Source of the DNA: a virus
DNA length: 64,000 nucleotides
Strand: one strand, 5' to 3'
IMG/VR virus record: IMGVR_UViG_3300047457_000500
Location: 1 to 64,000 of that record
Of this stretch, positions 1 through 64,000 are shown piece after piece. Numbering within the stretch: the first letter of the stretch is position 1; every line of letters begins with the position of its first letter. Both the position numbers and the translations under genes were made by a program. The notes below the pieces were generated by a model, which was given only the letters and a program-made list of their open reading frames with translations, made no database searches and was not told where the DNA came from.

Positions 1-274
1 TTTTATCTACCGTTTTAAACGCTTCATTTATTTCTGATATTGTGAGTTTTCCATCGTCCAAAAAAGCCCTTGCAAGCCTTTCAACAACAGAAGCAACACC
101 AAGCAAACCAGCAAGCATTACTGCCTGAATTGTGTCAATTCCAACTACTGCCCCAGCACCAAGTACCGATAGACCAGACGCTGCAAATACTGCCACAATT
201 CTCATCAACACATTTGTTAATGCTTTCTGTGGATGCTCTTTCTTAGGAGCCTCTACTATTTTTTTAGTTGCCAT
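1..274 (-). CDS. Putative holin (3' end outside window)
   Basis: The gene starts with ATG at 274 behind a strong AAGGAGG ribosome site and runs off the left edge after about 91 codons. The visible protein begins MATKKIVEAPKK. It has a charged N-terminus, then two hydrophobic segments (about residues 24-45 and 47-63: VLMRIVAVFAASG... and ...QAVMLAGLLGVASVV) and a charged C-terminal part (LARAFLDDGKLTISEINEAF). Size and two-helix layout fit an r1t-like phage holin, which would permeabilise the inner membrane during lysis. Its ribosome site lies in the 3' end of the preceding small membrane protein gene, so the two are probably translated together. Holin is inferred from topology and position only. 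Confidence 0.6.
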   Translation of the reverse strand, partial: MATKKIVEAPKKEHPQKALTNVLMRIVAVFAASGLSVLGAGAVVGIDTIQAVMLAGLLGVASVVERLARAFLDDGKLTISEINEAFKTVDK

Positions 275-275
275 G

Positions 276-482
276 TTAGTCCTCCTTTCTAAGCGGTATT
301 GATATTAACCAGACCACTGTTGTAATTAATACTGCAAGACCAACAATATCTCTTGCTGATCCTGTTAGGGTTAACCAAGCGATAAAGAATCCAAGGAGAG
401 TAAATGCCTGAGCAATTATTTCTACACCAGCATCCTTAAGCCATGTAAAAAATCCCTTTACAACCTTCTTAATTATTTTCAT
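276..482 (-). CDS. Small membrane protein, possible second holin/antiholin
   Basis: This 68-residue protein has a basic amphipathic N-terminus (MKIIKKVVKGFFTWLK) and two hydrophobic stretches (about residues 22-41 and 45-62), ending in PLRKED. The start at 482 is supported by GAGGAGG four bases upstream, which overlaps the stop of the previous gene. It is followed by the holin-like gene at 274, with its own last codons supplying that gene's ribosome site. Two adjacent small membrane proteins at the end of a transcription unit are typical of phage holin/antiholin pairs. No family was recognised with certainty. Confidence 0.55.
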   Translation of the reverse strand: MKIIKKVVKGFFTWLKDAGVEIIAQAFTLLGFFIAWLTLTGSARDIVGLAVLITTVVWLISIPLRKED

Positions 483-483
483 G

Positions 484-2127
484 TTACCTCCTCATTCCAA
501 TTACCGCAGATACTATGTTAGAAACAAGTACTACTGGGATAATTACTTCCTGTGCTTTTTCTCTCTGATCATCTGTCATATCCATACCTAACTCAGAGAA
601 ATTAGATAGGAGTTCTGTAACATCCACATTGAACACTGCTCCAAGTGGATCTGCTAAAAATGCTTCTGTTTGTACCTCAGTAATAGCATCTGCCAATGTA
701 TATGGCATTGGGGCATCTGCGTTTTCTTCTGCTCTACCCGCAAACTCTACAAATGCCACTGCTATTTCTGGATTGTCTTTAATTGCTTCTGCAATTATTG
801 CTATTTCTTCTGCCTTAATTCCAAGATTTTCTGCTACTGCTTCTTCCTCTGTTGTGGATAATTCAGTTAGCATGTTTGATAATTCGGCAGCCAACTTAGC
901 ATCGTTTTGTCCAATTAGTTTATTTAACTTATTAAGTTCATCTGCTGAAATTGGATTACTATCGTCTGTGTCATTATTATCTGGTGCTGGCACTATAGGC
1001 TCTTCCTCAACAGGTTGCTCAGGTTCAGGCTCTTGACCTTGATCTGTTTCCTCTGGCTGAGATGTTGGCTCTTCTGAAGGCTCTGGAGTTGGATCAGTCT
1101 CTTCGCTGCCACCATCTGTGGTATCAGGGCTTGGAGAAGGAGTGGGATCTTCTGGTTCAGTTTGCTCATCATCAGGGAATCTTGGATCCTCTGGAGTAAT
1201 AATCTCTGGATCAACTTCAACATCAGGTTCAGGTAAATCTGGATCTTCTGTAGAATCAGGACTTGGCTCTGGCTCTGGTTCAGTTGTAGGCTCTGTTTCT
1301 GGTTCATTTATTTCTTCACCATTTATTGCAGCAATAAGATTATTAAGGTCTGATATTTCTCCAGCCAATTGAACTGCCTCTGCTACTTGCTCTTGCTGTT
1401 CTTCTGGCGTTATAGGGGCTTCTGTTGGCGTTGGGGAGGGTTCTGGGGATGGTTCCTGTGTAGGAGTAGGGGAAGGCTCTGGAATAGGCTCTGCCTGCAA
1501 TACAGGAACTGGCTCAGAAGCAGAAACTTGGGTTGCTCCCCATGCCTCAAGAGAGACAATGTCACCATTATGTAACCTTACTCCTGTTCTAAGATTTGGA
1601 TATTCAGGACCCTGATAACTATAGGACACCGCTAAACCACCAGTATTAGTAATAGCCACTAATATATTTACTGTACTTGGTTGTGCCCCATAGTTACCAA
1701 ATGGGACCATATTTAGATTTAATTGAAATCCGCCCTCTGAATAATATATATCCAAACCAGATGTATTGCTTACTCCTGGAAACCAGTCCATTGAATATAG
1801 GGAGATAGATGGTGTATTAGGATATGCCCAGTATGTGGGATCAGGTTGACCAAATGTAATTACTGAGTTAGTTGTTGCATAAATGTTTTCATACTGTACC
1901 CCGTCAAAAGTCACGGTAGTTGCGATTGGTATTTGATAGCCTATGTCATCTCCAGAACATGTATCCATATGGTGGACTGTAGGTTCTGCATCGCCTTCGT
2001 ATGCTGCTGCTATGGTTTGTGATTGAATGTGGTTTATACAAGTAGCATTAGCGTTTTCTGGAATGAAAAGATTGAATCCGAAAGCCAATAAGGTTGCTGT
2101 AAATATTCTTGTTAATTTTTTAATTAT
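484..2127 (-). CDS. Secreted, C-terminally anchored surface-type protein with Pro/Glu/Thr linker
   Basis: The first ATG/GTG/TTG in frame is a TTG at 2088, but the frame stays open upstream and reads IIKKLTRIFTATLLAFGF...ENANA, a convincing signal peptide. The ribosome site GGAGG at 2136-2140 is eight bases before ATA (2127) and eleven before ATT (2124), so a non-standard start is the simplest reading. An ATG at 2135 leads only to a three-codon ORF in another frame. The mature protein has a beta-rich N-terminal domain (to about residue 195), a long Pro/Glu/Ser/Thr linker with PSPTPTE-type repeats (about 195-380), a helical domain, and a hydrophobic C-terminus ending VIGMRR that could anchor it. 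Function is unknown. It resembles host surface proteins more than virion proteins. It has its own promoter and precedes the holin-like genes. Confidence 0.7.
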   Translation of the reverse strand: MIKKLTRIFTATLLAFGFNLFIPENANATCINHIQSQTIAAAYEGDAEPTVHHMDTCSGDDIGYQIPIATTVTFDGVQYENIYATTNSVITFGQPDPTYWAYPNTPSISLYSMDWFPGVSNTSGLDIYYSEGGFQLNLNMVPFGNYGAQPSTVNILVAITNTGGLAVSYSYQGPEYPNLRTGVRLHNGDIVSLEAWGATQVSASEPVPVLQAEPIPEPSPTPTQEPSPEPSPTPTEAPITPEEQQEQVAEAVQLAGEISDLNNLIAAINGEEINEPETEPTTEPEPEPSPDSTEDPDLPEPDVEVDPEIITPEDPRFPDDEQTEPEDPTPSPSPDTTDGGSEETDPTPEPSEEPTSQPEETDQGQEPEPEQPVEEEPIVPAPDNNDTDDSNPISADELNKLNKLIGQNDAKLAAELSNMLTELSTTEEEAVAENLGIKAEEIAIIAEAIKDNPEIAVAFVEFAGRAEENADAPMPYTLADAITEVQTEAFLADPLGAVFNVDVTELLSNFSELGMDMTDDQREKAQEVIIPVVLVSNIVSAVIGMRR

Positions 2128-2155
2128 CCTTTCATCCTCCAGTTATAATAAACCT

Positions 2156-2164
2156 ATTATAACA
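2156..2164 (-). promoter_or_regulatory. Extended -10 promoter TGTTATAAT
   Basis: TGTTATAAT on the minus strand lies 8 bp downstream of a hairpin terminator and about 30 bp before the start of the signal-peptide protein gene. It matches the TGnTATAAT extended -10 consensus. No good -35 box is visible. Confidence 0.6.
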
Positions 2165-2171
2165 TTTTATT

Positions 2172-2204
2172 TAAAAAGAAAAGGGAGCCAGTTTCCTGAC
2201 TCCC
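2172..2204 (-). terminator. Rho-independent terminator
   Basis: On the minus strand a 9-bp stem (GGGAGTCAG / CTGGCTCCC, one G-U pair) closes a GAAA tetraloop and is followed by TTTTCTTTTT. It lies just after the S-layer-like gene and ends that transcript. Confidence 0.9.
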
Positions 2205-2223
2205 AAATCTTTTAATTTGTTAA

Positions 2224-3372
2224 TTACTTAACAAGTGTAACCTTTGCCTTTGGATTCTTTGCGTTCCACTTCTTGGCAAGATCATTGAATGCCTTCTTCA
2301 TTGCAGCGATTGATGCAGCGTTATCTGCCTTAACCTTTGCAAGTTCTGTAGCATGTGCAGCAGTTGCATCAGCAAGAGCCTTGTCTGCAGCAACCTTAGC
2401 AGTTACGGCATCAGCCTTAGCCTTAGCAAGTTCTGCAGCAGCAGTAATAGCAGCAGCATCAGCAGCAGCCTTAGCAGCAACTGCATCAGAAGCAGCCTTT
2501 GCTACAGCAGCAGCAAGAGCAGCATCTGCAGTTACCTTATCAGCAGCACGACCAGCCTTTTCAGCAGCAAGTGCAGCGTTAGCAGCAGCAAGTGCTCCAG
2601 CAAGATCAGAAACTGTTACGATTGCAGTCTGAGAAGTTGTTGCCAACTTAATTGTTGGAACAGAGGTTGGTGCAGCAATAGATGCTCCAACAGCAACAGT
2701 TCCAGCAGTTGCAGGAAGTGAGATCTCTGATGTGTAACGACCTGTTACAAGAGCATCAGCAGTTACTGTTCCAGCAGTTGCGCCACCAAGAGTAGTAACA
2801 GTTACTGTATCAGCAACAGCGTTGCCGAAAATATCTGCTACATCAAGAGTTGCAGTTACCTTGCCAGAAATATTTCCTGAAGCAGGGATTGACATCTTAA
2901 GGTCATATGCAGGACCTGCAACACCCTTAAGATAAATTGTTGTGCTTGCACCGACTACAGAAACTGTAACCGCAGATGCAGCAGTACTTGTTGTATATGC
3001 ATATACAGTCGCTGTTGTTGAAGCAGGTGTGACTGTGATTGATGAGGATCCAGCAGATGCATTGACTGTTGAACCAATTGCAGATACGAGGCGTGTGTTA
3101 GCACCAACTGCAGTAAATGTGACTGGTGTTCCAGCAACTACTGTAGCGGTGATAAGAAGTGCTTCGTTGTTTGTTGCAGTTGTGGTATCTGCAACGCTTA
3201 CTACGTTGTCAGAAGGAACCTTAACTGTGAATGGTGATGCTGCTGTACCAGAACCAGATACTTCAGTTGTTACGTCTACTGAAACGGTATTGGCACTTGC
3301 AGGTGTCACTACTAGTGTGCCCAATGTCATGGCTGCAACCACGGCAAGAGCGATCTTCTTAAATGAATTCAT
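2224..3372 (-). CDS. Secreted S-layer-like surface protein with Ala/Lys coiled coil
   Basis: The start at 3372 (MNSFKKIALAVV) is preferred over the ATG at 3393 because AAAGGAG lies just before it. The 382-residue product has a classic signal peptide ending in PASA|NT. Next come about 220 residues of Thr/Val/Ala-rich beta-sandwich-like sequence, then an Ala/Lys/Asp-rich coiled coil (about residues 260-350) with LAAA and KAAADAA repeats. It ends FNDLAKKWNAKNPKAKVTLVK. This layout resembles surface-layer-like proteins of freshwater actinobacteria, so a host origin is likely but inferred. It is locally richer in G+C than its neighbours. It lies directly after the large terminase, is followed by a strong terminator, and forms a moron-like unit. 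A role in altering the infected cell surface or in superinfection exclusion is possible but not shown. Confidence 0.75.
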   Translation of the reverse strand: MNSFKKIALAVVAAMTLGTLVVTPASANTVSVDVTTEVSGSGTAASPFTVKVPSDNVVSVADTTTATNNEALLITATVVAGTPVTFTAVGANTRLVSAIGSTVNASAGSSSITVTPASTTATVYAYTTSTAASAVTVSVVGASTTIYLKGVAGPAYDLKMSIPASGNISGKVTATLDVADIFGNAVADTVTVTTLGGATAGTVTADALVTGRYTSEISLPATAGTVAVGASIAAPTSVPTIKLATTSQTAIVTVSDLAGALAAANAALAAEKAGRAADKVTADAALAAAVAKAASDAVAAKAAADAAAITAAAELAKAKADAVTAKVAADKALADATAAHATELAKVKADNAASIAAMKKAFNDLAKKWNAKNPKAKVTLVK

Positions 3373-3398
3373 TTTTCTCCTTTTATTATTCATTTGAT

Positions 3399-5180
3399 TT
3401 ATATTGTTTTTAGTCTATCCAAATAGTCTTTTATGTCTTCTATTTGACTAGATTTATATTGTATCACGTTCTCTGGGAGCGTGTCAACTTTACGAGGCTT
3501 ATCTTTAAAAGTATGAATGTCAACTTCAAGGTTTAAATCTCTTGGGGTATAAGATATGGCACCAAAAATAGCACCACATACGGCGTCTGCCAAGTCTTTA
3601 GATGATTTTCTTGGGTGGTCTACATTTTTTCCATTCTTTGTTATTTTTAATTCTGTCAATTCTTCAAACAAAAGTTCTATCGTCGGCATTGCAAGTCGCT
3701 CTTCGTATACAAGCATTGCCATATCCTCATATTGTTTTTTTGAAACAGAGACCGTATCTGTTCTCATACCTACAGCCTTTAACTCATTTTGAATATCAAA
3801 TGATTGCCATCTATCGAATGTAACCATTCCTATATTAAAACCAAGCCTTCTGAGATTTTGAATCCACTGCTTAACCTCAGAAAGATTAACTGGGCCTTCA
3901 ACTTTTGGCTCCCACCATGCTACTGCATCAACAATTACTACTGGTGAGATTTCTTCATAATTTTTTATTACTTGAACATTTACCCACTTATCAACATGTG
4001 CAATAGCAACTGCACACTTGTCATGTTTTTGTGCTAAGTCTGCGTGTACATAATAAATCTTGTCTGGATCTGGCTTAAAGTTATTTTCAAATCTTCTAAA
4101 TTGATCTAAAGGATTTCTTATAGTCATACAAGAACGAACCTTTTCTGCTTGCTTAAAAAATGCATCTGATGCATAAGTAGGAACACAGGCAAATCTCATC
4201 ATTGCATCACCTAGGTCAGTCATAAAAGCAATTTTAAAATCATCTACTTTTCTTGTTGGGTTGACCTCCCACGTTGCTCTTTTTAATGCAAATACTCCAG
4301 GATATTTATATGATTTAATTTCATCATAGTCCCAAGAAATTTCAAACCAGTTATCCTCCTGGTCTTCTGGTAATAATGGATTGATTATAAATCTATGTGT
4401 TTTTGTTATAACTTCTTTTTCAGCAATTACAGAATCATATCTTTCTGAAATAAAGTCTCCGTTATATCTTGGGAACGAAAGCAAAACAACTTTTCCTAAA
4501 TCTGGAAAACGAGAATCTACAGATCCACGGAATGCCTTATAAATATTATCTGCTGTTTTTCCTTGTTCGTTTCCTGTCATAACCTCTGAAGCAAAACCAG
4601 AGATCTCATCAAGAACTGCGAGTAGCAAGTTCAAGCCCTCATGAGACTCACGTTCAGAGTGACCAGAGTAAACAGTTATAGATTTATCAAAACCTATTGA
4701 GTCTACCTTTGCTTCATACTTTCCAGAAAACCATGGTGACTTTTCAATTTTAGTTTTAAATCCTTTAAAGAAAACGTTCTTTGCCTGTTGTGCGTTAATA
4801 GCAACATTGATCAGATCTATTGCGTCTCCGCTTGGTTTTCCGAAGTATCTTGCTGGGTCTTTAAGACATAATAACTTATATACGATATAGGCGCAAGCCA
4901 CAGTAGATGTAAAGTCTTTTCCGCTACCCTTTCCCAACTGTAGGATAATTTCATTTTTAGTATATTTTTCATAATACTTAGCACCTTCTTCTTCACCCAT
5001 TATTTCCTGTAAATCTTCTTTACGATAGATCTGACTCATTGCTTGAACAACGTCATACTGTGTATCAGATAGTGGTGGCTGGCCTAAGTATTCTGGAGAC
5101 TCCACAAATGTCTTTACATCAACAGGTTGCTCTTCAAAATAATTATCTTTTAATGCTTCAAGAAAATCATCAAACATCAT
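3399..5180 (-). CDS. terL: Terminase large subunit
   Basis: A 593-residue DNA-packaging motor: an N-terminal ATPase translocates DNA into the prohead and a C-terminal nuclease cuts the concatemer. The ATPase P-loop is GKGSGKD near residue 85, with Asp where Ser/Thr normally follows the Lys. A Walker B-like LLAVLDE follows near residue 187. The RNase H-type nuclease shows VHADLA, VTFDRW and KDLADAV, which supply the acidic metal ligands. Start ATG at 5180 (or 5177) is preferred to an upstream TTG at 5186 and overlaps the end of the preceding gene, consistent with coupled translation. Identification as TerL is secure. Confidence 0.92.
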   Translation of the reverse strand: MMFDDFLEALKDNYFEEQPVDVKTFVESPEYLGQPPLSDTQYDVVQAMSQIYRKEDLQEIMGEEEGAKYYEKYTKNEIILQLGKGSGKDFTSTVACAYIVYKLLCLKDPARYFGKPSGDAIDLINVAINAQQAKNVFFKGFKTKIEKSPWFSGKYEAKVDSIGFDKSITVYSGHSERESHEGLNLLLAVLDEISGFASEVMTGNEQGKTADNIYKAFRGSVDSRFPDLGKVVLLSFPRYNGDFISERYDSVIAEKEVITKTHRFIINPLLPEDQEDNWFEISWDYDEIKSYKYPGVFALKRATWEVNPTRKVDDFKIAFMTDLGDAMMRFACVPTYASDAFFKQAEKVRSCMTIRNPLDQFRRFENNFKPDPDKIYYVHADLAQKHDKCAVAIAHVDKWVNVQVIKNYEEISPVVIVDAVAWWEPKVEGPVNLSEVKQWIQNLRRLGFNIGMVTFDRWQSFDIQNELKAVGMRTDTVSVSKKQYEDMAMLVYEERLAMPTIELLFEELTELKITKNGKNVDHPRKSSKDLADAVCGAIFGAISYTPRDLNLEVDIHTFKDKPRKVDTLPENVIQYKSSQIEDIKDYLDRLKTI

Positions 5181-5703
5181 GGACAATTGTAATCACTTCA
5201 TCCTTTTTTGCAATGTCAGATAGCCTACGCATAATTTCATCTCTTACTTCTGGATACTCTGATGCTATATCACGAAGTATTGACATTAAAACTTCTTGTC
5301 TACGTTCTATCTGAATCATTTCTTCGGCTAATTCTTTATTTTCTAGCAGTCCTGCTTTTTGCAACATGTCAATTCTTTTTGCCTCAATATCCATGACAAG
5401 TTTAATAGCCTGAGTTTTTGCACCCAAGTTATTGCTTAGTGTTGCTTCAGATATAACTTCATGTGCTAATAATTTTAAATTATCATAATGAGTATCTGCA
5501 ATTGCTAAAGCCTCTTTTGCACGACCACGGATAGCGTCATTGGCAGATGCCATAACCTTCCACTCATTTATATATTGAACAACTCTGTTTCTAGGCATGG
5601 CAAGATCTTTTGATATCTTTGTAGCATCATTGCCTTTTAGATATTCTGCAACAACATTATTGATTTCATCTAAATGCTTGACTAAATCTTCTTCAGTTGA
5701 CAT
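5170..5703 (-). CDS. terS: Putative terminase small subunit
   Basis: This 177-residue, mostly helical protein lies directly before terL and overlaps it. An N-terminal helix-turn-helix is visible (about residues 14-45: VAEYLKGNDATKISKDLAMPRNRVVQYI). Long helices rich in Glu/Lys follow, suited to ring oligomerisation, then an acidic C-terminus. These are the features of small terminases, which bind the packaging site and hand DNA to TerL. The start at 5703 (MSTEEDL) is preferred to a TTG further upstream because AAGGG is suitably spaced. Position and fold type give the call, since small terminases diverge too fast for sequence recognition. Confidence 0.7.
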   Translation of the reverse strand: MSTEEDLVKHLDEINNVVAEYLKGNDATKISKDLAMPRNRVVQYINEWKVMASANDAIRGRAKEALAIADTHYDNLKLLAHEVISEATLSNNLGAKTQAIKLVMDIEAKRIDMLQKAGLLENKELAEEMIQIERRQEVLMSILRDIASEYPEVRDEIMRRLSDIAKKDEVITIVHDV

Positions 5704-6028
5704 CTTTACCCTTTGCAATCTTTAATAGCACTAGATATCCAATAAGATCATCTATATCATTGTCTCCTGGATAATCTGTACCCTTCATAAGTCTATTTAA
5801 TTTATCGTCAATACGGACATGAAGTTGTTCTCTTGGCCCAGCCTTTGAAAATATACGTACAGGCTCAAGTGCTGAATTTCCGTATGCAATATTCTTTTTA
5901 ACTAGCATATGTGCAATCTCATGGCAGGTTTCTAAAATATCTTTACCTGCTTCTGTTCCTACTGTAAGCAAGTATAAATCATCACATTTAAATCTTTGTG
6001 AATCTGCAAAAACTGGTTCTAAACTCAT
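5693..6028 (-). CDS. DUF1599/Nmad1-like small protein
   Basis: This 111-residue helical protein carries the series KKNIAYGNSA, FSKAG, VRIDDKLNRL and a C-terminal DDLIGYLVLLKIAK. These match the DUF1599 family, also called nucleotide modification associated domain 1, a small all-alpha family often found in phages. Its biochemical activity is not established. The acidic and basic motif spacing recalls MazG/dUTPase-like nucleotide binding. It starts at an ATG overlapping the stop of the small HTH gene (ATGA) and overlaps terS, so all are in one operon. Family assignment is from motif memory and moderately sure. Confidence 0.6.
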   Translation of the reverse strand: MSLEPVFADSQRFKCDDLYLLTVGTEAGKDILETCHEIAHMLVKKNIAYGNSALEPVRIFSKAGPREQLHVRIDDKLNRLMKGTDYPGDNDIDDLIGYLVLLKIAKGKDVN

Positions 6029-6180
6029 CTCTTTGACTTCCTTAATCCAAATTTAGCAAGGTAAACGTAAATAGTTTCCACTGTTACTCCGCACTCCTTC
6101 GCTATGTCCTCTGGTGTTTTTTTATCAAAATGATATCTTTTCTTAAGCCACAGTTCATTTGAATATAGTTTAGCACTCAT
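6025..6180 (-). CDS. 51-residue helix-turn-helix protein
   Basis: A short ORF fills the space between the RuvC-like and DUF1599-like genes. It starts with ATG at 6180 (MSAKLYSNELWLKKRY) and ends with a TGA that overlaps the next ATG. The middle reads KTPEDIAKECGVTVETIYVYLAKFGL, a good helix-turn-helix, followed by a basic tail (RKSKR). AGGAGTAGG lies just before the start. Such single-HTH mini-proteins are frequent in actinophages near terminase genes and presumably bind DNA. The target is unknown. Confidence 0.75.
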   Translation of the reverse strand: MSAKLYSNELWLKKRYHFDKKTPEDIAKECGVTVETIYVYLAKFGLRKSKR

Positions 6181-6182
6181 AC

Positions 6183-6797
6183 CTACTCCTTGTCAACACC
6201 GATAGCCTTATGCCAGTTATTTATGGACCAATGACCTATTCCACATGCGTCTGCAACATCATTATCTGATATTTCTTTATCATAAATAACACTTAAAAGT
6301 TTTATAGTTCTTTGCTTTCTAAATTCTCTTTCATAAGATTTATACCAAGAATCAGATTTTCCTGGATTTAAAGATCTTATTTTAATCTGCTCTTCCTTTG
6401 TAAGTCTTTTATTGCCTATATAGTTTTGCCAAGTTATCGGAGATACCTTACCAATATGAGTAACTCCTGCTGCACCAGCACCACCTATTATGGCACCCTG
6501 AACTAGGGCTAAGTCTGCTGCCGTTTTTGGGCTATTCATAAAAACTGTATGCTCTATGACAACTGCTTCTACCAAATTAAAATGATCAAATAGGGCCTTA
6601 GATTTTTTACATGCATCAATAACCTTTTGATATATATCATTTCCTTCAAAAGTTATCTTACCAAACCTGTCTAACTTTTTATATGAATAGATAGAAAAAG
6701 CAAGGCTGTTTGTGCTTGCATCTATTGCACAAATAACCCCAGGTGTTTTTGATAAGTCTGAATTAGGATATCTATCAGTATCTGATGCCCTAGCCAT
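6183..6797 (-). CDS. RuvC-like Holliday junction resolvase/endonuclease
   Basis: A 204-residue RNase H-fold nuclease. The first catalytic Asp is in VICAIDAS (D26), the second acidic residue is Glu in VVIEHT (E82), and the C-terminal Asp pair lies in SDNDVADACGIGHW (about residue 178). This D...E...DxxDA layout is that of RuvC-type resolvases. It would cut recombination or replication junctions so that DNA can be packaged by the adjacent terminase. It overlaps the upstream zinc-finger gene by eight bases, with CAAAGGA as ribosome site. A basic, glycine-rich middle part (GAIIGGAGAAG, GNKRL) fits DNA binding. Confidence 0.8.
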   Translation of the reverse strand: MARASDTDRYPNSDLSKTPGVICAIDASTNSLAFSIYSYKKLDRFGKITFEGNDIYQKVIDACKKSKALFDHFNLVEAVVIEHTVFMNSPKTAADLALVQGAIIGGAGAAGVTHIGKVSPITWQNYIGNKRLTKEEQIKIRSLNPGKSDSWYKSYEREFRKQRTIKLLSVIYDKEISDNDVADACGIGHWSINNWHKAIGVDKE

Positions 6798-7068
6798 TTG
6801 ATAATCCTTTGATTTGTTTTATTACCTTTTTTACGTCATTTGGGTTAATAGAACACTTTGTACATAGTGGCTCATCATTATATATTGACAATTTATCTCC
6901 ACACTCCTTGCATGTTCTATTTTTACCTTTTCTTTTTTGTCTTCTAGTTTGAACGTATCTTTGTGCTATCTTTTCTTTTGTAGCAGCCTCTCTACATTCT
7001 TCAGAGCAATATATTTGATAAGATACTGCTGACTCAAAGTTATGATCACACCATTTACAGTTCTTCAT
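6790..7068 (-). CDS. Zinc-finger protein with two Cys clusters
   Basis: This 92-residue basic protein has two probable zinc sites. The first is N-terminal CKWC with CSEEC, and the second CKEC with CTKC, joined by a Lys/Arg-rich helix (RYVQTRRQKRKGK). No enzymatic motif is seen. It sits between the RecB/Cas4-like exonuclease and the RuvC-like resolvase and overlaps both, so it may assist DNA processing or binding. That role is inference from context. Confidence 0.7.
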   Translation of the reverse strand: MKNCKWCDHNFESAVSYQIYCSEECREAATKEKIAQRYVQTRRQKRKGKNRTCKECGDKLSIYNDEPLCTKCSINPNDVKKVIKQIKGLSNG

Positions 7069-7912
7069 TTTGCAGTAACTCCAGAGGTTTAATTTTAATT
7101 ACCCCTGTCTCTGCTTCAGCGCATGCTTTTTGAATTGGACAAACCTTGCATATTTTAGAGTTAGACCTATATGGTTTCTGAGGCAGTTCTTTGTCCTGCC
7201 AACTCTTATACACTGTCTTCATCCAATCAAATGCCTGGTCTACCCACCGACGGTAATGATCGTTTACTATTATTGGTAGAGTTAGAAGTTCGTGATTGTT
7301 TTTATTTTCATAAATCATTACGCCCTTCTTGATTCCCCAAACCTTCATGTAAATTAGCAACTGCATAAGATGACCCATCTTAGGCTTTCTGCTATTCTTT
7401 TTATACTCAAAACCCTCGTTAGAGATAGTTTTAATTTCTCCAACGACTCTCTCATTGTTAATATTAAGCATTACATCGCCATAGCCGTCAAAAGGAGGAT
7501 CATCTATTTTAACTCTGAACTCCATTGCTGGGTGTGTTTGCTTGTTATACTTTCTTTGCAATGGATCCATTTCCATTGTTTCGTCTAAAAGTCCAGATGC
7601 CTCAATAGCCTCCTGAATTCTTCCGTGTCCAAGAGAGCCGTTAGTTCTATTTGCCACACCAAATGCATCAGAGTTATCGTAATGAACCGCACCATCAAAT
7701 GCTAGATACCAGTATCTAGGACATTCTCCTGCTCCATATGTTAAAGCAGATGCAGAGAAATTATTTTTCTTTTGAAACTTAGGCTTGGTTTTTGTTAAGT
7801 AACCAGACTCTATTTTTTCTATTAAGCCGTCAATAAAACTTACATCTTCTTGGGGCTTAGTGCTTGCCTTGCTTTCTTTTAACATTACTTGTTGTAATAA
7901 ATTTTTAGCCAT
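7055..7912 (-). CDS. Cas4/RecB-like PD-(D/E)XK exonuclease with Fe-S cysteines
   Basis: A 285-residue nuclease with the RecB/Cas4 signature: H96 (LGHGR), D146 (DGYGDVM), E159-x-K161 (VVGEIKT) and Q184 (LMQLLIY). One Cys in GECPRYW (C64) and three in CKVCPIQKAC near the C-terminus are placed as in Cas4/AddB proteins that hold a 4Fe-4S cluster. It probably resects DNA ends to feed the phage RecA. The gene follows its own extended -10 promoter and an AAAGGA ribosome site. No cas1/cas2 genes are present, so this is a recombination exonuclease and not CRISPR adaptation. Confidence 0.85.
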   Translation of the reverse strand: MAKNLLQQVMLKESKASTKPQEDVSFIDGLIEKIESGYLTKTKPKFQKKNNFSASALTYGAGECPRYWYLAFDGAVHYDNSDAFGVANRTNGSLGHGRIQEAIEASGLLDETMEMDPLQRKYNKQTHPAMEFRVKIDDPPFDGYGDVMLNINNERVVGEIKTISNEGFEYKKNSRKPKMGHLMQLLIYMKVWGIKKGVMIYENKNNHELLTLPIIVNDHYRRWVDQAFDWMKTVYKSWQDKELPQKPYRSNSKICKVCPIQKACAEAETGVIKIKPLELLQNEEL

Positions 7913-7932
7913 GTTTTCCTTTGTTTAAATTA

Positions 7933-7941
7933 ATTATATCA
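7933..7941 (-). promoter_or_regulatory. Extended -10 promoter TGATATAAT
   Basis: TGATATAAT in the 33-bp gap upstream of the Cas4/RecB-like gene matches the TGnTATAAT consensus seen throughout the window. A start site near 7926 would give a short leader containing AAAGGA. No clear -35 box. Confidence 0.55.
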
Positions 7942-7945
7942 GATC

Positions 7946-8251
7946 TTAGCGAGTTATGTATTTTAATGCAGACACTAAGTTATTAATAGACTCTGCTGCT
8001 GTGTAATATAGATTTTTTTGACCACGGTTAGATTTGTCTACGTTAGCCATCCAAGTTGCACGTAGTGCCATCTTAGAGGCTATAGCCTGAAGTCTAACAA
8101 TCTCTAGAGTGGCCACATTCATTGGAATATCTGGCTTTATGATTAATTTTGCAATTACTGTTAATGCCGTAGTAAATTCCTCATCATTCATATACTCTGA
8201 TATTTCTGATAGCCCATTGATCATTTCTAGTGTTGTTTGTTGTTGTTCCAT
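7946..8251 (-). CDS. Unknown helical protein, 101 residues
   Basis: I do not recognise this protein. It starts at the ATG at 8251, which overlaps the preceding stop as TAATG, so it is translationally coupled to the upstream oxygenase-like gene. A longer frame upstream is only overlap. The sequence is almost entirely helical, with a Gln-rich N-terminus (MEQQQTTLEM) and a C-terminal half rich in Ala, Arg and Asn (LRATWMANVDKSNRG). There are no Cys clusters, membrane segments or catalytic motifs. It is the last gene before an internal promoter. Confidence 0.65.
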   Translation of the reverse strand: MEQQQTTLEMINGLSEISEYMNDEEFTTALTVIAKLIIKPDIPMNVATLEIVRLQAIASKMALRATWMANVDKSNRGQKNLYYTAAESINNLVSALKYITR

Positions 8252-9039
8252 TACCCCATCGATTCTCTTGGTATTCCGTCTCGCAAACCATCTTCTGCCC
8301 AAATCCTAAAAGCAGCCTGCATATCTGGTCTTGCTTGTAATTTATCTAAGTATTCTTTTCTTTTACCTGGATATTTTTCTGGATCTATCGGATTTTCCTC
8401 ACCTGTAAATCTATAACTATTAGTAGGGCAATAATCCATGCTAATAATTTCGCAGAACTCTCCCTCTTTAAACTTACGCTTAGGTCTCCAGTGTATCTGA
8501 TTAACTGCACTGAATACTATTGTTTGACCAGGACCAAGGGTGTACTTAGTAAAGTTTCCAGTATCATTCCAATTACCAACATATAAATCCCATTCTATGT
8601 TAGTATTTGGGCAGTAGTTAATTGTTACTAAGTTTTCATCTGCATCTAAATGAGGAGGAAGTGCTGGACTATTATCGCCATATCCATACTTCAGGTTATA
8701 GTCTATATAGTTCCAGTGACATAATGCTATGTCTCCTTTATATAATGGCTTTGCAATATTATCTAGCACAGCCTCGCAATCTTCTGGCATGTCAAATTCA
8801 ATTAGAACTCTTGACATATTTTTTGCTATTTTGGGCTGGAACCTACTTTTAAATGGAGAATTTCTAATATATCCATCTTCAATTCTATCTCCAATAATAA
8901 AAGGTTCAAGTTTCCTATTCTCTTCTATAAGAGACATTATCCTATTGTTTTGGTCTTCAGTAAATAGATTGTCTATATAAAATGGTAATGGTCTATTATA
9001 TTTATCAAAACCAGTTAAATAATCATGAAGTTGAGCCAT
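8251..9039 (-). CDS. Putative 2OG-Fe(II) oxygenase-like protein A (HxD...HWR family)
   Basis: The start at 9039 (MAQLHDYL) is fixed by AAGGAGG eight bases upstream, and an upstream frame extension is overlap with the previous gene. The 262-residue protein has a beta-rich core with H130-x-D132 (PPHLDAD) and a distal H183 in QIHWRPK, the spacing of a double-stranded-beta-helix Fe(II) site. The stretch after the distal His (RKFKEGEFCEIISM) aligns with the two genes upstream, so the three are tandem paralogues. An alpha-helical C-terminal extension (about residues 205-262) is unique to this copy. Substrate unknown. Oxygenase chemistry is inferred from the metal triad only. Confidence 0.6.
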   Translation of the reverse strand: MAQLHDYLTGFDKYNRPLPFYIDNLFTEDQNNRIMSLIEENRKLEPFIIGDRIEDGYIRNSPFKSRFQPKIAKNMSRVLIEFDMPEDCEAVLDNIAKPLYKGDIALCHWNYIDYNLKYGYGDNSPALPPHLDADENLVTINYCPNTNIEWDLYVGNWNDTGNFTKYTLGPGQTIVFSAVNQIHWRPKRKFKEGEFCEIISMDYCPTNSYRFTGEENPIDPEKYPGKRKEYLDKLQARPDMQAAFRIWAEDGLRDGIPRESMG

Positions 9040-9640
9040 TGGTCCATCCTCCTTGATCAAAGTATGCTTTACGATAAGAGGCAACCTTTTCATCCATAAT
9101 CTTATTTAGACCCTCCTGTTTTGGACCAAAGGTTGGGTCTGAGAAATGACAAAAAATCATTTCTACAAAATCACCATCTTTAAATAAGGTAGGCTTTCTC
9201 CAGTGTACTTGATGTGTTCCGCTAAAGGTTACGGCCTGATTATCCTTTAGAACAAATTCTTTATCTGGCTCAACAACAAGTGGCCAACTAATATTAGAAC
9301 TTAACTGATAATCAAAAGTAAATCTAGGCTCCTTGAATGTTTCGTCATAATGTGGAAATAGTGACGGCTTAAAATGAAACTTTCCACAATTACTAGTAAC
9401 ATTTTCATATCTAGCAAAACAATGTTCAGTCAATACCAAGTTATCATTTCCACTGACAAGTCGTGCTACCTTGGTAAACTTTTTTACAACCTCCTGTTCA
9501 AGTTCTATGAATAGGTTGGCCTGACAATGTTCCTGAACAAAGTTACCGCCAGTACTTCTAGAAATAGAAGCCCTTACAGAATTGATGCCATCTTGGTTTA
9601 AGATATCATCAACTATTACATTATTTTCATCGTGTCTCAT
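9023..9640 (-). CDS. Putative 2OG-Fe(II) oxygenase-like protein B
   Basis: The start at 9640 (MRHDENNVIV) follows GGAGG with five-base spacing. The 205-residue protein shows H97-Y-D99 (LFPHYDE), then FDYQLSSNISWPLVV, and a distal H146 in HQVHWRKP followed by FKDGDFVEMIF. The same order and spacing occur in genes A and C, with FxLDYQLxxNxxW shared especially with C. This supports a small double-stranded-beta-helix metalloenzyme. No 2-oxoglutarate-binding Arg can be assigned with certainty. The Arg in HWR or the Lys in LFKDG are candidates. It overlaps both neighbours and is clearly part of one operon. Confidence 0.6.
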   Translation of the reverse strand: MRHDENNVIVDDILNQDGINSVRASISRSTGGNFVQEHCQANLFIELEQEVVKKFTKVARLVSGNDNLVLTEHCFARYENVTSNCGKFHFKPSLFPHYDETFKEPRFTFDYQLSSNISWPLVVEPDKEFVLKDNQAVTFSGTHQVHWRKPTLFKDGDFVEMIFCHFSDPTFGPKQEGLNKIMDEKVASYRKAYFDQGGWTNGSTS

Positions 9641-10265
9641 TTTTTCCTCCGTTATATTGTTCTGCAAAACTAAAAATTTCTTCCTTAGAATATTCAGAAT
9701 CCTTAATACTTTTATCTTCTAAAACTATATGAAAAAATAACATCTTAACATACTCATCAGGATTCCAGTCTTTTTTCTTTCTCCAATGATAGTTCTTTGT
9801 TGTTAATATGCCTAAAGCATCGTTATTATTTAATGAGTATATGTCTTTATTTATTCCAATATCCCAACCTGTGTTGGCATCTAACTGATAATCTAAAATA
9901 AACTCTGATTCTCCCTCAGCATCTTTATGTGGGTTTAAAAAAGGAGATCCTCCATATTTTGGACTATACTCCACATATGTAACTCCTACGACATCTTTAA
10001 CAGAAACACCTATCTTATTACCAATCTCTATAGCAGATAGTTTTGCAGACATAATAACATCATCTGGCAGATTAAGCCTATCTATATCTAGCCTAGATAA
10101 CCCCTCTTTTTTAATGGCAATAAACTTTTTATCTTTTGGGTACTCATGACCCATTGCCGAATCATACCACTCCACGACTTCACGATTATCAAACTCTTTG
10201 TTTATACTGTCATATATTGCAGCAATTTGATTATCTGTAAATACATTAGACGCAATAGGTGTCAT
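9627..10265 (-). CDS. Putative 2OG-Fe(II) oxygenase-like protein C
   Basis: The third tandem paralogue, 212 residues from the ATG at 10265 (MTPIASN). ATGs at 10286 and 10283 are also in frame but overlap the previous gene. A TATAAT six bases before 10265 would make the shorter form leaderless. Metal-site candidates are H113-K-D115 (LNPHKDAEG) and H160 (NYHWRKKK). ILDYQLDANTGWDI between them closely matches gene B. The N-terminal half is helical and lacks known motifs. Role unknown. The trio sits between a PDDEXK nuclease gene and recombination nucleases, which makes nucleic-acid or precursor modification possible but unproven. Confidence 0.6.
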   Translation of the reverse strand: MTPIASNVFTDNQIAAIYDSINKEFDNREVVEWYDSAMGHEYPKDKKFIAIKKEGLSRLDIDRLNLPDDVIMSAKLSAIEIGNKIGVSVKDVVGVTYVEYSPKYGGSPFLNPHKDAEGESEFILDYQLDANTGWDIGINKDIYSLNNNDALGILTTKNYHWRKKKDWNPDEYVKMLFFHIVLEDKSIKDSEYSKEEIFSFAEQYNGGKNETR

Positions 10266-10271
10266 ATATAC

Positions 10272-10277
10272 ATTATA
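10272..10277 (-). promoter_or_regulatory. Possible -10 box for leaderless oxygenase gene C
   Basis: TATAAT six bases before ATG 10265, overlapping the stop of the preceding gene. No TGn extension and no -35 box, so it may be chance. Confidence 0.3.
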
Positions 10278-10557
10278 CCTCATCAATCAAAGAGTCTAAT
10301 AAGTCAAGTTCTATAATAGCCAGACGTGTCTTTCTATTTCCTTCTCCCAAAACAACAACTATTGCTGGATCATTATTATTTTTGATAGCATCAGTGGTTG
10401 CCTTAGCCCAAACATCTTGGTTTAAGGTAAAAGACTTTTTATTTTCTTTAAAGTCTACTGTAAAATTCTTCCATGTGGCGTCTCCCTTTTTAATGCCACG
10501 TCCAGAATTTTTATGCTGTTTAGCACCTATTCTTTTGCTTTCGTTTTTTTCACTCAT
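10273..10557 (-). CDS. Putative PDDEXK nuclease (phage resolvase-like)
   Basis: A 94-residue basic protein. It contains NSGRGIKKGDA, then NFTVDFKENKKSFTL, then a helix and AIVVVLGEG. The G-D...(D/E)xK...S-F-x-L pattern is that of small PD-(D/E)XK phage nucleases/resolvases, here with VDFK in place of the usual ECK. It overlaps the upstream zinc-ribbon gene (ATGAGTGA) and is followed by the oxygenase trio. It probably acts on branched or double-strand DNA ends together with RecA. The assignment rests on a short motif, so it is tentative. Confidence 0.5.
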   Translation of the reverse strand: MSEKNESKRIGAKQHKNSGRGIKKGDATWKNFTVDFKENKKSFTLNQDVWAKATTDAIKNNNDPAIVVVLGEGNRKTRLAIIELDLLDSLIDEV

Positions 10558-10726
10558 GAATTTTCTTCTTTTTATATCCTACTTTAAAAAGTTCTGCTTC
10601 TGACAAATGTTTATCTGGACACATCCAAGAGGCCATGCCAGTAGCCTTATAAATTCTTATAGTCTTTACTTCTTTCTTACAAGTTTTACAAGGAAACTTT
10701 CCCTCATAAATAGAATATTTATCCAC
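10550..10726 (-). CDS. 58-residue zinc-ribbon protein
   Basis: A short gene not seen unless GTG starts are allowed. The GTG at 10726 overlaps the recA stop (GTGGATAA) and the TGA at 10550 overlaps the next start (ATGAGTGA). The product reads MDKYSIYEGKFPCKTCKKEV...WMCPDKHLSEAE, with CKTC and CPDKH as likely zinc ligands, and ends in a basic KKKKIHE. Similar CxxC...C mini-proteins are common in actinophage recombination operons. A binding role in nucleic-acid metabolism is a guess from context. Confidence 0.7.
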   Translation of the reverse strand: MDKYSIYEGKFPCKTCKKEVKTIRIYKATGMASWMCPDKHLSEAELFKVGYKKKKIHE

Positions 10727-11732
10727 TAATCTTGCTCTTAATCATGTCTTGTAGATCAAGATCCTCTCTTACTCTATTAACGAAACCATCTCTTCCTTGA
10801 ACCTTAGATCCGTCTGGAAGAAGATACCATGCACCTGTACGCTCAACTATACCCATCAACTCAGCAGTGTCAACAAGATCAGCGATCCCATCAATGCCCA
10901 CAGTATCGCCTCTAAAATAGAAATCATATTCACCAGACTGAAAAGCAGGACTGGTTTTAGAAAACTGTAGGTCCCATCTAATCTTTCTACCAATTTTCTC
11001 TTCAATAGCCTTGTCGCCAACATATATTTTTCCCTTAAGTGCTTGATTTTCTGATTCTGATGAAAATAATTTAATTATGGTTGAAGAATAAAATTTTGTA
11101 GCCTGACCGCCAGTTGGTTGCTGACTAGTATACATTGCATTAATATTATTTCGTGATTGACTGATTAATAACAATAGCGTTGGCTTAATTTTATTATTTG
11201 CATAGTTAAGCATTTTCCATGCGTTGCTAAAGTCACGAGACTCAGCACCTATCTGTTTTGTATTTTCTAATTGCTTTAATTCTGTTGAATCTTTTTCAAA
11301 ATAAATAGCAGGAAGCAAAGAAGTTATAGAATCAACTACTATAATATCAACCCCAGCCTCTATTAAGTTAACTCCTATATCTACCATCTCATTAATAGTT
11401 CTTGCTTGTGACACAATTAACTTTGAAGTGTCAACCCCTAATTTCTCGGCCCACTCTTTGTCATATGACATTTCTGCATCAATCCAAGCACAAACCTTTC
11501 CTTCTTTTTGTGCAAGAGCGATTGTTTGTAAACATAGAGATGACTTTGCGCTTGACTTGCTTCCCCAAACTAAGACCTGTCTTCCATATGGTAGCCCCCC
11601 ATTTAAAGCACGGTTTAGTCCATAACTAGGTGTTGCAGCGTACTCTGTCTTTGGTACTTCATCTCCTACTAAAATACTTTTTCTTAGTTTAGGATTTAAT
11701 TGTGCTATTACATCTTCAATACTAACCGACAT
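10719..11732 (-). CDS. recA: RecA-like recombinase
   Basis: A 337-residue strand-exchange ATPase. The P-loop is WGSKSSAKSS (G57 to S65), where Ala replaces the Gly that normally precedes the catalytic Lys of bacterial RecA (GPESSGKTT). Walker B-like IIVVDSITSLLP (about residues 133-144) and a loop with NNINAMYTSQQPTGG follow. The C-terminal domain ends with DLQDMIKSKISG. It would drive recombination-dependent replication and repair with the SSB, exonuclease and resolvases in the same region. It overlaps the polymerase gene by 11 bases and is co-transcribed with it. Confidence 0.9.
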   Translation of the reverse strand: MSVSIEDVIAQLNPKLRKSILVGDEVPKTEYAATPSYGLNRALNGGLPYGRQVLVWGSKSSAKSSLCLQTIALAQKEGKVCAWIDAEMSYDKEWAEKLGVDTSKLIVSQARTINEMVDIGVNLIEAGVDIIVVDSITSLLPAIYFEKDSTELKQLENTKQIGAESRDFSNAWKMLNYANNKIKPTLLLLISQSRNNINAMYTSQQPTGGQATKFYSSTIIKLFSSESENQALKGKIYVGDKAIEEKIGRKIRWDLQFSKTSPAFQSGEYDFYFRGDTVGIDGIADLVDTAELMGIVERTGAWYLLPDGSKVQGRDGFVNRVREDLDLQDMIKSKISG

Positions 11733-14700
11733 TTACATCCTCCAATATAACGGTTCCATCTTTTGTTTTTCCAAACTCAAACTTATAAGCCTGTCCCTCT
11801 TCAATTTTCATGTATGCCTTAGCAAATGCTGTAGGGAATACTGTTACTGAATGTAACTCTCTAGAGGTATCTGCTAGAGTCAGAGAAGCCATCTTTTTCC
11901 CTGCCTTTGTTATCCTTGATTTAAAGGATACCACAAACAACTCATCATCTTTGTAAGGAAGCATTCTATAATTTAAAAACTTAACTAATGCTGCATCTGA
12001 ATTTTTTATCTCATCAACTGGAACCGCACTTACAATTCTATTATCATTACATAATACTAAATAACTTCTTCCTGCCTCTATCGTAGTTTGCTCTTCATCA
12101 AAAATACCGATGCTTCCAGTTTTATCTAATATCTCAACACGAGACCATCCTTTTCCTCTCTTTATTCCTTTAACCATGCCCATAAGAATGAAGGATCCTT
12201 TTTCTTCAAAATCTTCTACTGGATTGATAAACGCATGGTAGTGGGAAGGAACTGTTTGAGTAAACTCTGGTAAGCCTAAATACTCATATAGATTTTCACG
12301 AAGTTCTTCATCATTTCTTGGATTATCTGGAAATGTGGCAGCACCAATTATTCGTAATGCCTCTAATGCTCTGCTGTTGACTCCATTACCTTTCGTAAAT
12401 GTAAAGGTTTTAACTTCTTCGAAAGACTTAAAAGGTCGTGCCGATATATATCGTTCTGCAATCTTATCAGAGATAAACTTGATCCCCGACAGTCCAAACC
12501 GAATACCCTTACCCTCAATTTTAAAATCGATATCCGAATCGTTAATATGAGGTAGTTTAATGCTAATCCCCATTCTTTTCGCTTCAATAAGATATTCAGT
12601 TCTCGCATCTTTATCCCTTTCGTTTTTTAATAGAGAATACATAAACTCAATTGGGTAATAATATTTTAACCACGCCGTCCAATACGAGAGTGTAGAGTAA
12701 GCAACCGCATGAGACTTGTTGAACGAATAACCCGCATGCGCCTCAAAGTCATGCCATAAATCACGAGCCTGATTAGGATTAATAAACTTAGAGGCACCAT
12801 CAACAAACTTATCACGAAAAACATCAAACTCCCTAGCATCTTTCTTTTTACCAATGATCTTTCGAACCTTATCAGCCTCAGACCATGACATACCACCAAG
12901 TTCTACGCATGCCTGCATAACCTGCTCTTGGTATAGGATACACCCATATGTTTCTTCTGTGAAAGGCTTCATGGTTTGATGCAAGTAATTTACAGCCTGC
13001 CTTCCATGCTTTCTTTCAATATAGTCTTTACCAATAGTATTCATTGCTCCTGGTCTTACCAAGGCGTTGGAGGCTGACAACTCTGCTAGATTTTTTACTC
13101 CCATTTTAACTAGAAGGTTTGTATAAGGCGTTGCTTCACACTGGAACACACCCTTGGTATAACCCTCTGAAAGCATTTGATAAACCTTTTGATCATCCAT
13201 ATCGATGTCTAAAAGATTAATATCTATACCCTCTCTTTCTTTAATAATTTTTATAGTGTCATTAATAACACTTAATGTTTTAAGTCCAAGGGCGTCGATC
13301 TTGATGAGTCCGATCTTTTCAGCCTCTTCCATGTCAACCGCCACAACAGGAATACGCTCATCGGAGCCAGGAGAATTACGTGTCTCCAACGGTGCGTACC
13401 TAAAAATAGGATTTTTGCTAGTGACAACACCAGCAGCGTGTATGCCAGTACCTCTAATACGACCACGAAGTTGTTCTCCATATTCTTCCACCTCTGGATA
13501 TTTTTCTCTAAACCATGCTGTTGTTTTTGAAGTACAATACTCATCCCAAGTATCTACTAACTTTAAAACTTTATTAACATCAACCAATGGGATATTTAGT
13601 GCACGGGCTACATCTCGCACCACTCCCTTATCCTTGAATTCTAAAAATGTTGCAATAGATGCTACATGCTTATACTGTCTTACAAGATAGTCCTTTACTT
13701 CATCACGACGAGAGTCCTGAATATCTGTATCAATATCTGGAAAGTCATTACGCTCAGGATTAATAAAGCGGAAGAACAGCAACCCATGTTTAATTGGATC
13801 GATATCAGTAATACCTAGGGCATAGCATAACAATGATCCTGCGGAAGATCCACGACCTGGACCAACCATGATGCCTTCCTTTTTAGCCCATGAGATCATA
13901 CTTTGTACAACAAGGAAGTAAGGACCAAACTTTTTATCCTTAATAACCTGTAACTCTTCCTGAAGTCTATCTATATACTCTTTGTTATTACTTAAACCTT
14001 TTTCAGTCAAGCCAGCCATAGCAAGATCTTCTAATTGTTTATCTGGGTTCTTATATTGAACTGGCAATAAGTTAAGCCCATCCTGTATGTCGTAGTCTTC
14101 AATCTTATTTGCAAGTTCAATTGTATTTTCATATATGTCAGTTCTCCAAATTGCCTGTTTCTCCATCGCAGCCTGAATCTCTTCATATGAAAGTAAATGA
14201 ATATCAAACTTATTAAATGACATCTGTCTATCTGCACCATACAAATAGTCAAGACGTTTCATCAAGTCACCCTGCTTTTTAGACTTTTCGTATGTGGCAT
14301 CTTTCTGAATCTTATTTGAGTATGTATTTAGGATAAGTTTTAATTCTTGAATTTCTTTTTGTGATGGGTCTACATGGTGACAGTCTGGTGTAACTATTGG
14401 CTTAACATTAAACTCATCAGCCAACAATAATATATTTCTATTAATTGACTCATCATTATGTGGCATTACTTCAAGATAATAATCATCGCCGAACTGCTCT
14501 TTAAACCATTTAATATATTTTTTTGCCATGCCAAGTTCTCCAAGTTCAATTGATTTTGCAATGATTCCACTTGGACATGCAGAAGAAACAATAATTCCTT
14601 CTTTATACTTTGCAAGGATTTCAAAATCTATTCTTGGCTTTTTATAATAGCCTTCTGTCCATGCAATTTCGTTTAACTTGTTTAGATTTTCTAAGCCAAC

Positions 14701-15000
14701 TTTATTCTTGGCTAGAAGGATAATGTGGTTATACACCATGTCTAAAGGTGTAGTTCGATCTTCTTTGTCTCTTCTGTCAAAGCGATCTTCACACATGTAC
14801 CCTTCTATGCCAAGAATAGGCTTGATACCACTTGCCTTAGCAACACGATACATTTCTCTATGGCCAGAAAGGGAGCCATGGTCTGTAATTGATATTGCTG
14901 GCATACCCAGTTTTTTAGCACGTTCTACATATTCAGACGGCAACCCAATTCCGTCGAATAGTGAAAAGTGGGTATGTAAATGTAGTGGTACGTAATTCAT
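11722..15000 (-). CDS. dnaE: DNA polymerase III alpha-type replicative polymerase
   Basis: A 1092-residue C-family polymerase. The N-terminal PHP domain begins HLHTHFSLFDG and includes ITDHGSLSGH. The palm domain shows GPGRGSSAGS (about residue 378) and the catalytic pair in FPDIDTDI (about residue 415), with the fingers and (HhH)2 region after it. A C-terminal OB-fold-like part is present (FILMGMVKGIKRGKGWSRVEIL, about residue 940). It copies the phage chromosome together with the DnaB-like helicase and primase of the same operon. It starts three bases after the SSB-like gene ends. Slightly shorter than bacterial DnaE (about 1160), as usual for actinophage versions. Confidence 0.95.
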   Translation of the reverse strand: MNYVPLHLHTHFSLFDGIGLPSEYVERAKKLGMPAISITDHGSLSGHREMYRVAKASGIKPILGIEGYMCEDRFDRRDKEDRTTPLDMVYNHIILLAKNKVGLENLNKLNEIAWTEGYYKKPRIDFEILAKYKEGIIVSSACPSGIIAKSIELGELGMAKKYIKWFKEQFGDDYYLEVMPHNDESINRNILLLADEFNVKPIVTPDCHHVDPSQKEIQELKLILNTYSNKIQKDATYEKSKKQGDLMKRLDYLYGADRQMSFNKFDIHLLSYEEIQAAMEKQAIWRTDIYENTIELANKIEDYDIQDGLNLLPVQYKNPDKQLEDLAMAGLTEKGLSNNKEYIDRLQEELQVIKDKKFGPYFLVVQSMISWAKKEGIMVGPGRGSSAGSLLCYALGITDIDPIKHGLLFFRFINPERNDFPDIDTDIQDSRRDEVKDYLVRQYKHVASIATFLEFKDKGVVRDVARALNIPLVDVNKVLKLVDTWDEYCTSKTTAWFREKYPEVEEYGEQLRGRIRGTGIHAAGVVTSKNPIFRYAPLETRNSPGSDERIPVVAVDMEEAEKIGLIKIDALGLKTLSVINDTIKIIKEREGIDINLLDIDMDDQKVYQMLSEGYTKGVFQCEATPYTNLLVKMGVKNLAELSASNALVRPGAMNTIGKDYIERKHGRQAVNYLHQTMKPFTEETYGCILYQEQVMQACVELGGMSWSEADKVRKIIGKKKDAREFDVFRDKFVDGASKFINPNQARDLWHDFEAHAGYSFNKSHAVAYSTLSYWTAWLKYYYPIEFMYSLLKNERDKDARTEYLIEAKRMGISIKLPHINDSDIDFKIEGKGIRFGLSGIKFISDKIAERYISARPFKSFEEVKTFTFTKGNGVNSRALEALRIIGAATFPDNPRNDEELRENLYEYLGLPEFTQTVPSHYHAFINPVEDFEEKGSFILMGMVKGIKRGKGWSRVEILDKTGSIGIFDEEQTTIEAGRSYLVLCNDNRIVSAVPVDEIKNSDAALVKFLNYRMLPYKDDELFVVSFKSRITKAGKKMASLTLADTSRELHSVTVFPTAFAKAYMKIEEGQAYKFEFGKTKDGTVILEDVNVG

Positions 15001-15003
15001 CTG

Positions 15004-15666
15004 CTACCAGTCGATGTTTGTCGCTGAGGTAGAAGATGGCGAATCAAAGCCTAGGTAGAATGCTTCTTGCTCCGCATATGGAACACGACGCAATGCTTTC
15101 TCTAGTGGGTATGGTTCGACGTCATCCCAATTGAAAGGCTCCTTATCTGGAGCGGAAGGAATTAAAGTATAAGATGTTTCAGTACCCTGACCATTACGCT
15201 TTAACTTCCATGTTAGATTTGAAATACTGCCAGTCTCTAAGGCGTATTCACGAATAATGTTAAATGAAGATTGCTTGCTTACGCCCATTGACCAGATAGC
15301 GACGTATGGCTTGTCTTCAATTCCATCATCAACAAGGACATTGCAGTAGAAGCGCAAACGGCCACGCCATCCGCTATTACCCTTTGGATCCTTGCGATAC
15401 ATTTCTTCGGCCCAGTCACGACCTTCTGTATCCATTGTGTCTACAGCCTTGCGCTTATAGTCCTTTGGATTTGTATGTTCCTTTACAACAAGCGCTAGTC
15501 CACGCTTATCGTTATAGTTTGCTGAATCCTCATCCAACTCTTCAATGAATCGAATCTTAACTGCCTGTCCATCAGCCAACTTAAGCCAACGAACCTTTGG
15601 ACCAGCCTCGTCTGTTTTCTTATCGAGCAGGGCATTAATGTTTTTGAGTCCCTTAATAACGCTCAT
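15004..15666 (-). CDS. Putative single-stranded DNA-binding protein
   Basis: A 220-residue protein placed just before the polymerase gene and directly behind a perfect sigma-70-type promoter, with AAAGGAG as ribosome site. The middle part is an OB-like beta region (RGRLRFYCNVLVDDG, YVAIWSMGVSKQSSFNIIREY, LTWKLKRNGQG). The C-terminus is Ser/Thr-rich with a final NIDW. Position, strong promoter and aromatic/basic beta core fit a gp32-like phage SSB that coats replication and recombination intermediates. Sequence similarity to known SSBs is not obvious by eye, so the function is inferred. Confidence 0.6.
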   Translation of the reverse strand: MSVIKGLKNINALLDKKTDEAGPKVRWLKLADGQAVKIRFIEELDEDSANYNDKRGLALVVKEHTNPKDYKRKAVDTMDTEGRDWAEEMYRKDPKGNSGWRGRLRFYCNVLVDDGIEDKPYVAIWSMGVSKQSSFNIIREYALETGSISNLTWKLKRNGQGTETSYTLIPSAPDKEPFNWDDVEPYPLEKALRRVPYAEQEAFYLGFDSPSSTSATNIDW

Positions 15667-15689
15667 AGTTTTTCTCCTTTGTTTTTTAT

Positions 15690-15718
15690 ATTATATACTA
15701 GCAAATTATGTTTGTCAA
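15690..15718 (-). promoter_or_regulatory. Consensus sigma-70 promoter TTGACA-N17-TATAAT
   Basis: On the minus strand TTGACA (15713-15718) and TATAAT (15690-15695) are separated by exactly 17 bp, a full match to the housekeeping consensus. The -35 box overlaps the stop codon of the halogenase gene. It drives the SSB-polymerase-recA genes and is likely an early promoter read by the host RNA polymerase. Confidence 0.88.
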
Positions 15719-17166
15719 GTCGTTGAGTTATATTTATTAAAATATTCTTCTATCTCTATTCCTTTAAACTCTTTTGCCTCTTTATACAGTTTATCATATG
15801 CCTCTTTTGTTTGCAAGTTAGAAACTGCATTGTTTTTATTAAATTGTCCTGTGCCAACATAAGTAGTCATCCATGACTGATATCCAAATGTTTTATTATT
15901 ATTGTTAATAACAAAATTAGATATATAATCATTATCTAATTCAGCCAGCACTTTTTGGGCGTACTCTGGAACAACATTTTTTTGTTTAAAGTTTTTCCAG
16001 AAATCTGTATCGTCTCGATCTGTTAAATAATGTGTATATATAAACCCTAGCAATTCTTCATTTTTTTCTAATACTTTATTATTGTATTTTTCTAATACAG
16101 AATAATCTTTTTCAGTTATAAATTTATGCAAAAATTCATCAGATATAAAAAGACTCATCATATAAATAGTTAACATAATTGATGTTGCATGTAAAGGCTC
16201 AAAAAATCCAGAAGCAAGCCCTACAGATAAACAATTTTTAGACCAGGGCTGCTTGTAGTATCCTGGATTAAAATCAAAATGATTTACTATTTTTACATCT
16301 TCTTTTTTAAATAAATCATATATTTCTTGTTCTGCCTGCTCTTTATTTATGTATGATGGATCATAAACATATCCACAGCCATATCTATGTTTCAGTGGTG
16401 TCTTCCATACCCATCCGTACTTCATTGCAATTATTTCTGTACATAAAAAATAATTTTCATCTTGTGGCAAAAAGAATGCTAGGGCCTTAGTGCATGGCAA
16501 ACTTTTAGATGTGTCTACCCACTCTGCCTGTAAATGTTTTCCAACAACTAGATTTTTAAAACCTGTTGCATCTATTACAAAATTACAATCATAGTTTCCT
16601 TTTTCTGTATACACAACGCTAATGTTGCCTTCAAACTCTCCAAAATGTGTAAAGACATCATCAATAATTTTTATACCACGCAACTCAGAATGCTTTCTAA
16701 AAAACTCAGCAAGTTTAATTGCATCTAGATGCCAACCAATATAAGGCCATGAAAGTGTGTTGGTTAATGTTGCAGATAAACCTTTGTTTATATCATCAAG
16801 GTTTTTGCTATTTGACATTAATTCTATAGATGCAAGTTTAAACTGCTCTAACGCTAAGTTTCTATCTGTATCACTATCCGATATGTAGTTTGTTAGTGGA
16901 TGAAAATATGATTTGTTACTTTTAGACCAACCAGTAAATCTTATTCCATTTTTTAATGTTGCACCAGTATGTTCTATAAATTCATTTAATGGTAATTCTA
17001 ACTCATCAAAAATATAACCAAAGTTAGAAGTTGTCCCCTCTCCAGCACCTAATACCCCTATCTTAGAACTATCTATTATAGTAATATCAGAATTTTTATA
17101 TTTATGCTTAATAGTAAGTGCTGCTAAATATCCAGCAGTGCCTCCACCTATTACAACTATCTTCAT
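15715..17166 (-). CDS. Flavin-dependent (tryptophan-type) halogenase
   Basis: A 483-residue FAD enzyme of the tryptophan halogenase family (PF04820 type), which uses FADH2, O2 and halide to halogenate a substrate through HOCl and a lysine chloramine. It starts at ATG 17166, overlapping the previous stop (ATGA). Visible motifs are the FAD-binding GGGTAG (residues 7-12), GVLGAGEGT (37-45), the catalytic Lys72 in LKNGIRFTGW, W252-V-W254-K-T-P257 (the WxWxIP motif with Thr for Ile), and Glu323 in GLASGFFEPLHATSI. All key residues are present, so it is probably active. The substrate is unknown and no flavin reductase lies nearby. Viral halogenases are known from cyanophages. This one sits in a three-gene cassette with AhpD-like and membrane proteins. 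Confidence 0.88.
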   Translation of the reverse strand: MKIVVIGGGTAGYLAALTIKHKYKNSDITIIDSSKIGVLGAGEGTTSNFGYIFDELELPLNEFIEHTGATLKNGIRFTGWSKSNKSYFHPLTNYISDSDTDRNLALEQFKLASIELMSNSKNLDDINKGLSATLTNTLSWPYIGWHLDAIKLAEFFRKHSELRGIKIIDDVFTHFGEFEGNISVVYTEKGNYDCNFVIDATGFKNLVVGKHLQAEWVDTSKSLPCTKALAFFLPQDENYFLCTEIIAMKYGWVWKTPLKHRYGCGYVYDPSYINKEQAEQEIYDLFKKEDVKIVNHFDFNPGYYKQPWSKNCLSVGLASGFFEPLHATSIMLTIYMMSLFISDEFLHKFITEKDYSVLEKYNNKVLEKNEELLGFIYTHYLTDRDDTDFWKNFKQKNVVPEYAQKVLAELDNDYISNFVINNNNKTFGYQSWMTTYVGTGQFNKNNAVSNLQTKEAYDKLYKEAKEFKGIEIEEYFNKYNSTT

Positions 17167-17465
17167 AAAACCAATCCAAAATGTTTTAGTATTGCCAAAG
17201 ATGCCAAACATGTCCAACCTATATTAAACAATATTACGGTAGGTAATGTCTTAACAGTAGAGGACCATATTAATAATAAACTTGAAAGTAGCGCAAAAAT
17301 ATATAACCACCACCATTGTTGTCCCAATAACAATCCTGGGAAAATAATAACTAATTTTGTCATGAATGCAAAAAACTCAACACGATTTGCTTTATTCCAA
17401 TAAGATCTACTTTTCATAGTTGCTAGTGCTATAAGCCAAGCAGGTTTATTATTTCCCACGATCAT
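17163..17465 (-). CDS. Small multi-span membrane protein of the halogenase cassette
   Basis: A 100-residue protein, from ATG 17465, with about three hydrophobic segments (EFFAFMTKLVIIFPGLLLG, WWWLYIFALLSSLLLIW, VILFNIGWTCLASLAIL). The N-terminal 30 residues are polar and basic (MKSRSYWNKANRV). It overlaps the AhpD-like gene by 17 bases and the halogenase by four, so all three are translated as a unit. Family not recognised. It could anchor the halogenase activity at the membrane or transport a substrate. Neither is shown by the sequence. Confidence 0.65.
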   Translation of the reverse strand: MIVGNNKPAWLIALATMKSRSYWNKANRVEFFAFMTKLVIIFPGLLLGQQWWWLYIFALLSSLLLIWSSTVKTLPTVILFNIGWTCLASLAILKHFGLVL

Positions 17466-17967
17466 ACCCAAACATATTGATATCTTCTGCTGAAGGTAAC
17501 CAAGTATGAATATTTTCTTCTATTCCGTGCCCCTCAACAAGTCTATTGAACATATTAAATGCAGCACATATAGCAATTGCATCCTTTAGTTCATCCTCAG
17601 AATAACCTCCATTGTAAACCTTCTTAACATCTTCCTCTGTTAATTCTGATGGAGTTAATGTAAGTTTTTTAACATAATCTAAAATTGGTGCTATTTTTAT
17701 ATCAGAATAATTTTGATTAATAATTTTATCAAGTTCTAATTCATCGGCACCTACAGATATGGCAAATACTCTATGAGACCCAGTACAAAACTTACACTTA
17801 TTCAAACTAGATGTGAATGCTGCAATTGTTTCTCTTTCTGGCACACTTAAAAATGAATCTTTTCTTAAGATATTTTGTGCAAAAGAAAGTAACATCATGT
17901 ATCTTTCTGGGTTTTGCATAAAAATATTTACTATTGTGCTACCGCTTGGTATTGAATTTAATAACAT
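17449..17967 (-). CDS. AhpD/carboxymuconolactone decarboxylase-like protein
   Basis: A 172-residue all-helical protein with the AhpD active-site signature E-x13-C-x2-C-x3-H: Glu44, Cys58, Cys61 and His65 (NKCKFCTGSH). In AhpD the CxxC pair and His/Glu relay reduce peroxides. Related peroxidase-like proteins act in oxidative stress. Here it is the first gene of the halogenase cassette, two bases after the primase gene, so it is read with the replication operon. It may protect the cell against peroxide or HOCl made near the halogenase, or handle the substrate. That link is inference. Confidence 0.78.
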   Translation of the reverse strand: MLLNSIPSGSTIVNIFMQNPERYMMLLSFAQNILRKDSFLSVPERETIAAFTSSLNKCKFCTGSHRVFAISVGADELELDKIINQNYSDIKIAPILDYVKKLTLTPSELTEEDVKKVYNGGYSEDELKDAIAICAAFNMFNRLVEGHGIEENIHTWLPSAEDINMFGYDRGK

Positions 17968-17969
17968 TT

Positions 17970-18914
17970 TTATTTTAAAAGAGAAAGAATAGACTTATCA
18001 AAATCATGATTTAATTTCATTATCTCCTCATTCTCCATTTCTCCTATATCTTTATATTTAGAGTCTATATTAATTACAGAAACACCTGAGCCAAACCTTT
18101 TAATAAGCCTGTCTTTCATATTTTCTCCAGCCTCGTCATTGTCTGCAATAACAATTATATCAGAAAAATATTTTTCAAGTAGGTCTAACTGCTTAGTAGA
18201 TACATTAGCACCTAAAGTTGCTACTGCTGGAAACCCTACCTGATCTAATCTTATTGCATCAAAAGAAGATTCAACCACATAAACTTTAGAAGCCGTCTTT
18301 ACTCTATTTAAATTAAACAATAATTTTGACTTAGGAAGTTTTGGAGTATTTTTAAAATCTTTTCCCTCTACAGATCTTGCAACAAATCCAACGCACAAGC
18401 CCTCGTGGTTATGTACTGGTATAGAAATCATATCCTGATTTTCAGAATATCCTAGTTTAAACTTAGATATAGATTGTTCTGCTATTTTTCTTTTAGCAAA
18501 ATATGCTTTTGCTCTATCAGACTTGAGTGCTTGATTATTTAGTCTGTCGATTACTAACAAATCAAAGCCTTCCCACTCTTCTTTTTCTATTAACTTAGAA
18601 TTAATTTCGGAAAGTATGTCTACTTCAACTTCTTTACTTTTAATAAATCTAACAGACTCAAAGTATGTTCTATTAGAAAAGTGCATAACCAATTCTATAA
18701 GATCTGCAGTTTTTCCACAAGAAAAACAAAAAAATAATCCAGTGTATTTATTTATTTCTCCAGCAGGGGTTCGGTGATTAGAATGAAATGGACAAAATAC
18801 AATATACTCAGACTCTGATTCTTTTTCTACAGTTACGCCAGATCCTGAGAGTACTCTTTTAACCTGGCTGGCTGTGTATATATTGGCTTGATTCCGTCTA
18901 TCCCTAGTATCCAT
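17970..18914 (-). CDS. dnaG: DnaG-type primase
   Basis: A 314-residue primase with a CHC2-type zinc finger (C41 and H44 in CPFHSNH, C63 and C66 in CFSC). A TOPRIM domain follows, with VYVVESSFDAIRL (catalytic Glu, about residue 215) and IIVIADNDEAGE (DxD, about residue 258). It lacks the C-terminal helicase-binding domain of bacterial DnaG (about 600 residues). It makes RNA primers for the phage polymerase. AAAAGG supports the ATG at 18914 although this overlaps the previous gene by 82 bases. Confidence 0.88.
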   Translation of the reverse strand: MDTRDRRNQANIYTASQVKRVLSGSGVTVEKESESEYIVFCPFHSNHRTPAGEINKYTGLFFCFSCGKTADLIELVMHFSNRTYFESVRFIKSKEVEVDILSEINSKLIEKEEWEGFDLLVIDRLNNQALKSDRAKAYFAKRKIAEQSISKFKLGYSENQDMISIPVHNHEGLCVGFVARSVEGKDFKNTPKLPKSKLLFNLNRVKTASKVYVVESSFDAIRLDQVGFPAVATLGANVSTKQLDLLEKYFSDIIVIADNDEAGENMKDRLIKRFGSGVSVINIDSKYKDIGEMENEEIMKLNHDFDKSILSLLK

Positions 18915-19159
18915 TCTACCTTTTTTCTCCCTACATATATTCCATAAATGCTTAATTTAAATTCAAAGTAATTTTTTTCTTCATTATATTTAATTGTAAA
19001 TTGTGGATCAATATCAAACCTGGGCGCATGGCCAGATGAACGCATCTCAGAAACAAGAAGCCTAATGTACTCTTGCTGTAACCTGTATATGGCAGAGTCA
19101 TCGTTGATAACTCCATCCAAACCAAACCTTTTTATCGGCTTGTGCTGATATAACTCCAT
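18833..19159 (-). CDS. Unknown protein, 108 residues, upstream of primase
   Basis: Not recognised. The protein starts MELYQHKPIKRFGLDG, has a helical part (YRLQQEYIRLLVSEMRS), then short beta strands (FTIKYNEEKNYFEFKLSIYGIYVG) and a C-terminal tail overlapping the primase start. No metal-binding or membrane motif is visible. The start ATG at 19159 lies seven bases after a TATAAT and has no ribosome site, so it may be read from a leaderless transcript. Its fixed position between helicase and primase genes suggests a replication accessory role. Confidence 0.6.
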   Translation of the reverse strand: MELYQHKPIKRFGLDGVINDDSAIYRLQQEYIRLLVSEMRSSGHAPRFDIDPQFTIKYNEEKNYFEFKLSIYGIYVGRKKVEWILGIDGIKPIYTQPARLKEYSQDLA

Positions 19160-19166
19160 GTGACAT

Positions 19167-19172
19167 ATTATA
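19167..19172 (-). promoter_or_regulatory. Possible -10 box for a leaderless gene
   Basis: TATAAT seven bases before ATG 19159, overlapping the helicase stop codon. No TGn extension or -35 box. Weak. Confidence 0.3.
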
Positions 19173-20394
19173 CTGACTTATCTTCATAGTCCTTATACCT
19201 GTAATATCCCTTATCAAAATCAGCCTGAACTAGGAATTCTCCCATAAAACCATTACGGTTCTTTCTAAATACACACTCAATAATATCGCTATTTGTTCCT
19301 CTACCCAAAGCCAAAACCCAGTCAGCATCATATGCTATCTGCCTTGACCACGCTGTTTGCCCTAGAGTAGGGACAGTATCAAGTTTTGTAACGTCATCTG
19401 GAGTAGCGGAAGAAATTGCAATAATTGGTACTTCTTCTGCAATTGCCATGAGTTTAAGTTCTCGTGAAAGGTTTTTCATTCTTACAGTTTCATTGTCAGA
19501 TTTTTGATTTGGACTCATTAGTTGTAAGTAGTCAACAATAACAAAGTCTGGCTTATACTGATCTATCTTTCCACGAAGAACCATTGGGTTAATGTCACCG
19601 CCAGTATCATTAGATACGATATGAAACTCTGGCTTTCCCTGTACACTTTTTGCATGCCATGATTTAAGCATATCAATTTCAACTTGTCCAGCACTTAACT
19701 TTCTATGTGACCAAAGGCCTTCCCCCATAATTGCAAAAACACGATTACGAACTTCTGTTTCTGACATCTCAAGGCTGATAACCATAGGGCTGCGACCTTG
19801 CTTCCAGGCCTGTACAGCGAAATAGAGAGACAACCATGACTTTCCTATACCTGGATACGCTAGAAAGACCCCCAACTGCCCTGGCATAATTCCAGATGGC
19901 AAGTAATTATCAAAACCTGGAAGTCCAGTTTTTATACCCAATGCTCCAGCATCTTGTTGCTTTTTTAAGTTTTCAAAATATGCCACTGCAGAATCTAAAT
20001 CTGTAACATCAATATCACGAATTGCTGCTGTATTTTTTCTAAGTTCTGCTGTCTTTGTAATTAGCGATTCAAGCGCATCAAGTCCTTGTCCTCCTTGTAC
20101 GTCTGTTGCAGCAGATCTAATGATATCCTTTAAACTATTTGTTAGATACTCTGCCTGTAATTCTTCAAGGTGATGCTTAGTAGTTCCAACACCGCCAATA
20201 GGCTCAAAGTCTCTAAATTTTTCTACAACCAACTCTGTTGGTGGAACTGTGGAATTAGCCTCGTAGTACTTTCTAATAAACTGCCAAACATCTACATGAG
20301 TTGTTAATATATTTTCAACGTTGGCCTGTAATAAAACATGGGCCTGCTTATCTTTTAATACGGCTGAGATTAATTTTGATTCTGTATTATTCAT
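19168..20394 (-). CDS. dnaB: DnaB-like replicative helicase
   Basis: A 408-residue hexameric helicase of the RecA-fold DnaB family. The short N-terminal helical domain (MNNTESKLISAVL...) is followed by Walker A YPGIGKS (residues 180-186), the MVISLEMSE motif and Walker B FVIVDYLQLM. The C-terminus includes the arginine-finger region (AWSRQIAYDADWVLALGR). It unwinds the fork for the phage polymerase. It overlaps the DUF2061 gene as ATGA and is followed closely by the primase block. Confidence 0.92.
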   Translation of the reverse strand: MNNTESKLISAVLKDKQAHVLLQANVENILTTHVDVWQFIRKYYEANSTVPPTELVVEKFRDFEPIGGVGTTKHHLEELQAEYLTNSLKDIIRSAATDVQGGQGLDALESLITKTAELRKNTAAIRDIDVTDLDSAVAYFENLKKQQDAGALGIKTGLPGFDNYLPSGIMPGQLGVFLAYPGIGKSWLSLYFAVQAWKQGRSPMVISLEMSETEVRNRVFAIMGEGLWSHRKLSAGQVEIDMLKSWHAKSVQGKPEFHIVSNDTGGDINPMVLRGKIDQYKPDFVIVDYLQLMSPNQKSDNETVRMKNLSRELKLMAIAEEVPIIAISSATPDDVTKLDTVPTLGQTAWSRQIAYDADWVLALGRGTNSDIIECVFRKNRNGFMGEFLVQADFDKGYYRYKDYEDKSV

Positions 20395-20594
20395 GATCTA
20401 CCCCATTTAACGGTTAGCCATACTCTTTCATGAATATAATATAAAATAAAGTTAATAACATTTGACACAATAGTAACAGATGTAGCAAACATGGTGTCGC
20501 CTGTCATAAAATAAATAATAGCAAAAGTACTAAATACTGCTATCAATCTCCATGTAATTGATTTTGCTAAAGATCTTTGTTTTGTACTATTCAC
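20391..20594 (-). CDS. DUF2061 family membrane protein
   Basis: A 67-residue protein with two hydrophobic segments. RSLAKSITWRLIAVFSTFAIIYFMTGD, FATSVTIVSNVINFILYY and the C-terminal HERVW are hallmarks of DUF2061, a small bacterial membrane family of unknown function. It starts with GTG overlapping the previous stop (GTGA) and overlaps the helicase start. A membrane protein inside a replication operon is unusual. It could tether the replisome to the membrane, but nothing in the sequence shows this. Confidence 0.8.
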   Translation of the reverse strand: MNSTKQRSLAKSITWRLIAVFSTFAIIYFMTGDTMFATSVTIVSNVINFILYYIHERVWLTVKWGRS

Positions 20595-20895
20595 TCAACC
20601 ACTCCTTAGCCTTTGCCCTACGCTCTAATCTGTCTTCTAAATCTTTAATCTGTTGATGCTTTGCTTCCAGTATATCATGAGCAATATATGAAAAATGATT
20701 CCATGTAGGATTTTCTGTTACATCAAAATAATATTCTAGCAATTCATAGCAAACCTCAATACCGTAAGATTCTATGAGTGCATCAGCAGACCACTGCTCA
20801 ACCCACTTGTTATATTGTGGCTTCTGTCCTAGTTTAAACTTATAGTGTTTATCAAACCTACTTAACAGAGCCAGTCGCTTCTGTTTGTCTGTCAC
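20587..20895 (-). CDS. Unknown helical protein, possible helicase accessory
   Basis: A 102-residue charged, helical protein (MTDKQKRLALLSRFDKHYK...) with several Trp/Tyr residues (KWVEQWSADAL, NPTWNHFSYI) and a coiled-coil C-terminus (HQQIKDLEDRLERRAKAK). It starts with GTG in a TAGTG junction. It precedes the DUF2061 and helicase genes. Position and composition would suit a helicase loader, but no motif proves it. Confidence 0.55.
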   Translation of the reverse strand: MTDKQKRLALLSRFDKHYKFKLGQKPQYNKWVEQWSADALIESYGIEVCYELLEYYFDVTENPTWNHFSYIAHDILEAKHQQIKDLEDRLERRAKAKEWLSE

Positions 20896-20896
20896 A

Positions 20897-21103
20897 CTAA
20901 TTGCTTTCTTCTAGTTCAACCTTTGCTTCTGCTATCTTTGCTGCCAGTTTATCTTCAACAAACTTATATACACGCTCAAATGCTTGATCTGTATTTTCTC
21001 CATCACGCTTTGCATCTACTACTCCCAAGTCTAGTCTTAAAGACTGAAAGTTTCCAAGATTCAACGTGTATCCAAGTGTTACTGATACTTTAGTGTCTTC
21101 CAT
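20897..21103 (-). CDS. Unknown small acidic protein, 68 residues
   Basis: The sequence begins MEDTKVSVTLGYTLNLGNFQ, forms two or three short beta strands (SLRLDLGVVDAKR) and ends in an amphipathic helix (ERVYKFVEDKLAAKIAEAKVELEE). GAAGGG precedes the start. Not recognised. Similar-sized proteins are common in actinophage replication regions. It contains no Cys, membrane segment or catalytic motif. Confidence 0.6.
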   Translation of the reverse strand: MEDTKVSVTLGYTLNLGNFQSLRLDLGVVDAKRDGENTDQAFERVYKFVEDKLAAKIAEAKVELEESN

Positions 21104-21117
21104 TTCATACCCTTCGA

Positions 21118-21660
21118 TTATATTGATTCAGACCAAATAGGTATAAACCTACCATCTTCAGTCTTTGTATATGTAAGTATACCATCACCCATTCTGCGAG
21201 TCAACTCAGCCTTTGTAGGTGTAATATCATTTGTTATTAAATTGTCTTTCCTTGGTCTACCAATGTGGTACGTAGCCAGTATATCACGAATCTCCTTTAC
21301 TTGCGATTCAGAGTAATACGATCTAATTTGCCATCCACGAATTCCGCCTTTTTGTGAACCTATTGGTAATGGAATTATTCCACGCTTCATGAGTGTTGGC
21401 ATATATTTCCTGTGCCTATTGACAAGATCTGCAGTTTCTGATATAGTGTATGCCCTTTCTCTTTTACTTTTAAAATCATTTATCAGGCAACTTTCAACCT
21501 TATCTTTTGTTATATTATAAATTGACATTATTCCATTTGATCTGTTGGAATGTATTACTCTAACTAAATCTTTATTTAAAAACCAGATCTTTTTACTTCC
21601 ATTAATTACAGGAGAGAGATTGTATTCTTCGCTCGTTCTAATTCCCTTTTTAATAGCCAT
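21118..21660 (-). CDS. Helix-turn-helix DNA-binding protein (MerR/excisionase-like fold)
   Basis: A 180-residue basic protein. The central part reads AYTISETADLVNRHRKYMPTLMKRGIIPLP, a winged-helix/MerR-like DNA-recognition motif, followed by the GGIRGWQIRSYYSESQV 'wing' typical of Xis/MerR-like domains. The N-terminal 65 residues form short strands and the C-terminus contains TKAELTRRMGDG. It is the second gene of the replication block and could be a regulator of it. It overlaps the zinc-ribbon gene by 55 bases. Confidence 0.65.
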   Translation of the reverse strand: MAIKKGIRTSEEYNLSPVINGSKKIWFLNKDLVRVIHSNRSNGIMSIYNITKDKVESCLINDFKSKRERAYTISETADLVNRHRKYMPTLMKRGIIPLPIGSQKGGIRGWQIRSYYSESQVKEIRDILATYHIGRPRKDNLITNDITPTKAELTRRMGDGILTYTKTEDGRFIPIWSESI

Positions 21661-21797
21661 CTACCTTCCTCTGTTTCAGATGGTGGGTGAAAAAATCTTC
21701 TTGATCCACAAGTAAAACAATATATTTCTATATGAGATAAAGAGTTGTAAACTCTGTCTACCATCATATATCTTGAACATTTTTTACATCTAATCAT
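21606..21797 (-). CDS. Small zinc-ribbon protein
   Basis: A 63-residue protein with two CxxC pairs, CKKC at the N-terminus and CFTC about 24 residues later, forming a zinc ribbon. A charged helix follows (GRWLLKRELERAKNTISLL). It starts right at the stop of the tail-tip-like gene and overlaps the HTH gene. It probably binds nucleic acid or protein. No closer family was recognised. Confidence 0.65.
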   Translation of the reverse strand: MIRCKKCSRYMMVDRVYNSLSHIEIYCFTCGSRRFFHPPSETEEGRWLLKRELERAKNTISLL

Positions 21798-22240
21798 TAA
21801 TTAGGAATGCCGACGATAATTAAATTAACGCCGATAGAGACATCTCCACCTGAATTAAAATTAACAACGCCGTCAACCTTGGATGTTGTAATGCTTTTTA
21901 TAACAACAGAAACATTTTTACCTGCTTCAGTTCCTCCGATATTAATCGGCGTTGCTGTAACTATGGGAGCAAACTTAAAGTCTGCTGCAAAACTATATGA
22001 GAATGGTTGCTGGCTTCCCACGCTTTGGTTAGAACTTTTAACTACATCTGTATATCCAGCAATGATTCTAGTTTCAGATGCCTTGGCATTTTGCGAAACA
22101 CCATTAGGTACATCTACTGTAACATATTTATATATTGCTGGTGAAACCTGAAGTGATAACTCATTAATTGCATTAGCAATTTGATAAATATACGATACAT
22201 CAAGTGGTTGACCTAATTCTGGTAGTGGTATTTTTGCCAT
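21797..22240 (-). CDS. Putative tail-tip/adhesin beta-sandwich protein
   Basis: A 147-residue protein with a short helical N-terminus (MAKIPLPELGQPL..IANAINELS) and a beta-sandwich C-terminus (FSYSFAADFKFAPIVTATPIN, VSVVIKSITTSKVDGVVNF, GVNLIIVGIP). The alternating strand pattern recalls small lectin-like domains in phage tail tips. It is the last gene of the tail block. The N-terminal MAKIxxPxL start resembles the fibre-region protein at 60963. AGGAGG gives a strong ribosome site. Receptor binding is inferred. Confidence 0.6.
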   Translation of the reverse strand: MAKIPLPELGQPLDVSYIYQIANAINELSLQVSPAIYKYVTVDVPNGVSQNAKASETRIIAGYTDVVKSSNQSVGSQQPFSYSFAADFKFAPIVTATPINIGGTEAGKNVSVVIKSITTSKVDGVVNFNSGGDVSIGVNLIIVGIPN

Positions 22241-22255
22241 TTTTCCTCCTGTCTA

Positions 22256-22264
22256 ATTATATCA
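22256..22264 (-). promoter_or_regulatory. Extended -10 box TGATATAAT
   Basis: TGATATAAT overlaps the stop of the preceding gene and lies 16 bp before ATG 22240. It matches the window-wide consensus, but since it contains the stop codon context it could be coincidental. Confidence 0.4.
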
Positions 22265-22697
22265 GACTGCCCTCGTTTTCAAATAATATAGCATCTGCAA
22301 ATCTTTCTAAAGGAATAGTTTTAGGTTGTACCGCTATATGAACATACTCTTTACCCAATCCATAAACTATAGAATAATTTGTCTGTGATGTTTTAGCATA
22401 ATATTGCCATCCAGAATTATTCCACTTTACATATATAAAATACTCCTCGATGTTTTCTTGTGGCTCCCATGTTATATTTATTATTTTATTTGTAGTATCA
22501 ATAATCATACTATTTAATATTTCATTAGGGGTATCCTCTGCAATTATCTTATAAAGTGGGGACCAGTGTGATGTTCTATTTTTATCTTCAGATATAAATC
22601 TATAACGTAAAACATATTGCTTGTTCTCTCCAAAAAATCCAGGAAGTTTGGATTTTGGTATAATTATTTTTTTTACACCTTGGTCTGGATTAGCCAC
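22257..22697 (-). CDS. Fibronectin III-like tail protein
   Basis: A 146-residue protein with an Ig/fibronectin III-like pattern: YVLRYRFISEDKNRTSHWSPLY, then INITWEPQENIEEYFIYVKW, then NYSIVYGLGKEYVHIAVQP. WEP...Y.iYvKW is typical of phage Fn3 domains. It directly follows the baseplate-type protein (overlapping its stop) and is presumably part of the tail tip. Binding partner unknown. Confidence 0.65.
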   Translation of the reverse strand: MANPDQGVKKIIIPKSKLPGFFGENKQYVLRYRFISEDKNRTSHWSPLYKIIAEDTPNEILNSMIIDTTNKIINITWEPQENIEEYFIYVKWNNSGWQYYAKTSQTNYSIVYGLGKEYVHIAVQPKTIPLERFADAILFENEGSLI

Positions 22698-23806
22698 TAT
22701 TGCACATCCATAGCGAATCTAAACTCTATATAGTTTGTTGTATTGGCTGCCTTAACCACAGTTGCTGCATTTGAATTTTTTAAAACTGTATATCCAGTTA
22801 ATCCATAAATAGGATTTGTTGTGGATATATTTTCAAACCTAATAGCATCTAGTCCTATATAAAAATCTGATGACGGTACATTATTATTGATAACGGTTGT
22901 ATATATTTTTACAATAGTAACATTGTTCCACGTGAATCCTGTGCTCTTATACAACTCTTGTAGTTCTTTTGTTGCTACATAATATCTATTATTTGCAAAG
23001 TCATAATCATTTGCATTCATAATTACTTCAAATCTAGCCCACTGTCCAGTGCCAGATGTGTCTGTTTCTGCAAACTCTAATAAAATTCTTACTTCATCGG
23101 GAACTATGGATGGATCTGGATCTTTGTTGATTACACTAAAGGCCAACTTAATTTGATCTGTTGGAATATTTTTATTAAAATCTAAAGATGTTCCAAGTAA
23201 ATGTATATGGTCTGAATTAGAGCCTATTTCTATATGATTGTCTACTACAGAAAGATTTGCTGAATCTCCCCTCATCATAACAACGTTATTAAAAAACCTA
23301 CATCTTTCGTACCTAGATGCTCTATTTGAGTCAGTAAAAATAACATTATCTGAGTTTGTCTGAAAACCTTTATATGGCTGATCTATCGTGTTATTTTCTC
23401 CTAGTGGTTCATAAATAACATTTAACTTAGTTGATGATGTTTGATCATGGTATTCCCAGTTTTCGTTAACAGTAAATGCAAACAGAGATCTAGAGTCATA
23501 GGCTCCAGCAGATGGGTTTGCTCCAGCAGAGTATACTCCTACTTCAGAAATCTCATACCTTTCATCGGTTGGAAGTTCTGCAGTTAATACAATTTTTTCT
23601 ATACCGCCATCGTTTACATATCCTCTTGAAATAATGGGCACCCTAAACATTTCAAAGTCTAGGCTCTCTTTATTTGAGTAATCTCCAAACTGCTGCGCTG
23701 TACCTAATGGCTTTGCTCCGCATCCTATAGCAATATAGGAAGCATAAGCAGGAGCCTGCCCTATAAGATATTTGGCTAAAATGCCTTTTCCAATGTTAGT
23801 AATCAT
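22697..23806 (-). CDS. Tail tip/baseplate-type structural protein
   Basis: A 369-residue protein. Its N-terminus (MITNIGKGILAKYLIGQAPAYASYIAIGCGA) resembles the start domain of many actinophage tail-tip proteins. The middle and C-terminal parts are beta-rich (VVMMRGDSANLSVVDNHIEIGS, TGTGQWARFEVIMNANDYDF) and may form a jelly-roll carbohydrate-binding domain (residues 150-310). The ribosome site GAGGTG is formed by the last codons and stop of the previous gene. Located between the large tail protein and the Fn3 protein. Confidence 0.65.
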   Translation of the reverse strand: MITNIGKGILAKYLIGQAPAYASYIAIGCGAKPLGTAQQFGDYSNKESLDFEMFRVPIISRGYVNDGGIEKIVLTAELPTDERYEISEVGVYSAGANPSAGAYDSRSLFAFTVNENWEYHDQTSSTKLNVIYEPLGENNTIDQPYKGFQTNSDNVIFTDSNRASRYERCRFFNNVVMMRGDSANLSVVDNHIEIGSNSDHIHLLGTSLDFNKNIPTDQIKLAFSVINKDPDPSIVPDEVRILLEFAETDTSGTGQWARFEVIMNANDYDFANNRYYVATKELQELYKSTGFTWNNVTIVKIYTTVINNNVPSSDFYIGLDAIRFENISTTNPIYGLTGYTVLKNSNAATVVKAANTTNYIEFRFAMDVQ

Positions 23807-23808
23807 AT

Positions 23809-24447
23809 TTACACCTCGTATATTGTATCATCTAATACTACCCCATCCGATATAATAGATATCTCAACCTGTTCATCTTTTGCTAAATTAATAACATTAA
23901 TCACTAAATCTCCTGTTACTTCATCAATATACACTATAGAGCAGTCTGGCCCAGTACCACATTCTGGTATTTTGCTAGAAAAATTAATAGGAAATTGCTT
24001 AAAGTAGTTTGAATCTATATCTTGTAATCCTAAAATATTTTGTGGGTTATACTGAAAGTATACGTTACTAAGATTTTTGATTGGCTGATATAAAGTGTTT
24101 TGTCCATTGACTAAATCTGATCTTACAATATTGATTAATTCTTGTCCACCTATATTTTCAAATATAAGGTCTGTCATTATATCTACAGGAAGAGTGTCAT
24201 CTTTAAATAAGATCAAGTCAGTGGTTGCTGGCTTAACATCCCCATCAACGTTGCCATTGGGGTATAAGACTGTTGGATCGTCTGGGATAGCATTTAGCCC
24301 AGAAATATAATTTGCAAAATCTTCAAGTTGAGAGGCATCTGTAAGCCTTTTTGCACTACCATTTTTCCAAGACATCTTTTCTTCATGGGTGGGAGCAATT
24401 GGATAATCATCATAAACAATTTTTCCATTTCCAGTAAAATATACCAT
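23809..24447 (-). CDS. Minor tail protein, 212 residues
   Basis: The start at ATG 24447 (MVYFTGNGKIVYDDYP) is supported by GAGGTG from the previous gene's end, and an upstream GTG is overlap. The N-terminal segment PTHEEKMSWKNGSAKRL and the Asp/Asn-rich middle give no known motif. The C-terminal part is beta-rich (DLVINVINLAKDEQVEISII). By position it is a tail-tip component. Not otherwise recognised. Confidence 0.6.
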   Translation of the reverse strand: MVYFTGNGKIVYDDYPIAPTHEEKMSWKNGSAKRLTDASQLEDFANYISGLNAIPDDPTVLYPNGNVDGDVKPATTDLILFKDDTLPVDIMTDLIFENIGGQELINIVRSDLVNGQNTLYQPIKNLSNVYFQYNPQNILGLQDIDSNYFKQFPINFSSKIPECGTGPDCSIVYIDEVTGDLVINVINLAKDEQVEISIISDGVVLDDTIYEV

Positions 24448-24448
24448 T

Positions 24449-27400
24449 TTACACCTCACTTAAATATAGGGTCATAGTGGGTCCACCTATATCCTTTTGA
24501 TAGTCTATATTATACACAACAAACTTAGATGTAGATGATGCAACAACGTCTAAGTTATTTTCGTTTTTATATTCTATGTTTACAATATCGCCTAATTGTA
24601 TTATTGGCAAACTAAATACTTTTATTCCTATACTCTTTCTAGGCTTCATAATTTTTTGAATAATCCATGACATTAAATCTTTTGCATCATCTTCAGACTG
24701 AATGTATGGTGGATCTATAGAAAATTCTTTTTTGCCATATGTCAGTCTGCTTGTTTTAATTTTATCATAGTCTTGCTGAGATTTTATTGGAGACACTATC
24801 AATCCATTTTTGCCTATTTCTGGATCAGAAAAATTACTATTTTTAGTAAAATAGTTGTCTACAGTTAATTCATTTTCTGATTGCTGAGTAAATGTTATAC
24901 CCTGTATTCTCAAATAGTTTCCACTAGTTTCATCTAAATTAATTGCCGTGTCTGTAGAGTTAAATATTAAAAACTCTGCTCCATACGAACCTGCTCTAAA
25001 GCCAGAAACTGTGTATCCCTTTATTCTATTAAATGTTGGAGAAAGTTGTGCATACAATGCTGGATATGCTTTGTCATATCTAATTTTTAAATATGCTGCC
25101 TCTCTCATAATACTTCCAAACTCTTCAAAGTAAATATTAAATTTAGGTGGCTGACTTGGACTTATGCCAGAAAGATATGTTGATTGAACTATTCCAGACA
25201 TTGCATATTTTCTAAATGATTCATTAGCGTTAATTTCATTATCACCAAACGCTGCAGAGACTGGAGTATCTAATGCAAATACAGTGTTTTGACTATAGTT
25301 ATTTGTAAGCGCATATATGTTTTCAAACATACACTTTGACCCGCCACGCACAAACAATGCCATATTGTTATATAATGGTGTTGGTGCTTCATCATCTACA
25401 ATACCAACTATTTGATTATTAATATATAAATAAAACTTTCTTACGGACCCCAAGTCCTGATACTCTACTGCTAAATCATATACCGTTGGATTTTCTTCTC
25501 CCATAAGTCTTGACTGTCCAGTAAAGTTGCCATCGTCTACAATTATATTTGTAAATCCACCCCATAGTTTTATCGGTATAGCATTGCCATCTGGATCAGA
25601 TAAAACTTTATAAAAAACTACATTGTGTAAATTTTCAGCAGCACTTGAATATTCACTAACATTCTTTTCGGTTAAAGATATGATTTCAAAATAATAACCA
25701 ACGTTAGTATTTGGATTTAATAAAACAGCAATACCTCCAGAGCCTCCAGAAATGTTAAGGCTTTGGTTTGGCTGTGAACCAGGCAGAACATAATATGGTG
25801 TTGAGTTTAATGGTGTCTGTCCACGTGTCTCGCTTGATTCAATCTTTCCAACTATACGCATTCTTGTGCCGAAATGTTTGTACCTATTGTCTAGAGCCTT
25901 GTACTGATAAGACAAAAAGTCAATAGGCTTTTCTGTATTTGGAAATGATGGTCCAGACATTACTAATGCTGAAGATTGAACTGATCCAGCCTGAGTAGAC
26001 TTTATTGTATTATTTTGTGTTTCTTTTGTAAAAGATGTAGATAAGAAATTTTTAATAATTCCAGTTCTTTTATTTTCTTTTGATCTTATATTATTTACAC
26101 CAGCAGGACCTTCGCTTAAAACTATCTCTTCTCCCAAATCATCAACTAATTCTTCTTTTGATTTTGCAATATATTCTAAACCAAACAAATACTTGCTTTC
26201 CATATCCATGCCACGAACGTACAAATCGTTGCTCCAATAAGGATCTAGTCCAGCCTTATGGGAAAGTATTTGTGTTCCAAATTGACCTCTTCCGTGTCTG
26301 GATACCTCTCCATTTTTCATTACTGTTATTCCATTTACTTCTTCATACTTTGGCTCAGAGTAAATTCTTACAAGTCCAGTCGGATATATCTTTCCATTAA
26401 AAGTTAATTTACCCATATAATTTTGATACTCTTGGTTGCTGCTAATCCAAACATTTCCTATTGCTCCAACGGTTGTGGTTGTAAATGAAACTTTACCATT
26501 GGACTCTTGTATTGCAATATTTTTTTCTGCTCCAGGAATGCTATATTGGACCGCATCAAATCTAATAATTTCTCCATTAGCATAAAAATATCCAGCGTGT
26601 CTTCCTAGCCAATATACTGCTTCTCCTAAATCTATTGTATTGTTTGTTACTTGATTTCCCACAACAATTGGAACATTAGAGGATAGGTCAGAATTTAGAG
26701 GAATAGCAGATAGGCTATAAGCAGACTGACTTTGCGTTTCTCCATTAATGGATCTTAGTGGTGTATCTCCAGTTACTTCCCATAAAAGAACTGGCTTGTA
26801 TATCCAATTTTTTGCTGCTGCCTCATTGTCAACCATGCTTGCCTGCTTGATAGTTCCATATGATCTTTGAATGTATCTGGACTTATAGTTAATCTTTCCA
26901 TCATTAAAAACATTTTTATCACTAGATGCTATATCAATAATGTTTGTTAGTTTAGTATTTTTATTTTTGTTTCTTATTTCATTGTCTTTTACAAAATCAT
27001 TTGATCCGTAGAATGTAAATTGAATATCTCTTTCGGAATTTGATGGTAACATATAATCTTTACTCATCATTACAAAGTTATTGTATTCATCAAAAAACAT
27101 TGCTGTTTGTGTAGAAACTGCTAAGTCATTTAAAACCTCTGCAACAGTTTTCTCTGGACCAATGTAAAAAAATGGAATAATTAGTTCTTTTTCTCCACTA
27201 ACCCTTTTAAAGGTATAGTTGGAAAATCCTATAGAATCTAGCAAGAGGGAAACAGCATAACTTAATGATACGTTAGTTACAAGCATTTGTGGGGCAAGTA
27301 TTGACTCAAAATAAAAATATAAATCTCTTAATTCTAAACTAACCTTTCTATCATTAGGATTATATTTTGGGAAAGCATCACAGTATAAAGTTTTTATTGG

Positions 27401-28855
27401 AACCATGTAATCATAACCGTTGACATCAACAATAATATCGTAAAACTTTATTTGTATATTATTAGATAGATATTTATATATAATACTTCCAGTATTATTT
27501 TCATTAAAGGCATCGTCATAATCAAATATAGAAAGCGTTCCAACAGAAGCCAATAATTGACCTACTGGCATTCCACTATTTCCTAAATCTGAGGCTGATT
27601 TCTTTACAGCAAAACCAGTAACCTTGTCAGATATATCGGCAACCAACCTTGGAGACATTTCGATTAGATCAAAAGTTGAGTTAACCTTATTCATTGTATC
27701 TACTACAATTCTTATTCCTCTTATATTTTCAAATTCTCTATATACTGTTTTATTTTCATTATTAGATGTAAAGGATACTGGATTGGTTAGATCAGTTACA
27801 AAATTAGTTAGTCTAGTAACAGTCTCTTCTTCTAAGTACCATCCATATGACGGGGTAAAGGTTTCCCATTGTCCATCAAACCATATGTGGTATACGCCAA
27901 GGTCTTGTTCGTTGTCTTTTATTAAATAGGCGTAGCCATTTACAGATTCTTTTGGCAAAAATGATTCATCATAATATTCTTCGGCACGAATAAATGCATC
28001 TTTATATTTTTCTGGTACCTTTAATCCATACCCCAATTCTACATATCCATCATTTTTAATGATAGCAGTTCCGTCACTTCTTCTAGAACTAGAGTCAAAC
28101 CTTATAGCATCAACCCATTCATTTTGTTTTAAGTATTGTATCTTCCATTGCACTGGTGTTGTTTTATTATTATCTCCATACAGTGGGTCTGAGAATGAGC
28201 CTGAAGAGCCAGAAAATGGACCAAGGTCTACCGATCCAACGTTGGTTTGCATTTTAACTACTATTCTATTTGTTGGTACTGGATCTGAGTAAACAACAAA
28301 TGGGCATGCATCATCAATAAAATATTGTCCACTTACTTGCTTATTTGCTATTCCAAAAACTGAACCAGATTCTGTTCTATAAGATGTCCAGTATTTAAAA
28401 TTATCATTCTTATCAGCCATGTAGTACCTTGGCCTGTTAGACATGTTTAAATTAGAATGATGTGTTTTTTTGCCTGGTATATATGTTGCTTTATTAATAC
28501 CTGATCTAGGTCTAAACTTTTTAAAACAATCTTCTAATGAATAAATCATTTTATTTTTTGTATTTTGTGCTAATAAAAACCATGGCTGTTCATTATCACT
28601 TGGATCTATACCACCATCTATCTTAATATCGGCATCTGTAGCACCAGTATAAAAATTTCCTATATCATTAACATCAAAAGTATTTGGCATTAATTTATAT
28701 TTTTCAGAATTAGAAAGTGTTGGTCTATATCTATAATTTCCAATTCTAAAAATATTATTAGCAATATTCATATTCCATTCTGCAATTATTGCAGACTGTG
28801 TTTTAACTGTACTTGATGACTCTAAATGAGCCTTTAACTCTTCATTTTGAAACAT
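24449..28855 (-). CDS. Large minor tail (hub/tip) protein with LamG-like domain
   Basis: A 1468-residue protein downstream of the distal-tail-like gene. The middle (about residues 410-640) resembles the hub domain of phage tail-tip proteins, with FAVKKSASDLGN, LSIFDYDDAF, KVSLELRDLYFYFE and VAEVLNDLAVSTQTAMFFDEYNNFV. A concanavalin/LamG-like beta region is found at about 990-1170 (GYYFEIISLTEK, VRKFYLYINNQIVGIVDD, ALFVRGG). The C-terminus returns to a hub-like element (DAKDLMSWIIQKIMKPRKSIGIKVFSLPIIQLGDIVNIEY). It probably forms the tail tip and binds cell-surface sugars. Confidence 0.75.
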   Translation of the reverse strand: MFQNEELKAHLESSSTVKTQSAIIAEWNMNIANNIFRIGNYRYRPTLSNSEKYKLMPNTFDVNDIGNFYTGATDADIKIDGGIDPSDNEQPWFLLAQNTKNKMIYSLEDCFKKFRPRSGINKATYIPGKKTHHSNLNMSNRPRYYMADKNDNFKYWTSYRTESGSVFGIANKQVSGQYFIDDACPFVVYSDPVPTNRIVVKMQTNVGSVDLGPFSGSSGSFSDPLYGDNNKTTPVQWKIQYLKQNEWVDAIRFDSSSRRSDGTAIIKNDGYVELGYGLKVPEKYKDAFIRAEEYYDESFLPKESVNGYAYLIKDNEQDLGVYHIWFDGQWETFTPSYGWYLEEETVTRLTNFVTDLTNPVSFTSNNENKTVYREFENIRGIRIVVDTMNKVNSTFDLIEMSPRLVADISDKVTGFAVKKSASDLGNSGMPVGQLLASVGTLSIFDYDDAFNENNTGSIIYKYLSNNIQIKFYDIIVDVNGYDYMVPIKTLYCDAFPKYNPNDRKVSLELRDLYFYFESILAPQMLVTNVSLSYAVSLLLDSIGFSNYTFKRVSGEKELIIPFFYIGPEKTVAEVLNDLAVSTQTAMFFDEYNNFVMMSKDYMLPSNSERDIQFTFYGSNDFVKDNEIRNKNKNTKLTNIIDIASSDKNVFNDGKINYKSRYIQRSYGTIKQASMVDNEAAAKNWIYKPVLLWEVTGDTPLRSINGETQSQSAYSLSAIPLNSDLSSNVPIVVGNQVTNNTIDLGEAVYWLGRHAGYFYANGEIIRFDAVQYSIPGAEKNIAIQESNGKVSFTTTTVGAIGNVWISSNQEYQNYMGKLTFNGKIYPTGLVRIYSEPKYEEVNGITVMKNGEVSRHGRGQFGTQILSHKAGLDPYWSNDLYVRGMDMESKYLFGLEYIAKSKEELVDDLGEEIVLSEGPAGVNNIRSKENKRTGIIKNFLSTSFTKETQNNTIKSTQAGSVQSSALVMSGPSFPNTEKPIDFLSYQYKALDNRYKHFGTRMRIVGKIESSETRGQTPLNSTPYYVLPGSQPNQSLNISGGSGGIAVLLNPNTNVGYYFEIISLTEKNVSEYSSAAENLHNVVFYKVLSDPDGNAIPIKLWGGFTNIIVDDGNFTGQSRLMGEENPTVYDLAVEYQDLGSVRKFYLYINNQIVGIVDDEAPTPLYNNMALFVRGGSKCMFENIYALTNNYSQNTVFALDTPVSAAFGDNEINANESFRKYAMSGIVQSTYLSGISPSQPPKFNIYFEEFGSIMREAAYLKIRYDKAYPALYAQLSPTFNRIKGYTVSGFRAGSYGAEFLIFNSTDTAINLDETSGNYLRIQGITFTQQSENELTVDNYFTKNSNFSDPEIGKNGLIVSPIKSQQDYDKIKTSRLTYGKKEFSIDPPYIQSEDDAKDLMSWIIQKIMKPRKSIGIKVFSLPIIQLGDIVNIEYKNENNLDVVASSTSKFVVYNIDYQKDIGGPTMTLYLSEV

Positions 28856-29529
28856 TACACTTCTTCCAATGTAAGATTTATATTCCAGAAATCAAAATTG
28901 CTTCCGCCTCTTTTAACCACAGAATATGTAAAATCTGTAAAATACATTTGAATTAGTTGACTATATTGTGGCAAGTGTGCATAAGAATTATTATCAACCT
29001 GACCTTCTTCATTTTTAAAGTTTTTATAGTTATCATATGAAAGGTAAACCCAAAATGGACCCTGATGATTTTCATACCAGTCTAGTATCTCTACTCCACC
29101 TGCGCCACCATCTGTTGTGAACTCTAAATTATTATCATTAATGTGAGGTGACTTTCCAGTAGTTAAGTTAAATTCTGGCAGTTGAAAATAGGATCTAGAA
29201 GGCAGCATGTCCCAAGATGTGCTTATCTGTAATTTATCTGCAATATGGTATGACCTCATACGGCCATTAATCATTCTTTCTCGCTTTTCAATTCTAGTAG
29301 GCTTGAAATTTATCTCTCCTCTATTGTCATCAGATAAAATTAAAAATTGATCATACAAGTCTGTGTTGGTTTCGCTTCCAACATCCTGTCCTATTTCCAA
29401 ACCATTGGGAACATATATTTTATTTCCTCCAGGAGTCAACTCTACAAGGCTGCCAGAATTTTCTGACCATAGCATTCCCTGTGGTCTTTGGTATCTTCTT
29501 CTACCAGTTATATAACTTGCTGTAGCCAT
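28855..29529 (-). CDS. Distal tail-like protein
   Basis: A 224-residue protein coded directly after the tape measure, the usual place of the distal tail (Dit) protein. It begins MATASYITGRRRYQRPQG and is beta-rich with an aromatic C-terminal half (WYENHQGPFWVYLSYDNYKNF, LIQMYFTDFTYSVVKRGGSNFDFWNINLTLEEV). The start overlaps the tape-measure stop and its own stop overlaps the next start (TAATG). Dit is inferred from gene order and strand pattern. Confidence 0.65.
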   Translation of the reverse strand: MATASYITGRRRYQRPQGMLWSENSGSLVELTPGGNKIYVPNGLEIGQDVGSETNTDLYDQFLILSDDNRGEINFKPTRIEKRERMINGRMRSYHIADKLQISTSWDMLPSRSYFQLPEFNLTTGKSPHINDNNLEFTTDGGAGGVEILDWYENHQGPFWVYLSYDNYKNFKNEEGQVDNNSYAHLPQYSQLIQMYFTDFTYSVVKRGGSNFDFWNINLTLEEV

Positions 29530-32500
29530 TATCCTGCCCTGCCCCTAAGTCTCTTAGAATCTACCTGGCGAATTTGTGTCATTACTGCTCTTGCAATTTC
29601 ATCAGGATTTGCGTCAGATCTTACATTGACAGCAATACTATAATTATACACCGAAGCGTCTGGATACTCTCCATTATTAATTGCTTTCATTCTATCTATT
29701 CCATAAGATTGAACAGCATGTCTACTCATAATGAACTCACCAGGAGTTAGCATTGCTGGTACAGTATCTGTTCCAAGTACACGTCCACCTAGAGCGTACC
29801 TCTTAGGAATTATTCCACCCCTAGCACGATTGAATCCCATAGATCCAAGAATGCTGTTTTGTAATGCCTTGCCTGCTTTTATTTCTGCTTGTCTCTTTGC
29901 CTCTGCTGCAGCCTTTGCTGCTTTTGCCTTATTCTCTTGAGCAAGCAAATCTGCTAAGTGAGATGCTCCAGTAGTGCTTGATTTTGCTGCATTAGAAACA
30001 GATGCTTTTTGACTATTAGATAAAACTGGCTTAGTATTTTTAAGATTTGCTTCTGCCTTTTGCATGTCTTTTTGCATTTCAGTAACTCTTGTGGCATTTG
30101 CATCATTTACTGCTTTTCCTAAATTATACAAATCCATATAGTGTGATGCTGCAACTTGACCTGCCTCATCAGCAATTTTTGATGCCTGAATCTTTGCTGC
30201 GAAGTCTGCAGAATTTTTTGCAATATTATTCTGTATATTTCCTAAGTCGTTAAGATGATTTAGTACATTTGTAGGAACTACTCCAGAAGGCAGCACTACT
30301 CCATTTATTCTTCCGTTTGGTGCTGTACCAGTATTGTTGTCTCCACCTTGATTATTTGAATTATTATTGTTATTATTGTTGTTATTATTTGTATTTGTGC
30401 CATCATCGCCATTATTTATGCCTCTAAAGTCACCGATACATCTTCCATCATCTGCCTTAATCATTCCTGGAGGGCATTCTCCAGTATCAACTATAACATC
30501 ATCTGTGGTTCCATCATTATCTCCGCCGTCGTCGCCACCATTGTTGCCACCATTGTTTCCGCCAGTACTTCCGCCGTTTTCATAAATAGTAATAATCTTG
30601 TGAGTTGTAGTTATAATCTTGCCATCAAGTGATAGCCAATAATTAACAATGTCTTCTACAACATCAAGCGCAGCCTGTATAGCCTGCATATATTCAGCGC
30701 TAGATGTTCTTGCCAAATCAATTCTATTCTTTATTTCTTCCCACTCTAATTTGGACTTGCCAAGAACTGTTAATGACTGTATTAATTCTCTCTTTTTTGC
30801 CTCTTCAATACGAACTCTTTCTTGTGCTGGCTCAAGTTCTTCTTCTTCAATTTTAAATATTTCAGCACGTAATTTCTTAATTTGATCTTCAATTTGTGCA
30901 CGAGTATAGCCCTTGTCATTTCTAACTTGCGCCAACTCATTTTCTTTCGCAGCCTCTAATAATTTTTGTTGATCATCTAATGCCTGATTTGCTTGTTCTG
31001 CTCTTAAATCCTGTGCTGCTCTTGCTGCAGCAGATATATCACCTTGAGATAAAGCGTCTGCAATTGTTAACTGGCCCTTTTGTTGTTTTGATATTCTTTC
31101 ATTTATTGCACGAATTTCATCTAATGCCTTAAACTTAGCATCATATTTTTCATTAATCTTTTCTTCTTGATCCTCAATGCCCTTAAGACTTGCTTCCCAA
31201 TCATCAATTTCATAATTAATACCAGCAATCTTATCCTGTGCTTTTTCTATAATATCTTGATCTTTTAGTGTTGTAAATTGAAAATCTAACTCTATTTTTG
31301 TTTCCATAACAGAGAATTTTTCCATGGCCTTATCAAAGCCTTTTTGGAAAATAGATTCTTTAAATTCTATAGAGTTTAATACTTGTTGCAATCTTTTCTG
31401 GAATACTTCTTTTTGTTCTTTAGTAAGTTTATCCCACTTACCCATAGCATCTCTTAATGTCTCGTCACTAAGAATTGCATCTGCCTCTAGCCAACTCCAG
31501 TTTTTATCTTTTGCAACTTTTGCTAAATTTTCTTTTGCTTTTTTTTCTAGTTCTGATGCATCAAAGTCAGCACGTATATCCATGGTTGCTTGTGCTGTAG
31601 CAGACTTTGATTTAACTTTCTTTAACAACTCTATAAGATTTTTAGCAGCCTTTGTATTTCCTTCTGATGCAATCATAGCAGCAAAAGCCTTATCTGCTAT
31701 AAGTTCTTGTGTATCTGCAAAACCTAATCCAGCGCCTCTTAAAATATTATATGCCTTAGCCTGATCTTCTAAATCTTTTTCTTGTCTCTTCATTTGAGAA
31801 GCATAGTCTCCAGCAACAATTGCATTTAATGCTTCTTGAACTGTTTTTGCATCACGCTTTAAACCAACTATATTGCCTTTGTTATCAAATTTAAATAACT
31901 GATTTTTTCTTTTCTCATATTCTTTTGGATCCATCCCAACAATCAACTCTATAAAATTACCCTTGGCACCTAGTTTAGTTAGGTCTTGCTCTATACCACT
32001 AAATATTTCTATTCTCTTTTTGCCACCAAATAACTGATCCAAGGTCTTCATAGAAGCAGACCAGCCTTCTGTTACCTTGATTTGATTTTTGCGAACGTCT
32101 CGTAATTTCTTTACAAGTTCATCAAGTACGGATGTTTGTTTGGTTCCTCCGCCTGAAGATGGTGTTTTTGTTGGGCCAGTTGTTGTATCTGCTGCCGTTA
32201 CAGTAACACGTTGAGCATTCCATTGAGCGTACTCTTGTAATTGTGTTCCAGGTGGAGAATTTTTATATGCAGACCCTTCAGCGCTTAACCAAGACTGTAG
32301 CGCTGGATCGTCTGGAGATACAGTTGTTATAGTTTGAACTAATGTCTGTAGGTAAACCTTCTTTAACTCATCAGTTTTAATACTATTAAAATAATCTAAG
32401 TCATCATTTAATATTTTTAACTGATCTGCATTTAAAACTTTGCTTGCAACTGTAAAATCAATCTTGCCCTTAAGCGCTTCAATTTGTTCTGTTTGTTTCA

Positions 32501-35500
32501 TCAATCTATCTGCTACTTCTGGGTTCTTTAATAAAAATTCAGTAATTATTGATGTATTTAAAACATTACCTGTTTTGGCCACCATTGCATAAAAACTTCT
32601 AAGCCTTTCTGCCTCTTCTGCATTTCCAGCGCTTTCTATTTTAGCAATAAACTTAGTCTGCACACTCTTAACTGGATTACCATCTTTATCAACAAATAAA
32701 GATGCAGTCGACATAATTTGATTTCCAAATGCTCCACCAAACTTAGTTATAATATTCATAACTTTAGTTATTGATTCTTTATCATTTCCAAATGACTCTA
32801 AAAGATTTATCATTTGCATTGGATCTATTTCTCCAGATGCTAACTCCATCTTTAGAAGATATCTTTGTTCTCCAGTTAAATTTTGATTATCGTTAAGATT
32901 TTGTTTTGCTAACTTTGCAACATCTTCCATGGCAGTGCCCTTATACTTATTAGTAATTGCTTTGTCTGCTCCTGTATCAAGTGCTTTTCTTGTTGCTCCC
33001 TCAGCAGTAGAATAAGAAGTTGCTATATCTTTTAATAATTTACCATTTTGTTCTAATAGTGCTGATCTATCTTTAAGATGCTTATTAGTTAATTCATCTA
33101 CCTTGGCTAAATCACCTGCTGCCTGTGCTTCTGCAATTCTTTTTTCATATGCAATATCTAATGAATCTACCATTTCTTGCTGCTGTTCTAGTGCCATTTT
33201 TTGCATAGCAATTGATGCCCCTGATGCTGTTCCTATTCTTTCTGCACGATCTTTCCTTGAGAATAAGTTTCCTGCTATAGAACCAGCAACTGCTCCAACT
33301 CCTGCACCTAATGCTGTTCCTATTACTGGAACAACAGAGCCTATGATTGCTCCAGTTGCTGCTCCTGCTAAAGCACCACCAACGGTACCACCTGCACCAA
33401 CCTTAAGCATATCTTTTCCAGTCCAAGCACCAGCAGACTTGGCCTGATCTCCGAATGACTGAACATTTTTTCTTGTTTCTTCTATTAATTTAACACGAAC
33501 TGCTAATGGATCTTTTAATAAATTTTCTCCATTAACGCCAATTAACTCTATAAGTTTTGCATTAACCTGAATTCCAAAACTATAATCTCCAAGTTCTTTT
33601 CCAATGTTTGCTGCAACGCTTCTTGCCTGGGCTGCTGTCATTGCTCCAGATGAAACCGCTGTTGCAAGTTGGTTAACCATTCTTCCCTGTGCTCCTGCAC
33701 GTCCCATACCCTGAATATTTTGTCCAGTTGCCTTTACTAAATCTTTGCCTTCTTGACTTGCAACAAAAGATTCTCCAAAGGTTGTCTTTCCTGTTTGAAT
33801 AGAGAATGGATTTACTGCTGCTTCTCTTCTTCTATCCATAACTTCGCCTGCTGTAACGCCTCCAGCAAACTTAGCCATGCTTCTTATTGCATCTTGCCCA
33901 GAACCTGTTGCTAAAGCAAGTTTCATTGCTGAGTCTTGTGCTTTATCAAAAGCCATTCTTAGCCTTACTGCTGCAGCAATAACTAATCCTATTCCTACTG
34001 CAAACAAACCTAGTTTACTTTGTAGTAATGGCAAGACCATAGTCAGCGCCATTAATGGCATCATTATCTTTTGTGCCATGTCGCCAATTGCTCCTGGCAT
34101 CATAGAGGCTCCCATGGTTATGGCTGAGGCTGCCATCATAGCGCCTCCAGCACCCATTCCTCTATTTGGAACACCATCTCCATCTGGATCCTGTGCAGTT
34201 GGCCTTCTAAGCCTTCCTAGTAGGCCTCCCTTAGCCTTGTTGCCAGCATTTCCTGAAGCACCAGCAGCAACCATACCAGTAACTTGTGACTGTGTAACTA
34301 GTTTCTTTTCTGCTAATGCCTTTAGTCTTGCTTGTCTTTCTAGTTGTCTTCTTAACGATTTCTGTGCTGGATCAATTGGTCCAGTTCCATAAAGTGCTGA
34401 TCTAGATGCTGCTGCCTTTTGTGCTTGAGACATTGCACCTTGTGCTACAGCACCACCTATTTGCTGTCCTGCAACTCTTGCATCATCAACATATTCTTTC
34501 ATGCCAATTACTGCGCCTGCTGCGATATCTGCACCAATCTTCTTTGTAACTCTAGATGGGGATGCAACCTGTGCTCTTTCCCTCATTCCTTCAGCCATGC
34601 TCTTTTCTGCAAAATCTACAAGGCTAAAACCTGTTCTCTTATAGAAAGTAAATCTATCTCCACCACGCCTAATTTTCATACCGTTGACGTCTACAGCACC
34701 CTTACTACCTCCACCTGGAGCAGTTGGTAGGCCTGCCATCTTTTGTGCTGCTTGAGAAATATTAATTCTTGCCTCGCCAGCAGTTACTGCTAATTGATCA
34801 AAGGCTCTAACTAATCTATTTTCTGCACCCATCTTTCTACGACCATAATCGTATGCTTCTTTAACATGAGTATCAGTTATTCTAGTATTTGCGTCAAGGC
34901 TTGTTAGGTAATCCTTCATATGTGTATCTAAGATAGCAAGATCTGCAGCAACATCTTGCATCTTCATTCCACCATTACGCAAAGATATCTTCCATCTATT
35001 GAGACCCCTCTTATCCCAATCTGCCATAAACTCGCCCTTACCAACTCCACGTCCACCTGGTTTCATAAGGTTATTCATTGATACCTGTCTGCCGTCAACA
35101 TTGGACATGCCAGTTGTTATACCTAGTTTTCCATAAAGATTAATCTTTAGGGTGTTAGCAAACTTCATGGCAACTGCTTCTATGGCCTGCATTGCTCTTG
35201 CACTAATAATACCTGCAGGCAATGCCTTTAACTTATTAACTAAGTCTAACGCCCCTACAGTTCTTGGAGTTCCTATATGAGAAAAATCACCAGCACCCTT
35301 TGTTCCAACGGAGAACATACTCATAGTTCCACCTGAAATCATATGCGCTATTGCTGGTTTATTTCTTGGATCTTGTGCTGGACCTGCTGGGATTACTGCC
35401 TCTCCAGGTGTCAGCATTGCTGGAACTGTGTCTGTTCCTCTTGCAAAATAAAATGGCTTTACCTTCTTTGTTCCATCAGCAAAACCTTTTCTTCCTTTGC

Positions 35501-37463
35501 CTACTATTGGTCCACCAAAACCTCTTTGTGCTGCAATTGCTCTTTGATATGCCTGAGTTAATGCATTAAGTGCTGCAACTTCAGATGTAAATGTTTGTTG
35601 TAACTTAACATGTACCTGCTCCAAAGATGCTGCGACAGCAGTTGCCTGTGCCTGTTCAGCAGTTAAAAATTGTGTTTGATTTCCTAATACAGTGGAAGAT
35701 TGACCAGCCCTATTAAATACAGATTTCATACTTACAAAAAGTTTAATTATATTAGCCAAACCATTAGCCAACAAACCAAATGTCATAAGAAGTACTGGAC
35801 CTATTCCTCCTAAAAGAGTAGTTAGGATAATAACAAATTTCTTTGTACCGTCTCCTAAATTATTAAATTTTTCTAATATTTTACTAACAAACTCTACAAT
35901 TGGAGTTATTGCTTTTAAGAACTGCTCTCCTACAGGGGCAAGAGTTACCTTTAGATCTTCTATTGTTTTCTTAAATTTATATGTAGTAGACTCTTCTACT
36001 CTTGCCAGTTCTCGCTCAGATAAAATAGCAAGTTCTTCCGTAGTTGCCTTTGTTAATGTTAAAACACGACTTGCCTGATTTCCCTCAGCAATTACGTTTT
36101 GAAATAATGTGGACAAACGTGAAAACTGGAACTTACCAAATAGTTGTTCGATTGCACGAGCACGGTTTAATGGATCAAGAGTATTTAATGCATTAGCAAA
36201 ATCAACAACAACACCCTTAACATTGCCCTTATTTGCTTCAACAATTCCAGTTATATTAACTCCCATTTCTCCAAGCATCTTGCTTGCTTTTTCTGTAGGG
36301 TTAATTAATGATGCCAGACCAGACTTGAGTGCGTTAGCGCCTTCGGAAGCATTGATGCCACCTTCCTTCATAGCAGTTAAGAAGAATGCTAAGTCTTCAA
36401 CATCTCCACCCAATTGCTGAACTACTGGACCTGCTTTTGGAATAGCAATAGTTAAATCTTCAATAGAAACAACTGTTTGGTTTTCTACTGCGTTTAGAAA
36501 GTTAATCTTTTTAGCAAGATCTTCAGATGCCAAACCGAAAGCGTTTGTTAATGATATTGTGGTTTCTAATGCTTGTTCTTGCTCTACTCCACCAAGAACC
36601 GCAAGTCTTGTTGCCTCATTTACCTGTGCTAAAAGGTCTGCACCTAGTTTACCGCTTGCTGCTGCTGATGCAGCCATCTCCATAGTTTTCTCAACAGAAA
36701 CTCCATACCTAGTAAACTCTTTAGCAAGTAGTTGAATTTCTTTAAGCATCTTATCTGTTTCTTCACCAGTAGTAAACATTTCACCATAAACACGCTTAAA
36801 TCTAATTGCCTGTTCTTCTAACTTCATAAATGTTTTTGCTGCTGCTGTTCCTAAATAAGCCAGAGGAACGGTGAAACCAACCATTAACTGACGACCAGCC
36901 CACTGTGTATTTTTACCGAAGTTAAGCATATTTGTAGCGCCCTGCTTTAATAATTGATTAAGCAATGCTTGGCGCTGTGACGCAATAGCAGTTTGAGTTC
37001 CAAGATTCTTCATATCAAGTGCCAACGGTCTAACTGCAATAGCCTTCATTGCGCCATTGGCATCTCTGCCTAACTTAACGTATTGTGTTTGTAAATCTTT
37101 AACTCTTTCTCTTGCTACTTTATTTACAGTATCAAATTCTGATTTAAAAAATTTACCAAATGTTTTTGTGGCACCCATCGAATAACGGTAATAATCCCGC
37201 ATCGACAGTTTGTTTTTTTCTAATGCATTTGTAAAAGATTCTGTGGTTGTTTTAACATTCCGCATAGAAGCGGACCATTTACCACTAGCATTAAGTGAGT
37301 TAATTAAATTTTGTTGCATGTTGGCAGAGACGGCTGCTGCTGCAGCGCCACTCTTTGCCATTGATGTATGGAAGGCTGATATCTGCCTTTGTAATGCTTT
37401 TATGCTGGCTAATGCTTCAGACGTATCTATATTTACATGAATATTAGATTGAACATCAGCCAT
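29529..37463 (-). CDS. Tape measure protein
   Basis: At 2644 residues this is the largest gene. Tape measures set tail length and enter the cell at DNA ejection. The core phage tape-measure domain is at about residues 185-420 (NTQWAGRQLMVGFTVPLAYLG, SGKLGADLLAQVNEATRLAVLGG, PKAGPVVQQLGGDVEDLAFFLTAMKEGG). Three hydrophobic regions follow near residues 545-590, 1115-1170 and 1350-1390. Long coiled coils lie at about 2000-2280, then a Gly/Asn/Asp-rich linker including a run of Asn. A GTDTVPAMLTPGE motif occurs twice (about residues 675 and 2575). At roughly 0.15 nm per residue the tail would be near 390 nm, which is an inference. Confidence 0.95.
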   Translation of the reverse strand: MADVQSNIHVNIDTSEALASIKALQRQISAFHTSMAKSGAAAAAVSANMQQNLINSLNASGKWSASMRNVKTTTESFTNALEKNKLSMRDYYRYSMGATKTFGKFFKSEFDTVNKVARERVKDLQTQYVKLGRDANGAMKAIAVRPLALDMKNLGTQTAIASQRQALLNQLLKQGATNMLNFGKNTQWAGRQLMVGFTVPLAYLGTAAAKTFMKLEEQAIRFKRVYGEMFTTGEETDKMLKEIQLLAKEFTRYGVSVEKTMEMAASAAASGKLGADLLAQVNEATRLAVLGGVEQEQALETTISLTNAFGLASEDLAKKINFLNAVENQTVVSIEDLTIAIPKAGPVVQQLGGDVEDLAFFLTAMKEGGINASEGANALKSGLASLINPTEKASKMLGEMGVNITGIVEANKGNVKGVVVDFANALNTLDPLNRARAIEQLFGKFQFSRLSTLFQNVIAEGNQASRVLTLTKATTEELAILSERELARVEESTTYKFKKTIEDLKVTLAPVGEQFLKAITPIVEFVSKILEKFNNLGDGTKKFVIILTTLLGGIGPVLLMTFGLLANGLANIIKLFVSMKSVFNRAGQSSTVLGNQTQFLTAEQAQATAVAASLEQVHVKLQQTFTSEVAALNALTQAYQRAIAAQRGFGGPIVGKGRKGFADGTKKVKPFYFARGTDTVPAMLTPGEAVIPAGPAQDPRNKPAIAHMISGGTMSMFSVGTKGAGDFSHIGTPRTVGALDLVNKLKALPAGIISARAMQAIEAVAMKFANTLKINLYGKLGITTGMSNVDGRQVSMNNLMKPGGRGVGKGEFMADWDKRGLNRWKISLRNGGMKMQDVAADLAILDTHMKDYLTSLDANTRITDTHVKEAYDYGRRKMGAENRLVRAFDQLAVTAGEARINISQAAQKMAGLPTAPGGGSKGAVDVNGMKIRRGGDRFTFYKRTGFSLVDFAEKSMAEGMRERAQVASPSRVTKKIGADIAAGAVIGMKEYVDDARVAGQQIGGAVAQGAMSQAQKAAASRSALYGTGPIDPAQKSLRRQLERQARLKALAEKKLVTQSQVTGMVAAGASGNAGNKAKGGLLGRLRRPTAQDPDGDGVPNRGMGAGGAMMAASAITMGASMMPGAIGDMAQKIMMPLMALTMVLPLLQSKLGLFAVGIGLVIAAAVRLRMAFDKAQDSAMKLALATGSGQDAIRSMAKFAGGVTAGEVMDRRREAAVNPFSIQTGKTTFGESFVASQEGKDLVKATGQNIQGMGRAGAQGRMVNQLATAVSSGAMTAAQARSVAANIGKELGDYSFGIQVNAKLIELIGVNGENLLKDPLAVRVKLIEETRKNVQSFGDQAKSAGAWTGKDMLKVGAGGTVGGALAGAATGAIIGSVVPVIGTALGAGVGAVAGSIAGNLFSRKDRAERIGTASGASIAMQKMALEQQQEMVDSLDIAYEKRIAEAQAAGDLAKVDELTNKHLKDRSALLEQNGKLLKDIATSYSTAEGATRKALDTGADKAITNKYKGTAMEDVAKLAKQNLNDNQNLTGEQRYLLKMELASGEIDPMQMINLLESFGNDKESITKVMNIITKFGGAFGNQIMSTASLFVDKDGNPVKSVQTKFIAKIESAGNAEEAERLRSFYAMVAKTGNVLNTSIITEFLLKNPEVADRLMKQTEQIEALKGKIDFTVASKVLNADQLKILNDDLDYFNSIKTDELKKVYLQTLVQTITTVSPDDPALQSWLSAEGSAYKNSPPGTQLQEYAQWNAQRVTVTAADTTTGPTKTPSSGGGTKQTSVLDELVKKLRDVRKNQIKVTEGWSASMKTLDQLFGGKKRIEIFSGIEQDLTKLGAKGNFIELIVGMDPKEYEKRKNQLFKFDNKGNIVGLKRDAKTVQEALNAIVAGDYASQMKRQEKDLEDQAKAYNILRGAGLGFADTQELIADKAFAAMIASEGNTKAAKNLIELLKKVKSKSATAQATMDIRADFDASELEKKAKENLAKVAKDKNWSWLEADAILSDETLRDAMGKWDKLTKEQKEVFQKRLQQVLNSIEFKESIFQKGFDKAMEKFSVMETKIELDFQFTTLKDQDIIEKAQDKIAGINYEIDDWEASLKGIEDQEEKINEKYDAKFKALDEIRAINERISKQQKGQLTIADALSQGDISAAARAAQDLRAEQANQALDDQQKLLEAAKENELAQVRNDKGYTRAQIEDQIKKLRAEIFKIEEEELEPAQERVRIEEAKKRELIQSLTVLGKSKLEWEEIKNRIDLARTSSAEYMQAIQAALDVVEDIVNYWLSLDGKIITTTHKIITIYENGGSTGGNNGGNNGGDDGGDNDGTTDDVIVDTGECPPGMIKADDGRCIGDFRGINNGDDGTNTNNNNNNNNNNSNNQGGDNNTGTAPNGRINGVVLPSGVVPTNVLNHLNDLGNIQNNIAKNSADFAAKIQASKIADEAGQVAASHYMDLYNLGKAVNDANATRVTEMQKDMQKAEANLKNTKPVLSNSQKASVSNAAKSSTTGASHLADLLAQENKAKAAKAAAEAKRQAEIKAGKALQNSILGSMGFNRARGGIIPKRYALGGRVLGTDTVPAMLTPGEFIMSRHAVQSYGIDRMKAINNGEYPDASVYNYSIAVNVRSDANPDEIARAVMTQIRQVDSKRLRGRAG

Positions 37464-37489
37464 TCCATAACACCTCTATATTATTAAGT

Positions 37490-37816
37490 TTATACGTTTC
37501 CAAGACCGCTTATTAACGAAGCATCTGTTAATTTGATTCCAGAAGCCTCTTCTACGATCTTGTAAACTGTTGGAAGATCAAGGTTCTCTTCAAGAGCAGT
37601 TAAATCTTCCGCTAACTCTGGCTTATATTGCTGCATAGCAATTGCTACACATTCCATAAGTAGAGTCATTGATTTTTCATTATCATCAGCGACTGCTGCA
37701 ATACCTTCAAACTTCTTCATAAATGGACGAAGTAAAGATATCTTAAGTGGTCTTACTTTTATTTTTGTGCCGTCAATGAGTGCTATTTCTTTTGTCTCAT
37801 GCACAGTTGTAGCCAT
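37490..37816 (-). CDS. Tail assembly chaperone, short paralogue
   Basis: A 108-residue acidic helical protein directly before the tape measure, the site of tail assembly chaperones. Its sequence (MATTVHETKEIALIDGTKIKVRPLKISLLRPFMKKFE) aligns along its length with the N-terminal half of the next gene upstream (MATEIYESDYINLIDGTQIYITPLKIKYLRQFMKQFE). Thus two copies exist as separate genes instead of the usual G and G-T frameshift pair. No slippery heptamer leading to an extension is visible before the tape measure. It has its own AAGGAGG site and promoter. Confidence 0.82.
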   Translation of the reverse strand: MATTVHETKEIALIDGTKIKVRPLKISLLRPFMKKFEGIAAVADDNEKSMTLLMECVAIAMQQYKPELAEDLTALEENLDLPTVYKIVEEASGIKLTDASLISGLGNV

Positions 37817-37842
37817 TAATTCCTCCTTATAAGGTTGAATTA

Positions 37843-37851
37843 ATTATACCA
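37843..37851 (-). promoter_or_regulatory. Extended -10 promoter TGGTATAAT
   Basis: TGGTATAAT in the 51-bp gap between the two chaperone genes, about 27 bp before ATG 37816, with AAGGAGG in between. A perfect TGnTATAAT extended -10 box, and it would drive the short chaperone and tape measure genes. Confidence 0.58.
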
Positions 37852-37867
37852 TAACGCACCTTTATTT

Positions 37868-38551
37868 TTAGTCGTTAATTTCTTCATAATCTAGGCCCAT
37901 GCCAATGCCAAACCCAGCCTTTTGAGCATTGATTCCTTGAAGTGATATTATGTCATTAGAATCTGTAGCCTTGCCACGACTGAATACTCTAGCCTTCATA
38001 TCTTCCCATGCATTAGACTTATTTGTATTTTTATCTAAATCTACCCCTTGAATTGCTGCATAAAACTTTTTGTCTGAATAATCTAATTCTCTTTTAATAT
38101 TTAATGTGGCTGTCAATTCTGGCATTGACATAGATGTTTCTAGTTCTTCGTAATCTTTCCATATACCCAAAAGAAATACCTCTGATTCTAACTTTACTAA
38201 GTCTAGTTTTTCCCAAGGGGATCCGCTGTCTACGGCCTGATCTTTCACCTTTTCTTTTGAATCTTTATCTATTTTAATTCCTGCAGCGATATCCAATATT
38301 TTATATATTGTTGACAGGTCTATGCTATCCTCAAGTTCTTCTATTGTTTTTATGCTTGGATAATACTGTTGCATTGTTATAAGAGCACATTTAGCCAACT
38401 CTCCTATTGCTTGGTCATCTCCCTTAGCCTTACCAACATTTTCAAATTGTTTCATGAATTGTCTAAGATATTTTATTTTTAAAGGAGTGATATATATTTG
38501 TGTTCCATCAATAAGATTTATATAATCACTTTCATATATTTCTGTGGCCAT
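37868..38551 (-). CDS. Tail assembly chaperone, long paralogue
   Basis: A 227-residue protein whose first 105 residues are homologous to the neighbouring short chaperone. Its C-terminal half (WEKLDLVKLESEVFLLGIWKDYEE, WEDMKARVFSRGKATDSNDIISLQG, NAQKAGFGIGMGLDYEE) corresponds to the T part found in actinophage G-T proteins. It is one continuous frame and needs no ribosomal frameshift. The start ATG at 38551 has no ribosome site. A TGATATAAT box ends six bases before it, predicting a leaderless mRNA. It would load the tape measure during tail assembly. Confidence 0.82.
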   Translation of the reverse strand: MATEIYESDYINLIDGTQIYITPLKIKYLRQFMKQFENVGKAKGDDQAIGELAKCALITMQQYYPSIKTIEELEDSIDLSTIYKILDIAAGIKIDKDSKEKVKDQAVDSGSPWEKLDLVKLESEVFLLGIWKDYEELETSMSMPELTATLNIKRELDYSDKKFYAAIQGVDLDKNTNKSNAWEDMKARVFSRGKATDSNDIISLQGINAQKAGFGIGMGLDYEEIND

Positions 38552-38557
38552 CTATTT

Positions 38558-38566
38558 ATTATATCA
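38558..38566 (-). promoter_or_regulatory. Extended -10 promoter for leaderless chaperone gene
   Basis: TGATATAAT followed by six bases (AAATAG) and ATG 38551, with no Shine-Dalgarno sequence. It begins at the foot of the tail-tube terminator, so transcription stops and restarts here. Confidence 0.65.
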
Positions 38567-38600
38567 AACAGAAAAGCCCAGCCATTACGACTGGGCTATC
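38567..38600 (-). terminator. Hairpin terminator after the tail tube gene
   Basis: On the minus strand AGCCCAG and CTGGGCT form a 7-bp stem with a 9-base loop, followed by TTTTCTGTTT. It lies 17 bp after the tail tube stop codon. Confidence 0.85.
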
Positions 38601-38617
38601 TGCTTTATTAAATTGTA

Positions 38618-39247
38618 TTATACTGGTGTTACAGTACGATCAATGATCTTACCGTATGAACCTGATGTGTCATCTGGAAGAAGACGGAATGAAACTTCGA
38701 ACATTGTAGCCTCATCACGCTTTGCTGATACTGTTACATTTTCAATTGAAAGTGCACGGTATGCAACATAAATTCTCTCCTTGTTAGATCCCTCATCACA
38801 GTCACCAGTTCCTGGTCCGACAGCAACCAAACCACGCTCTACTGGGCATTCGCCGAGATTACCTGATTTGATGTTGAATGTCTGGCCATTGGAAGTGTCC
38901 TTGTCACCTGTAAGATCAGAGTCTGATCCTGCAACTGCAACAAGAAGGTTTTCCAATGTGGATTCAGCAAAAGTAGTATTTAGGTTTACCTGCATGCCTT
39001 GCTTAAACAACTTAGCAACGTCAAGAACCTGGTCAACTTGAACTTCACCGAAATCTGGTTGGAACTGTAGTTCCAAACCATTCATGGTGTAACCGATATT
39101 ACGGAAGTCTGGTGTCTCGCCATCCATAGTTACTGAATACTTTTCACCTGAGACAGGAGTTGGGTTTCCACCTACTGCCAAAGGAGCATCAGCAACCCAG
39201 AGTTGCGCTGCACCGACGATAATATTATTACTATTACCTAGAGCCAT
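38618..39247 (-). CDS. Major tail (tube) protein
   Basis: A 209-residue beta-rich protein (MALGNSNNIIVGAAQLWVADAP). Its strand pattern (YTMNGLELQFQPDFGEVQVDQVLDVAKLFKQ, RALSIENVTVSAKRDEATMFEVSFRLLPD) is typical of siphovirus tail tube subunits. It lies between the tail terminator-type gene and the chaperones and is followed by a strong terminator, as expected for an abundantly made virion protein. Codon use is visibly more GC-rich than in neighbours. AGAGGTG gives the ribosome site. Confidence 0.85.
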   Translation of the reverse strand: MALGNSNNIIVGAAQLWVADAPLAVGGNPTPVSGEKYSVTMDGETPDFRNIGYTMNGLELQFQPDFGEVQVDQVLDVAKLFKQGMQVNLNTTFAESTLENLLVAVAGSDSDLTGDKDTSNGQTFNIKSGNLGECPVERGLVAVGPGTGDCDEGSNKERIYVAYRALSIENVTVSAKRDEATMFEVSFRLLPDDTSGSYGKIIDRTVTPV

Positions 39248-39302
39248 ATTTATTTCACCTCTTTATTTTCTAGAAATTAAAAGGCGTGTTTCCTCGTCTA
39301 TA

Positions 39303-39308
39303 AGTATA
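39303..39308 (-). promoter_or_regulatory. Possible -10 box before tail tube gene
   Basis: TATACT preceded directly by TG, in the 79-bp gap before the tail tube gene, leaving a leader of about 50 bases. No -35 box. The gap holds no gene. Confidence 0.35.
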
Positions 39309-39326
39309 CAGCCTTTTATTAATTTA

Positions 39327-39890
39327 TTAAGGGTTTACAATGTCCTTATGTTGATGATAATCATAATCAATAATGATCTTATTACCCGCATAGGTTCGGG
39401 CTGTTCCGAAGTCTACTATATCCCGTGCCTCTTCTAACTGATATATCTTGAAGTTATGGAAATAGAATTTGCAATAAACTAGATCTGAAGGAAGGTTAGG
39501 GTTTCTGTTAAAATCTATAGGATTATTTTTAGCCCACTCATTTAACTCCTGAGCACTTTCATCTCCCCTATCCATAAGTCTCATCACTGCCTCTTGTATT
39601 TGGACCATTTTTTCAGCAGGAGTTAAACCTTGATTATCTCCCATAGCATAAAAATAATACAAAACCTGTTCACATTTAATGTGTGGAAAGGGGCCACGGC
39701 GCATCCTAAACATTCGATCCCACACAACCATGGTGCCGTCTTCAAATTGATTCTGTAATGCTTCTAATGTTGATGGACCTGTTGGGAAAAATGGCTTCAT
39801 TTGGAAGCCAGTCAACAAACTAATCTTTTCTTGTAAATATGTATTAATCCATAGCACTGGTGTATTTAATAATGATGTCGATTCTGTCAT
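39327..39890 (-). CDS. Tail terminator-like protein
   Basis: A 187-residue protein located just before the tail tube gene. Gene order (connector, closure, tail completion, then terminator, then tube) makes it the tail terminator candidate. It reads MTESTSLLNTPVLWINTYLQEKI and has an aromatic middle (VLYYFYAMGDNQGLTPAEKMVQIQEAVMRLMDRGD) and C-terminus (YCKFYFHNFKIYQLEEARDI). No catalytic motif. It starts in an ATGA overlap with the preceding gene, with AGGAG upstream. Confidence 0.65.
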   Translation of the reverse strand: MTESTSLLNTPVLWINTYLQEKISLLTGFQMKPFFPTGPSTLEALQNQFEDGTMVVWDRMFRMRRGPFPHIKCEQVLYYFYAMGDNQGLTPAEKMVQIQEAVMRLMDRGDESAQELNEWAKNNPIDFNRNPNLPSDLVYCKFYFHNFKIYQLEEARDIVDFGTARTYAGNKIIIDYDYHQHKDIVNP

Positions 39891-40561
39891 AATCCAACTC
39901 CTGCGTTTGCTATCCAGCGATACCCTGTTTGATAACCCTTAACCTTGCCACCTTTTTTGCCAGCAGTCATATTCTTTTTATATGCTACTGGGTTTTCTAG
40001 GTATTGAGATATACCGCTTGTTATTAAAAATGCCTGAGTAAAATATCTTTTAAAAAATGAATCGAATATCTTTTCAAATGAACCCTCTACTTCGTCTCCT
40101 CCAGGATTTGATACTTCTACTGGTTGCTTAGTAAATATTTGTTCTCCATTTATATCAAAGGATAGTGCCTGTGCTTTTTTAGGTGCAATTACAACAGGAA
40201 TCCCCTCTTCCATTATTCTTGCCTTGTCGTAAAATGGAACTCTTGATCCATTTTTAATTGATGTTGATTGCTTAAATGTTGACTTAAAAGATAAGCCCAA
40301 ATTGCTTGTAGTATATTGAATATCATATAATCTTGCATCAGGACTTCCAGTCTGATTCCATTCATATACGTGGTGTAACATTCTAGGATTTACTCTAGCA
40401 TTTGAGTCTATATACTCTTTCATTAACTCTACAGTTTCCATACCTATTACATTAAGGAATGCTTTTTTACCGCCCTGAATACCATCTAAAAAGCCTATAG
40501 AATAATCAATAATATTTTTCATATCTTTCTTAAACATCGCATTATTAAACTTAACTATCAT
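39887..40561 (-). CDS. Tail completion/neck protein (HK97 gp10-like)
   Basis: A 224-residue protein in the position of the tail completion/minor capsid gene. An N-terminal helix (MIVKFNNAMFKKDMKNIIDYSIGFLDGIQ) is followed by a mixed part with YEWNQTGSPDARLYDI and a C-terminal positive tail (KKNMTAGKKGGKVKGYQTGYRW). The basic end suits a role at the head-tail joint near DNA. It overlaps both neighbours by four bases. Assigned from synteny. Confidence 0.6.
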   Translation of the reverse strand: MIVKFNNAMFKKDMKNIIDYSIGFLDGIQGGKKAFLNVIGMETVELMKEYIDSNARVNPRMLHHVYEWNQTGSPDARLYDIQYTTSNLGLSFKSTFKQSTSIKNGSRVPFYDKARIMEEGIPVVIAPKKAQALSFDINGEQIFTKQPVEVSNPGGDEVEGSFEKIFDSFFKRYFTQAFLITSGISQYLENPVAYKKNMTAGKKGGKVKGYQTGYRWIANAGVGL

Positions 40562-41007
40562 ACATCTACCGCCTGGTTTTCAGATCTACGGATAACTAAC
40601 TTATAATATTCAACATTTCCGAATGGCCCAGCAAATGGATCTTGTGTCGCTATTTCAAATATTGTAGACTTGCCTGCACGTGGACCTGATGTTTCTAGAT
40701 ATATTTCATTACAATTTTTATCTCTTATGTTAGTTATAATTACGTTAGTTATAGAATTTCGAGCCTCTAGACTGGACATTCTGATATCTGTTTTAACACG
40801 ACCCATAAGTAGTTTATCTTGAGTTATATTAATGTTTGGCTGAACTTCTTCTTTAAATGCTGTACCTGCTGTAGTAAAAGAACATGCAATTGTTCTGTCT
40901 AAAATCCAAGTTTTCTTAACTTCTCCATATACACCTTGCTCAACAATTGGATGATAAACATCTGCTTGCATAGGAAATGCGAAGTCTGGTGTTTCGCATA
41001 TAACCAT
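40558..41007 (-). CDS. Head closure (stopper) protein
   Basis: A 149-residue beta-rich protein (MVICETPDFAFPMQADVYHPIVEQGVYGEVKKTWI). Its core is SSLEARNSITNVIITNIRDKNCNEIYLET, with FGNVEYYKLVIRRSE at the C-terminus, similar in layout to head-closure proteins that form a beta-barrel ring. It is the second gene of the connector run after the adaptor. Overlaps the adaptor gene's stop. Assigned from synteny and fold pattern. Confidence 0.62.
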   Translation of the reverse strand: MVICETPDFAFPMQADVYHPIVEQGVYGEVKKTWILDRTIACSFTTAGTAFKEEVQPNINITQDKLLMGRVKTDIRMSSLEARNSITNVIITNIRDKNCNEIYLETSGPRAGKSTIFEIATQDPFAGPFGNVEYYKLVIRRSENQAVDV

Positions 41008-41885
41008 TATAGTACTCCAACGAACTCAATCGGTTTACGATATTTGTTAAGTATTTTATCTACTATTAAGTTTCCAGTGCCTTCAAATACAGCCTTATCA
41101 AACTGAATTCTAAATTGATCAGTATTATATGCACCAATATATCTCTTGTAATAATCTAACTTACCGCAATCAATATCATGTACTAGTAACTCTGTTGCCT
41201 TAACTATGTCTGATGGAACCTTATGATATCCCACTTCTAACTCTATCTTATAATCCCAGCCTCGTGGAAATCCTCTTTCAGAAAACATAAACTCTAAATA
41301 ATCTGTTGGAGATCCTGGATAAAATATTGGCTTTGATTCATTGCGATTAATTAAATCTGGATATGCAGTTCTAATTGCAGATCCATCCCCAGTTATTTCA
41401 AACTCAAAAGTAGAGTTTTCTAAATCATCTACGTCATACACCAGAACGTTATTCTCGTATACCTTTAATACCTTTTTGGCATCTACCCATATTGGAATAT
41501 AATCTAATCCCAAACCAGTTGTCTCTATAACTTTTTTCTTATAATAAAATTCTACATCGCAAACCGAATCAATTATTGCTCTTGCTAATTCTTCGCTTTG
41601 TCTATATGCTTCTATGTCACTAGCCGTTGTACCCTTAGTATTAGGATCTACATATGGACGTACTACATCTACATACGTATCCTCTCCATCTACCGTGACT
41701 TTATACTGAGTATCGTATTTTGAAGATAATGGAATAATTACTTTGCTTGATGCATTAGACGTAACTTCCCCTGTTATTTCTGAAGAGTCCGCCATATCAG
41801 TAATAGCGTATTCATACTCTGTAGTTGCTAAAGCAACATCAAGTGTAACGCTTAAATTATATGGCGGAACTCTCAGAACTTCCAT
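41007..41885 (-). CDS. Head-tail adaptor protein
   Basis: A 292-residue protein after the capsid region. The first 75 residues look like a beta-sandwich domain (YNLSVTLDVALATTEYEYAI...). The rest contains helices (SDIEAYRQSEELARAIIDSVCDVEFYYKKKVIE, DIVKATELLVHDIDCGKLDYYKRYIGAYN) like those of gp15/gp6-type adaptors that dock on the portal. The extra N-terminal beta domain is uncommon for this family and may be exposed on the virion. Assigned from synteny. Confidence 0.62.
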   Translation of the reverse strand: MEVLRVPPYNLSVTLDVALATTEYEYAITDMADSSEITGEVTSNASSKVIIPLSSKYDTQYKVTVDGEDTYVDVVRPYVDPNTKGTTASDIEAYRQSEELARAIIDSVCDVEFYYKKKVIETTGLGLDYIPIWVDAKKVLKVYENNVLVYDVDDLENSTFEFEITGDGSAIRTAYPDLINRNESKPIFYPGSPTDYLEFMFSERGFPRGWDYKIELEVGYHKVPSDIVKATELLVHDIDCGKLDYYKRYIGAYNTDQFRIQFDKAVFEGTGNLIVDKILNKYRKPIEFVGVL

Positions 41886-42365
41886 TTAGCGACCAAACTC
41901 CTTGGCTACTTCTTCTGGTGTAGCAATTCTTACGTGGTCACGAGTAAGCCACTTATCTGCTTGCTCTTGTGTTACGATATTGTATCCACGATAAACTTTG
42001 CCAACCCCACCCCAACTTACATTTTTTGTTGAGAATACTGCGATGGTCTTATTTGACTTTTTCTTAGAGGCAGGTGCTGCACTCTTAACTGGTCTTGGTG
42101 TTTCTGCAACACCAATTACACCATTTACAATAGACCCTACAGCCTGTACTGTATCACTTGCAGATCTTCCTAAGTCGTTTGTGGTAATAGCATCAGGTGA
42201 TTCTGATACTTCAGAAACTGACGCTTCAATATTATTTGCAGCAGCAACTTCTTCTACCTTTGTTTCAACTACAGGTTCTTCAGTAACTACTGATTCAACA
42301 GGAGCCTCTGGAGCACTTTCAACTGATACTTCGTTATTTACATTATTAAAATTATTTTCTTCCAT
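41886..42365 (-). CDS. Acidic-linker virion protein of the head-tail region
   Basis: A 159-residue protein of two parts. Residues 1-90 are a disordered, Glu/Val/Ala/Pro-rich segment (VESAPEAPVESVVTEEPVVE). The C-terminal 55 residues form a compact domain (VSWGGVGKVYRGYNIVTQEQADKWLTRDHVRIATPEEVAKEF) known from actinophage head-region proteins of unclear role. It is the first gene after the capsid terminator and has its own extended -10 promoter and AGGAGG site. Possibly a head decoration or connector component. Confidence 0.6.
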   Translation of the reverse strand: MEENNFNNVNNEVSVESAPEAPVESVVTEEPVVETKVEEVAAANNIEASVSEVSESPDAITTNDLGRSASDTVQAVGSIVNGVIGVAETPRPVKSAAPASKKKSNKTIAVFSTKNVSWGGVGKVYRGYNIVTQEQADKWLTRDHVRIATPEEVAKEFGR

Positions 42366-42387
42366 TATTTAACCTCCTATATGAACT

Positions 42388-42396
42388 ATTATAACA
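42388..42396 (-). promoter_or_regulatory. Extended -10 promoter TGTTATAAT
   Basis: TGTTATAAT 14 bp after the capsid terminator and 22 bp before ATG 42365, with AGGAGG between. It restarts transcription for the connector and tail genes. Confidence 0.6.
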
Positions 42397-42410
42397 GAAT
42401 ACTAAAGATA

Positions 42411-42443
42411 AGAGGGGGAGGAGAACTAGCCCCTGCCCCCTCT
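42411..42443 (-). terminator. GC-rich hairpin terminator after the capsid gene
   Basis: On the minus strand AGAGGGGG and CCCCCTCT form an 8-bp, very GC-rich stem around a 17-base loop, followed by TATCTTT. It lies 21 bp after the capsid gene stop. Confidence 0.75.
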
Positions 42444-42463
42444 CAAAGGTTACTGATTACAGA

Positions 42464-43603
42464 TTATGCATCTGCAGCAGCATCTGCCCACGCAATTGCG
42501 TCTTCTTCTTCCCATTGAATACCGAAGCGGACGAATACAGTGTATTCAATTGTGTCCTTCTTCGCAACGTATTCACGGTTTACGACGATATCACGCTGGA
42601 AGCCCCATACACGGTTCTGTGGGAACGTCAGATCAATATAATTGTCTGGGTAGTAAGGAACTTCTTGAACATCGATACCTAGAACACGAGTTGTACGTGC
42701 TCCACCGAATGTCTGGCCAGCACCGTCTAAATAAGACTGAGTGTTAGCGCTTGTGTTACCATTCTTTCCAAGTGCCTCTGCGATTGCATCAGACAATGTA
42801 CCGTTATTCTTAACGATACCTGCGAATGCATCTGTACCTACATAGAACTTAAGGTTATTCTTAAGTGCACGGTACTTACGTGGCATAGCGAGAATGATAT
42901 CCTGCATTACTGCAGGTGTCCAAGCATTGTCAGCAACTGTTACGGCTGCTTCATGCGAGTCTCCATTATCCTGGTGCTTCTTGATGAAACCAGGCATAAT
43001 AGATAGGAATGGTCCTGTTGTACCATCACCGTTGATAGCAAGATCTTCAATGTCATTAGCGAATGCATTTGTCATCAAGCGAACTAAATGATCTTCTAAT
43101 GCACCACCCTCGACATTGTCTTCTAGTGCTTCAGCAGAAACTTCCCAATCCAAACGGATCTTCTTTGTGGTAAGTTCTACCTTTGAGAAGGTTGCACCAG
43201 TGTTCTTGTAATCGCCAACTGCTTGAGCAGCAGCACGAATAACACGCTCACCGACGTTGATCTTCTCTAATTCCATGGTGTTTGCTCTCATCGTCACACG
43301 ACGACCATCTTTAGCGAGAACTGTAGCATCCCAAACGTAGTCAATAAAACGACGTGCCTGTTCAGGGCGTAGGATTCCGCTTGCAGCATCACCCGAAGGG
43401 TTTACGGCATTAGGACCAGTGGTAACACCAAGGTTGACGTTAGGAATATTTCCTAGTGCGCCACCATCTGTGTAATTGCCAGGGATGTTTGACCCTGCGT
43501 CAGAACCTGATGCGAATGCACCCTGTCCTTGATATAAACCTGGTGTTGTTCCACCGAGTTCGCCTGATTCTCCTGGCTGATTTTTCTTAATCTCTTCCGA
43601 CAT
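42464..43603 (-). CDS. Major capsid protein (HK97 fold)
   Basis: A 379-residue protein with a Gly/Pro/Asn-rich N-terminal arm (about residues 1-75) that may be trimmed by the protease. An HK97-type body follows: RFIDYVWDATVLAKDGRRV, RAAAQAVGDYKNTGATFSKVELTTKKIRLDWEVS, EDNVEGGALEDHLVRLMTNAFANDIEDLAINGDG, and the final beta strands RDIVVNREYVAKKDTIEYTVFVRFGIQW. Codon use is more GC-rich than average for the window, as for a highly expressed gene. Ribosome site AGGAGG, followed by a strong terminator. Confidence 0.92.
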   Translation of the reverse strand: MSEEIKKNQPGESGELGGTTPGLYQGQGAFASGSDAGSNIPGNYTDGGALGNIPNVNLGVTTGPNAVNPSGDAASGILRPEQARRFIDYVWDATVLAKDGRRVTMRANTMELEKINVGERVIRAAAQAVGDYKNTGATFSKVELTTKKIRLDWEVSAEALEDNVEGGALEDHLVRLMTNAFANDIEDLAINGDGTTGPFLSIMPGFIKKHQDNGDSHEAAVTVADNAWTPAVMQDIILAMPRKYRALKNNLKFYVGTDAFAGIVKNNGTLSDAIAEALGKNGNTSANTQSYLDGAGQTFGGARTTRVLGIDVQEVPYYPDNYIDLTFPQNRVWGFQRDIVVNREYVAKKDTIEYTVFVRFGIQWEEEDAIAWADAAADA

Positions 43604-43626
43604 ATTGTCACCTCCTAAGTGATTAC

Positions 43627-44958
43627 TTAATTAAATAAGTCGGCTGTTTTGAGGAAACGTCCGCCCCATAGGGATTTTTCAACCATTACTGGTTGTTCCT
43701 GTACGATCTCGCCTAGATCGCCAGACTTTCGGAAAGCGGTATCTGCTTCTACTGCGTCAACACGCTTACCAAACTTATCTACATGTTCAATTGTTGCAGC
43801 AATGTCTTTGGCGACTGCATCAAGTGAACTCTTTACTGCTGCTGTATCAACCTTTGTAGACTTAAGCATTTCTACTTCTGCCTGCAAAGACTTTACAGTT
43901 TCAACTAAATCGCTAAAGGCTGATGTAATTGTATTCTTGATTTCAGCAACTGATTCAACAATTGCTTCATCTGATTTAGATACTTCTGTAGTGACTTCTG
44001 CTGCTGGTGCTTCGACTGATTCATCAGCCTTAGCAACTTCTTCTGCTGGAGTCTCTTCAGACTTCTCAACAGTTTCTTCCGCCACTGTAGCCTCTTCAGA
44101 CTTTTCAGTAACTTCGGCAACAGGAGTTTCAACTACTGCATCTGCCTCTGGAGCGATTTCTTCTGACTTAGCAACTTCGGTTTCTTCAACCTTTGTCTTT
44201 TTTGCCATAGGATTATCCTCCTTCTTAATCTTAGCATCAATGCCTTTAGCACTATCTACTAAGAATTTGACTATATCCATTTTTTCGTTGTCTTCTTTTT
44301 CAACGAAACCTATATTCTTCATTTGATTTCCTGTTGTAGGGCTTACTGCAGTTTCTTCTTCTGAAACCATAACTAATCCAGATTCTTCATCATAAAAAAC
44401 ATTTTCTAATGCAACATCCTGTCCTTTAACAACTTCAATGCCGTCAACTTTTTCTACGTGCATAATATTTGCAAACTGATTTGCTGGAGAGTCTACAAGA
44501 GACAACTCTACAAGATCATAATCTTTAATAATTCTAATTGTGGAGTCTGACTTCTCATCATAACCGTCATCCCACTTATTCATACGACCACCAATAGAAA
44601 ATCCTGTCAGTGTGCCATCTAAAACTTTTTCCCAAGTATCTTGTGCACCCTTTGAAACGTATGCTGATACAAAAACTCCAGAATAAAACTTTTTAGTTTC
44701 TGGATCAAAATATCTGTCTTCTTTAAAGTTAACCATTTTACCAACAGCAAGTGGCTGATGCATTTCACGAATATTTCCACGAAACTTAGAGAATGCTTTC
44801 ATTGATGCTTCTGCTGTTACGATGTCGCCCTGCTTGTCAATGTTATCAAGAGATGCAAAACCTGAGACGATACGTCTCTCCTTATCAACCTTCGCAAATG
44901 GAAGGGAAAGTCTTACTGAGTCGCCAGAGGTGTCCCAATGGGCTTTTGATATAGTCAT
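43627..44958 (-). CDS. Prohead protease fused to scaffold-like domain
   Basis: A 443-residue protein from ATG 44958 (MTISKAHWD). The first 185 residues are an HK97-type (S78-like) protease with His67 (REMHQP) and Ser121 (LTGFSIGGR), the usual catalytic pair, and ELSLVDSPAN after it. After residue 210 comes an acidic Glu/Val/Ala/Ser linker with KSEE repeats, then a coiled coil (about 335-400: FSDLVETVKSLQAEVEMLKS, VDKFGKRVDAVEAD) like a scaffolding protein. Protease and scaffold in one chain would let the scaffold self-process before DNA packaging. There is no ribosome site, and the start lies 10 bp after a TATAAT box. Confidence 0.88.
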   Translation of the reverse strand: MTISKAHWDTSGDSVRLSLPFAKVDKERRIVSGFASLDNIDKQGDIVTAEASMKAFSKFRGNIREMHQPLAVGKMVNFKEDRYFDPETKKFYSGVFVSAYVSKGAQDTWEKVLDGTLTGFSIGGRMNKWDDGYDEKSDSTIRIIKDYDLVELSLVDSPANQFANIMHVEKVDGIEVVKGQDVALENVFYDEESGLVMVSEEETAVSPTTGNQMKNIGFVEKEDNEKMDIVKFLVDSAKGIDAKIKKEDNPMAKKTKVEETEVAKSEEIAPEADAVVETPVAEVTEKSEEATVAEETVEKSEETPAEEVAKADESVEAPAAEVTTEVSKSDEAIVESVAEIKNTITSAFSDLVETVKSLQAEVEMLKSTKVDTAAVKSSLDAVAKDIAATIEHVDKFGKRVDAVEADTAFRKSGDLGEIVQEQPVMVEKSLWGGRFLKTADLFN

Positions 44959-44968
44959 ACTAGTATAT

Positions 44969-44998
44969 ATTATAGAGCCTTTTTTACACAAATGTTAA
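44969..44998 (-). promoter_or_regulatory. Promoter TTAACA-N18-TATAAT before the protease gene
   Basis: TTAACA (44993-44998) and TATAAT (44969-44974) are 18 bp apart. The ATG at 44958 lies 10 bp after the -10 box and has no Shine-Dalgarno sequence, so the mRNA would be leaderless or nearly so. It serves the protease and capsid genes. Confidence 0.68.
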
Positions 44999-45023
44999 TA
45001 AGATGTGAATAACTTGTGGATAA

Positions 45024-46610
45024 TTACTGACTTGATCTACCCTCACCTTTTGGATTCCTTCCACTTATTGTGGCTGGACCATCTGATTGATTATTTACTC
45101 TTTCTCCGTCCCTTGCTCTTTCTGCATTATCCATTGGCTTAGGCTGGAATGGCTCGTCTCCCCCCTCTCTTTGTGGAAGACCTAAAACAGATCTTGCTTC
45201 ATTTGGTAGCATGACCTGGGTTTTAACATATCTTTCCAAAATTTGAGATTGGGCTATTTCATCTGTCAATGTTAATTCTTTGAACTTTAAAACAAGAACA
45301 TCTGTCTTTTCTTTAACAATTTTATTAATAACTTTTTCTAATTCTCTCTGGGCTGGTCTTGCTACTTGTTCCTTAAATGTTCTGTCTTGTGCTAATGCTG
45401 CTGCAATTGCGCCTGAGTCTCCTCCGCCAATTTTAGAAAGAGGAACTTGGTGTGCAATTAAAATATCATCACGATTTTGCTTTCTATATTTTTCAAAAGA
45501 TCCTTCTTGAACGCCATTCTCAATTGGCTCCATGTTAAACTCAACCTTATTGGTATCTGTGTCTCCAGGCAGTGGAATGTATAGAGTTCTATGTGACTGA
45601 CCCTTTAGGCTTGTCTGCAAAAACCTAAACATCTTATCTTCAGCATCTGCAGAAAGACGTGCACCCTTTAGTGTCACAACATAACGAGGGACAGCCTTAT
45701 TGCTAAAGTAGTCGATGTTATATTGTGACGCTAACTGGTCTCCATGGAGCGAGTTTATTGCCGACATTATATCTGGTACACCATAAAAAGTATTTAAAGG
45801 CGAATACTGTTTAAAGTGTATTATTTCATTTGGCCTAGTATCTGAGGTTACAGGATTCGGATTTCTAGCACCAAAATTTCTAAAATAAACAACCTTATTA
45901 CCTATAATTTGCAAATAACCATCTTTGAGTCTTCTAACACGAATTGTAGTTGCTGGAATGTGTCCAATGTATCCTATTTCACCACGTGTTGTTCTTCCAA
46001 TTTCTAAATAACCATTACCGATTGCCTGTACATCTGTATATACTTTTGTCATTGTAGTTGTAAATGAATCATCGTCGTTAAGTGATTCAATCCACTCGTG
46101 TAACTCTATCTTTGCTCTTTCAATTCTATTACGTGCTCTTTCAACTTGACCTTTATCTTTATTTGATTCAAGCCTTAACATTGTGCTTGGAGAAACTTCA
46201 AAGTCATACCCTAAGCCAACTATGTTTTCTACTTTTGCGTCAATTGCTGCATGGTTGGCAAATGATGTGTCATAGTAATTTGCTAATTCGTATACATTCC
46301 ATGGTGGAGTAATAACATCAAATAAACCGTATCCATTTCTATATACTGTACCAGGATTAATTTCTTTTGACTTTGCATCTCCCAAACCATGTTGTTCTGC
46401 TCTTGCACTATCTATGTATGCTTGGCTAGGATCATTAGCAGACTTTTCAATTGAACGAGAAATCCTTCTTTTAAAATTATTGTCTATGCCAGAATAAGAC
46501 TTTAATTCTGTCCATGTTTTATTAAATGGATCTGCTCCCTTAAATAAGTCAGTATTGTCTACTATATTGTCAATACTTGCTTTAAGGATATATTCTTTTT
46601 CTTCTGACAT
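45024..46610 (-). CDS. Portal protein
   Basis: A 528-residue portal of the HK97/PBSX type, the twelve-fold ring through which DNA enters and leaves. Recognisable parts are TPPWNVYELANYYDTSFANHAAIDAKVENIVGLGYDFE near the N-terminus, the core PNEIIHFKQYSPLNTFYGVPDIMSAINSL (about residues 275-305), YFSNKAVPRYVVTLKG, and the helical RDDILIAHQVPLSKIGGGDSG. The C-terminal 60 residues are polar (PFQPKPMDNAERARDGERVNN). Starts in a TAATG overlap with the preceding gene. Confidence 0.92.
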   Translation of the reverse strand: MSEEKEYILKASIDNIVDNTDLFKGADPFNKTWTELKSYSGIDNNFKRRISRSIEKSANDPSQAYIDSARAEQHGLGDAKSKEINPGTVYRNGYGLFDVITPPWNVYELANYYDTSFANHAAIDAKVENIVGLGYDFEVSPSTMLRLESNKDKGQVERARNRIERAKIELHEWIESLNDDDSFTTTMTKVYTDVQAIGNGYLEIGRTTRGEIGYIGHIPATTIRVRRLKDGYLQIIGNKVVYFRNFGARNPNPVTSDTRPNEIIHFKQYSPLNTFYGVPDIMSAINSLHGDQLASQYNIDYFSNKAVPRYVVTLKGARLSADAEDKMFRFLQTSLKGQSHRTLYIPLPGDTDTNKVEFNMEPIENGVQEGSFEKYRKQNRDDILIAHQVPLSKIGGGDSGAIAAALAQDRTFKEQVARPAQRELEKVINKIVKEKTDVLVLKFKELTLTDEIAQSQILERYVKTQVMLPNEARSVLGLPQREGGDEPFQPKPMDNAERARDGERVNNQSDGPATISGRNPKGEGRSSQ

Positions 46611-47014
46611 TATTCTTCGTCTCCATACTTTGCAATAGTATCTTTTGCTGCCTGAACAGCACCTAAGTCATTAAGGTTAGGAATTAGGCCAGCCTTCATT
46701 CTGTCTACCTGCTCAGAATATTGCTCATCTGTTACCCTTCCCATACCTGCAAAGAAATATGGCTCGCCGTCTGGCTCTCCATAATGTGCTGCTGCCTGTC
46801 TTAATTCTGCGATTCTTGCAAGATCACCTTTCATAGATGGAATATTTAATATGTTGCCATTACCATCTGTAAACCACTTACCATTAGCCTTCTTCCAAAC
46901 ATAAATGCCCCAGTCATATTTTTTATCTATTACTGTTACTTTAGTTTCGCCTATTTGACCAGGCATTCTGGGCTTTCCTTTTTTGTCAAAAAGTGGTTGA
47001 TCCTTGTGTTTCAT
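46610..47014 (-). CDS. Unknown protein before portal, 134 residues
   Basis: The start is ATG 47014 (MKHKDQPLFDKKGKP), seven bases after a TGGTATACT box and without a ribosome site. An in-frame GTG lies two codons upstream. The sequence contains aromatic GIYVWKKANGKWFTDGNGNILNIPSMKGD and a C-terminal helical part with EQYSEQVDRMKAGL. Not recognised. Its end is coupled to the portal gene, so it may be a virion or assembly protein. Confidence 0.65.
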   Translation of the reverse strand: MKHKDQPLFDKKGKPRMPGQIGETKVTVIDKKYDWGIYVWKKANGKWFTDGNGNILNIPSMKGDLARIAELRQAAAHYGEPDGEPYFFAGMGRVTDEQYSEQVDRMKAGLIPNLNDLGAVQAAKDTIAKYGDEE

Positions 47015-47021
47015 ATCCACA

Positions 47022-47030
47022 AGTATACCA
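47022..47030 (-). promoter_or_regulatory. Extended -10 promoter TGGTATACT, leaderless
   Basis: TGGTATACT followed by seven bases and ATG 47014. Same core as at 53430-53438 and 54938-54946. No ribosome site before the ATG, so a leaderless portal-operon mRNA is likely. Confidence 0.52.
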
Positions 47031-47032
47031 TA

Positions 47033-50000
47033 TCATACTGCACTTGATATCTGTGACTGCCATGATATATCCTTAAATACCGAATACTCGTACCCCTGAA
47101 TACCAAAAACAGAGTCATCCTCTACTATAATTTTATTTGTACCAGTATAGGACTTGTACAAGTCTGCTGGATCTACTCCATAATAACTGCTTGAAGACTG
47201 TATTAGGACACCTTCCCACATATAAAAATCATTCCAATATTCCCACTCAAAAAATCCGTCTGCAGAGAACTTAACCCTAGCCCAAGGCCTATTGGTAACA
47301 CTCTTTACCTCTTGTAAGTTAGTTGTTTGATAATATGATAAAGCATTAAATATAATTGGTCCGTTGATCATAATAGACCCTGTATAGGATTTAAAATTAA
47401 GAATATCTGAAAACCCTATCCCCAACAAAGCCCATTCATTTATATTTATTACTGGCTCTTTTACAATTTTTCCATTTAGATAAAATGATATGGCGTTATA
47501 AAGTTTTCCAGTATTACCGTCTAAAGCATAAATCTTTGCCCGTTTCCCAGATGGGTGATTTGCAACCATGTACAACTTAATAATTTTATTTTTTGCATTT
47601 ATTTGCATTATTTGTGTTGGCACATATGGGAAAAAGTCAGAATTAAATCTAATCAAACTTTGCATAGCCATAATTTCGTATGTCTGTATTTTAGAAGGAT
47701 TTATAGATATAGCAACTCCACGATTAATTAGTGGATCATAATCTCCCCTTATTTCTAACCCAGAGTCTTTTGTTAAATATAAATATGGCGAGGAGCCTTT
47801 GTATATTGAAAAAGGATTTTGAGTTTTATAGTCAAAATAATATCCTGTAGACTTATATGGATAAACCGATGTTCCAAATCTCGTACCTATGCTATTTGCT
47901 CCATTATAATTAAATGCTTGTGACGCTAATTGTAAGTTTTTGATTTTTAATGGGCTGTACTTTATGCCGTCAATATTTACTTCTATGTGAAGCACTATTG
48001 CCAAATCATTAAAATCAACGTCTTGTGGTGGATATACAATAACATTATCTACAACCTCGTATTTTGTGTTTATCCAGTTGCTTCCTGGATTAATTACACC
48101 ATTCTTTGGAACATCTTCTTTTCTTATAAAAAACGATTCTGGTGAGTTAGCACCTTCCTCTAAATATTCAAAAGTTATATATGTTTTTACAAGTTCACTA
48201 GAAGTGTCATATGTATATTTTTTAATTGATCTTTGCTGTAAGTCTTCATAGTTTAAGTATCCAGTAAATAAGAAATTATCTAAAGAACTATAAGACCTTT
48301 GCTGTGGAAAAGAATATTCTGAAGACAATTCTGAATATGGCCATCCATCTGGGTCTACCGTTTCTGTTTCTTTAAACTTTATAGATGCTGGATAATTAAT
48401 ATTAAACTGGATAAAGTCTAATTCAAATATCTGATTTCCATATTCATCTAAAACATTTTGACCAAAGTATGATAATGGAACGTAGTCTTTCCATGAACCA
48501 GACACTGTTGAATCTAAGTAAAATTTATTAAAGTATTTTTTAGGAACTATTCCCACACTCGGTATATGAGTTTTTAATAACCTTAAGTCTGGCAATAAAG
48601 GAGAATAACTATAATTTTCGTATTCTGGAACTACTGTGTCATATTGATCTTCCTCTAATGATGGGTTTGTTTCTCCTATGTAATCACTCCAGCCCAAATC
48701 ATTTTGGTTATATGAACCACCGTCTATGTCAACTCCTGGCTGATATAAATCAAATATATTTTCATAATCTATTGGAACTCCTATTTCGTTAAATAAGTTT
48801 CCTATATCAGATAAGTTCTTTTCCGAGCATATGCCTATTTTATATATCTTTCCAGTAAAAGTTTTTTCAAACTCTTTTGTTCCTCCAACATATAGTTTTA
48901 AGATTGATTGATTTGTAAAAAATGATATTACATTATCTCCAAAATAATTCTTAAACTTGTCTAACTCTAAACCTACAGCAAAAACAATATTAGCAGTTTC
49001 TCCTTCTTCGCCGTCATCTAAATTTGTTGCAGATAGTGCACTTACACGAGAACACTCGTATATGTTTTTTACAACATCATTGTATTTTAATATATACTTA
49101 ATTTTATCATTAACACATTCTATTGAAAAATAATTTGAGTTATTATCTTCTATTCTCATTAATACTTCGGTGCCAGAAAAAGAAGGTGGCACTTCAAACA
49201 AACCATATAATGCTTTTGTTATTTGATTATAAAGAGAAAAATTATCAAAGTATATATATGAGTTTACTGAGTCCCAAGAACTATTAGGTTTTAAAGAAAG
49301 AAACAGTGGGTTGGCAGACAGATTTTGATCTTCTAGCATTTCTTTTTCTTTATTTGCAGAACTGTCTGTAAGTATTTGAGGAGTAAATATACTTGGTACA
49401 GTTAAGACATTATCTTCTACTATTAGGTTATCTATAGATGCCTGACTCCAAGAACCTAGGTCTGGGTAGTTATAATTTTTTGTGTAATCGGCAAAAGAAT
49501 AATCAAAAAATACTGACTCTCCTCCGTAAATTGAATTTAAGTTTTGGGGATACTGAACTCCTTGACCAAATACAAATCTTCTTTTTGCAACAATAGATGG
49601 AACTATATATGGATATAAAGCAATACAATCTATCTCAATTGGCTCAATTTTTTCATATGCATAAAAGCCTATCCAGTTTTGATCTTTTCCGTTTGAATTA
49701 AAGTGATATGGTAAAGATATTGTGTCACTTTCTATAGGTATAACAATAATCTCTTCACCATTTAAAAGTAAAGACACCTGATTGTTTGTATATCTAAGAT
49801 GTATCAGCATTGGTCTTTCCCATTTTCCTACATAATAAGATCCATACTTGTCATCTATCTTTAATAATAAAAACGAACCATCTAAATATATGCCGTCTTC
49901 AGAGGCTATTGGACCTATTATTCTTTTTTGTTCTGTAGATGCATTATTAGTTCTTAGCCAAAATTCTAAAGTATAATCTTGATGCTTTCCAGAGTCAGAC

Positions 50001-50830
50001 AACATGCCTAAAGATGGAACTATTAATGAAGGGCTTTCATCATTATGATATAACTTAGTAATGTTTTGTGAACCAAAAACCATTGGAACTCCAAAATTTT
50101 TTGCAACTAAGGCATTGTCTTTAGAAAAGTAATAGCCTGAATTTTCTGAAAGTCCGTATGAGTCTGCCAAAACAACCTTAGAAGATGGCAGTGCAATGCC
50201 AGAAGGCAAATCAAATGTAGATACACCCAAAGAATGTGAATGAAATTCTTCTGACCACTGGCCTAACGTTAGTCCATTTGCGTAAACTAAATAGTCATCT
50301 TGATCATTAGTTGCAAATAAAAAATTAAACTTAATTATAATTTTTATTTCAGAATTATCAAAATCTGGACTAAATGTTTCTGACAAAAACATCCATCTTT
50401 CTTTAATTGAAATATCGTATGGTTTTAAAACATCCACATAAGAACTTAAAACTGAATCGTAGTATCTGTACCCTAACTCTATTCCGAGGATATATGGGCT
50501 TTCTGTATAAAAATATGACCCTATGGAAAATGTTTGCAAGGTTTTATTTATATCGTCAACATTTATTATATCTGGACTTACCAGCGTTACGGAAAACGTG
50601 TCTCCAGTCAAACTTGTTGGAACTATTCTGTTAACTATGCTTTCTGGAAATGGTAAATCTGAAAAACTTGTAACTGAAGATGATGTTCCATTGTCTATTG
50701 CCCAACCAGACATATCTCTAGTTGATTCATTAATAATAGAGACGTAGTCTAGTTTATCGTCTAAAGCCCATAGGCTTTGAGGATGTTCAGAAAATATTTT
50801 TTCAGCATATAAGTTTGATGGACTAGACAT
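47033..50830 (-). CDS. Giant beta-rich virion protein with LamG-like domain
   Basis: A 1265-residue protein, rich in Tyr, Asn, Ser and Asp and almost free of Cys, as in phage tail or capsid surface proteins. A concanavalin/LamG-like domain is visible at about residues 275-405 (HQDYTLEFWLRTNNAS, RPMLIHLRYTNNQVSLLLNGEEIIVIPIE, NWIGFYAYEKIEPIEIDCIALYPY). Similar sandwich patterns recur near 540-665 and 1095-1180 (FNALSYYQTTNLQEVKSVTNRPWARVKFS). It lies between the RNR operon and the portal, an unusual place for a tail protein. It probably binds glycans on the host or decorates the head. Confidence 0.7.
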   Translation of the reverse strand: MSSPSNLYAEKIFSEHPQSLWALDDKLDYVSIINESTRDMSGWAIDNGTSSSVTSFSDLPFPESIVNRIVPTSLTGDTFSVTLVSPDIINVDDINKTLQTFSIGSYFYTESPYILGIELGYRYYDSVLSSYVDVLKPYDISIKERWMFLSETFSPDFDNSEIKIIIKFNFLFATNDQDDYLVYANGLTLGQWSEEFHSHSLGVSTFDLPSGIALPSSKVVLADSYGLSENSGYYFSKDNALVAKNFGVPMVFGSQNITKLYHNDESPSLIVPSLGMLSDSGKHQDYTLEFWLRTNNASTEQKRIIGPIASEDGIYLDGSFLLLKIDDKYGSYYVGKWERPMLIHLRYTNNQVSLLLNGEEIIVIPIESDTISLPYHFNSNGKDQNWIGFYAYEKIEPIEIDCIALYPYIVPSIVAKRRFVFGQGVQYPQNLNSIYGGESVFFDYSFADYTKNYNYPDLGSWSQASIDNLIVEDNVLTVPSIFTPQILTDSSANKEKEMLEDQNLSANPLFLSLKPNSSWDSVNSYIYFDNFSLYNQITKALYGLFEVPPSFSGTEVLMRIEDNNSNYFSIECVNDKIKYILKYNDVVKNIYECSRVSALSATNLDDGEEGETANIVFAVGLELDKFKNYFGDNVISFFTNQSILKLYVGGTKEFEKTFTGKIYKIGICSEKNLSDIGNLFNEIGVPIDYENIFDLYQPGVDIDGGSYNQNDLGWSDYIGETNPSLEEDQYDTVVPEYENYSYSPLLPDLRLLKTHIPSVGIVPKKYFNKFYLDSTVSGSWKDYVPLSYFGQNVLDEYGNQIFELDFIQFNINYPASIKFKETETVDPDGWPYSELSSEYSFPQQRSYSSLDNFLFTGYLNYEDLQQRSIKKYTYDTSSELVKTYITFEYLEEGANSPESFFIRKEDVPKNGVINPGSNWINTKYEVVDNVIVYPPQDVDFNDLAIVLHIEVNIDGIKYSPLKIKNLQLASQAFNYNGANSIGTRFGTSVYPYKSTGYYFDYKTQNPFSIYKGSSPYLYLTKDSGLEIRGDYDPLINRGVAISINPSKIQTYEIMAMQSLIRFNSDFFPYVPTQIMQINAKNKIIKLYMVANHPSGKRAKIYALDGNTGKLYNAISFYLNGKIVKEPVININEWALLGIGFSDILNFKSYTGSIMINGPIIFNALSYYQTTNLQEVKSVTNRPWARVKFSADGFFEWEYWNDFYMWEGVLIQSSSSYYGVDPADLYKSYTGTNKIIVEDDSVFGIQGYEYSVFKDISWQSQISSAV

Positions 50831-50839
50831 TATGGGTCT

Positions 50840-50848
50840 ATTTTATCA
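50840..50848 (-). promoter_or_regulatory. Possible -10 box TGATAAAAT
   Basis: TGATAAAAT ending nine bases before ATG 50830. It deviates by one base from TGnTATAAT and overlaps the stop of the preceding gene. Weak candidate for a near-leaderless start. Confidence 0.3.
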
Positions 50849-51367
50849 TACGATGCGTGTGAACCACCTAGGAGTTGTATATCTTGTCCCCGATTCAATT
50901 GTTTTAACGCCATGAACATAGTCTGGGTTGTCTGGGAAACAAAGAAGATCTCCTGGCTTTGGCTTATAGGATATATCATACTTTGGAAAATATATGTCTC
51001 CGCCAGTATAGTCATCGTTTAAATAAACTAGAGTTGCTATATCGTTTGGTCTATTTGAGTCAAAATGCTCATGCATACCCTTGCCAGCAATAAACTTTGC
51101 TATATGTGTTTTTTCATGAAGAAAATCCTGAAACGGTCCCTCATAATTTTCTTTAACAAAATCATAAACTTTAAGAGCATACTCTTGCATTATGTCTAAT
51201 AGTTCTGAGTCTCTAGACTTTATCTCATTATATGTATGAACGGTAAACTCCTGCTCATTATTTCCATACTCTGGAAAATCATCAGAATACTTTTTTGCAT
51301 ACTCAGATATTCTTAAAGCAATATCTCTAGGCATAAATTCTTCTACATACTTAATTTTATCTATCAT
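50846..51367 (-). CDS. Prolyl 4-hydroxylase-like 2OG-Fe(II) oxygenase
   Basis: A 173-residue oxygenase of the P4H type. It has the full metal and cosubstrate set: H101-F-D103 (HEHFDSNRP), distal H152 (PDYVHGVK) and R162 in GTRYTTPRWF for 2-oxoglutarate, with TGGDIYFP and KPGDLLCFP as typical core strands. It would hydroxylate a protein or small-molecule substrate using 2OG and O2. Its ATG overlaps the RNR stop (ATGA), so the two are translated together. Substrate unknown. Confidence 0.85.
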   Translation of the reverse strand: MIDKIKYVEEFMPRDIALRISEYAKKYSDDFPEYGNNEQEFTVHTYNEIKSRDSELLDIMQEYALKVYDFVKENYEGPFQDFLHEKTHIAKFIAGKGMHEHFDSNRPNDIATLVYLNDDYTGGDIYFPKYDISYKPKPGDLLCFPDNPDYVHGVKTIESGTRYTTPRWFTRIV

Positions 51368-53397
51368 GGTTTAACCTTTATCTCACAAGCATCAGTTGTA
51401 CAGTACATTTCTCCCTGTGCCTCCAAATTTTCTGCACCGTCGTAAATAGCAGACCAATCTATCTTTTTGATTTGGCCTATATAACTATTATACTCCTCTT
51501 CAGTAATTTCTGTATATGGTTGCTGTGGGTATACAGTATTTCCCATTGGCAAAAATGAAACGGCTTTTAATTGTCCCTCATACATATGAAGTGCTGGAGC
51601 AATATGCTTTGTTTCAGTTTCTTTGTTAAATGATAGAGTTACAGACACGCCGTTATCAGACCAATATTTCTGAGCAGTAGCAGCAAGCGCAATCTTCTCA
51701 AATAATGTTACATCCTTTTCAGATCTTGAGTGACCAGAGTGTACTGGGAAATATACGACAGTTGTATTCGCAGATACAAGGTCAGCCTCCATCTTATATC
51801 CAGCAGCCTTGAATAAGTGAATCATTGGGTCGGTATTCCCAAAACGAATTGCTCTTAAGAAATAGTTTCCACCAGGTGCCCAGTGAACTCCAGGGGTTGC
51901 GCCAGAAAGAATTGATACAGACCCTGATGGTTTAACAGTTGTGACCCTAATGGAATCACGAACGCATAACCACTCAGAATACTTGTGATCATATCTACGA
52001 ATAGTTTCATATCCTTCGTCCATCCATTCACGCACAACAGGCAAACCAAATTTGTCTGAGAATGAGGCAATTCCTGTAAGTGATGTACCAATACGACGAT
52101 TACGCTGCATAATACCGTTTGTCTGTTGCCAGTGTGTTGGTATCAGCGTTACCGTCTTTCCGTATAGGTAGGCAAACTTAAGGGTGCGGAGGAAGTCTTC
52201 CTTAGACTCATGACGATTTAAATGTACCTCAACCAAGGTGCACAGTTCGTATGATTCTAATGGCTGCTCTGCACAAGGATTAAATCCCATTACACGATAA
52301 TCCTTGCCATCCGCAGTATCCTTAAGTCTGCCATAGTTTCTGGCAACATCAAGCCAAATGAATCCTGGCTCTCCATTGCTTGCGATTAGGTCTACGTAGT
52401 CTTCGTACTTTGTACCTACCGTCGCAGAAATTGAATTGTTAGACATCCATGACCAACCTGGATTTTCTGGATCAAATGAATTTCTATCTGGGAAAACATC
52501 AGCATTCTTTAGGTTCATAAAGTCTTGATCTTTAGAATCCCCTAGGGCGAGTGTTGCAGACCTTCTAACATTTCCAGATACAACACATGTACCAATAAGA
52601 TTAACTATATCTACTATTGCTCTTGAGTCAAGTGTTTCTCCTGCTCTACCGCCTATTACAGCCCTTATCTGCTTATGCAACTGGATAAGTGGTGCTGGGC
52701 CACTCGCTGTGCCACCAAACCCCTTGATAGGTGCTCCCAAAGGCCTGATAAGGTCATAGTTAAAACCTTGTATATACATATTAGGCTTTAAGAATGAATT
52801 AATGAGTAATCTAACAGACTCCACCCATCCCTCTCTGGTATCTGGGATTTCATATACTTGTTCTGGTTCTGTAGGTGTATAAATAGGCAAATGCTTGTCT
52901 GCCCCAACTGTATCAAACCCTACACCAACACCCATCATTAATGCATCCATAACCCAGGCAAACAGAGTTCCTGGATCGTTTCTGTCTATGTCTTTAGTAG
53001 ATACCATGGCGCAATTTTGCAATGCTGCTGAGTTTTTCTTTTCCATTGTAAGTGCCGTGCCAAAAGACCATAAACCTCTTCCTGGCGGTGTCCATTTTAA
53101 TTCAAATAAACGCTGATAAGCCTCTTTTGCAGAAGATTGTGCCTTATAGTCATTCCATGGTAGTCTGTTTTCTTTTGCGTGATTCTTTTGTGCCGAATAC
53201 ATACCCTCGATTACACGACGACAAACCTCATACCATCTTTCTTTAGTTCCATCTTCTTTCATGCGGGAGTAGGTTCGTATAAACGTAATCTCTCCTAATG
53301 AGTTACCGCCTGCGTCTGTAAAACCGAATGGTGGTTCCTTTGTTTTATACTCATTTATGAAATCTTCTGACAAACGAAAACTAAAAAAATCTGACAC
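51364..53397 (-). CDS. nrdJ: Class II (B12-dependent) ribonucleotide reductase
   Basis: A 677-residue RNR that makes deoxynucleotides for phage DNA. The active-site Cys/Glu motif is NPCAEQPLESYELC, followed by the loop VKPSGSVSILSGATPGVHWAPG. An N-terminal Cys (ALQNCAMVS) and a C-terminal redox pair (CTTDAC near the end) are also present. Length and NPCxEQPL...ELC type fit monomeric adenosylcobalamin-dependent enzymes. No NrdB-like subunit gene and no glycyl-radical motif is seen. GTG start at 53397 behind AAGGAG. It needs host cobalamin. Confidence 0.9.
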   Translation of the reverse strand: MSDFFSFRLSEDFINEYKTKEPPFGFTDAGGNSLGEITFIRTYSRMKEDGTKERWYEVCRRVIEGMYSAQKNHAKENRLPWNDYKAQSSAKEAYQRLFELKWTPPGRGLWSFGTALTMEKKNSAALQNCAMVSTKDIDRNDPGTLFAWVMDALMMGVGVGFDTVGADKHLPIYTPTEPEQVYEIPDTREGWVESVRLLINSFLKPNMYIQGFNYDLIRPLGAPIKGFGGTASGPAPLIQLHKQIRAVIGGRAGETLDSRAIVDIVNLIGTCVVSGNVRRSATLALGDSKDQDFMNLKNADVFPDRNSFDPENPGWSWMSNNSISATVGTKYEDYVDLIASNGEPGFIWLDVARNYGRLKDTADGKDYRVMGFNPCAEQPLESYELCTLVEVHLNRHESKEDFLRTLKFAYLYGKTVTLIPTHWQQTNGIMQRNRRIGTSLTGIASFSDKFGLPVVREWMDEGYETIRRYDHKYSEWLCVRDSIRVTTVKPSGSVSILSGATPGVHWAPGGNYFLRAIRFGNTDPMIHLFKAAGYKMEADLVSANTTVVYFPVHSGHSRSEKDVTLFEKIALAATAQKYWSDNGVSVTLSFNKETETKHIAPALHMYEGQLKAVSFLPMGNTVYPQQPYTEITEEEYNSYIGQIKKIDWSAIYDGAENLEAQGEMYCTTDACEIKVKP

Positions 53398-53429
53398 CGT
53401 TATTCTCCTTAAGAATCTGTAATTACTAA

Positions 53430-53462
53430 AGTATACCAGAGTTTTTAATTTTACAAAACTCT
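53430..53462 (-). promoter_or_regulatory. RNR promoter with abutting inverted repeat
   Basis: TGGTATACT (53430-53438) is followed downstream by TTAGTAATTACAG, a sequence nearly shared with the oxygenase promoter at 54924-54946. Immediately upstream an 8-bp inverted repeat (AGAGTTTT...AAAACTCT, 9-base spacer, 53438-53462) abuts the -10 box and could be an operator or a weak terminator of the DUF1660-like gene. Confidence 0.55.
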
Positions 53463-53485
53463 TATGCTATTATTTAGGTTTATAG

Positions 53486-53614
53486 TTATTTAAAACTTAC
53501 TCTTGAATGATTTTGTGGAAAACATCTTAAACATATATCTAACTTAGCACCAGTAACTGGACATTGAGATGTTTCTATATTGTGACCTTTAAAAAAACAA
53601 ATTATCTTTTTCAT
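53486..53614 (-). CDS. 42-residue DUF1660-like zinc-ribbon protein
   Basis: A mini-gene from ATG 53614, overlapping the previous stop as ATGA, to TAA at 53486. It reads MKKIICFFKGHNIETSQCPVTGAK, then DICLRCFPQNHS, with Cys and His spaced as a zinc ribbon. CFFKGH and CPVTGAK match the DUF1660 type, short phage proteins of unknown role that are common in actinophages and cyanophages. Last gene of the oxygenase pair operon. Confidence 0.75.
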   Translation of the reverse strand: MKKIICFFKGHNIETSQCPVTGAKLDICLRCFPQNHSRVSFK

Positions 53615-54252
53615 AAACTTATCCACAAGTCTGTAACTACGTGAGAGTTTTTTGGAGCAATATCATATGCAATTGTTATTCTTGGCTTATCCTCATACCA
53701 ATCATCTCTGCCATGGGGATGTCCTGTTTCTGATACTATTGCCCTATTGTTTTTGTTATGATTTTCAAATAAATCATTTCCATTAATTTTATAGTATGTT
53801 ATGGATGGCTCTGCATTTACACAATAGTACCCGTGAAATATCGGGGCACCCAAACCTTCTGCATGATCATGAAAAAATATGTCATTTTTTAATGGACTTA
53901 CTCCAGACGTTCCTTGTGTTTTATAATCAAGGTTATACCAACCGTGTATCATAAAATCAGATTCATCAAAACTAATACCATAATAAGTACATGCATCTTT
54001 AGTTATATTACGTAAATGATTTTTTAAATTATTAATATTTTCATTATCAAAATTAAAAATATTATAGAAGCCACCTAACTGTGTTGTAGGACCATTACTT
54101 TTATCATACTTAGATAAAACATCTTCTGGTATATTTCCAACTGAACCAGAAAGAATATCTTCTTGTTTTAATAATAAATAATTAAATAAAGAGTCTAAAT
54201 CATTATCAATAAATGATTCAAAAAATTTATGTGGTGGCTTCATTGCTATCAT
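53611..54252 (-). CDS. 2OG-Fe(II) oxygenase-like protein (HDH family), copy 2
   Basis: A 213-residue protein from ATG 54252 (MIAMKPPHKFFES), overlapping the previous stop (ATGA). A TTG further upstream is not needed. It is a clear paralogue of the neighbouring gene, sharing KPHKFFE, FHGYYxVxAEPSxTxY, GHxHxxxDW and PRITIAYDI. Metal ligands are probably in FFHDHAEG and GHPHG. The PRITIAYDI end resembles the PF13759 (2OG-FeII_Oxy_5) oxygenases frequent in cyanophages. Substrate unknown. Confidence 0.68.
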   Translation of the reverse strand: MIAMKPPHKFFESFIDNDLDSLFNYLLLKQEDILSGSVGNIPEDVLSKYDKSNGPTTQLGGFYNIFNFDNENINNLKNHLRNITKDACTYYGISFDESDFMIHGWYNLDYKTQGTSGVSPLKNDIFFHDHAEGLGAPIFHGYYCVNAEPSITYYKINGNDLFENHNKNNRAIVSETGHPHGRDDWYEDKPRITIAYDIAPKNSHVVTDLWISL

Positions 54253-54908
54253 AACAATGGGATCCAATGCTGTTCGGCAGCATTTGCCCTAATTAAATAT
54301 TCCAATGGAATGATGTCGTAAGCGATTGTTATTCTTGGACCTTCCCAATCCCAATCTGCCATAGCATGCTGATGACCCATTTCAGAAACAATTAATTTAT
54401 TATCAATATTATGATGATCAACTGTTTCCCCATAAACATGATAATGTGTAGTAGAAGGTTCGGCCTTTACGCTGTAATATCCGTGAAAATTAGGAGCGCC
54501 TGGTTGACCATGATCGTGCCAATCTAATTTACCCTTACCTTTATGGGTTATATTAAACCATCCCTGGACCATAAAGTTTTGTGCATTAAAATCTATATCA
54601 TAATATTCGCATGCTTCTTTGGTTGCATCTTTAACACCTTTAAAAACATTATATATTTCTTCGCTATGAAACTGAAAAACATTATATTCTCTCCACTTTA
54701 CTGTGGAAGTGCTTCCAGATTTTACCCAATACTCGTGTCCTGCAGAACCTAAAGGAGTTACGCCATCTACTTCTGCTCGTTCTATTTTTTCATATCTATC
54801 AGATAAAAAATTAGCCAATTTTGTAAGATCATTGTCTAAATGTCTCTCAAAAAACTTATGAGGCTTTGTGCCAAATTTTGGCGTTGGAGTCATGCCTTGA
54901 TTTTGCAT
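54249..54908 (-). CDS. 2OG-Fe(II) oxygenase-like protein (HDH family), copy 1
   Basis: A 219-residue protein with LDWHDHGQ (H131, D132, H133), FHGYYSVKAEPSTTHY, distal MGHQHAMADW (H179, H181) and R192 in GPRITIAYDI. These give a His/Asp metal site and a candidate 2OG-binding Arg in the order of PF13759-type oxygenases. The N-terminus (KFGTKPHKFFERHLDNDL) is helical. The gene has its own TGGTATACT promoter with a palindrome over the transcription start and an AAGG ribosome site. It is followed by its paralogue and by the DUF1660-like gene. Confidence 0.68.
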   Translation of the reverse strand: MQNQGMTPTPKFGTKPHKFFERHLDNDLTKLANFLSDRYEKIERAEVDGVTPLGSAGHEYWVKSGSTSTVKWREYNVFQFHSEEIYNVFKGVKDATKEACEYYDIDFNAQNFMVQGWFNITHKGKGKLDWHDHGQPGAPNFHGYYSVKAEPSTTHYHVYGETVDHHNIDNKLIVSEMGHQHAMADWDWEGPRITIAYDIIPLEYLIRANAAEQHWIPLL

Positions 54909-54923
54909 TTTGTCTTACCTTTC

Positions 54924-54946
54924 TACTGTATTACTACAGTATACCA
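54924..54946 (-). promoter_or_regulatory. Promoter with perfect palindromic operator candidate
   Basis: TGGTATACT (54938-54946) overlaps a perfect 7-bp inverted repeat TACTGTA-N4-TACAGTA (54924-54941), which covers the end of the -10 box and the expected start site. TATACTnTAGTAAT is shared with the RNR promoter. The position suits a repressor site. Confidence 0.62.
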
Positions 54947-54950
54947 CGTT

Positions 54951-56165
54951 TTAGCCCCAAGGAGCGAAGTTAAACGCTGGTGAGAAGCCGAACACGCCGA
55001 ATGGTGAGAAGCCGAACACACCGAATGGCGAGAAGCCGAACACGCCGAATGGCGAGAAGCCGAACACGCCGAATGGTGAGAATCCGAACACACCGAATGG
55101 TGAGAAGCCGAAGACTGAGAAAGGTGCGAAGGAAAACACACCGAATGGTGAGAAGCCGAAGACTGAGAACGGCGCAAAGGAAAATACACCAAACGGAGAG
55201 AATCCAAACACAGAAAACGGAGTAAACTGAAATGTTGTAACGCTAGAAGATGCAGAAGAATAATTTCCAGCACCATTAGCATTTTCTGCACGAACTTGGT
55301 AAGTTTGAGCAGTTCCACCTTCCTGATTTACAGAAACTGATGTTCCTGCTGTTGTTCCTGACTTTCCATCAGAAGATGTCCACGTATATTGTGTAATTGC
55401 CTTACCACCAGTTGCAGGTGCTGTCCAAGATACGTTATCTGTTGTTGTACCAGCCACGTTAACTCCAGCAGAAGGTGTTGGAGACGACGCTGACGGCGCA
55501 GACGGTGTTGCTGGAACAGTTGTTACTGTGACAGCAGAAGAAGCAGCAGATGCTGCCGAAGTACCATTAGCATTTGTTGCAGTAACTGTTAATGTTGGAG
55601 TTGCTCCTGTTGCATATCCTGTTGGAGCCAACGGAGAAGAAGCACCTGTTGCTGAGTATCCTCCACCAGATACTGTATAACTTGTTATTGACTTTCCACC
55701 AGTACCATTTGCAGTAAATGCTACAGAAACAGATCCATTATCGTATGGTCGATTTGTTCCAACATCTGTGGCTGATGAAATTGATGGTGCTTGTGGAACA
55801 GTGGTAGCAGTTACAGAAGATGATGTAGTTCCACTTGATGAACCTACAGCATTGTTTGCCTTTACAGTAAATGTATAGGCTGTATTTGACGCTAAACCTT
55901 CAAATGTTGTGCTTGTTCCTGATACTGTTTTTGAATATGTAGAAGGAGTAGTAGTAATAGTATAAGATGATGCTGCAGCAGACCCTTCAGGTAAAGACCA
56001 AGACAGAGATACAGAGCCACCTACACCAGATGCTCCTGCTTCTGTCGATGCTGCTGAAGCGGCATATGGACGATTTGTACCAACATCTGTTGCTGTTACA
56101 CTTGTTACATTTTCAGGCCAGGATTGGTTTCCTGTTACCTTACCAGTTCTTTTATTAACTGCCAT
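54951..56165 (-). CDS. Fibronectin III-type adhesin with Phe-rich octad repeats
   Basis: A 404-residue protein with three fibronectin III-like domains (residues about 28-125, 128-215, 218-310). Each has the typical SxSWxxP...Y and NxxGxSxxS strands, such as GSVSLSWSLPEG and VSWTAPATGGKAITQYTW. The C-terminal 90 residues are ten copies of an 8-residue unit SPFGVFGF or APFSVFGF, ending FNFAPWG. The same ending is found in the protein at 62871-63590. It is presumably a tail-fibre or head-fibre adhesin. The function of the Phe-rich repeat is unknown. AAGGAG ribosome site. Confidence 0.72.
   Translation of the reverse strand: MAVNKRTGKVTGNQSWPENVTSVTATDVGTNRPYAASAASTEAGASGVGGSVSLSWSLPEGSAAASSYTITTTPSTYSKTVSGTSTTFEGLASNTAYTFTVKANNAVGSSSGTTSSSVTATTVPQAPSISSATDVGTNRPYDNGSVSVAFTANGTGGKSITSYTVSGGGYSATGASSPLAPTGYATGATPTLTVTATNANGTSAASAASSAVTVTTVPATPSAPSASSPTPSAGVNVAGTTTDNVSWTAPATGGKAITQYTWTSSDGKSGTTAGTSVSVNQEGGTAQTYQVRAENANGAGNYSSASSSVTTFQFTPFSVFGFSPFGVFSFAPFSVFGFSPFGVFSFAPFSVFGFSPFGVFGFSPFGVFGFSPFGVFGFSPFGVFGFSPFGVFGFSPAFNFAPWG
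54978..55229 (-). repeat. 24-bp tandem coding repeat (SPFGVFGF units)
   Basis: About ten near-identical 24-bp units (plus-strand form GCCGAACACGCCGAATGGTG) encode the octad repeats of the Fn3 adhesin. Left units are nearly identical and units toward 55200 diverge, as expected from recent expansion. Confidence 0.9.
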
Positions 56166-56196
56166 TACTATTTACTCCTTCTATATTAACTTTCGA

Positions 56197-58071
56197 TTAG
56201 GCTGTGGCTAGGTCGCCAAGAAGTACCCAAGTGTCAGTTGCTCTCTTAAATAGAGTTGCAGATGACCATTGTGCTCTTAAATAAGCACCAGGAGTAGAAT
56301 TAACTACAACTCCAGATGCACCTACTATTCGTACACCGCCTGTGTTTGTACGAAGAATGTCAATTGATGTTCCAACTGGATATGCAACTGATGCATTGGT
56401 TGGAATTGTAATATCTACAGCAGTTCCACCAGTGTGAGATACTTCAATTAAAGAATCTCTTTCTGAAAGAGCAGATAATGTATATGCTGCAGTCTTTTGT
56501 GTAATTGGTGTGCGTGAAGGAACACCTTCCTTTGTCTGTGTGCCATCTGAGAAGACAACGCCAGATGAAGGGGTTACAGTTGTTGCTTCAAGTGCTGCAA
56601 CTGCAAGGTTATCAAGTGATCCCTGACCAAAGTTAACTGTTGTTGAAGGTTCTGTAGTTACACCCTTAAACAACTTCCACTTATCGTCAGATACGTCTCT
56701 AACGATACCTGAGTGCTTTGCTGCACCATCATTATATGCTACAACAAGACCAAGGTCTACGGTGTTTGCTGCATTTTGATGAGCAAGTTGAACCATATTA
56801 TCTTCAATTACGATAGATGTTGAACTTGCATTAAATGTTGTACCATTAACAGTTAAGTTTCCGTCAACTGTAAGGTTTTGATCAATTTCTACTGAACCCG
56901 TAAATGTTGCACCAGATAATGAAGCCTTTGCATCAAGTGCTGTCTGTGTAGCAGTTGATACTGGCTTGTCTGCATCTGCTGTATTATCAACATTTGCAAG
57001 ACCAACCATAGCCTTTGTAACTCCAGATACTGTTCCAGTAAATGTTGGTGATGCTAATGGTGCCTTAAGATCAAGAGCAGACTGTGTTGCAGTTGAAATT
57101 GGCTTGTTAGCATCTGATGTGTTATCAACATTTGCAAGTCCTACTGAAGACTTTGTTAAGGCTCCTACTGCTGTTGAAACTGCATTGTCAGCGTATGTTT
57201 TTGTAGCAAGTGCTGCTGTATCTGCAATTCCATGTACGTTTGTAGTTGCTACATTATGAGCAGTTAAGTCTGCTGTAGCAGATAAGCCTACTGCTGAGGC
57301 TGCGTTATCTGCATATGTCTTTGTAGCAAGTGCTGATGTGTCTGGAATTCCATGAACGTCTGCTGTATCAGAACTGTGATTTCCTACTGCTGTGCTAATT
57401 GCATCGTTTCTATCAGAAACCTCAGTAGTAATTGCTGTATCGATTGCCAAGTTTCTATCAGAAACTTCTGTTGCAATTTCATTTCCTATAGCAGCATCTC
57501 TATCTAAAACTTCTTGAGCAATAGCATTATCGATTGCTAAATCTCTAGCAGAAACTTCTAAAGCAATTGCATCTGAAACTGCAGTATTACGATCTAATAC
57601 TTCTTGTGCGATAGCATCAGAAATTGCATCTGCACGATTTAAAACTTCTTGCCCTATGGCATCAGAAATTGCATCATTTCTATTATTTACTTCTAATGAA
57701 ATTGCTTCATTTACTGAGTTTGATAGATCTACTTGATATACAAGGTTTGCTGTATTAGAGATTCCATGTACGCTTGTTGTTTCGTCATTGTGATCTTCTA
57801 TATACTGAGTTAACTCTGCATCTAATGCCACACCCTGTGGTATTAATGCGATATCGATCATACCTTGTGCATTAAGCGTTACTAATCCGCCAACTCCATC
57901 AAGGCCATCTAAATTTTTAAAGTAAGAGAGAGCAGACCATGCCGAAGACCCGTTTCCAATTTTGAACTGGTTGGTATCGGTTTCAAATCCGATTTCTCCT
58001 GCTGCTAAAGTTGGATTCGCTGCAATCCATTGTGCTGCAGTTCCTCTGCGTTGCTGCATTCTTGTTGCCAT
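56197..58071 (-). CDS. Tail fibre with Mtd-type N-terminal domain and coiled-coil repeats
   Basis: A 624-residue fibre. It starts MATRMQQRRGTAAQWIAANPTL, then GEIGFETDTNQFKIGNGSSAW, the N-terminal attachment domain type of the major tropism determinant. Residues about 105-215 are eight copies of a 15-residue helical repeat (EVxDRNxAIxxAI). Repeats around VGLANVDNTxDANKPxSTATQxAL (two copies) and a beta region with GSVEIDQNLTVDGNLTVNG follow. The C-terminal domain ends RATDTWVLLGDLATA and is homologous to the end of the partial gene at 63598. It is probably a trimeric receptor-binding fibre. No reverse transcriptase for diversification is present. Confidence 0.82.
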   Translation of the reverse strand: MATRMQQRRGTAAQWIAANPTLAAGEIGFETDTNQFKIGNGSSAWSALSYFKNLDGLDGVGGLVTLNAQGMIDIALIPQGVALDAELTQYIEDHNDETTSVHGISNTANLVYQVDLSNSVNEAISLEVNNRNDAISDAIGQEVLNRADAISDAIAQEVLDRNTAVSDAIALEVSARDLAIDNAIAQEVLDRDAAIGNEIATEVSDRNLAIDTAITTEVSDRNDAISTAVGNHSSDTADVHGIPDTSALATKTYADNAASAVGLSATADLTAHNVATTNVHGIADTAALATKTYADNAVSTAVGALTKSSVGLANVDNTSDANKPISTATQSALDLKAPLASPTFTGTVSGVTKAMVGLANVDNTADADKPVSTATQTALDAKASLSGATFTGSVEIDQNLTVDGNLTVNGTTFNASSTSIVIEDNMVQLAHQNAANTVDLGLVVAYNDGAAKHSGIVRDVSDDKWKLFKGVTTEPSTTVNFGQGSLDNLAVAALEATTVTPSSGVVFSDGTQTKEGVPSRTPITQKTAAYTLSALSERDSLIEVSHTGGTAVDITIPTNASVAYPVGTSIDILRTNTGGVRIVGASGVVVNSTPGAYLRAQWSSATLFKRATDTWVLLGDLATA

Positions 58072-58118
58072 ATTTTATTCTCTCCTTATGGTATTTCTAC
58101 CAGTTTATTTCTGTGCCA

Positions 58119-58127
58119 ATTATAACA
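58119..58127 (-). promoter_or_regulatory. Extended -10 promoter TGTTATAAT
   Basis: TGTTATAAT in the 64-bp gap before the Mtd-type fibre gene (ATG 58071), leaving a leader of about 40 bases with AAGGAGAG. No -35 box. Confidence 0.52.
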
Positions 58128-58135
58128 TCAATTTT

Positions 58136-58591
58136 TTAATTGAAATTATCTACAGCACTACCTCCATCGAATACCAAAGTCCATTCAGTTGTTGATGGTC
58201 CTCCAGCATCCAAACCTACACCCTGTGGGCTATTAAATGATGCTCCATCGTAGAACTGCGACACTATGAAGCCAGTTCCATCGATTGCTGTATCGTGAAT
58301 ATGCTGTGGAAGGTTTTGTGTATCATCTATCGTTGCTTGTGTATACCAAACACCGTTATAATAAAAGTTAACTCTATTGGTTAACGTATCCAACCACTGT
58401 GTTCCATTTGATGGTGAAGAGGGAGGGGTAGTCCCGACAGCCATTGATCCAGTCAATGAGTCTACATACTGCTTAGTTGCTGCATGATTATTATCTGTAG
58501 GTGTTCCTACTACTACAGCACCTCCAAAACTACCGCCATTTGTGACGACTAGTCCGTTCTTGACTTTAAAATCTTTATCTACTGTTGCCAA
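58136..58591 (-). CDS. Short fibre protein sharing the MATVxKDFKVK head
   Basis: A 151-residue protein starting with TTG behind GGGAG. Its first 15 residues (MATVDKDFKVKNGLVV) match those of the 626-residue fibre upstream, and TDNNHAATKQYVDSLTG is a common fibre element. GTQWLDTLTNRVNFYYNGVWY is a typical beta-hairpin of fibre trimers. The C-terminus (TEWTLVFDGGSAVDNFN) is short. It may assemble with or replace the long fibre. Confidence 0.65.
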   Translation of the reverse strand: MATVDKDFKVKNGLVVTNGGSFGGAVVVGTPTDNNHAATKQYVDSLTGSMAVGTTPPSSPSNGTQWLDTLTNRVNFYYNGVWYTQATIDDTQNLPQHIHDTAIDGTGFIVSQFYDGASFNSPQGVGLDAGGPSTTEWTLVFDGGSAVDNFN

Positions 58592-58620
58592 GATCTACCA
58601 CTCCCTTTTCATTTATTTTT

Positions 58621-60501
58621 TTACTTTAAAAGCGTTCCAACAACAGCAACTGTTGAGTTGTTATTATCGGTTGTAACACGAAGACGAACATCGTCTCCAG
58701 ATACGTCTGCTGAAACTGATCCAAGTGAACCATTTGTTCCAACCATTGCGTATTCTGTAATAGCGACGTTGTCTGATGTATCAAGTGTTAAGATAACTTT
58801 TGAAACCTCTGTATGTGTTCCGTTTGCAATCTTAACAAGGAATTCAGCAGAACGGAAGTCTGCCTTAGTCCATGAAACTGCTGTGCTTGTGCTTGCAGTT
58901 GCGACAGTTGCCTGTGCTGCTACCTGCTTTGCTACAGAAGCAATATCTACTGCAGGGAAGTCTGGAGTAACTGCTTCAAGAGCAGAAACTGCACGAGCAT
59001 CTGTAAAGTATAGATTTGTTGTTCCTTCTGCAAGATCGTCTGTATCAGAATCTGCAACACCGTTTTCTGCAGTGATTGTTAGATTATCTGATCCATCCTT
59101 TGTAATTATGATATTTGTCTTCGTTGCATTTGCAAGAAGTGTTGCTGCCTCTGCCTTAGCACGAGCAGCAGTGTAGTAAAGGTTTGTACCTTCTTCAATG
59201 TCTGTTGTGGTAAGTGCATTGATTGCATTATTAATTGCAGCATTACGATCAGTTACTTCGTCAGCAACCAATCCGTCTGCATAAACCTTTGCATTTTGTT
59301 CTGCAGTAAGTGCTACACCATCAGCATAATTTTCATATGCAGAGGTAATTGCAATTTCACGAGCATCTGTATGAGCAATTGCTGCATCTTCTGCTGCGTC
59401 TGCCTTAGCCTGTGAACCAACAACAGTTTCGGTTACTGCTGTATCAATTTCAAATGTTGTTCCATCAAGTGTTAAACCGTTTCCAGCAAGGTATGTACCT
59501 TGACCTGAGAACTGTGTCCAATCTTGACCAGCAAAAGATGCTAAGTAATGATCAGACTGTACCCATGCTGTTGATGCATAGTTATTGCCTTCCATTACGA
59601 AGACTGCTGCTCCTACTAATTCAGAGAAAGCGTCTGCATCTGCTGGGCGTGAAGCAACAAGTGTTGCTCCAGAAGCAGAAAGTTCCCAGATACCATTTTC
59701 AGAATCAGTTGTTTGTCCTGTAAGAAGCAAACGATATCCAGCATCATTAATATCAAGTGGTGCGTGACCATCAATTACTGCACCTACAAAATCTCCTGCT
59801 ACATTTACGTTAGATGTTGCAAGAAGATTTACTGCTGCCTTCCAGTTAAGACCAGATGAGAGACCATCTGCATATGCCTTAGCATTATTTTCTGCAGTAA
59901 GTGCTGCTGCATCTGCATAGTTGTTTGAACGAGTTACCTCAGCAGCAATTTCATCATCTGTGTAAGAGTTGGCATCTGCAAGTGCTGCATTAGCCTTTGT
60001 TGTAGCATCTGATGCTGCATCTGCAATTGCATCATTCTTAGCAAGAAGAATTGCTGCATCACGAGCAATTACTTCGTCAGAGATTTCTCCGTCTGTGTAT
60101 TGCTGTGCTGCAAGAATTGCATCTGCCTCAGCATCTGCTGCTGCACCAATTGTATCCCACAAACCAGTGTTTGCAGTTACTGCTCTTGCATCTGTAAAAT
60201 ATTTATTTGATGCACCTTCTGAAAGGTCATCTGTATCATGGTTTGAAAGTGAAGAAACTGTACCAGTTACATCACCAACAAGGTCTGCTGTTATTGTTCC
60301 AGCAGCAAAGTTGCCTGAGCCATCACGCTTTACAACTGTGTTTGGTGTATTTGCTGAATCTGAGGATCCACCAATGAGACCAATAATATAATCTTGGTCG
60401 TCTTCCTTCTTTGTAAGAATGTCAAAATTGTCGATGGTACCTGTTGTGCCTTCAACAATAAGACCATGCTTTACTTTAAAGTCTTTATTTACTGTTGCCA
60501 T
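58621..60501 (-). CDS. Long tail fibre with Ala/Asp helical and beta repeats
   Basis: A 626-residue fibre with the N-terminal head MATVNKDFKVKHGLIVEG. Helical Ala/Asp-rich repeats (SYTDDEIAAEV, NYADAAALTAENNAKAYADGL) alternate with beta elements, and the LYFTDARAV-type motif occurs three times (residues about 105, 430 and 490). A folded domain lies at about 230-320 (ENGIWELSASGATLVASRPADADAF). The last 85 residues (SKVILTLDTSDNVAITEYAMVGTNGSLGSV) are homologous to the C-terminus of the next protein upstream. Probable receptor-binding or side fibre. Confidence 0.78.
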   Translation of the reverse strand: MATVNKDFKVKHGLIVEGTTGTIDNFDILTKKEDDQDYIIGLIGGSSDSANTPNTVVKRDGSGNFAAGTITADLVGDVTGTVSSLSNHDTDDLSEGASNKYFTDARAVTANTGLWDTIGAAADAEADAILAAQQYTDGEISDEVIARDAAILLAKNDAIADAASDATTKANAALADANSYTDDEIAAEVTRSNNYADAAALTAENNAKAYADGLSSGLNWKAAVNLLATSNVNVAGDFVGAVIDGHAPLDINDAGYRLLLTGQTTDSENGIWELSASGATLVASRPADADAFSELVGAAVFVMEGNNYASTAWVQSDHYLASFAGQDWTQFSGQGTYLAGNGLTLDGTTFEIDTAVTETVVGSQAKADAAEDAAIAHTDAREIAITSAYENYADGVALTAEQNAKVYADGLVADEVTDRNAAINNAINALTTTDIEEGTNLYYTAARAKAEAATLLANATKTNIIITKDGSDNLTITAENGVADSDTDDLAEGTTNLYFTDARAVSALEAVTPDFPAVDIASVAKQVAAQATVATASTSTAVSWTKADFRSAEFLVKIANGTHTEVSKVILTLDTSDNVAITEYAMVGTNGSLGSVSADVSGDDVRLRVTTDNNNSTVAVVGTLLK

Positions 60502-60516
60502 TTATTATCTCCTTGT

Positions 60517-60963
60517 TTATGCCTTAAGTCCAATTCGTGCGTAACGAACTGTGACTGGCTTAATTGTTGGGTCTGGTGTAACAGTTAATGAAACTGTATT
60601 ACCTACCCTAGAGACGCTAACGGTGCCAATATTCCCATCATTGTCTATTGTGCCATATTCAGAGACGTTTACATTTGTACCGTCTACCAAAATGGTCAAC
60701 TCTGTTGCGTAAAATTTGTTATCTCCTGCAGTTACTTTTGCAATAGAAACAAGATACTTAACCATACGCCATTCTGTGGCGTCAAAATTGTCAATCACAG
60801 TAGCATTTTCAATGCCAGAGATTGTGTTTTCATTATTACCCATTGAACCAAGATCTGTTGAACGGGCTGAGGCTGAATCAATTAAATCCTCATAGTCCTG
60901 CTGTGTGGGACGATCACCAGTTTGAAATTTTGTTTTCAATGTTGGAATTGATATTTTTGCCAT
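60517..60963 (-). CDS. Short fibre-type protein with shared C-terminal beta domain
   Basis: A 148-residue protein. The N-terminus MAKISIPTLKTKFQTGDRPTQQDYEDLIDS is a helical docking segment found in phage tail proteins. The C-terminal 95 residues (WRMVKYLVSIAK, TELTILVDGTNVNVSEYGTIDNDGNIGTV) are the same beta domain as at the end of the 626-residue fibre. The ATG at 60963 has AAGG two bases upstream and TATAAT six bases upstream, so its translation signal is ambiguous. Confidence 0.65.
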   Translation of the reverse strand: MAKISIPTLKTKFQTGDRPTQQDYEDLIDSASARSTDLGSMGNNENTISGIENATVIDNFDATEWRMVKYLVSIAKVTAGDNKFYATELTILVDGTNVNVSEYGTIDNDGNIGTVSVSRVGNTVSLTVTPDPTIKPVTVRYARIGLKA

Positions 60964-60969
60964 GGCCTT

Positions 60970-60975
60970 ATTATA
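60970..60975 (-). promoter_or_regulatory. Possible -10 box before short fibre gene
   Basis: TATAAT six bases before ATG 60963, without TGn. A GGAG lies upstream of it, so it is uncertain whether this is a leaderless promoter. Confidence 0.32.
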
Positions 60976-60991
60976 ACTCCTTTTTTATATT

Positions 60992-61213
60992 TTAAAGAAT
61001 CCAGTTGCTAAAACCAATAACTTGTAGTGGAATTGGTGGCGGATTAGAAGAACTGTACCCTTCAATATTTATAGATTTAAACCTTACCCTAAAGGGCAAG
61101 TCATGTTTGATTGTTGCTGTTGGAGCAATTAGGTTTATTTGTTTTACAGAATAGTCAAGTGGTTTAATGTATTTGGTTTTATGTTGTATGGTTGATAGTG
61201 TTGCTCTTGCCAT
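60992..61213 (-). CDS. Unknown small tail-region protein, 73 residues
   Basis: A 73-residue basic protein (MARATLSTIQHKTKYIKPLDYSVKQINLIAP), with short strands (FRVRFKSINIEGY) and a Pro-rich segment (SSSNPPPIPLQVIGFSNWIL). It starts in a TAATG junction with the preceding gene. Not recognised. Position in the fibre/tail-tip block suggests a virion component. Confidence 0.6.
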   Translation of the reverse strand: MARATLSTIQHKTKYIKPLDYSVKQINLIAPTATIKHDLPFRVRFKSINIEGYSSSNPPPIPLQVIGFSNWIL

Positions 61214-61617
61214 TAATCAGTTACATCTTCAAGTATCTTCATGCTACCCTGACAAACTGTCCAGACTCTTGTAGCATCAGATAATTGAATATCAAAGATG
61301 TCCCCTGTTTCTAAAATTACTGATTGATCTGAAGTTAACCAAACAGTAAACTCTCCAACCAAATCATCAGCGTCTGCTTCTGGATTTAATTCCATAACTA
61401 ATGTGGCGTCGTCCGTAATAACTCCAAGGTCTGATGTATTGTTAGGTCTTTTAATTTTCATATTAATATTCCAATCTGGAATAATTAATGGTTCTCCAGC
61501 ATCATCAACAACATAAACTTTAAAACCAGATGTATCTCCACGAACAACAGTCCAAATAACTGTAGGTGGTTTTTCACCTATATCATAAGAAGAAGCGGAT
61601 CCACGAAAATTTGCCAT
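61213..61617 (-). CDS. LtfC/BppU-like tail-tip beta protein
   Basis: A 134-residue beta-rich protein with VIWTVVRGDTSGFKVYVVDDAGEPLIIPDWNINMKI, then LVGEFTVWLTSDQSVILETGDIFDIQLSD. The RGDT...FxVYVxD...P...DW start and the VWLTxxQ...GxxxFDIQ end match actinophage LtfC-like and BppU-type baseplate domains, which connect fibres to the tail. TGATATAAT ends six bases before the ATG and there is no ribosome site, so it is probably leaderless. Confidence 0.65.
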   Translation of the reverse strand: MANFRGSASSYDIGEKPPTVIWTVVRGDTSGFKVYVVDDAGEPLIIPDWNINMKIKRPNNTSDLGVITDDATLVMELNPEADADDLVGEFTVWLTSDQSVILETGDIFDIQLSDATRVWTVCQGSMKILEDVTD

Positions 61618-61623
61618 GTTGTG

Positions 61624-61632
61624 ATTATATCA
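61624..61632 (-). promoter_or_regulatory. Extended -10 promoter, leaderless
   Basis: TGATATAAT followed by CACAAC and ATG 61617. The spacing places the transcription start at or next to the A of the start codon. No Shine-Dalgarno sequence. Confidence 0.6.
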
Positions 61633-61634
61633 TA

Positions 61635-62192
61635 TTAGGCTAATCCAGCCTTCAATGCTCCCCAAGTTCCATTTCCTTTTGCTTGTATAACTATTACTCC
61701 ATCATTAACGGATGATAGTCCAACTACCCCGATTACTCCGCCAGTTGCAGTTGTTGTTAAGGCTCCAGAAGAATTTACATATAATAAATCACCTGCTTGA
61801 AATGATGAAGTATTTATTCCTGGTCCAGATAAAACTCCAGAAACTACTACCTCTCCAATTCCTCCATTTGCAGTTATCTCTGTTTTAGTTAATCCTAAAA
61901 ACGGATAATTATCTGAAAGTTCTGAAGTAAAAGGTTTAATAACTGTTCTACCGTCATGCTGTCCTCTTTCCTGATTTAATTCAGGATTAAACCAAGTCGC
62001 TGCATATACTGGTCTACCAGCGCCAATATTATCTTGTGTTTTATTAATAACTTTAACTCTAACATTAGATACATCTAAAGATTGTAGGGCTGAATCAACA
62101 GAGTCTGCTAATTTTTTAATATCATTATGAACATTTACAGAATCTGTTGCTTCTGGAAACTTTAAACCATAATTATCTGTTATATCGGCCAT
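61635..62192 (-). CDS. Virion-type beta protein, 185 residues
   Basis: From ATG 62192 (MADITDNYGLKFPEATDSVNVHNDIKKLADSVDSAL), an N-terminal helix typical of phage tail proteins is followed by a compact beta domain (VRVKVINKTQDNIGAGRPVYAATW, GIGEVVVSGVLSGPGINTSSFQAGDLLYVNSSG, GVIGVVGLSSVNDGVIVIQAKG). The Gly/Val-rich core with 'GDxLYVNSSGALT' resembles decoration or fibre-tip domains of cyanophage-type proteins. No ribosome site. TGATATAAT lies eight bases upstream, so it is likely leaderless. Confidence 0.62.
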   Translation of the reverse strand: MADITDNYGLKFPEATDSVNVHNDIKKLADSVDSALQSLDVSNVRVKVINKTQDNIGAGRPVYAATWFNPELNQERGQHDGRTVIKPFTSELSDNYPFLGLTKTEITANGGIGEVVVSGVLSGPGINTSSFQAGDLLYVNSSGALTTTATGGVIGVVGLSSVNDGVIVIQAKGNGTWGALKAGLA

Positions 62193-62200
62193 AGAAAACA

Positions 62201-62209
62201 ATTATATCA
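62201..62209 (-). promoter_or_regulatory. Extended -10 promoter, leaderless
   Basis: TGATATAAT eight bases before ATG 62192, no ribosome site. It is back to back with the plus-strand lysozyme promoter, forming a divergent promoter pair. Confidence 0.6.
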
Positions 62210-62213
62210 TTAT

Positions 62214-62243
62214 TTGACTAAATGGCCTAAATTGTGTTATACT
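62214..62243 (+). promoter_or_regulatory. Plus-strand lysozyme promoter TTGACT-N18-TGTTATACT
   Basis: TTGACT (62214-62219) and TATACT (62238-62243) are 18 bp apart, and TGT before the -10 box makes it an extended -10 as well. It is the only plus-strand promoter found and leads into a 5' leader of about 45 bases. Confidence 0.7.
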
Positions 62244-62255
62244 AGGAAGTAATAT

Positions 62256-62275
62256 GGCACCCCTAAAAAGGTGTC
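62256..62275 (+). promoter_or_regulatory. Hairpin in lysozyme leader
   Basis: GGCACC and GGTGTC (62256-62261, 62270-62275) pair in six positions with one G-U, around an 8-base loop. It lies upstream of AAGGAGG and could stabilise the mRNA. Too short to call a riboswitch. Confidence 0.4.
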
Positions 62276-62297
62276 ATTCGTTTCTAAGGAGGAAACT

Positions 62298-62861
62298 ATG
62301 ATTACTTTTATGAATAATAACAAGAATATCATTGGCACACTCAGCATATTGGCTATGTTTTCCGTTTGGTCAAACGTGGCTAATGCTTCTGAAAACCGAT
62401 TAGACGATAGTAAACCTATCGTGCTTGAAGAAATAGTAGAGGCCACGCAAGTGGCCAAAAGTGTTTCTGAGGCTAAAGAAGATCAGTTAGAAAAATACAA
62501 AAATGCTGTAAATCTATCTGACAAAGACCTTAAAAATCTACTACGTTTAGTAGGGTTTGAAGGTCAAAAACTAAAGGAGGCTTGGGCTATTGCTAAAAAA
62601 GAATCTGGCGGTAGACCAATGGCGCTAAACCTTAGTAAAAGAACTGGAGATAGTTCTTATGGCTTATTTCAAATAAATATGATTGGCGACCTTGGTCCTG
62701 AGCGTAGAGATAAGTTTAAGTTAGAATCAAACTATGAGTTATTTAATCCAGTATTGAATGCTCAAGTTGCGTTTCATATGTCTAACGGTGGTGAAAATTG
62801 GATTGCCTGGAAAGGTATCACCCCAAGAACACAAGAGTGGTTAAATAAATTTCCACATTAA
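62298..62861 (+). CDS. Secreted lysozyme/transglycosylase-like protein
   Basis: The only plus-strand gene. ATG 62298 follows AAGGAGG with five-base spacing. An ORF extension upstream is not needed. The 187-residue protein has a signal peptide (MITFMNNNKNIIGTLSILAM...NVANA, cleavage near residue 30) and a helical linker (about 31-80). Its lysozyme-like domain has Glu102 (AKKESGGRPMALN) and YGLFQINM, the SLT/lysozyme signature, and ends with WIAWKGITPRTQEWLNKF. It would cleave peptidoglycan outside the membrane, as a signal-dependent endolysin, or act on host growth. It converges with the Phe-repeat gene with only 9 bp between stops. Confidence 0.82.
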   Translation: MITFMNNNKNIIGTLSILAMFSVWSNVANASENRLDDSKPIVLEEIVEATQVAKSVSEAKEDQLEKYKNAVNLSDKDLKNLLRLVGFEGQKLKEAWAIAKKESGGRPMALNLSKRTGDSSYGLFQINMIGDLGPERRDKFKLESNYELFNPVLNAQVAFHMSNGGENWIAWKGITPRTQEWLNKFPH

Positions 62862-62870
62862 TTAAATGTT

Positions 62871-63590
62871 TTATCCCCAAGGGGCAAAGTTAAATGTTGC
62901 CTCTGGGGTAAAACTAAATACGCTAAACGATGATTCTGGGGTAAAACTAAATACGCTAAACGATGATTCTGGTGTAAATGAGAATACAGAAAACGCTGGC
63001 ATGAAGTTAAACGATGGTTCTGGCGTAAATGAAAATACTCCAAACGGAGAGAATCCGAATACGCCAAACGGTGGCATAAAGTTAAACGATGGCTCTGGCG
63101 TAAATGAAAATACCCCAAATGGAGAAAAGCCAAACACGCCGAACGGTGGCATGAAGTTAAACGATGGTTCTGGAACAAATGAAAACACGCCAAATGGAGA
63201 AAAGCCGAATACACCAAATGGTGGCATGAAGTTAAACGATGGTTCTGGAACAAACGAAAATACTCCGAATGGGGAAAAACCAAAAACGCCAAATGGGGAA
63301 AAACCAAAAACGCCAAATGGAGAAAAACCAAAAACACCAAATGGTGTAAATGCAAATGAATGAATCTTATAATTAACAGTGCTTTCATAATCTAGCAATG
63401 TATTTGCAGGAACATCTTGTGATTTTACTAAACCAGTAAGTGCTTCGTTGTCTTGAACTTCTTCTGTTTCGGTACCATATTTAAACCCTGCATTTTGAAG
63501 AGATGTTCTTGCTTGAAGTTTTGTTAAGCCAATTAAATTAGGAACCGCATTCATTCCTTTTGCAAAAAATGCCCATAATGAATTTAACAT
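62871..63590 (-). CDS. PASTA-domain protein with Phe-rich repeats
   Basis: A 239-residue protein. Residues about 14-75 form one PASTA-like domain (VPNLIGLTKLQARTSLQNAGFKYG, then GLVKSQDVPANTLLDYESTVNYKI), known from cell-wall-binding proteins. The rest consists of SPFGVFGF octads alternating with (T/V)PEPSFNFMPP, a 25-residue unit repeated three times, ending FNFAPWG like the Fn3 adhesin. Probably a virion adhesin binding peptidoglycan or cell-wall polymers. It starts after a weak ribosome site (GTAGG). The opposite strand also has an open frame, caused by the repeat composition. Confidence 0.7.
   Translation of the reverse strand: MLNSLWAFFAKGMNAVPNLIGLTKLQARTSLQNAGFKYGTETEEVQDNEALTGLVKSQDVPANTLLDYESTVNYKIHSFAFTPFGVFGFSPFGVFGFSPFGVFGFSPFGVFSFVPEPSFNFMPPFGVFGFSPFGVFSFVPEPSFNFMPPFGVFGFSPFGVFSFTPEPSFNFMPPFGVFGFSPFGVFSFTPEPSFNFMPAFSVFSFTPESSFSVFSFTPESSFSVFSFTPEATFNFAPWG
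62890..63360 (-). repeat. 75-bp and 24-bp tandem coding repeats
   Basis: Three near-identical 75-bp units (plus form GGTGGCATGAAGTTAAACGATGG...) are nested with 24-bp units, encoding the PPFGVFGFSPFGVFSF(T/V)PEPSFNFM blocks. Related in sequence to the repeat at 54978-55229. Confidence 0.9.
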
Positions 63591-63597
63591 TTTATGC

Positions 63598-64000
63598 CTA
63601 CACCGTCAAATCGCCGATTAACACCCAGGTGTCTGTTGCATATTTTATTAAAGTAGCGCCAGCATACCTTGCAGCAATCTTCTTATTAGAATTTTTGCTG
63701 TTAATTATAACATCCACTGTAGCACCAGAGAAAGTTACATTCCCAGATCCTACCCTAATAACATCTATTCTTTGTCCTATTTCAAAAGGAACTGATGAGT
63801 TTAACGGTACAGTTACTGTTGTATCAGAACCAGAATTAATAGTTACTGTTTTACCAGCATCTCCCAAAACAAGGGTGTAGTTAGATGTTTTTTCATTAAA
63901 TATAACACTATCAAGTAATCCTACCCACTTAGTTCCATTATAATATTGAAGTTGACTTATATCTGTACCGCCATTAGTCTGCTCTACAAAACATACAGTT
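63598..64000 (-). CDS. Tail-fibre protein, C-terminal part (5' end outside window)
   Basis: A frame open to the right edge, ending at 63598. The visible 133 residues include EQTNGGTDISQLQYYNGTKWVGLLD, a typical fibre beta-hairpin. The C-terminal domain (KTVTINSGSDTTVTVPLNSSVPFEIGQRIDVIRVG, GATLIKYATDTWVLIGDLTV) is homologous to the last 95 residues of the Mtd-type fibre at 56197-58071. An internal ATG-like start is not needed since the frame continues past 64000. Presumably another fibre of the same module. Confidence 0.68.
   Translation of the reverse strand, partial: TVCFVEQTNGGTDISQLQYYNGTKWVGLLDSVIFNEKTSNYTLVLGDAGKTVTINSGSDTTVTVPLNSSVPFEIGQRIDVIRVGSGNVTFSGATVDVIINSKNSNKKIAARYAGATLIKYATDTWVLIGDLTV

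Follow-up and report, generated by a model that had tools for sequence, protein, structure and literature searches.

A halogenase homologue, a small membrane protein and a peroxidase-related protein as a putative modular accessory system in a freshwater-type actinobacteriophage

A homologue of flavin-dependent halogenases (HAL), a three-helix membrane protein that partners it (TM) and, in some phages, a peroxidase-related protein (AHPD) may together constitute a modular phage accessory system, a reading which is favoured here tentatively and at slightly less than an even chance. The genes were found in a stretch of 64,000 nucleotides (the window), positions 1 to 64,000 of virus record IMGVR_UViG_3300047457_000500, which is linear, comprises 123,487 bp and is possibly incomplete. 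Because related viruses mix and match the three genes at one genome spot, genome comparison makes it very probable that their products function jointly. As a mechanism, a host reductase would supply FADH2, HAL would form a C4a-hydroperoxyflavin and, with halide, a hypohalous species, and Lys72 would steer this species onto an electron-rich substrate, while TM would keep HAL or the HAL substrate at the membrane and AHPD would clear peroxide leaked by halogenase-type enzymes. Although halogenases of viruses are no recent discovery, we know of none for which a native substrate or role has been demonstrated.

The slot between primase and SSB

The phage is a freshwater-type actinobacteriophage and a relative of the Stanwilliamsviridae; its DnaE polymerase is 52-55% identical to those of Streptomyces phages of this family such as BillNye and Annadreamy, and the record contains a WhiB gene, consistent with a host among the actinobacteria. 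An earlier note on this DNA had placed a three-gene cassette inside a phage replication operon, and indeed three intact, tightly packed open reading frames are located between the primase on one side and SSB and the DnaE polymerase on the other, the minus-strand gene order being helicase, primase, AHPD, TM, HAL, SSB and DnaE polymerase (Table 1). The end of AHPD overlaps with TM by 17 bp and TM with the start of HAL by 4 bp (ATGA), which renders the translational coupling of the three genes, as had been claimed, plausible. The start of HAL is the ATG at 17166; the list of open reading frames has an earlier TTG start upstream. The replication operon also encodes a DUF2061 membrane protein (window 20391-20594), relatives of which are found directly upstream of the halogenase in two other loci (L050, L052).

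Table 1. Features of the cassette and its borders, with positions in the window.
Feature	Position	Strand	Description
AHPD	17449..17967	-	AhpD/CMD-family peroxidase-related protein, 172 aa; E46-x11-C58-x2-C61-x3-H65
TM	17163..17465	-	small membrane protein, 100 aa; halogenase-partner family of phages
HAL	15715..17166	-	flavin-dependent halogenase homologue, 483 aa; Lys72 kept, His326 at catalytic Glu position
DNA primase	17970..18914	-	upstream border of the variable slot
SSB	15004..15666	-	downstream border of the slot; phrog_9721, 145 bits
Promoter-like TTGACA-17-TATAAT (12/12)	15690..15718	-	overlaps the stop codon of HAL and precedes SSB; consensus match only
Promoter-like TTGATA-18-TAAAAT	17972..18001	-	within the 3' end of primase, before the cassette genes; consensus match only

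While the primase-SSB junction of BillNye- and Annadreamy-type Streptomyces phages is devoid of cargo, that of the window is filled. A census in which relatives were picked by SSB alone yielded 79 loci with the whole slot visible; 68 of these are empty, with a gap of approximately 20 bp and at most 31 bp between primase and SSB, and the 11 filled slots hold TM (4), TM-HAL (3), AHPD-TM-HAL (2) or AHPD-HAL (2) and no other type of cargo. When the cargo genes themselves served as seeds of the scans, three further slot contents appeared: AHPD on its own, AHPD-TM and TM-AHPD. Conserved synteny of the three proteins, which had been proposed as a check, was thus recovered in part: the trio does recur, but in near-identical phages only (both AHPD-TM-HAL slots of the census are near-identical to the window), and partial combinations are found otherwise. 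In comparison with the loci L020 and L021, the DNA identity of primase and HAL is mostly 71-98% and that of TM 64-75%, and AHPD is missing there, which identifies the cassette as a mosaic.

In phages with an empty slot, the 3' end of the primase gene contains a promoter-like sequence, the counterpart of which in the window is the upstream element of Table 1, again a consensus match. Just before SSB, a strong promoter-like sequence (11-12/12, consensus match) is present in the window, L021, L022, L025, L009 and L142 and absent from L014, L080 and L164. Its position before SSB in several filled slots suggests that cargo could enter without silencing SSB and the polymerase.

The halogenase homologue and its altered active site

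HAL reaches 302 bits against the Pfam family Trp_halogenase (cut-off 21), and its structure model (pLDDT 92.8) is nearest to Xcc4156 (Foldseek E 1.6e-36) and BrvH. With the bacterial enzymes Xcc4156, BrvH, PyrH and PrnA it has the fold in common (TM-score 0.77-0.84) at approximately 25% sequence identity, along with the lysine, the WxWx[IT]P motif and a Thr-Ser halide site which matches T351-S352 of BrvH. The flavin site GxGxxG is present as GGGTAG (residues 7-12) and WxWxIP as WVWKTP, with Thr in place of Ile, and Lys72, invariant across 46 aligned HALs, corresponds to the essential lysine of PyrH (Lys75) and PrnA (K79). The earlier note had counted all key residues as present, with Glu323 as the catalytic glutamate, and had named the Lys/Glu geometry as a point to be checked; the fold, Lys72 and the other motifs bear this out, but Glu323 is the glutamate with which the EPL motif opens and not the catalytic one. 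In the alignment of FFEPLHATS of HAL with FVEPLESTG of PyrH, catalytic Glu354 (E346 of PrnA) is replaced by His326 and Ser355 (S347 of PrnA) by Ala327, whereas the bacterial enzymes possess Glu/Ser or Glu/Ala at these positions.

Among 76 distinct viral HALs surveyed, His326 is found in all seven distinct sequences of the clade to which HAL of the window belongs (72-100% identity), throughout together with Ala327, and Glu in all 67 others that cover the site; Glu is equally kept in HAL2, a second halogenase of the same genome, in both Syn10 halogenases and in HTVC008M. The clade is under purifying selection, as dN/dS values of 0.08-0.18 indicate that the change from Glu to His is maintained, and, with His fixed clade-wide, decay was ruled out. 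Replacement of the glutamate in PrnA (E346Q) slows the reaction approximately 100-fold, and K79A abolishes it (PMC5727139). With the catalytic Glu absent, halogenation by this clade, perhaps with His as the base, is possible judged from sequence, but cannot be assumed, and HAL is consequently classed as a halogenase homologue and not as a proven halogenase. In agreement with the earlier note, profile searches for a flavin reductase (PF01613, PF03358, PF00881) of the 123-kb record, which is linear and may be incomplete, gave no match.

Cyanophage and pelagiphage tryptophan halogenases (VirX1, 6qgm; Syn10, HTVC008M) share Pfam and PHROG family and fold with HAL at 27-34% identity. They retain the catalytic Glu, however, and tblastn found no relative of TM or AHPD in isolate phages, whereas the window has both. 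Cyanophage Syn10, from which VirX1 is known, encodes a tandem pair of halogenases of the ESNG and ESTG types (L174:1401-4506); the length of one of them agrees with that of VirX1.

An altered catalytic site maintained by selection, with His326 and Ala327 in 7/7 clade sequences, would equally be expected if the clade no longer halogenated and HAL were a flavin monooxygenase or oxidase acting on its target in the way that QhpG acts on a peptidyl Trp; TM and AHPD would then go back to an ancestor that did halogenate. The structure of QhpG resembles that of halogenases, and its reaction is the hydroxylation of peptidyl Trp (PMC7876137). QhpG, LodB and GoxB, which act on peptidyl Trp, possess a related flavoprotein fold according to published comparison and give weak profile matches to HAL. 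Such a change of function is nevertheless considered unlikely, although it is to be taken seriously: the scores of HAL are far under the NCBIfam equivalog cut-offs for LodB (34.4 bits vs 400) and QhpG (23.6 vs 240), Lys72 and the WxWxxP motif, the latter said to hinder monooxygenation (PMC5945002), are retained among the halogenase motifs, and the Thr-Ser halide site is that of BrvH.

The membrane protein as partner of phage halogenases

At least 561 viral proteins are related to TM, the model of which (pLDDT 80) shows a short N-terminal helix and then a bundle of three membrane-type helices; six tryptophans are invariant or almost so across 48 of the relatives. Pfam and PHROG searches gave nothing over cut-off and only weak sub-threshold matches, the PDB gave no real profile match, and the best Foldseek E-values are 0.44 (PDB) and 0.19 (BFVD). 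SemiSWEET, MPC and PQ-loop proteins, three-helix proteins as well, are the top Foldseek matches of the model, but with E > 0.1, a TM-score of mostly approximately 0.45 and no sequence match, and membership is not claimed. A pattern scan of 84,980 bacterial species genomes found no TM; TM is a phage-specific family without a name.

The constant partner of the halogenase is TM, not AHPD. Outside the slot, a first scan (the best 80 of at least 561 TM relatives) found HAL beside TM, in both gene orders, in 29/31 loci and AHPD beside TM in 2/31, and a second one, seeded with a distant TM, found HAL near TM in 22/31, mostly overlapping by at least 4 bp. On the HAL tree, linkage to TM requires at least six changes on well-supported branches and spans the ESTG/ESNG and the EATS types of HAL. 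Co-occurrence in 49 records points the same way, with HAL present in 26 of 27 TM-bearing long records, each of which has a single TM, and with both TM and HAL in 2 and neither in 13 of 15 long SSB-selected records, all TM and HAL counts being non-independent, since the records are for the most part fragmentary and numerous loci nearly duplicate one another. Chance neighbourhood was ruled out by the slot census together with this co-occurrence.

Adjacency is not universal. In several phages, TM is the only cargo of the slot and HAL is encoded elsewhere in the genome with no TM beside it; in L211 and L212 the HAL away from TM is 60-63% identical to one with adjacent TM in another phage. Some HAL-bearing records are without TM, three of which carry AHPD, and TM is found with no HAL in view in L178-181, L185 and L205-207. 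In L205, L206 and L207, no halogenase is located within approximately 5 kb of the TM relative, and TM may therefore also work without a halogenase.

HAL2, of the canonical ESTG motif, is encoded outside the window on the minus strand (record 99910-101457; L004). As its nearest relative, L147 (52% identity), has TM adjoining, the single TM of the genome may serve both enzymes. Near HAL2, two 2OG-Fe(II) oxygenase genes (record 95834-98386; L004) are flanked by genes which read like sulfotransferases. A weakly DUF6065-like family of approximately 235 aa is present in two copies further along the record (approximately 117.2-118.7 kb; L005:14212-15671), and its relatives adjoin halogenases in L065, L208, L211 and L215.

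That HAL, TM and AHPD are a loose set of morons at a permissive site, which act separately and have only their location in common, is quite improbable. The slot lies at a promoter-bearing junction tolerant of insertion, cargo combinations differ, and TM or AHPD sometimes stands alone, all of which a loose set would accommodate; it would hardly leave 11 filled slots without any other cargo, nor a TM-HAL pairing that persists at unrelated genome positions, in both orders and in several HAL lineages.

The peroxidase-related protein and the function of the set

AHPD scores 31.9 bits against Pfam CMD (cut-off 23) and 73.4 bits, below the cut-off of 81.8, against NCBIfam TIGR01926 (peroxid_rel), and its match in the PDB is a peroxidase-related CMD protein (6k40; E 1.3e-15). 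The E-x11-CxxC-x3-H site of AhpD and these proteins is kept in 13/13 distinct viral sequences. It had been read as E-x13-CxxC-x3-H, of which the CxxC-x3-H part stands, while E-x13 was dropped since E46, and not E44, is invariant among the relatives. AHPD differs from AhpD and the TIGR01926 proteins in being phage-borne and in the absence of an AhpC gene from the 123-kb record. A relative of 48% identity is encoded in a genome bin of Actinomycetota (L297:2611-3147, contig named 'Lanier') in a context which is not phage-like, next to genes suggestive of a sugar transporter, which makes a host origin of AHPD plausible.

Part of the turnover of the halogenase Thal escapes as H2O2 and free HOX (PMC7948982), so that an enzyme which removes peroxide makes sense alongside a halogenase, and by this analogy the role of AHPD would be peroxide clean-up. 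AHPD is paired with three distinct HALs, as those of the AHPD-HAL loci L009-L013 (approximately 30% identity) and of L163 (approximately 44%) differ from HAL of the window, and it also pairs with TM separately from HAL. Missing from most HAL loci, it is not essential. Another phage (L212) encodes AhpC and an AhpD other than AHPD downstream of HAL, from which one gene separates them; the two genes overlap by 4 bp (L212:2763-3841), and TM stands alone in the primase-SSB slot of the same phage.

These pairings, the AhpC/AhpD genes near the L212 HAL and the restriction of slot cargo to the three genes favour the joint pathway of halogenase and peroxidase-like protein which the earlier note proposed, but the trio is confined to near-identical phages, the constant partner is TM, and His replaces the catalytic Glu. 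An ordinary halogenase-peroxidase pathway with a host metabolite, a surface molecule or tRNA as the target of halogenation is correspondingly improbable, for while it would account for the halogenase fold, the AhpD-like active site and the recurrence of halogenase genes alongside AhpD-type ones, it does not lead one to expect a non-canonical HAL active site or TM, not AHPD, as constant partner, and no finding of the analysis indicates tRNA or either of the other two as substrate.

Within the favoured modular system, TM is a candidate for a tether, a substrate channel or a substrate. The last is the least probable of the readings discussed here: the Trp-rich TM would itself be halogenated or hydroxylated by HAL on tryptophan and used, so modified, in infection, with AHPD guarding against leaked peroxide. 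QhpG would be a distant precedent, as would the halogenase which reportedly acts on the ribosomal peptide NAI-107; if true, TM as substrate would represent a phage-encoded system for peptidyl-Trp modification.

The kind of enzyme is known, and a lone halogenase has been mentioned in an actinobacteriophage (PMC10611076). The literature searched, mostly non-subscription, yielded no published description of TM or AHPD as partners, of their recurrence, of the slot or of the clade without the Glu. The recurrence of TM across several lineages of phage halogenases, together with the recurrent peroxidase partner, suggests where such enzymes act, and the clade with the change from Glu to His offers a natural test of the role of the catalytic glutamate. 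If the pair modifies the envelope or a membrane protein, phages of aquatic actinobacteria would thereby interact with their hosts in a novel way.
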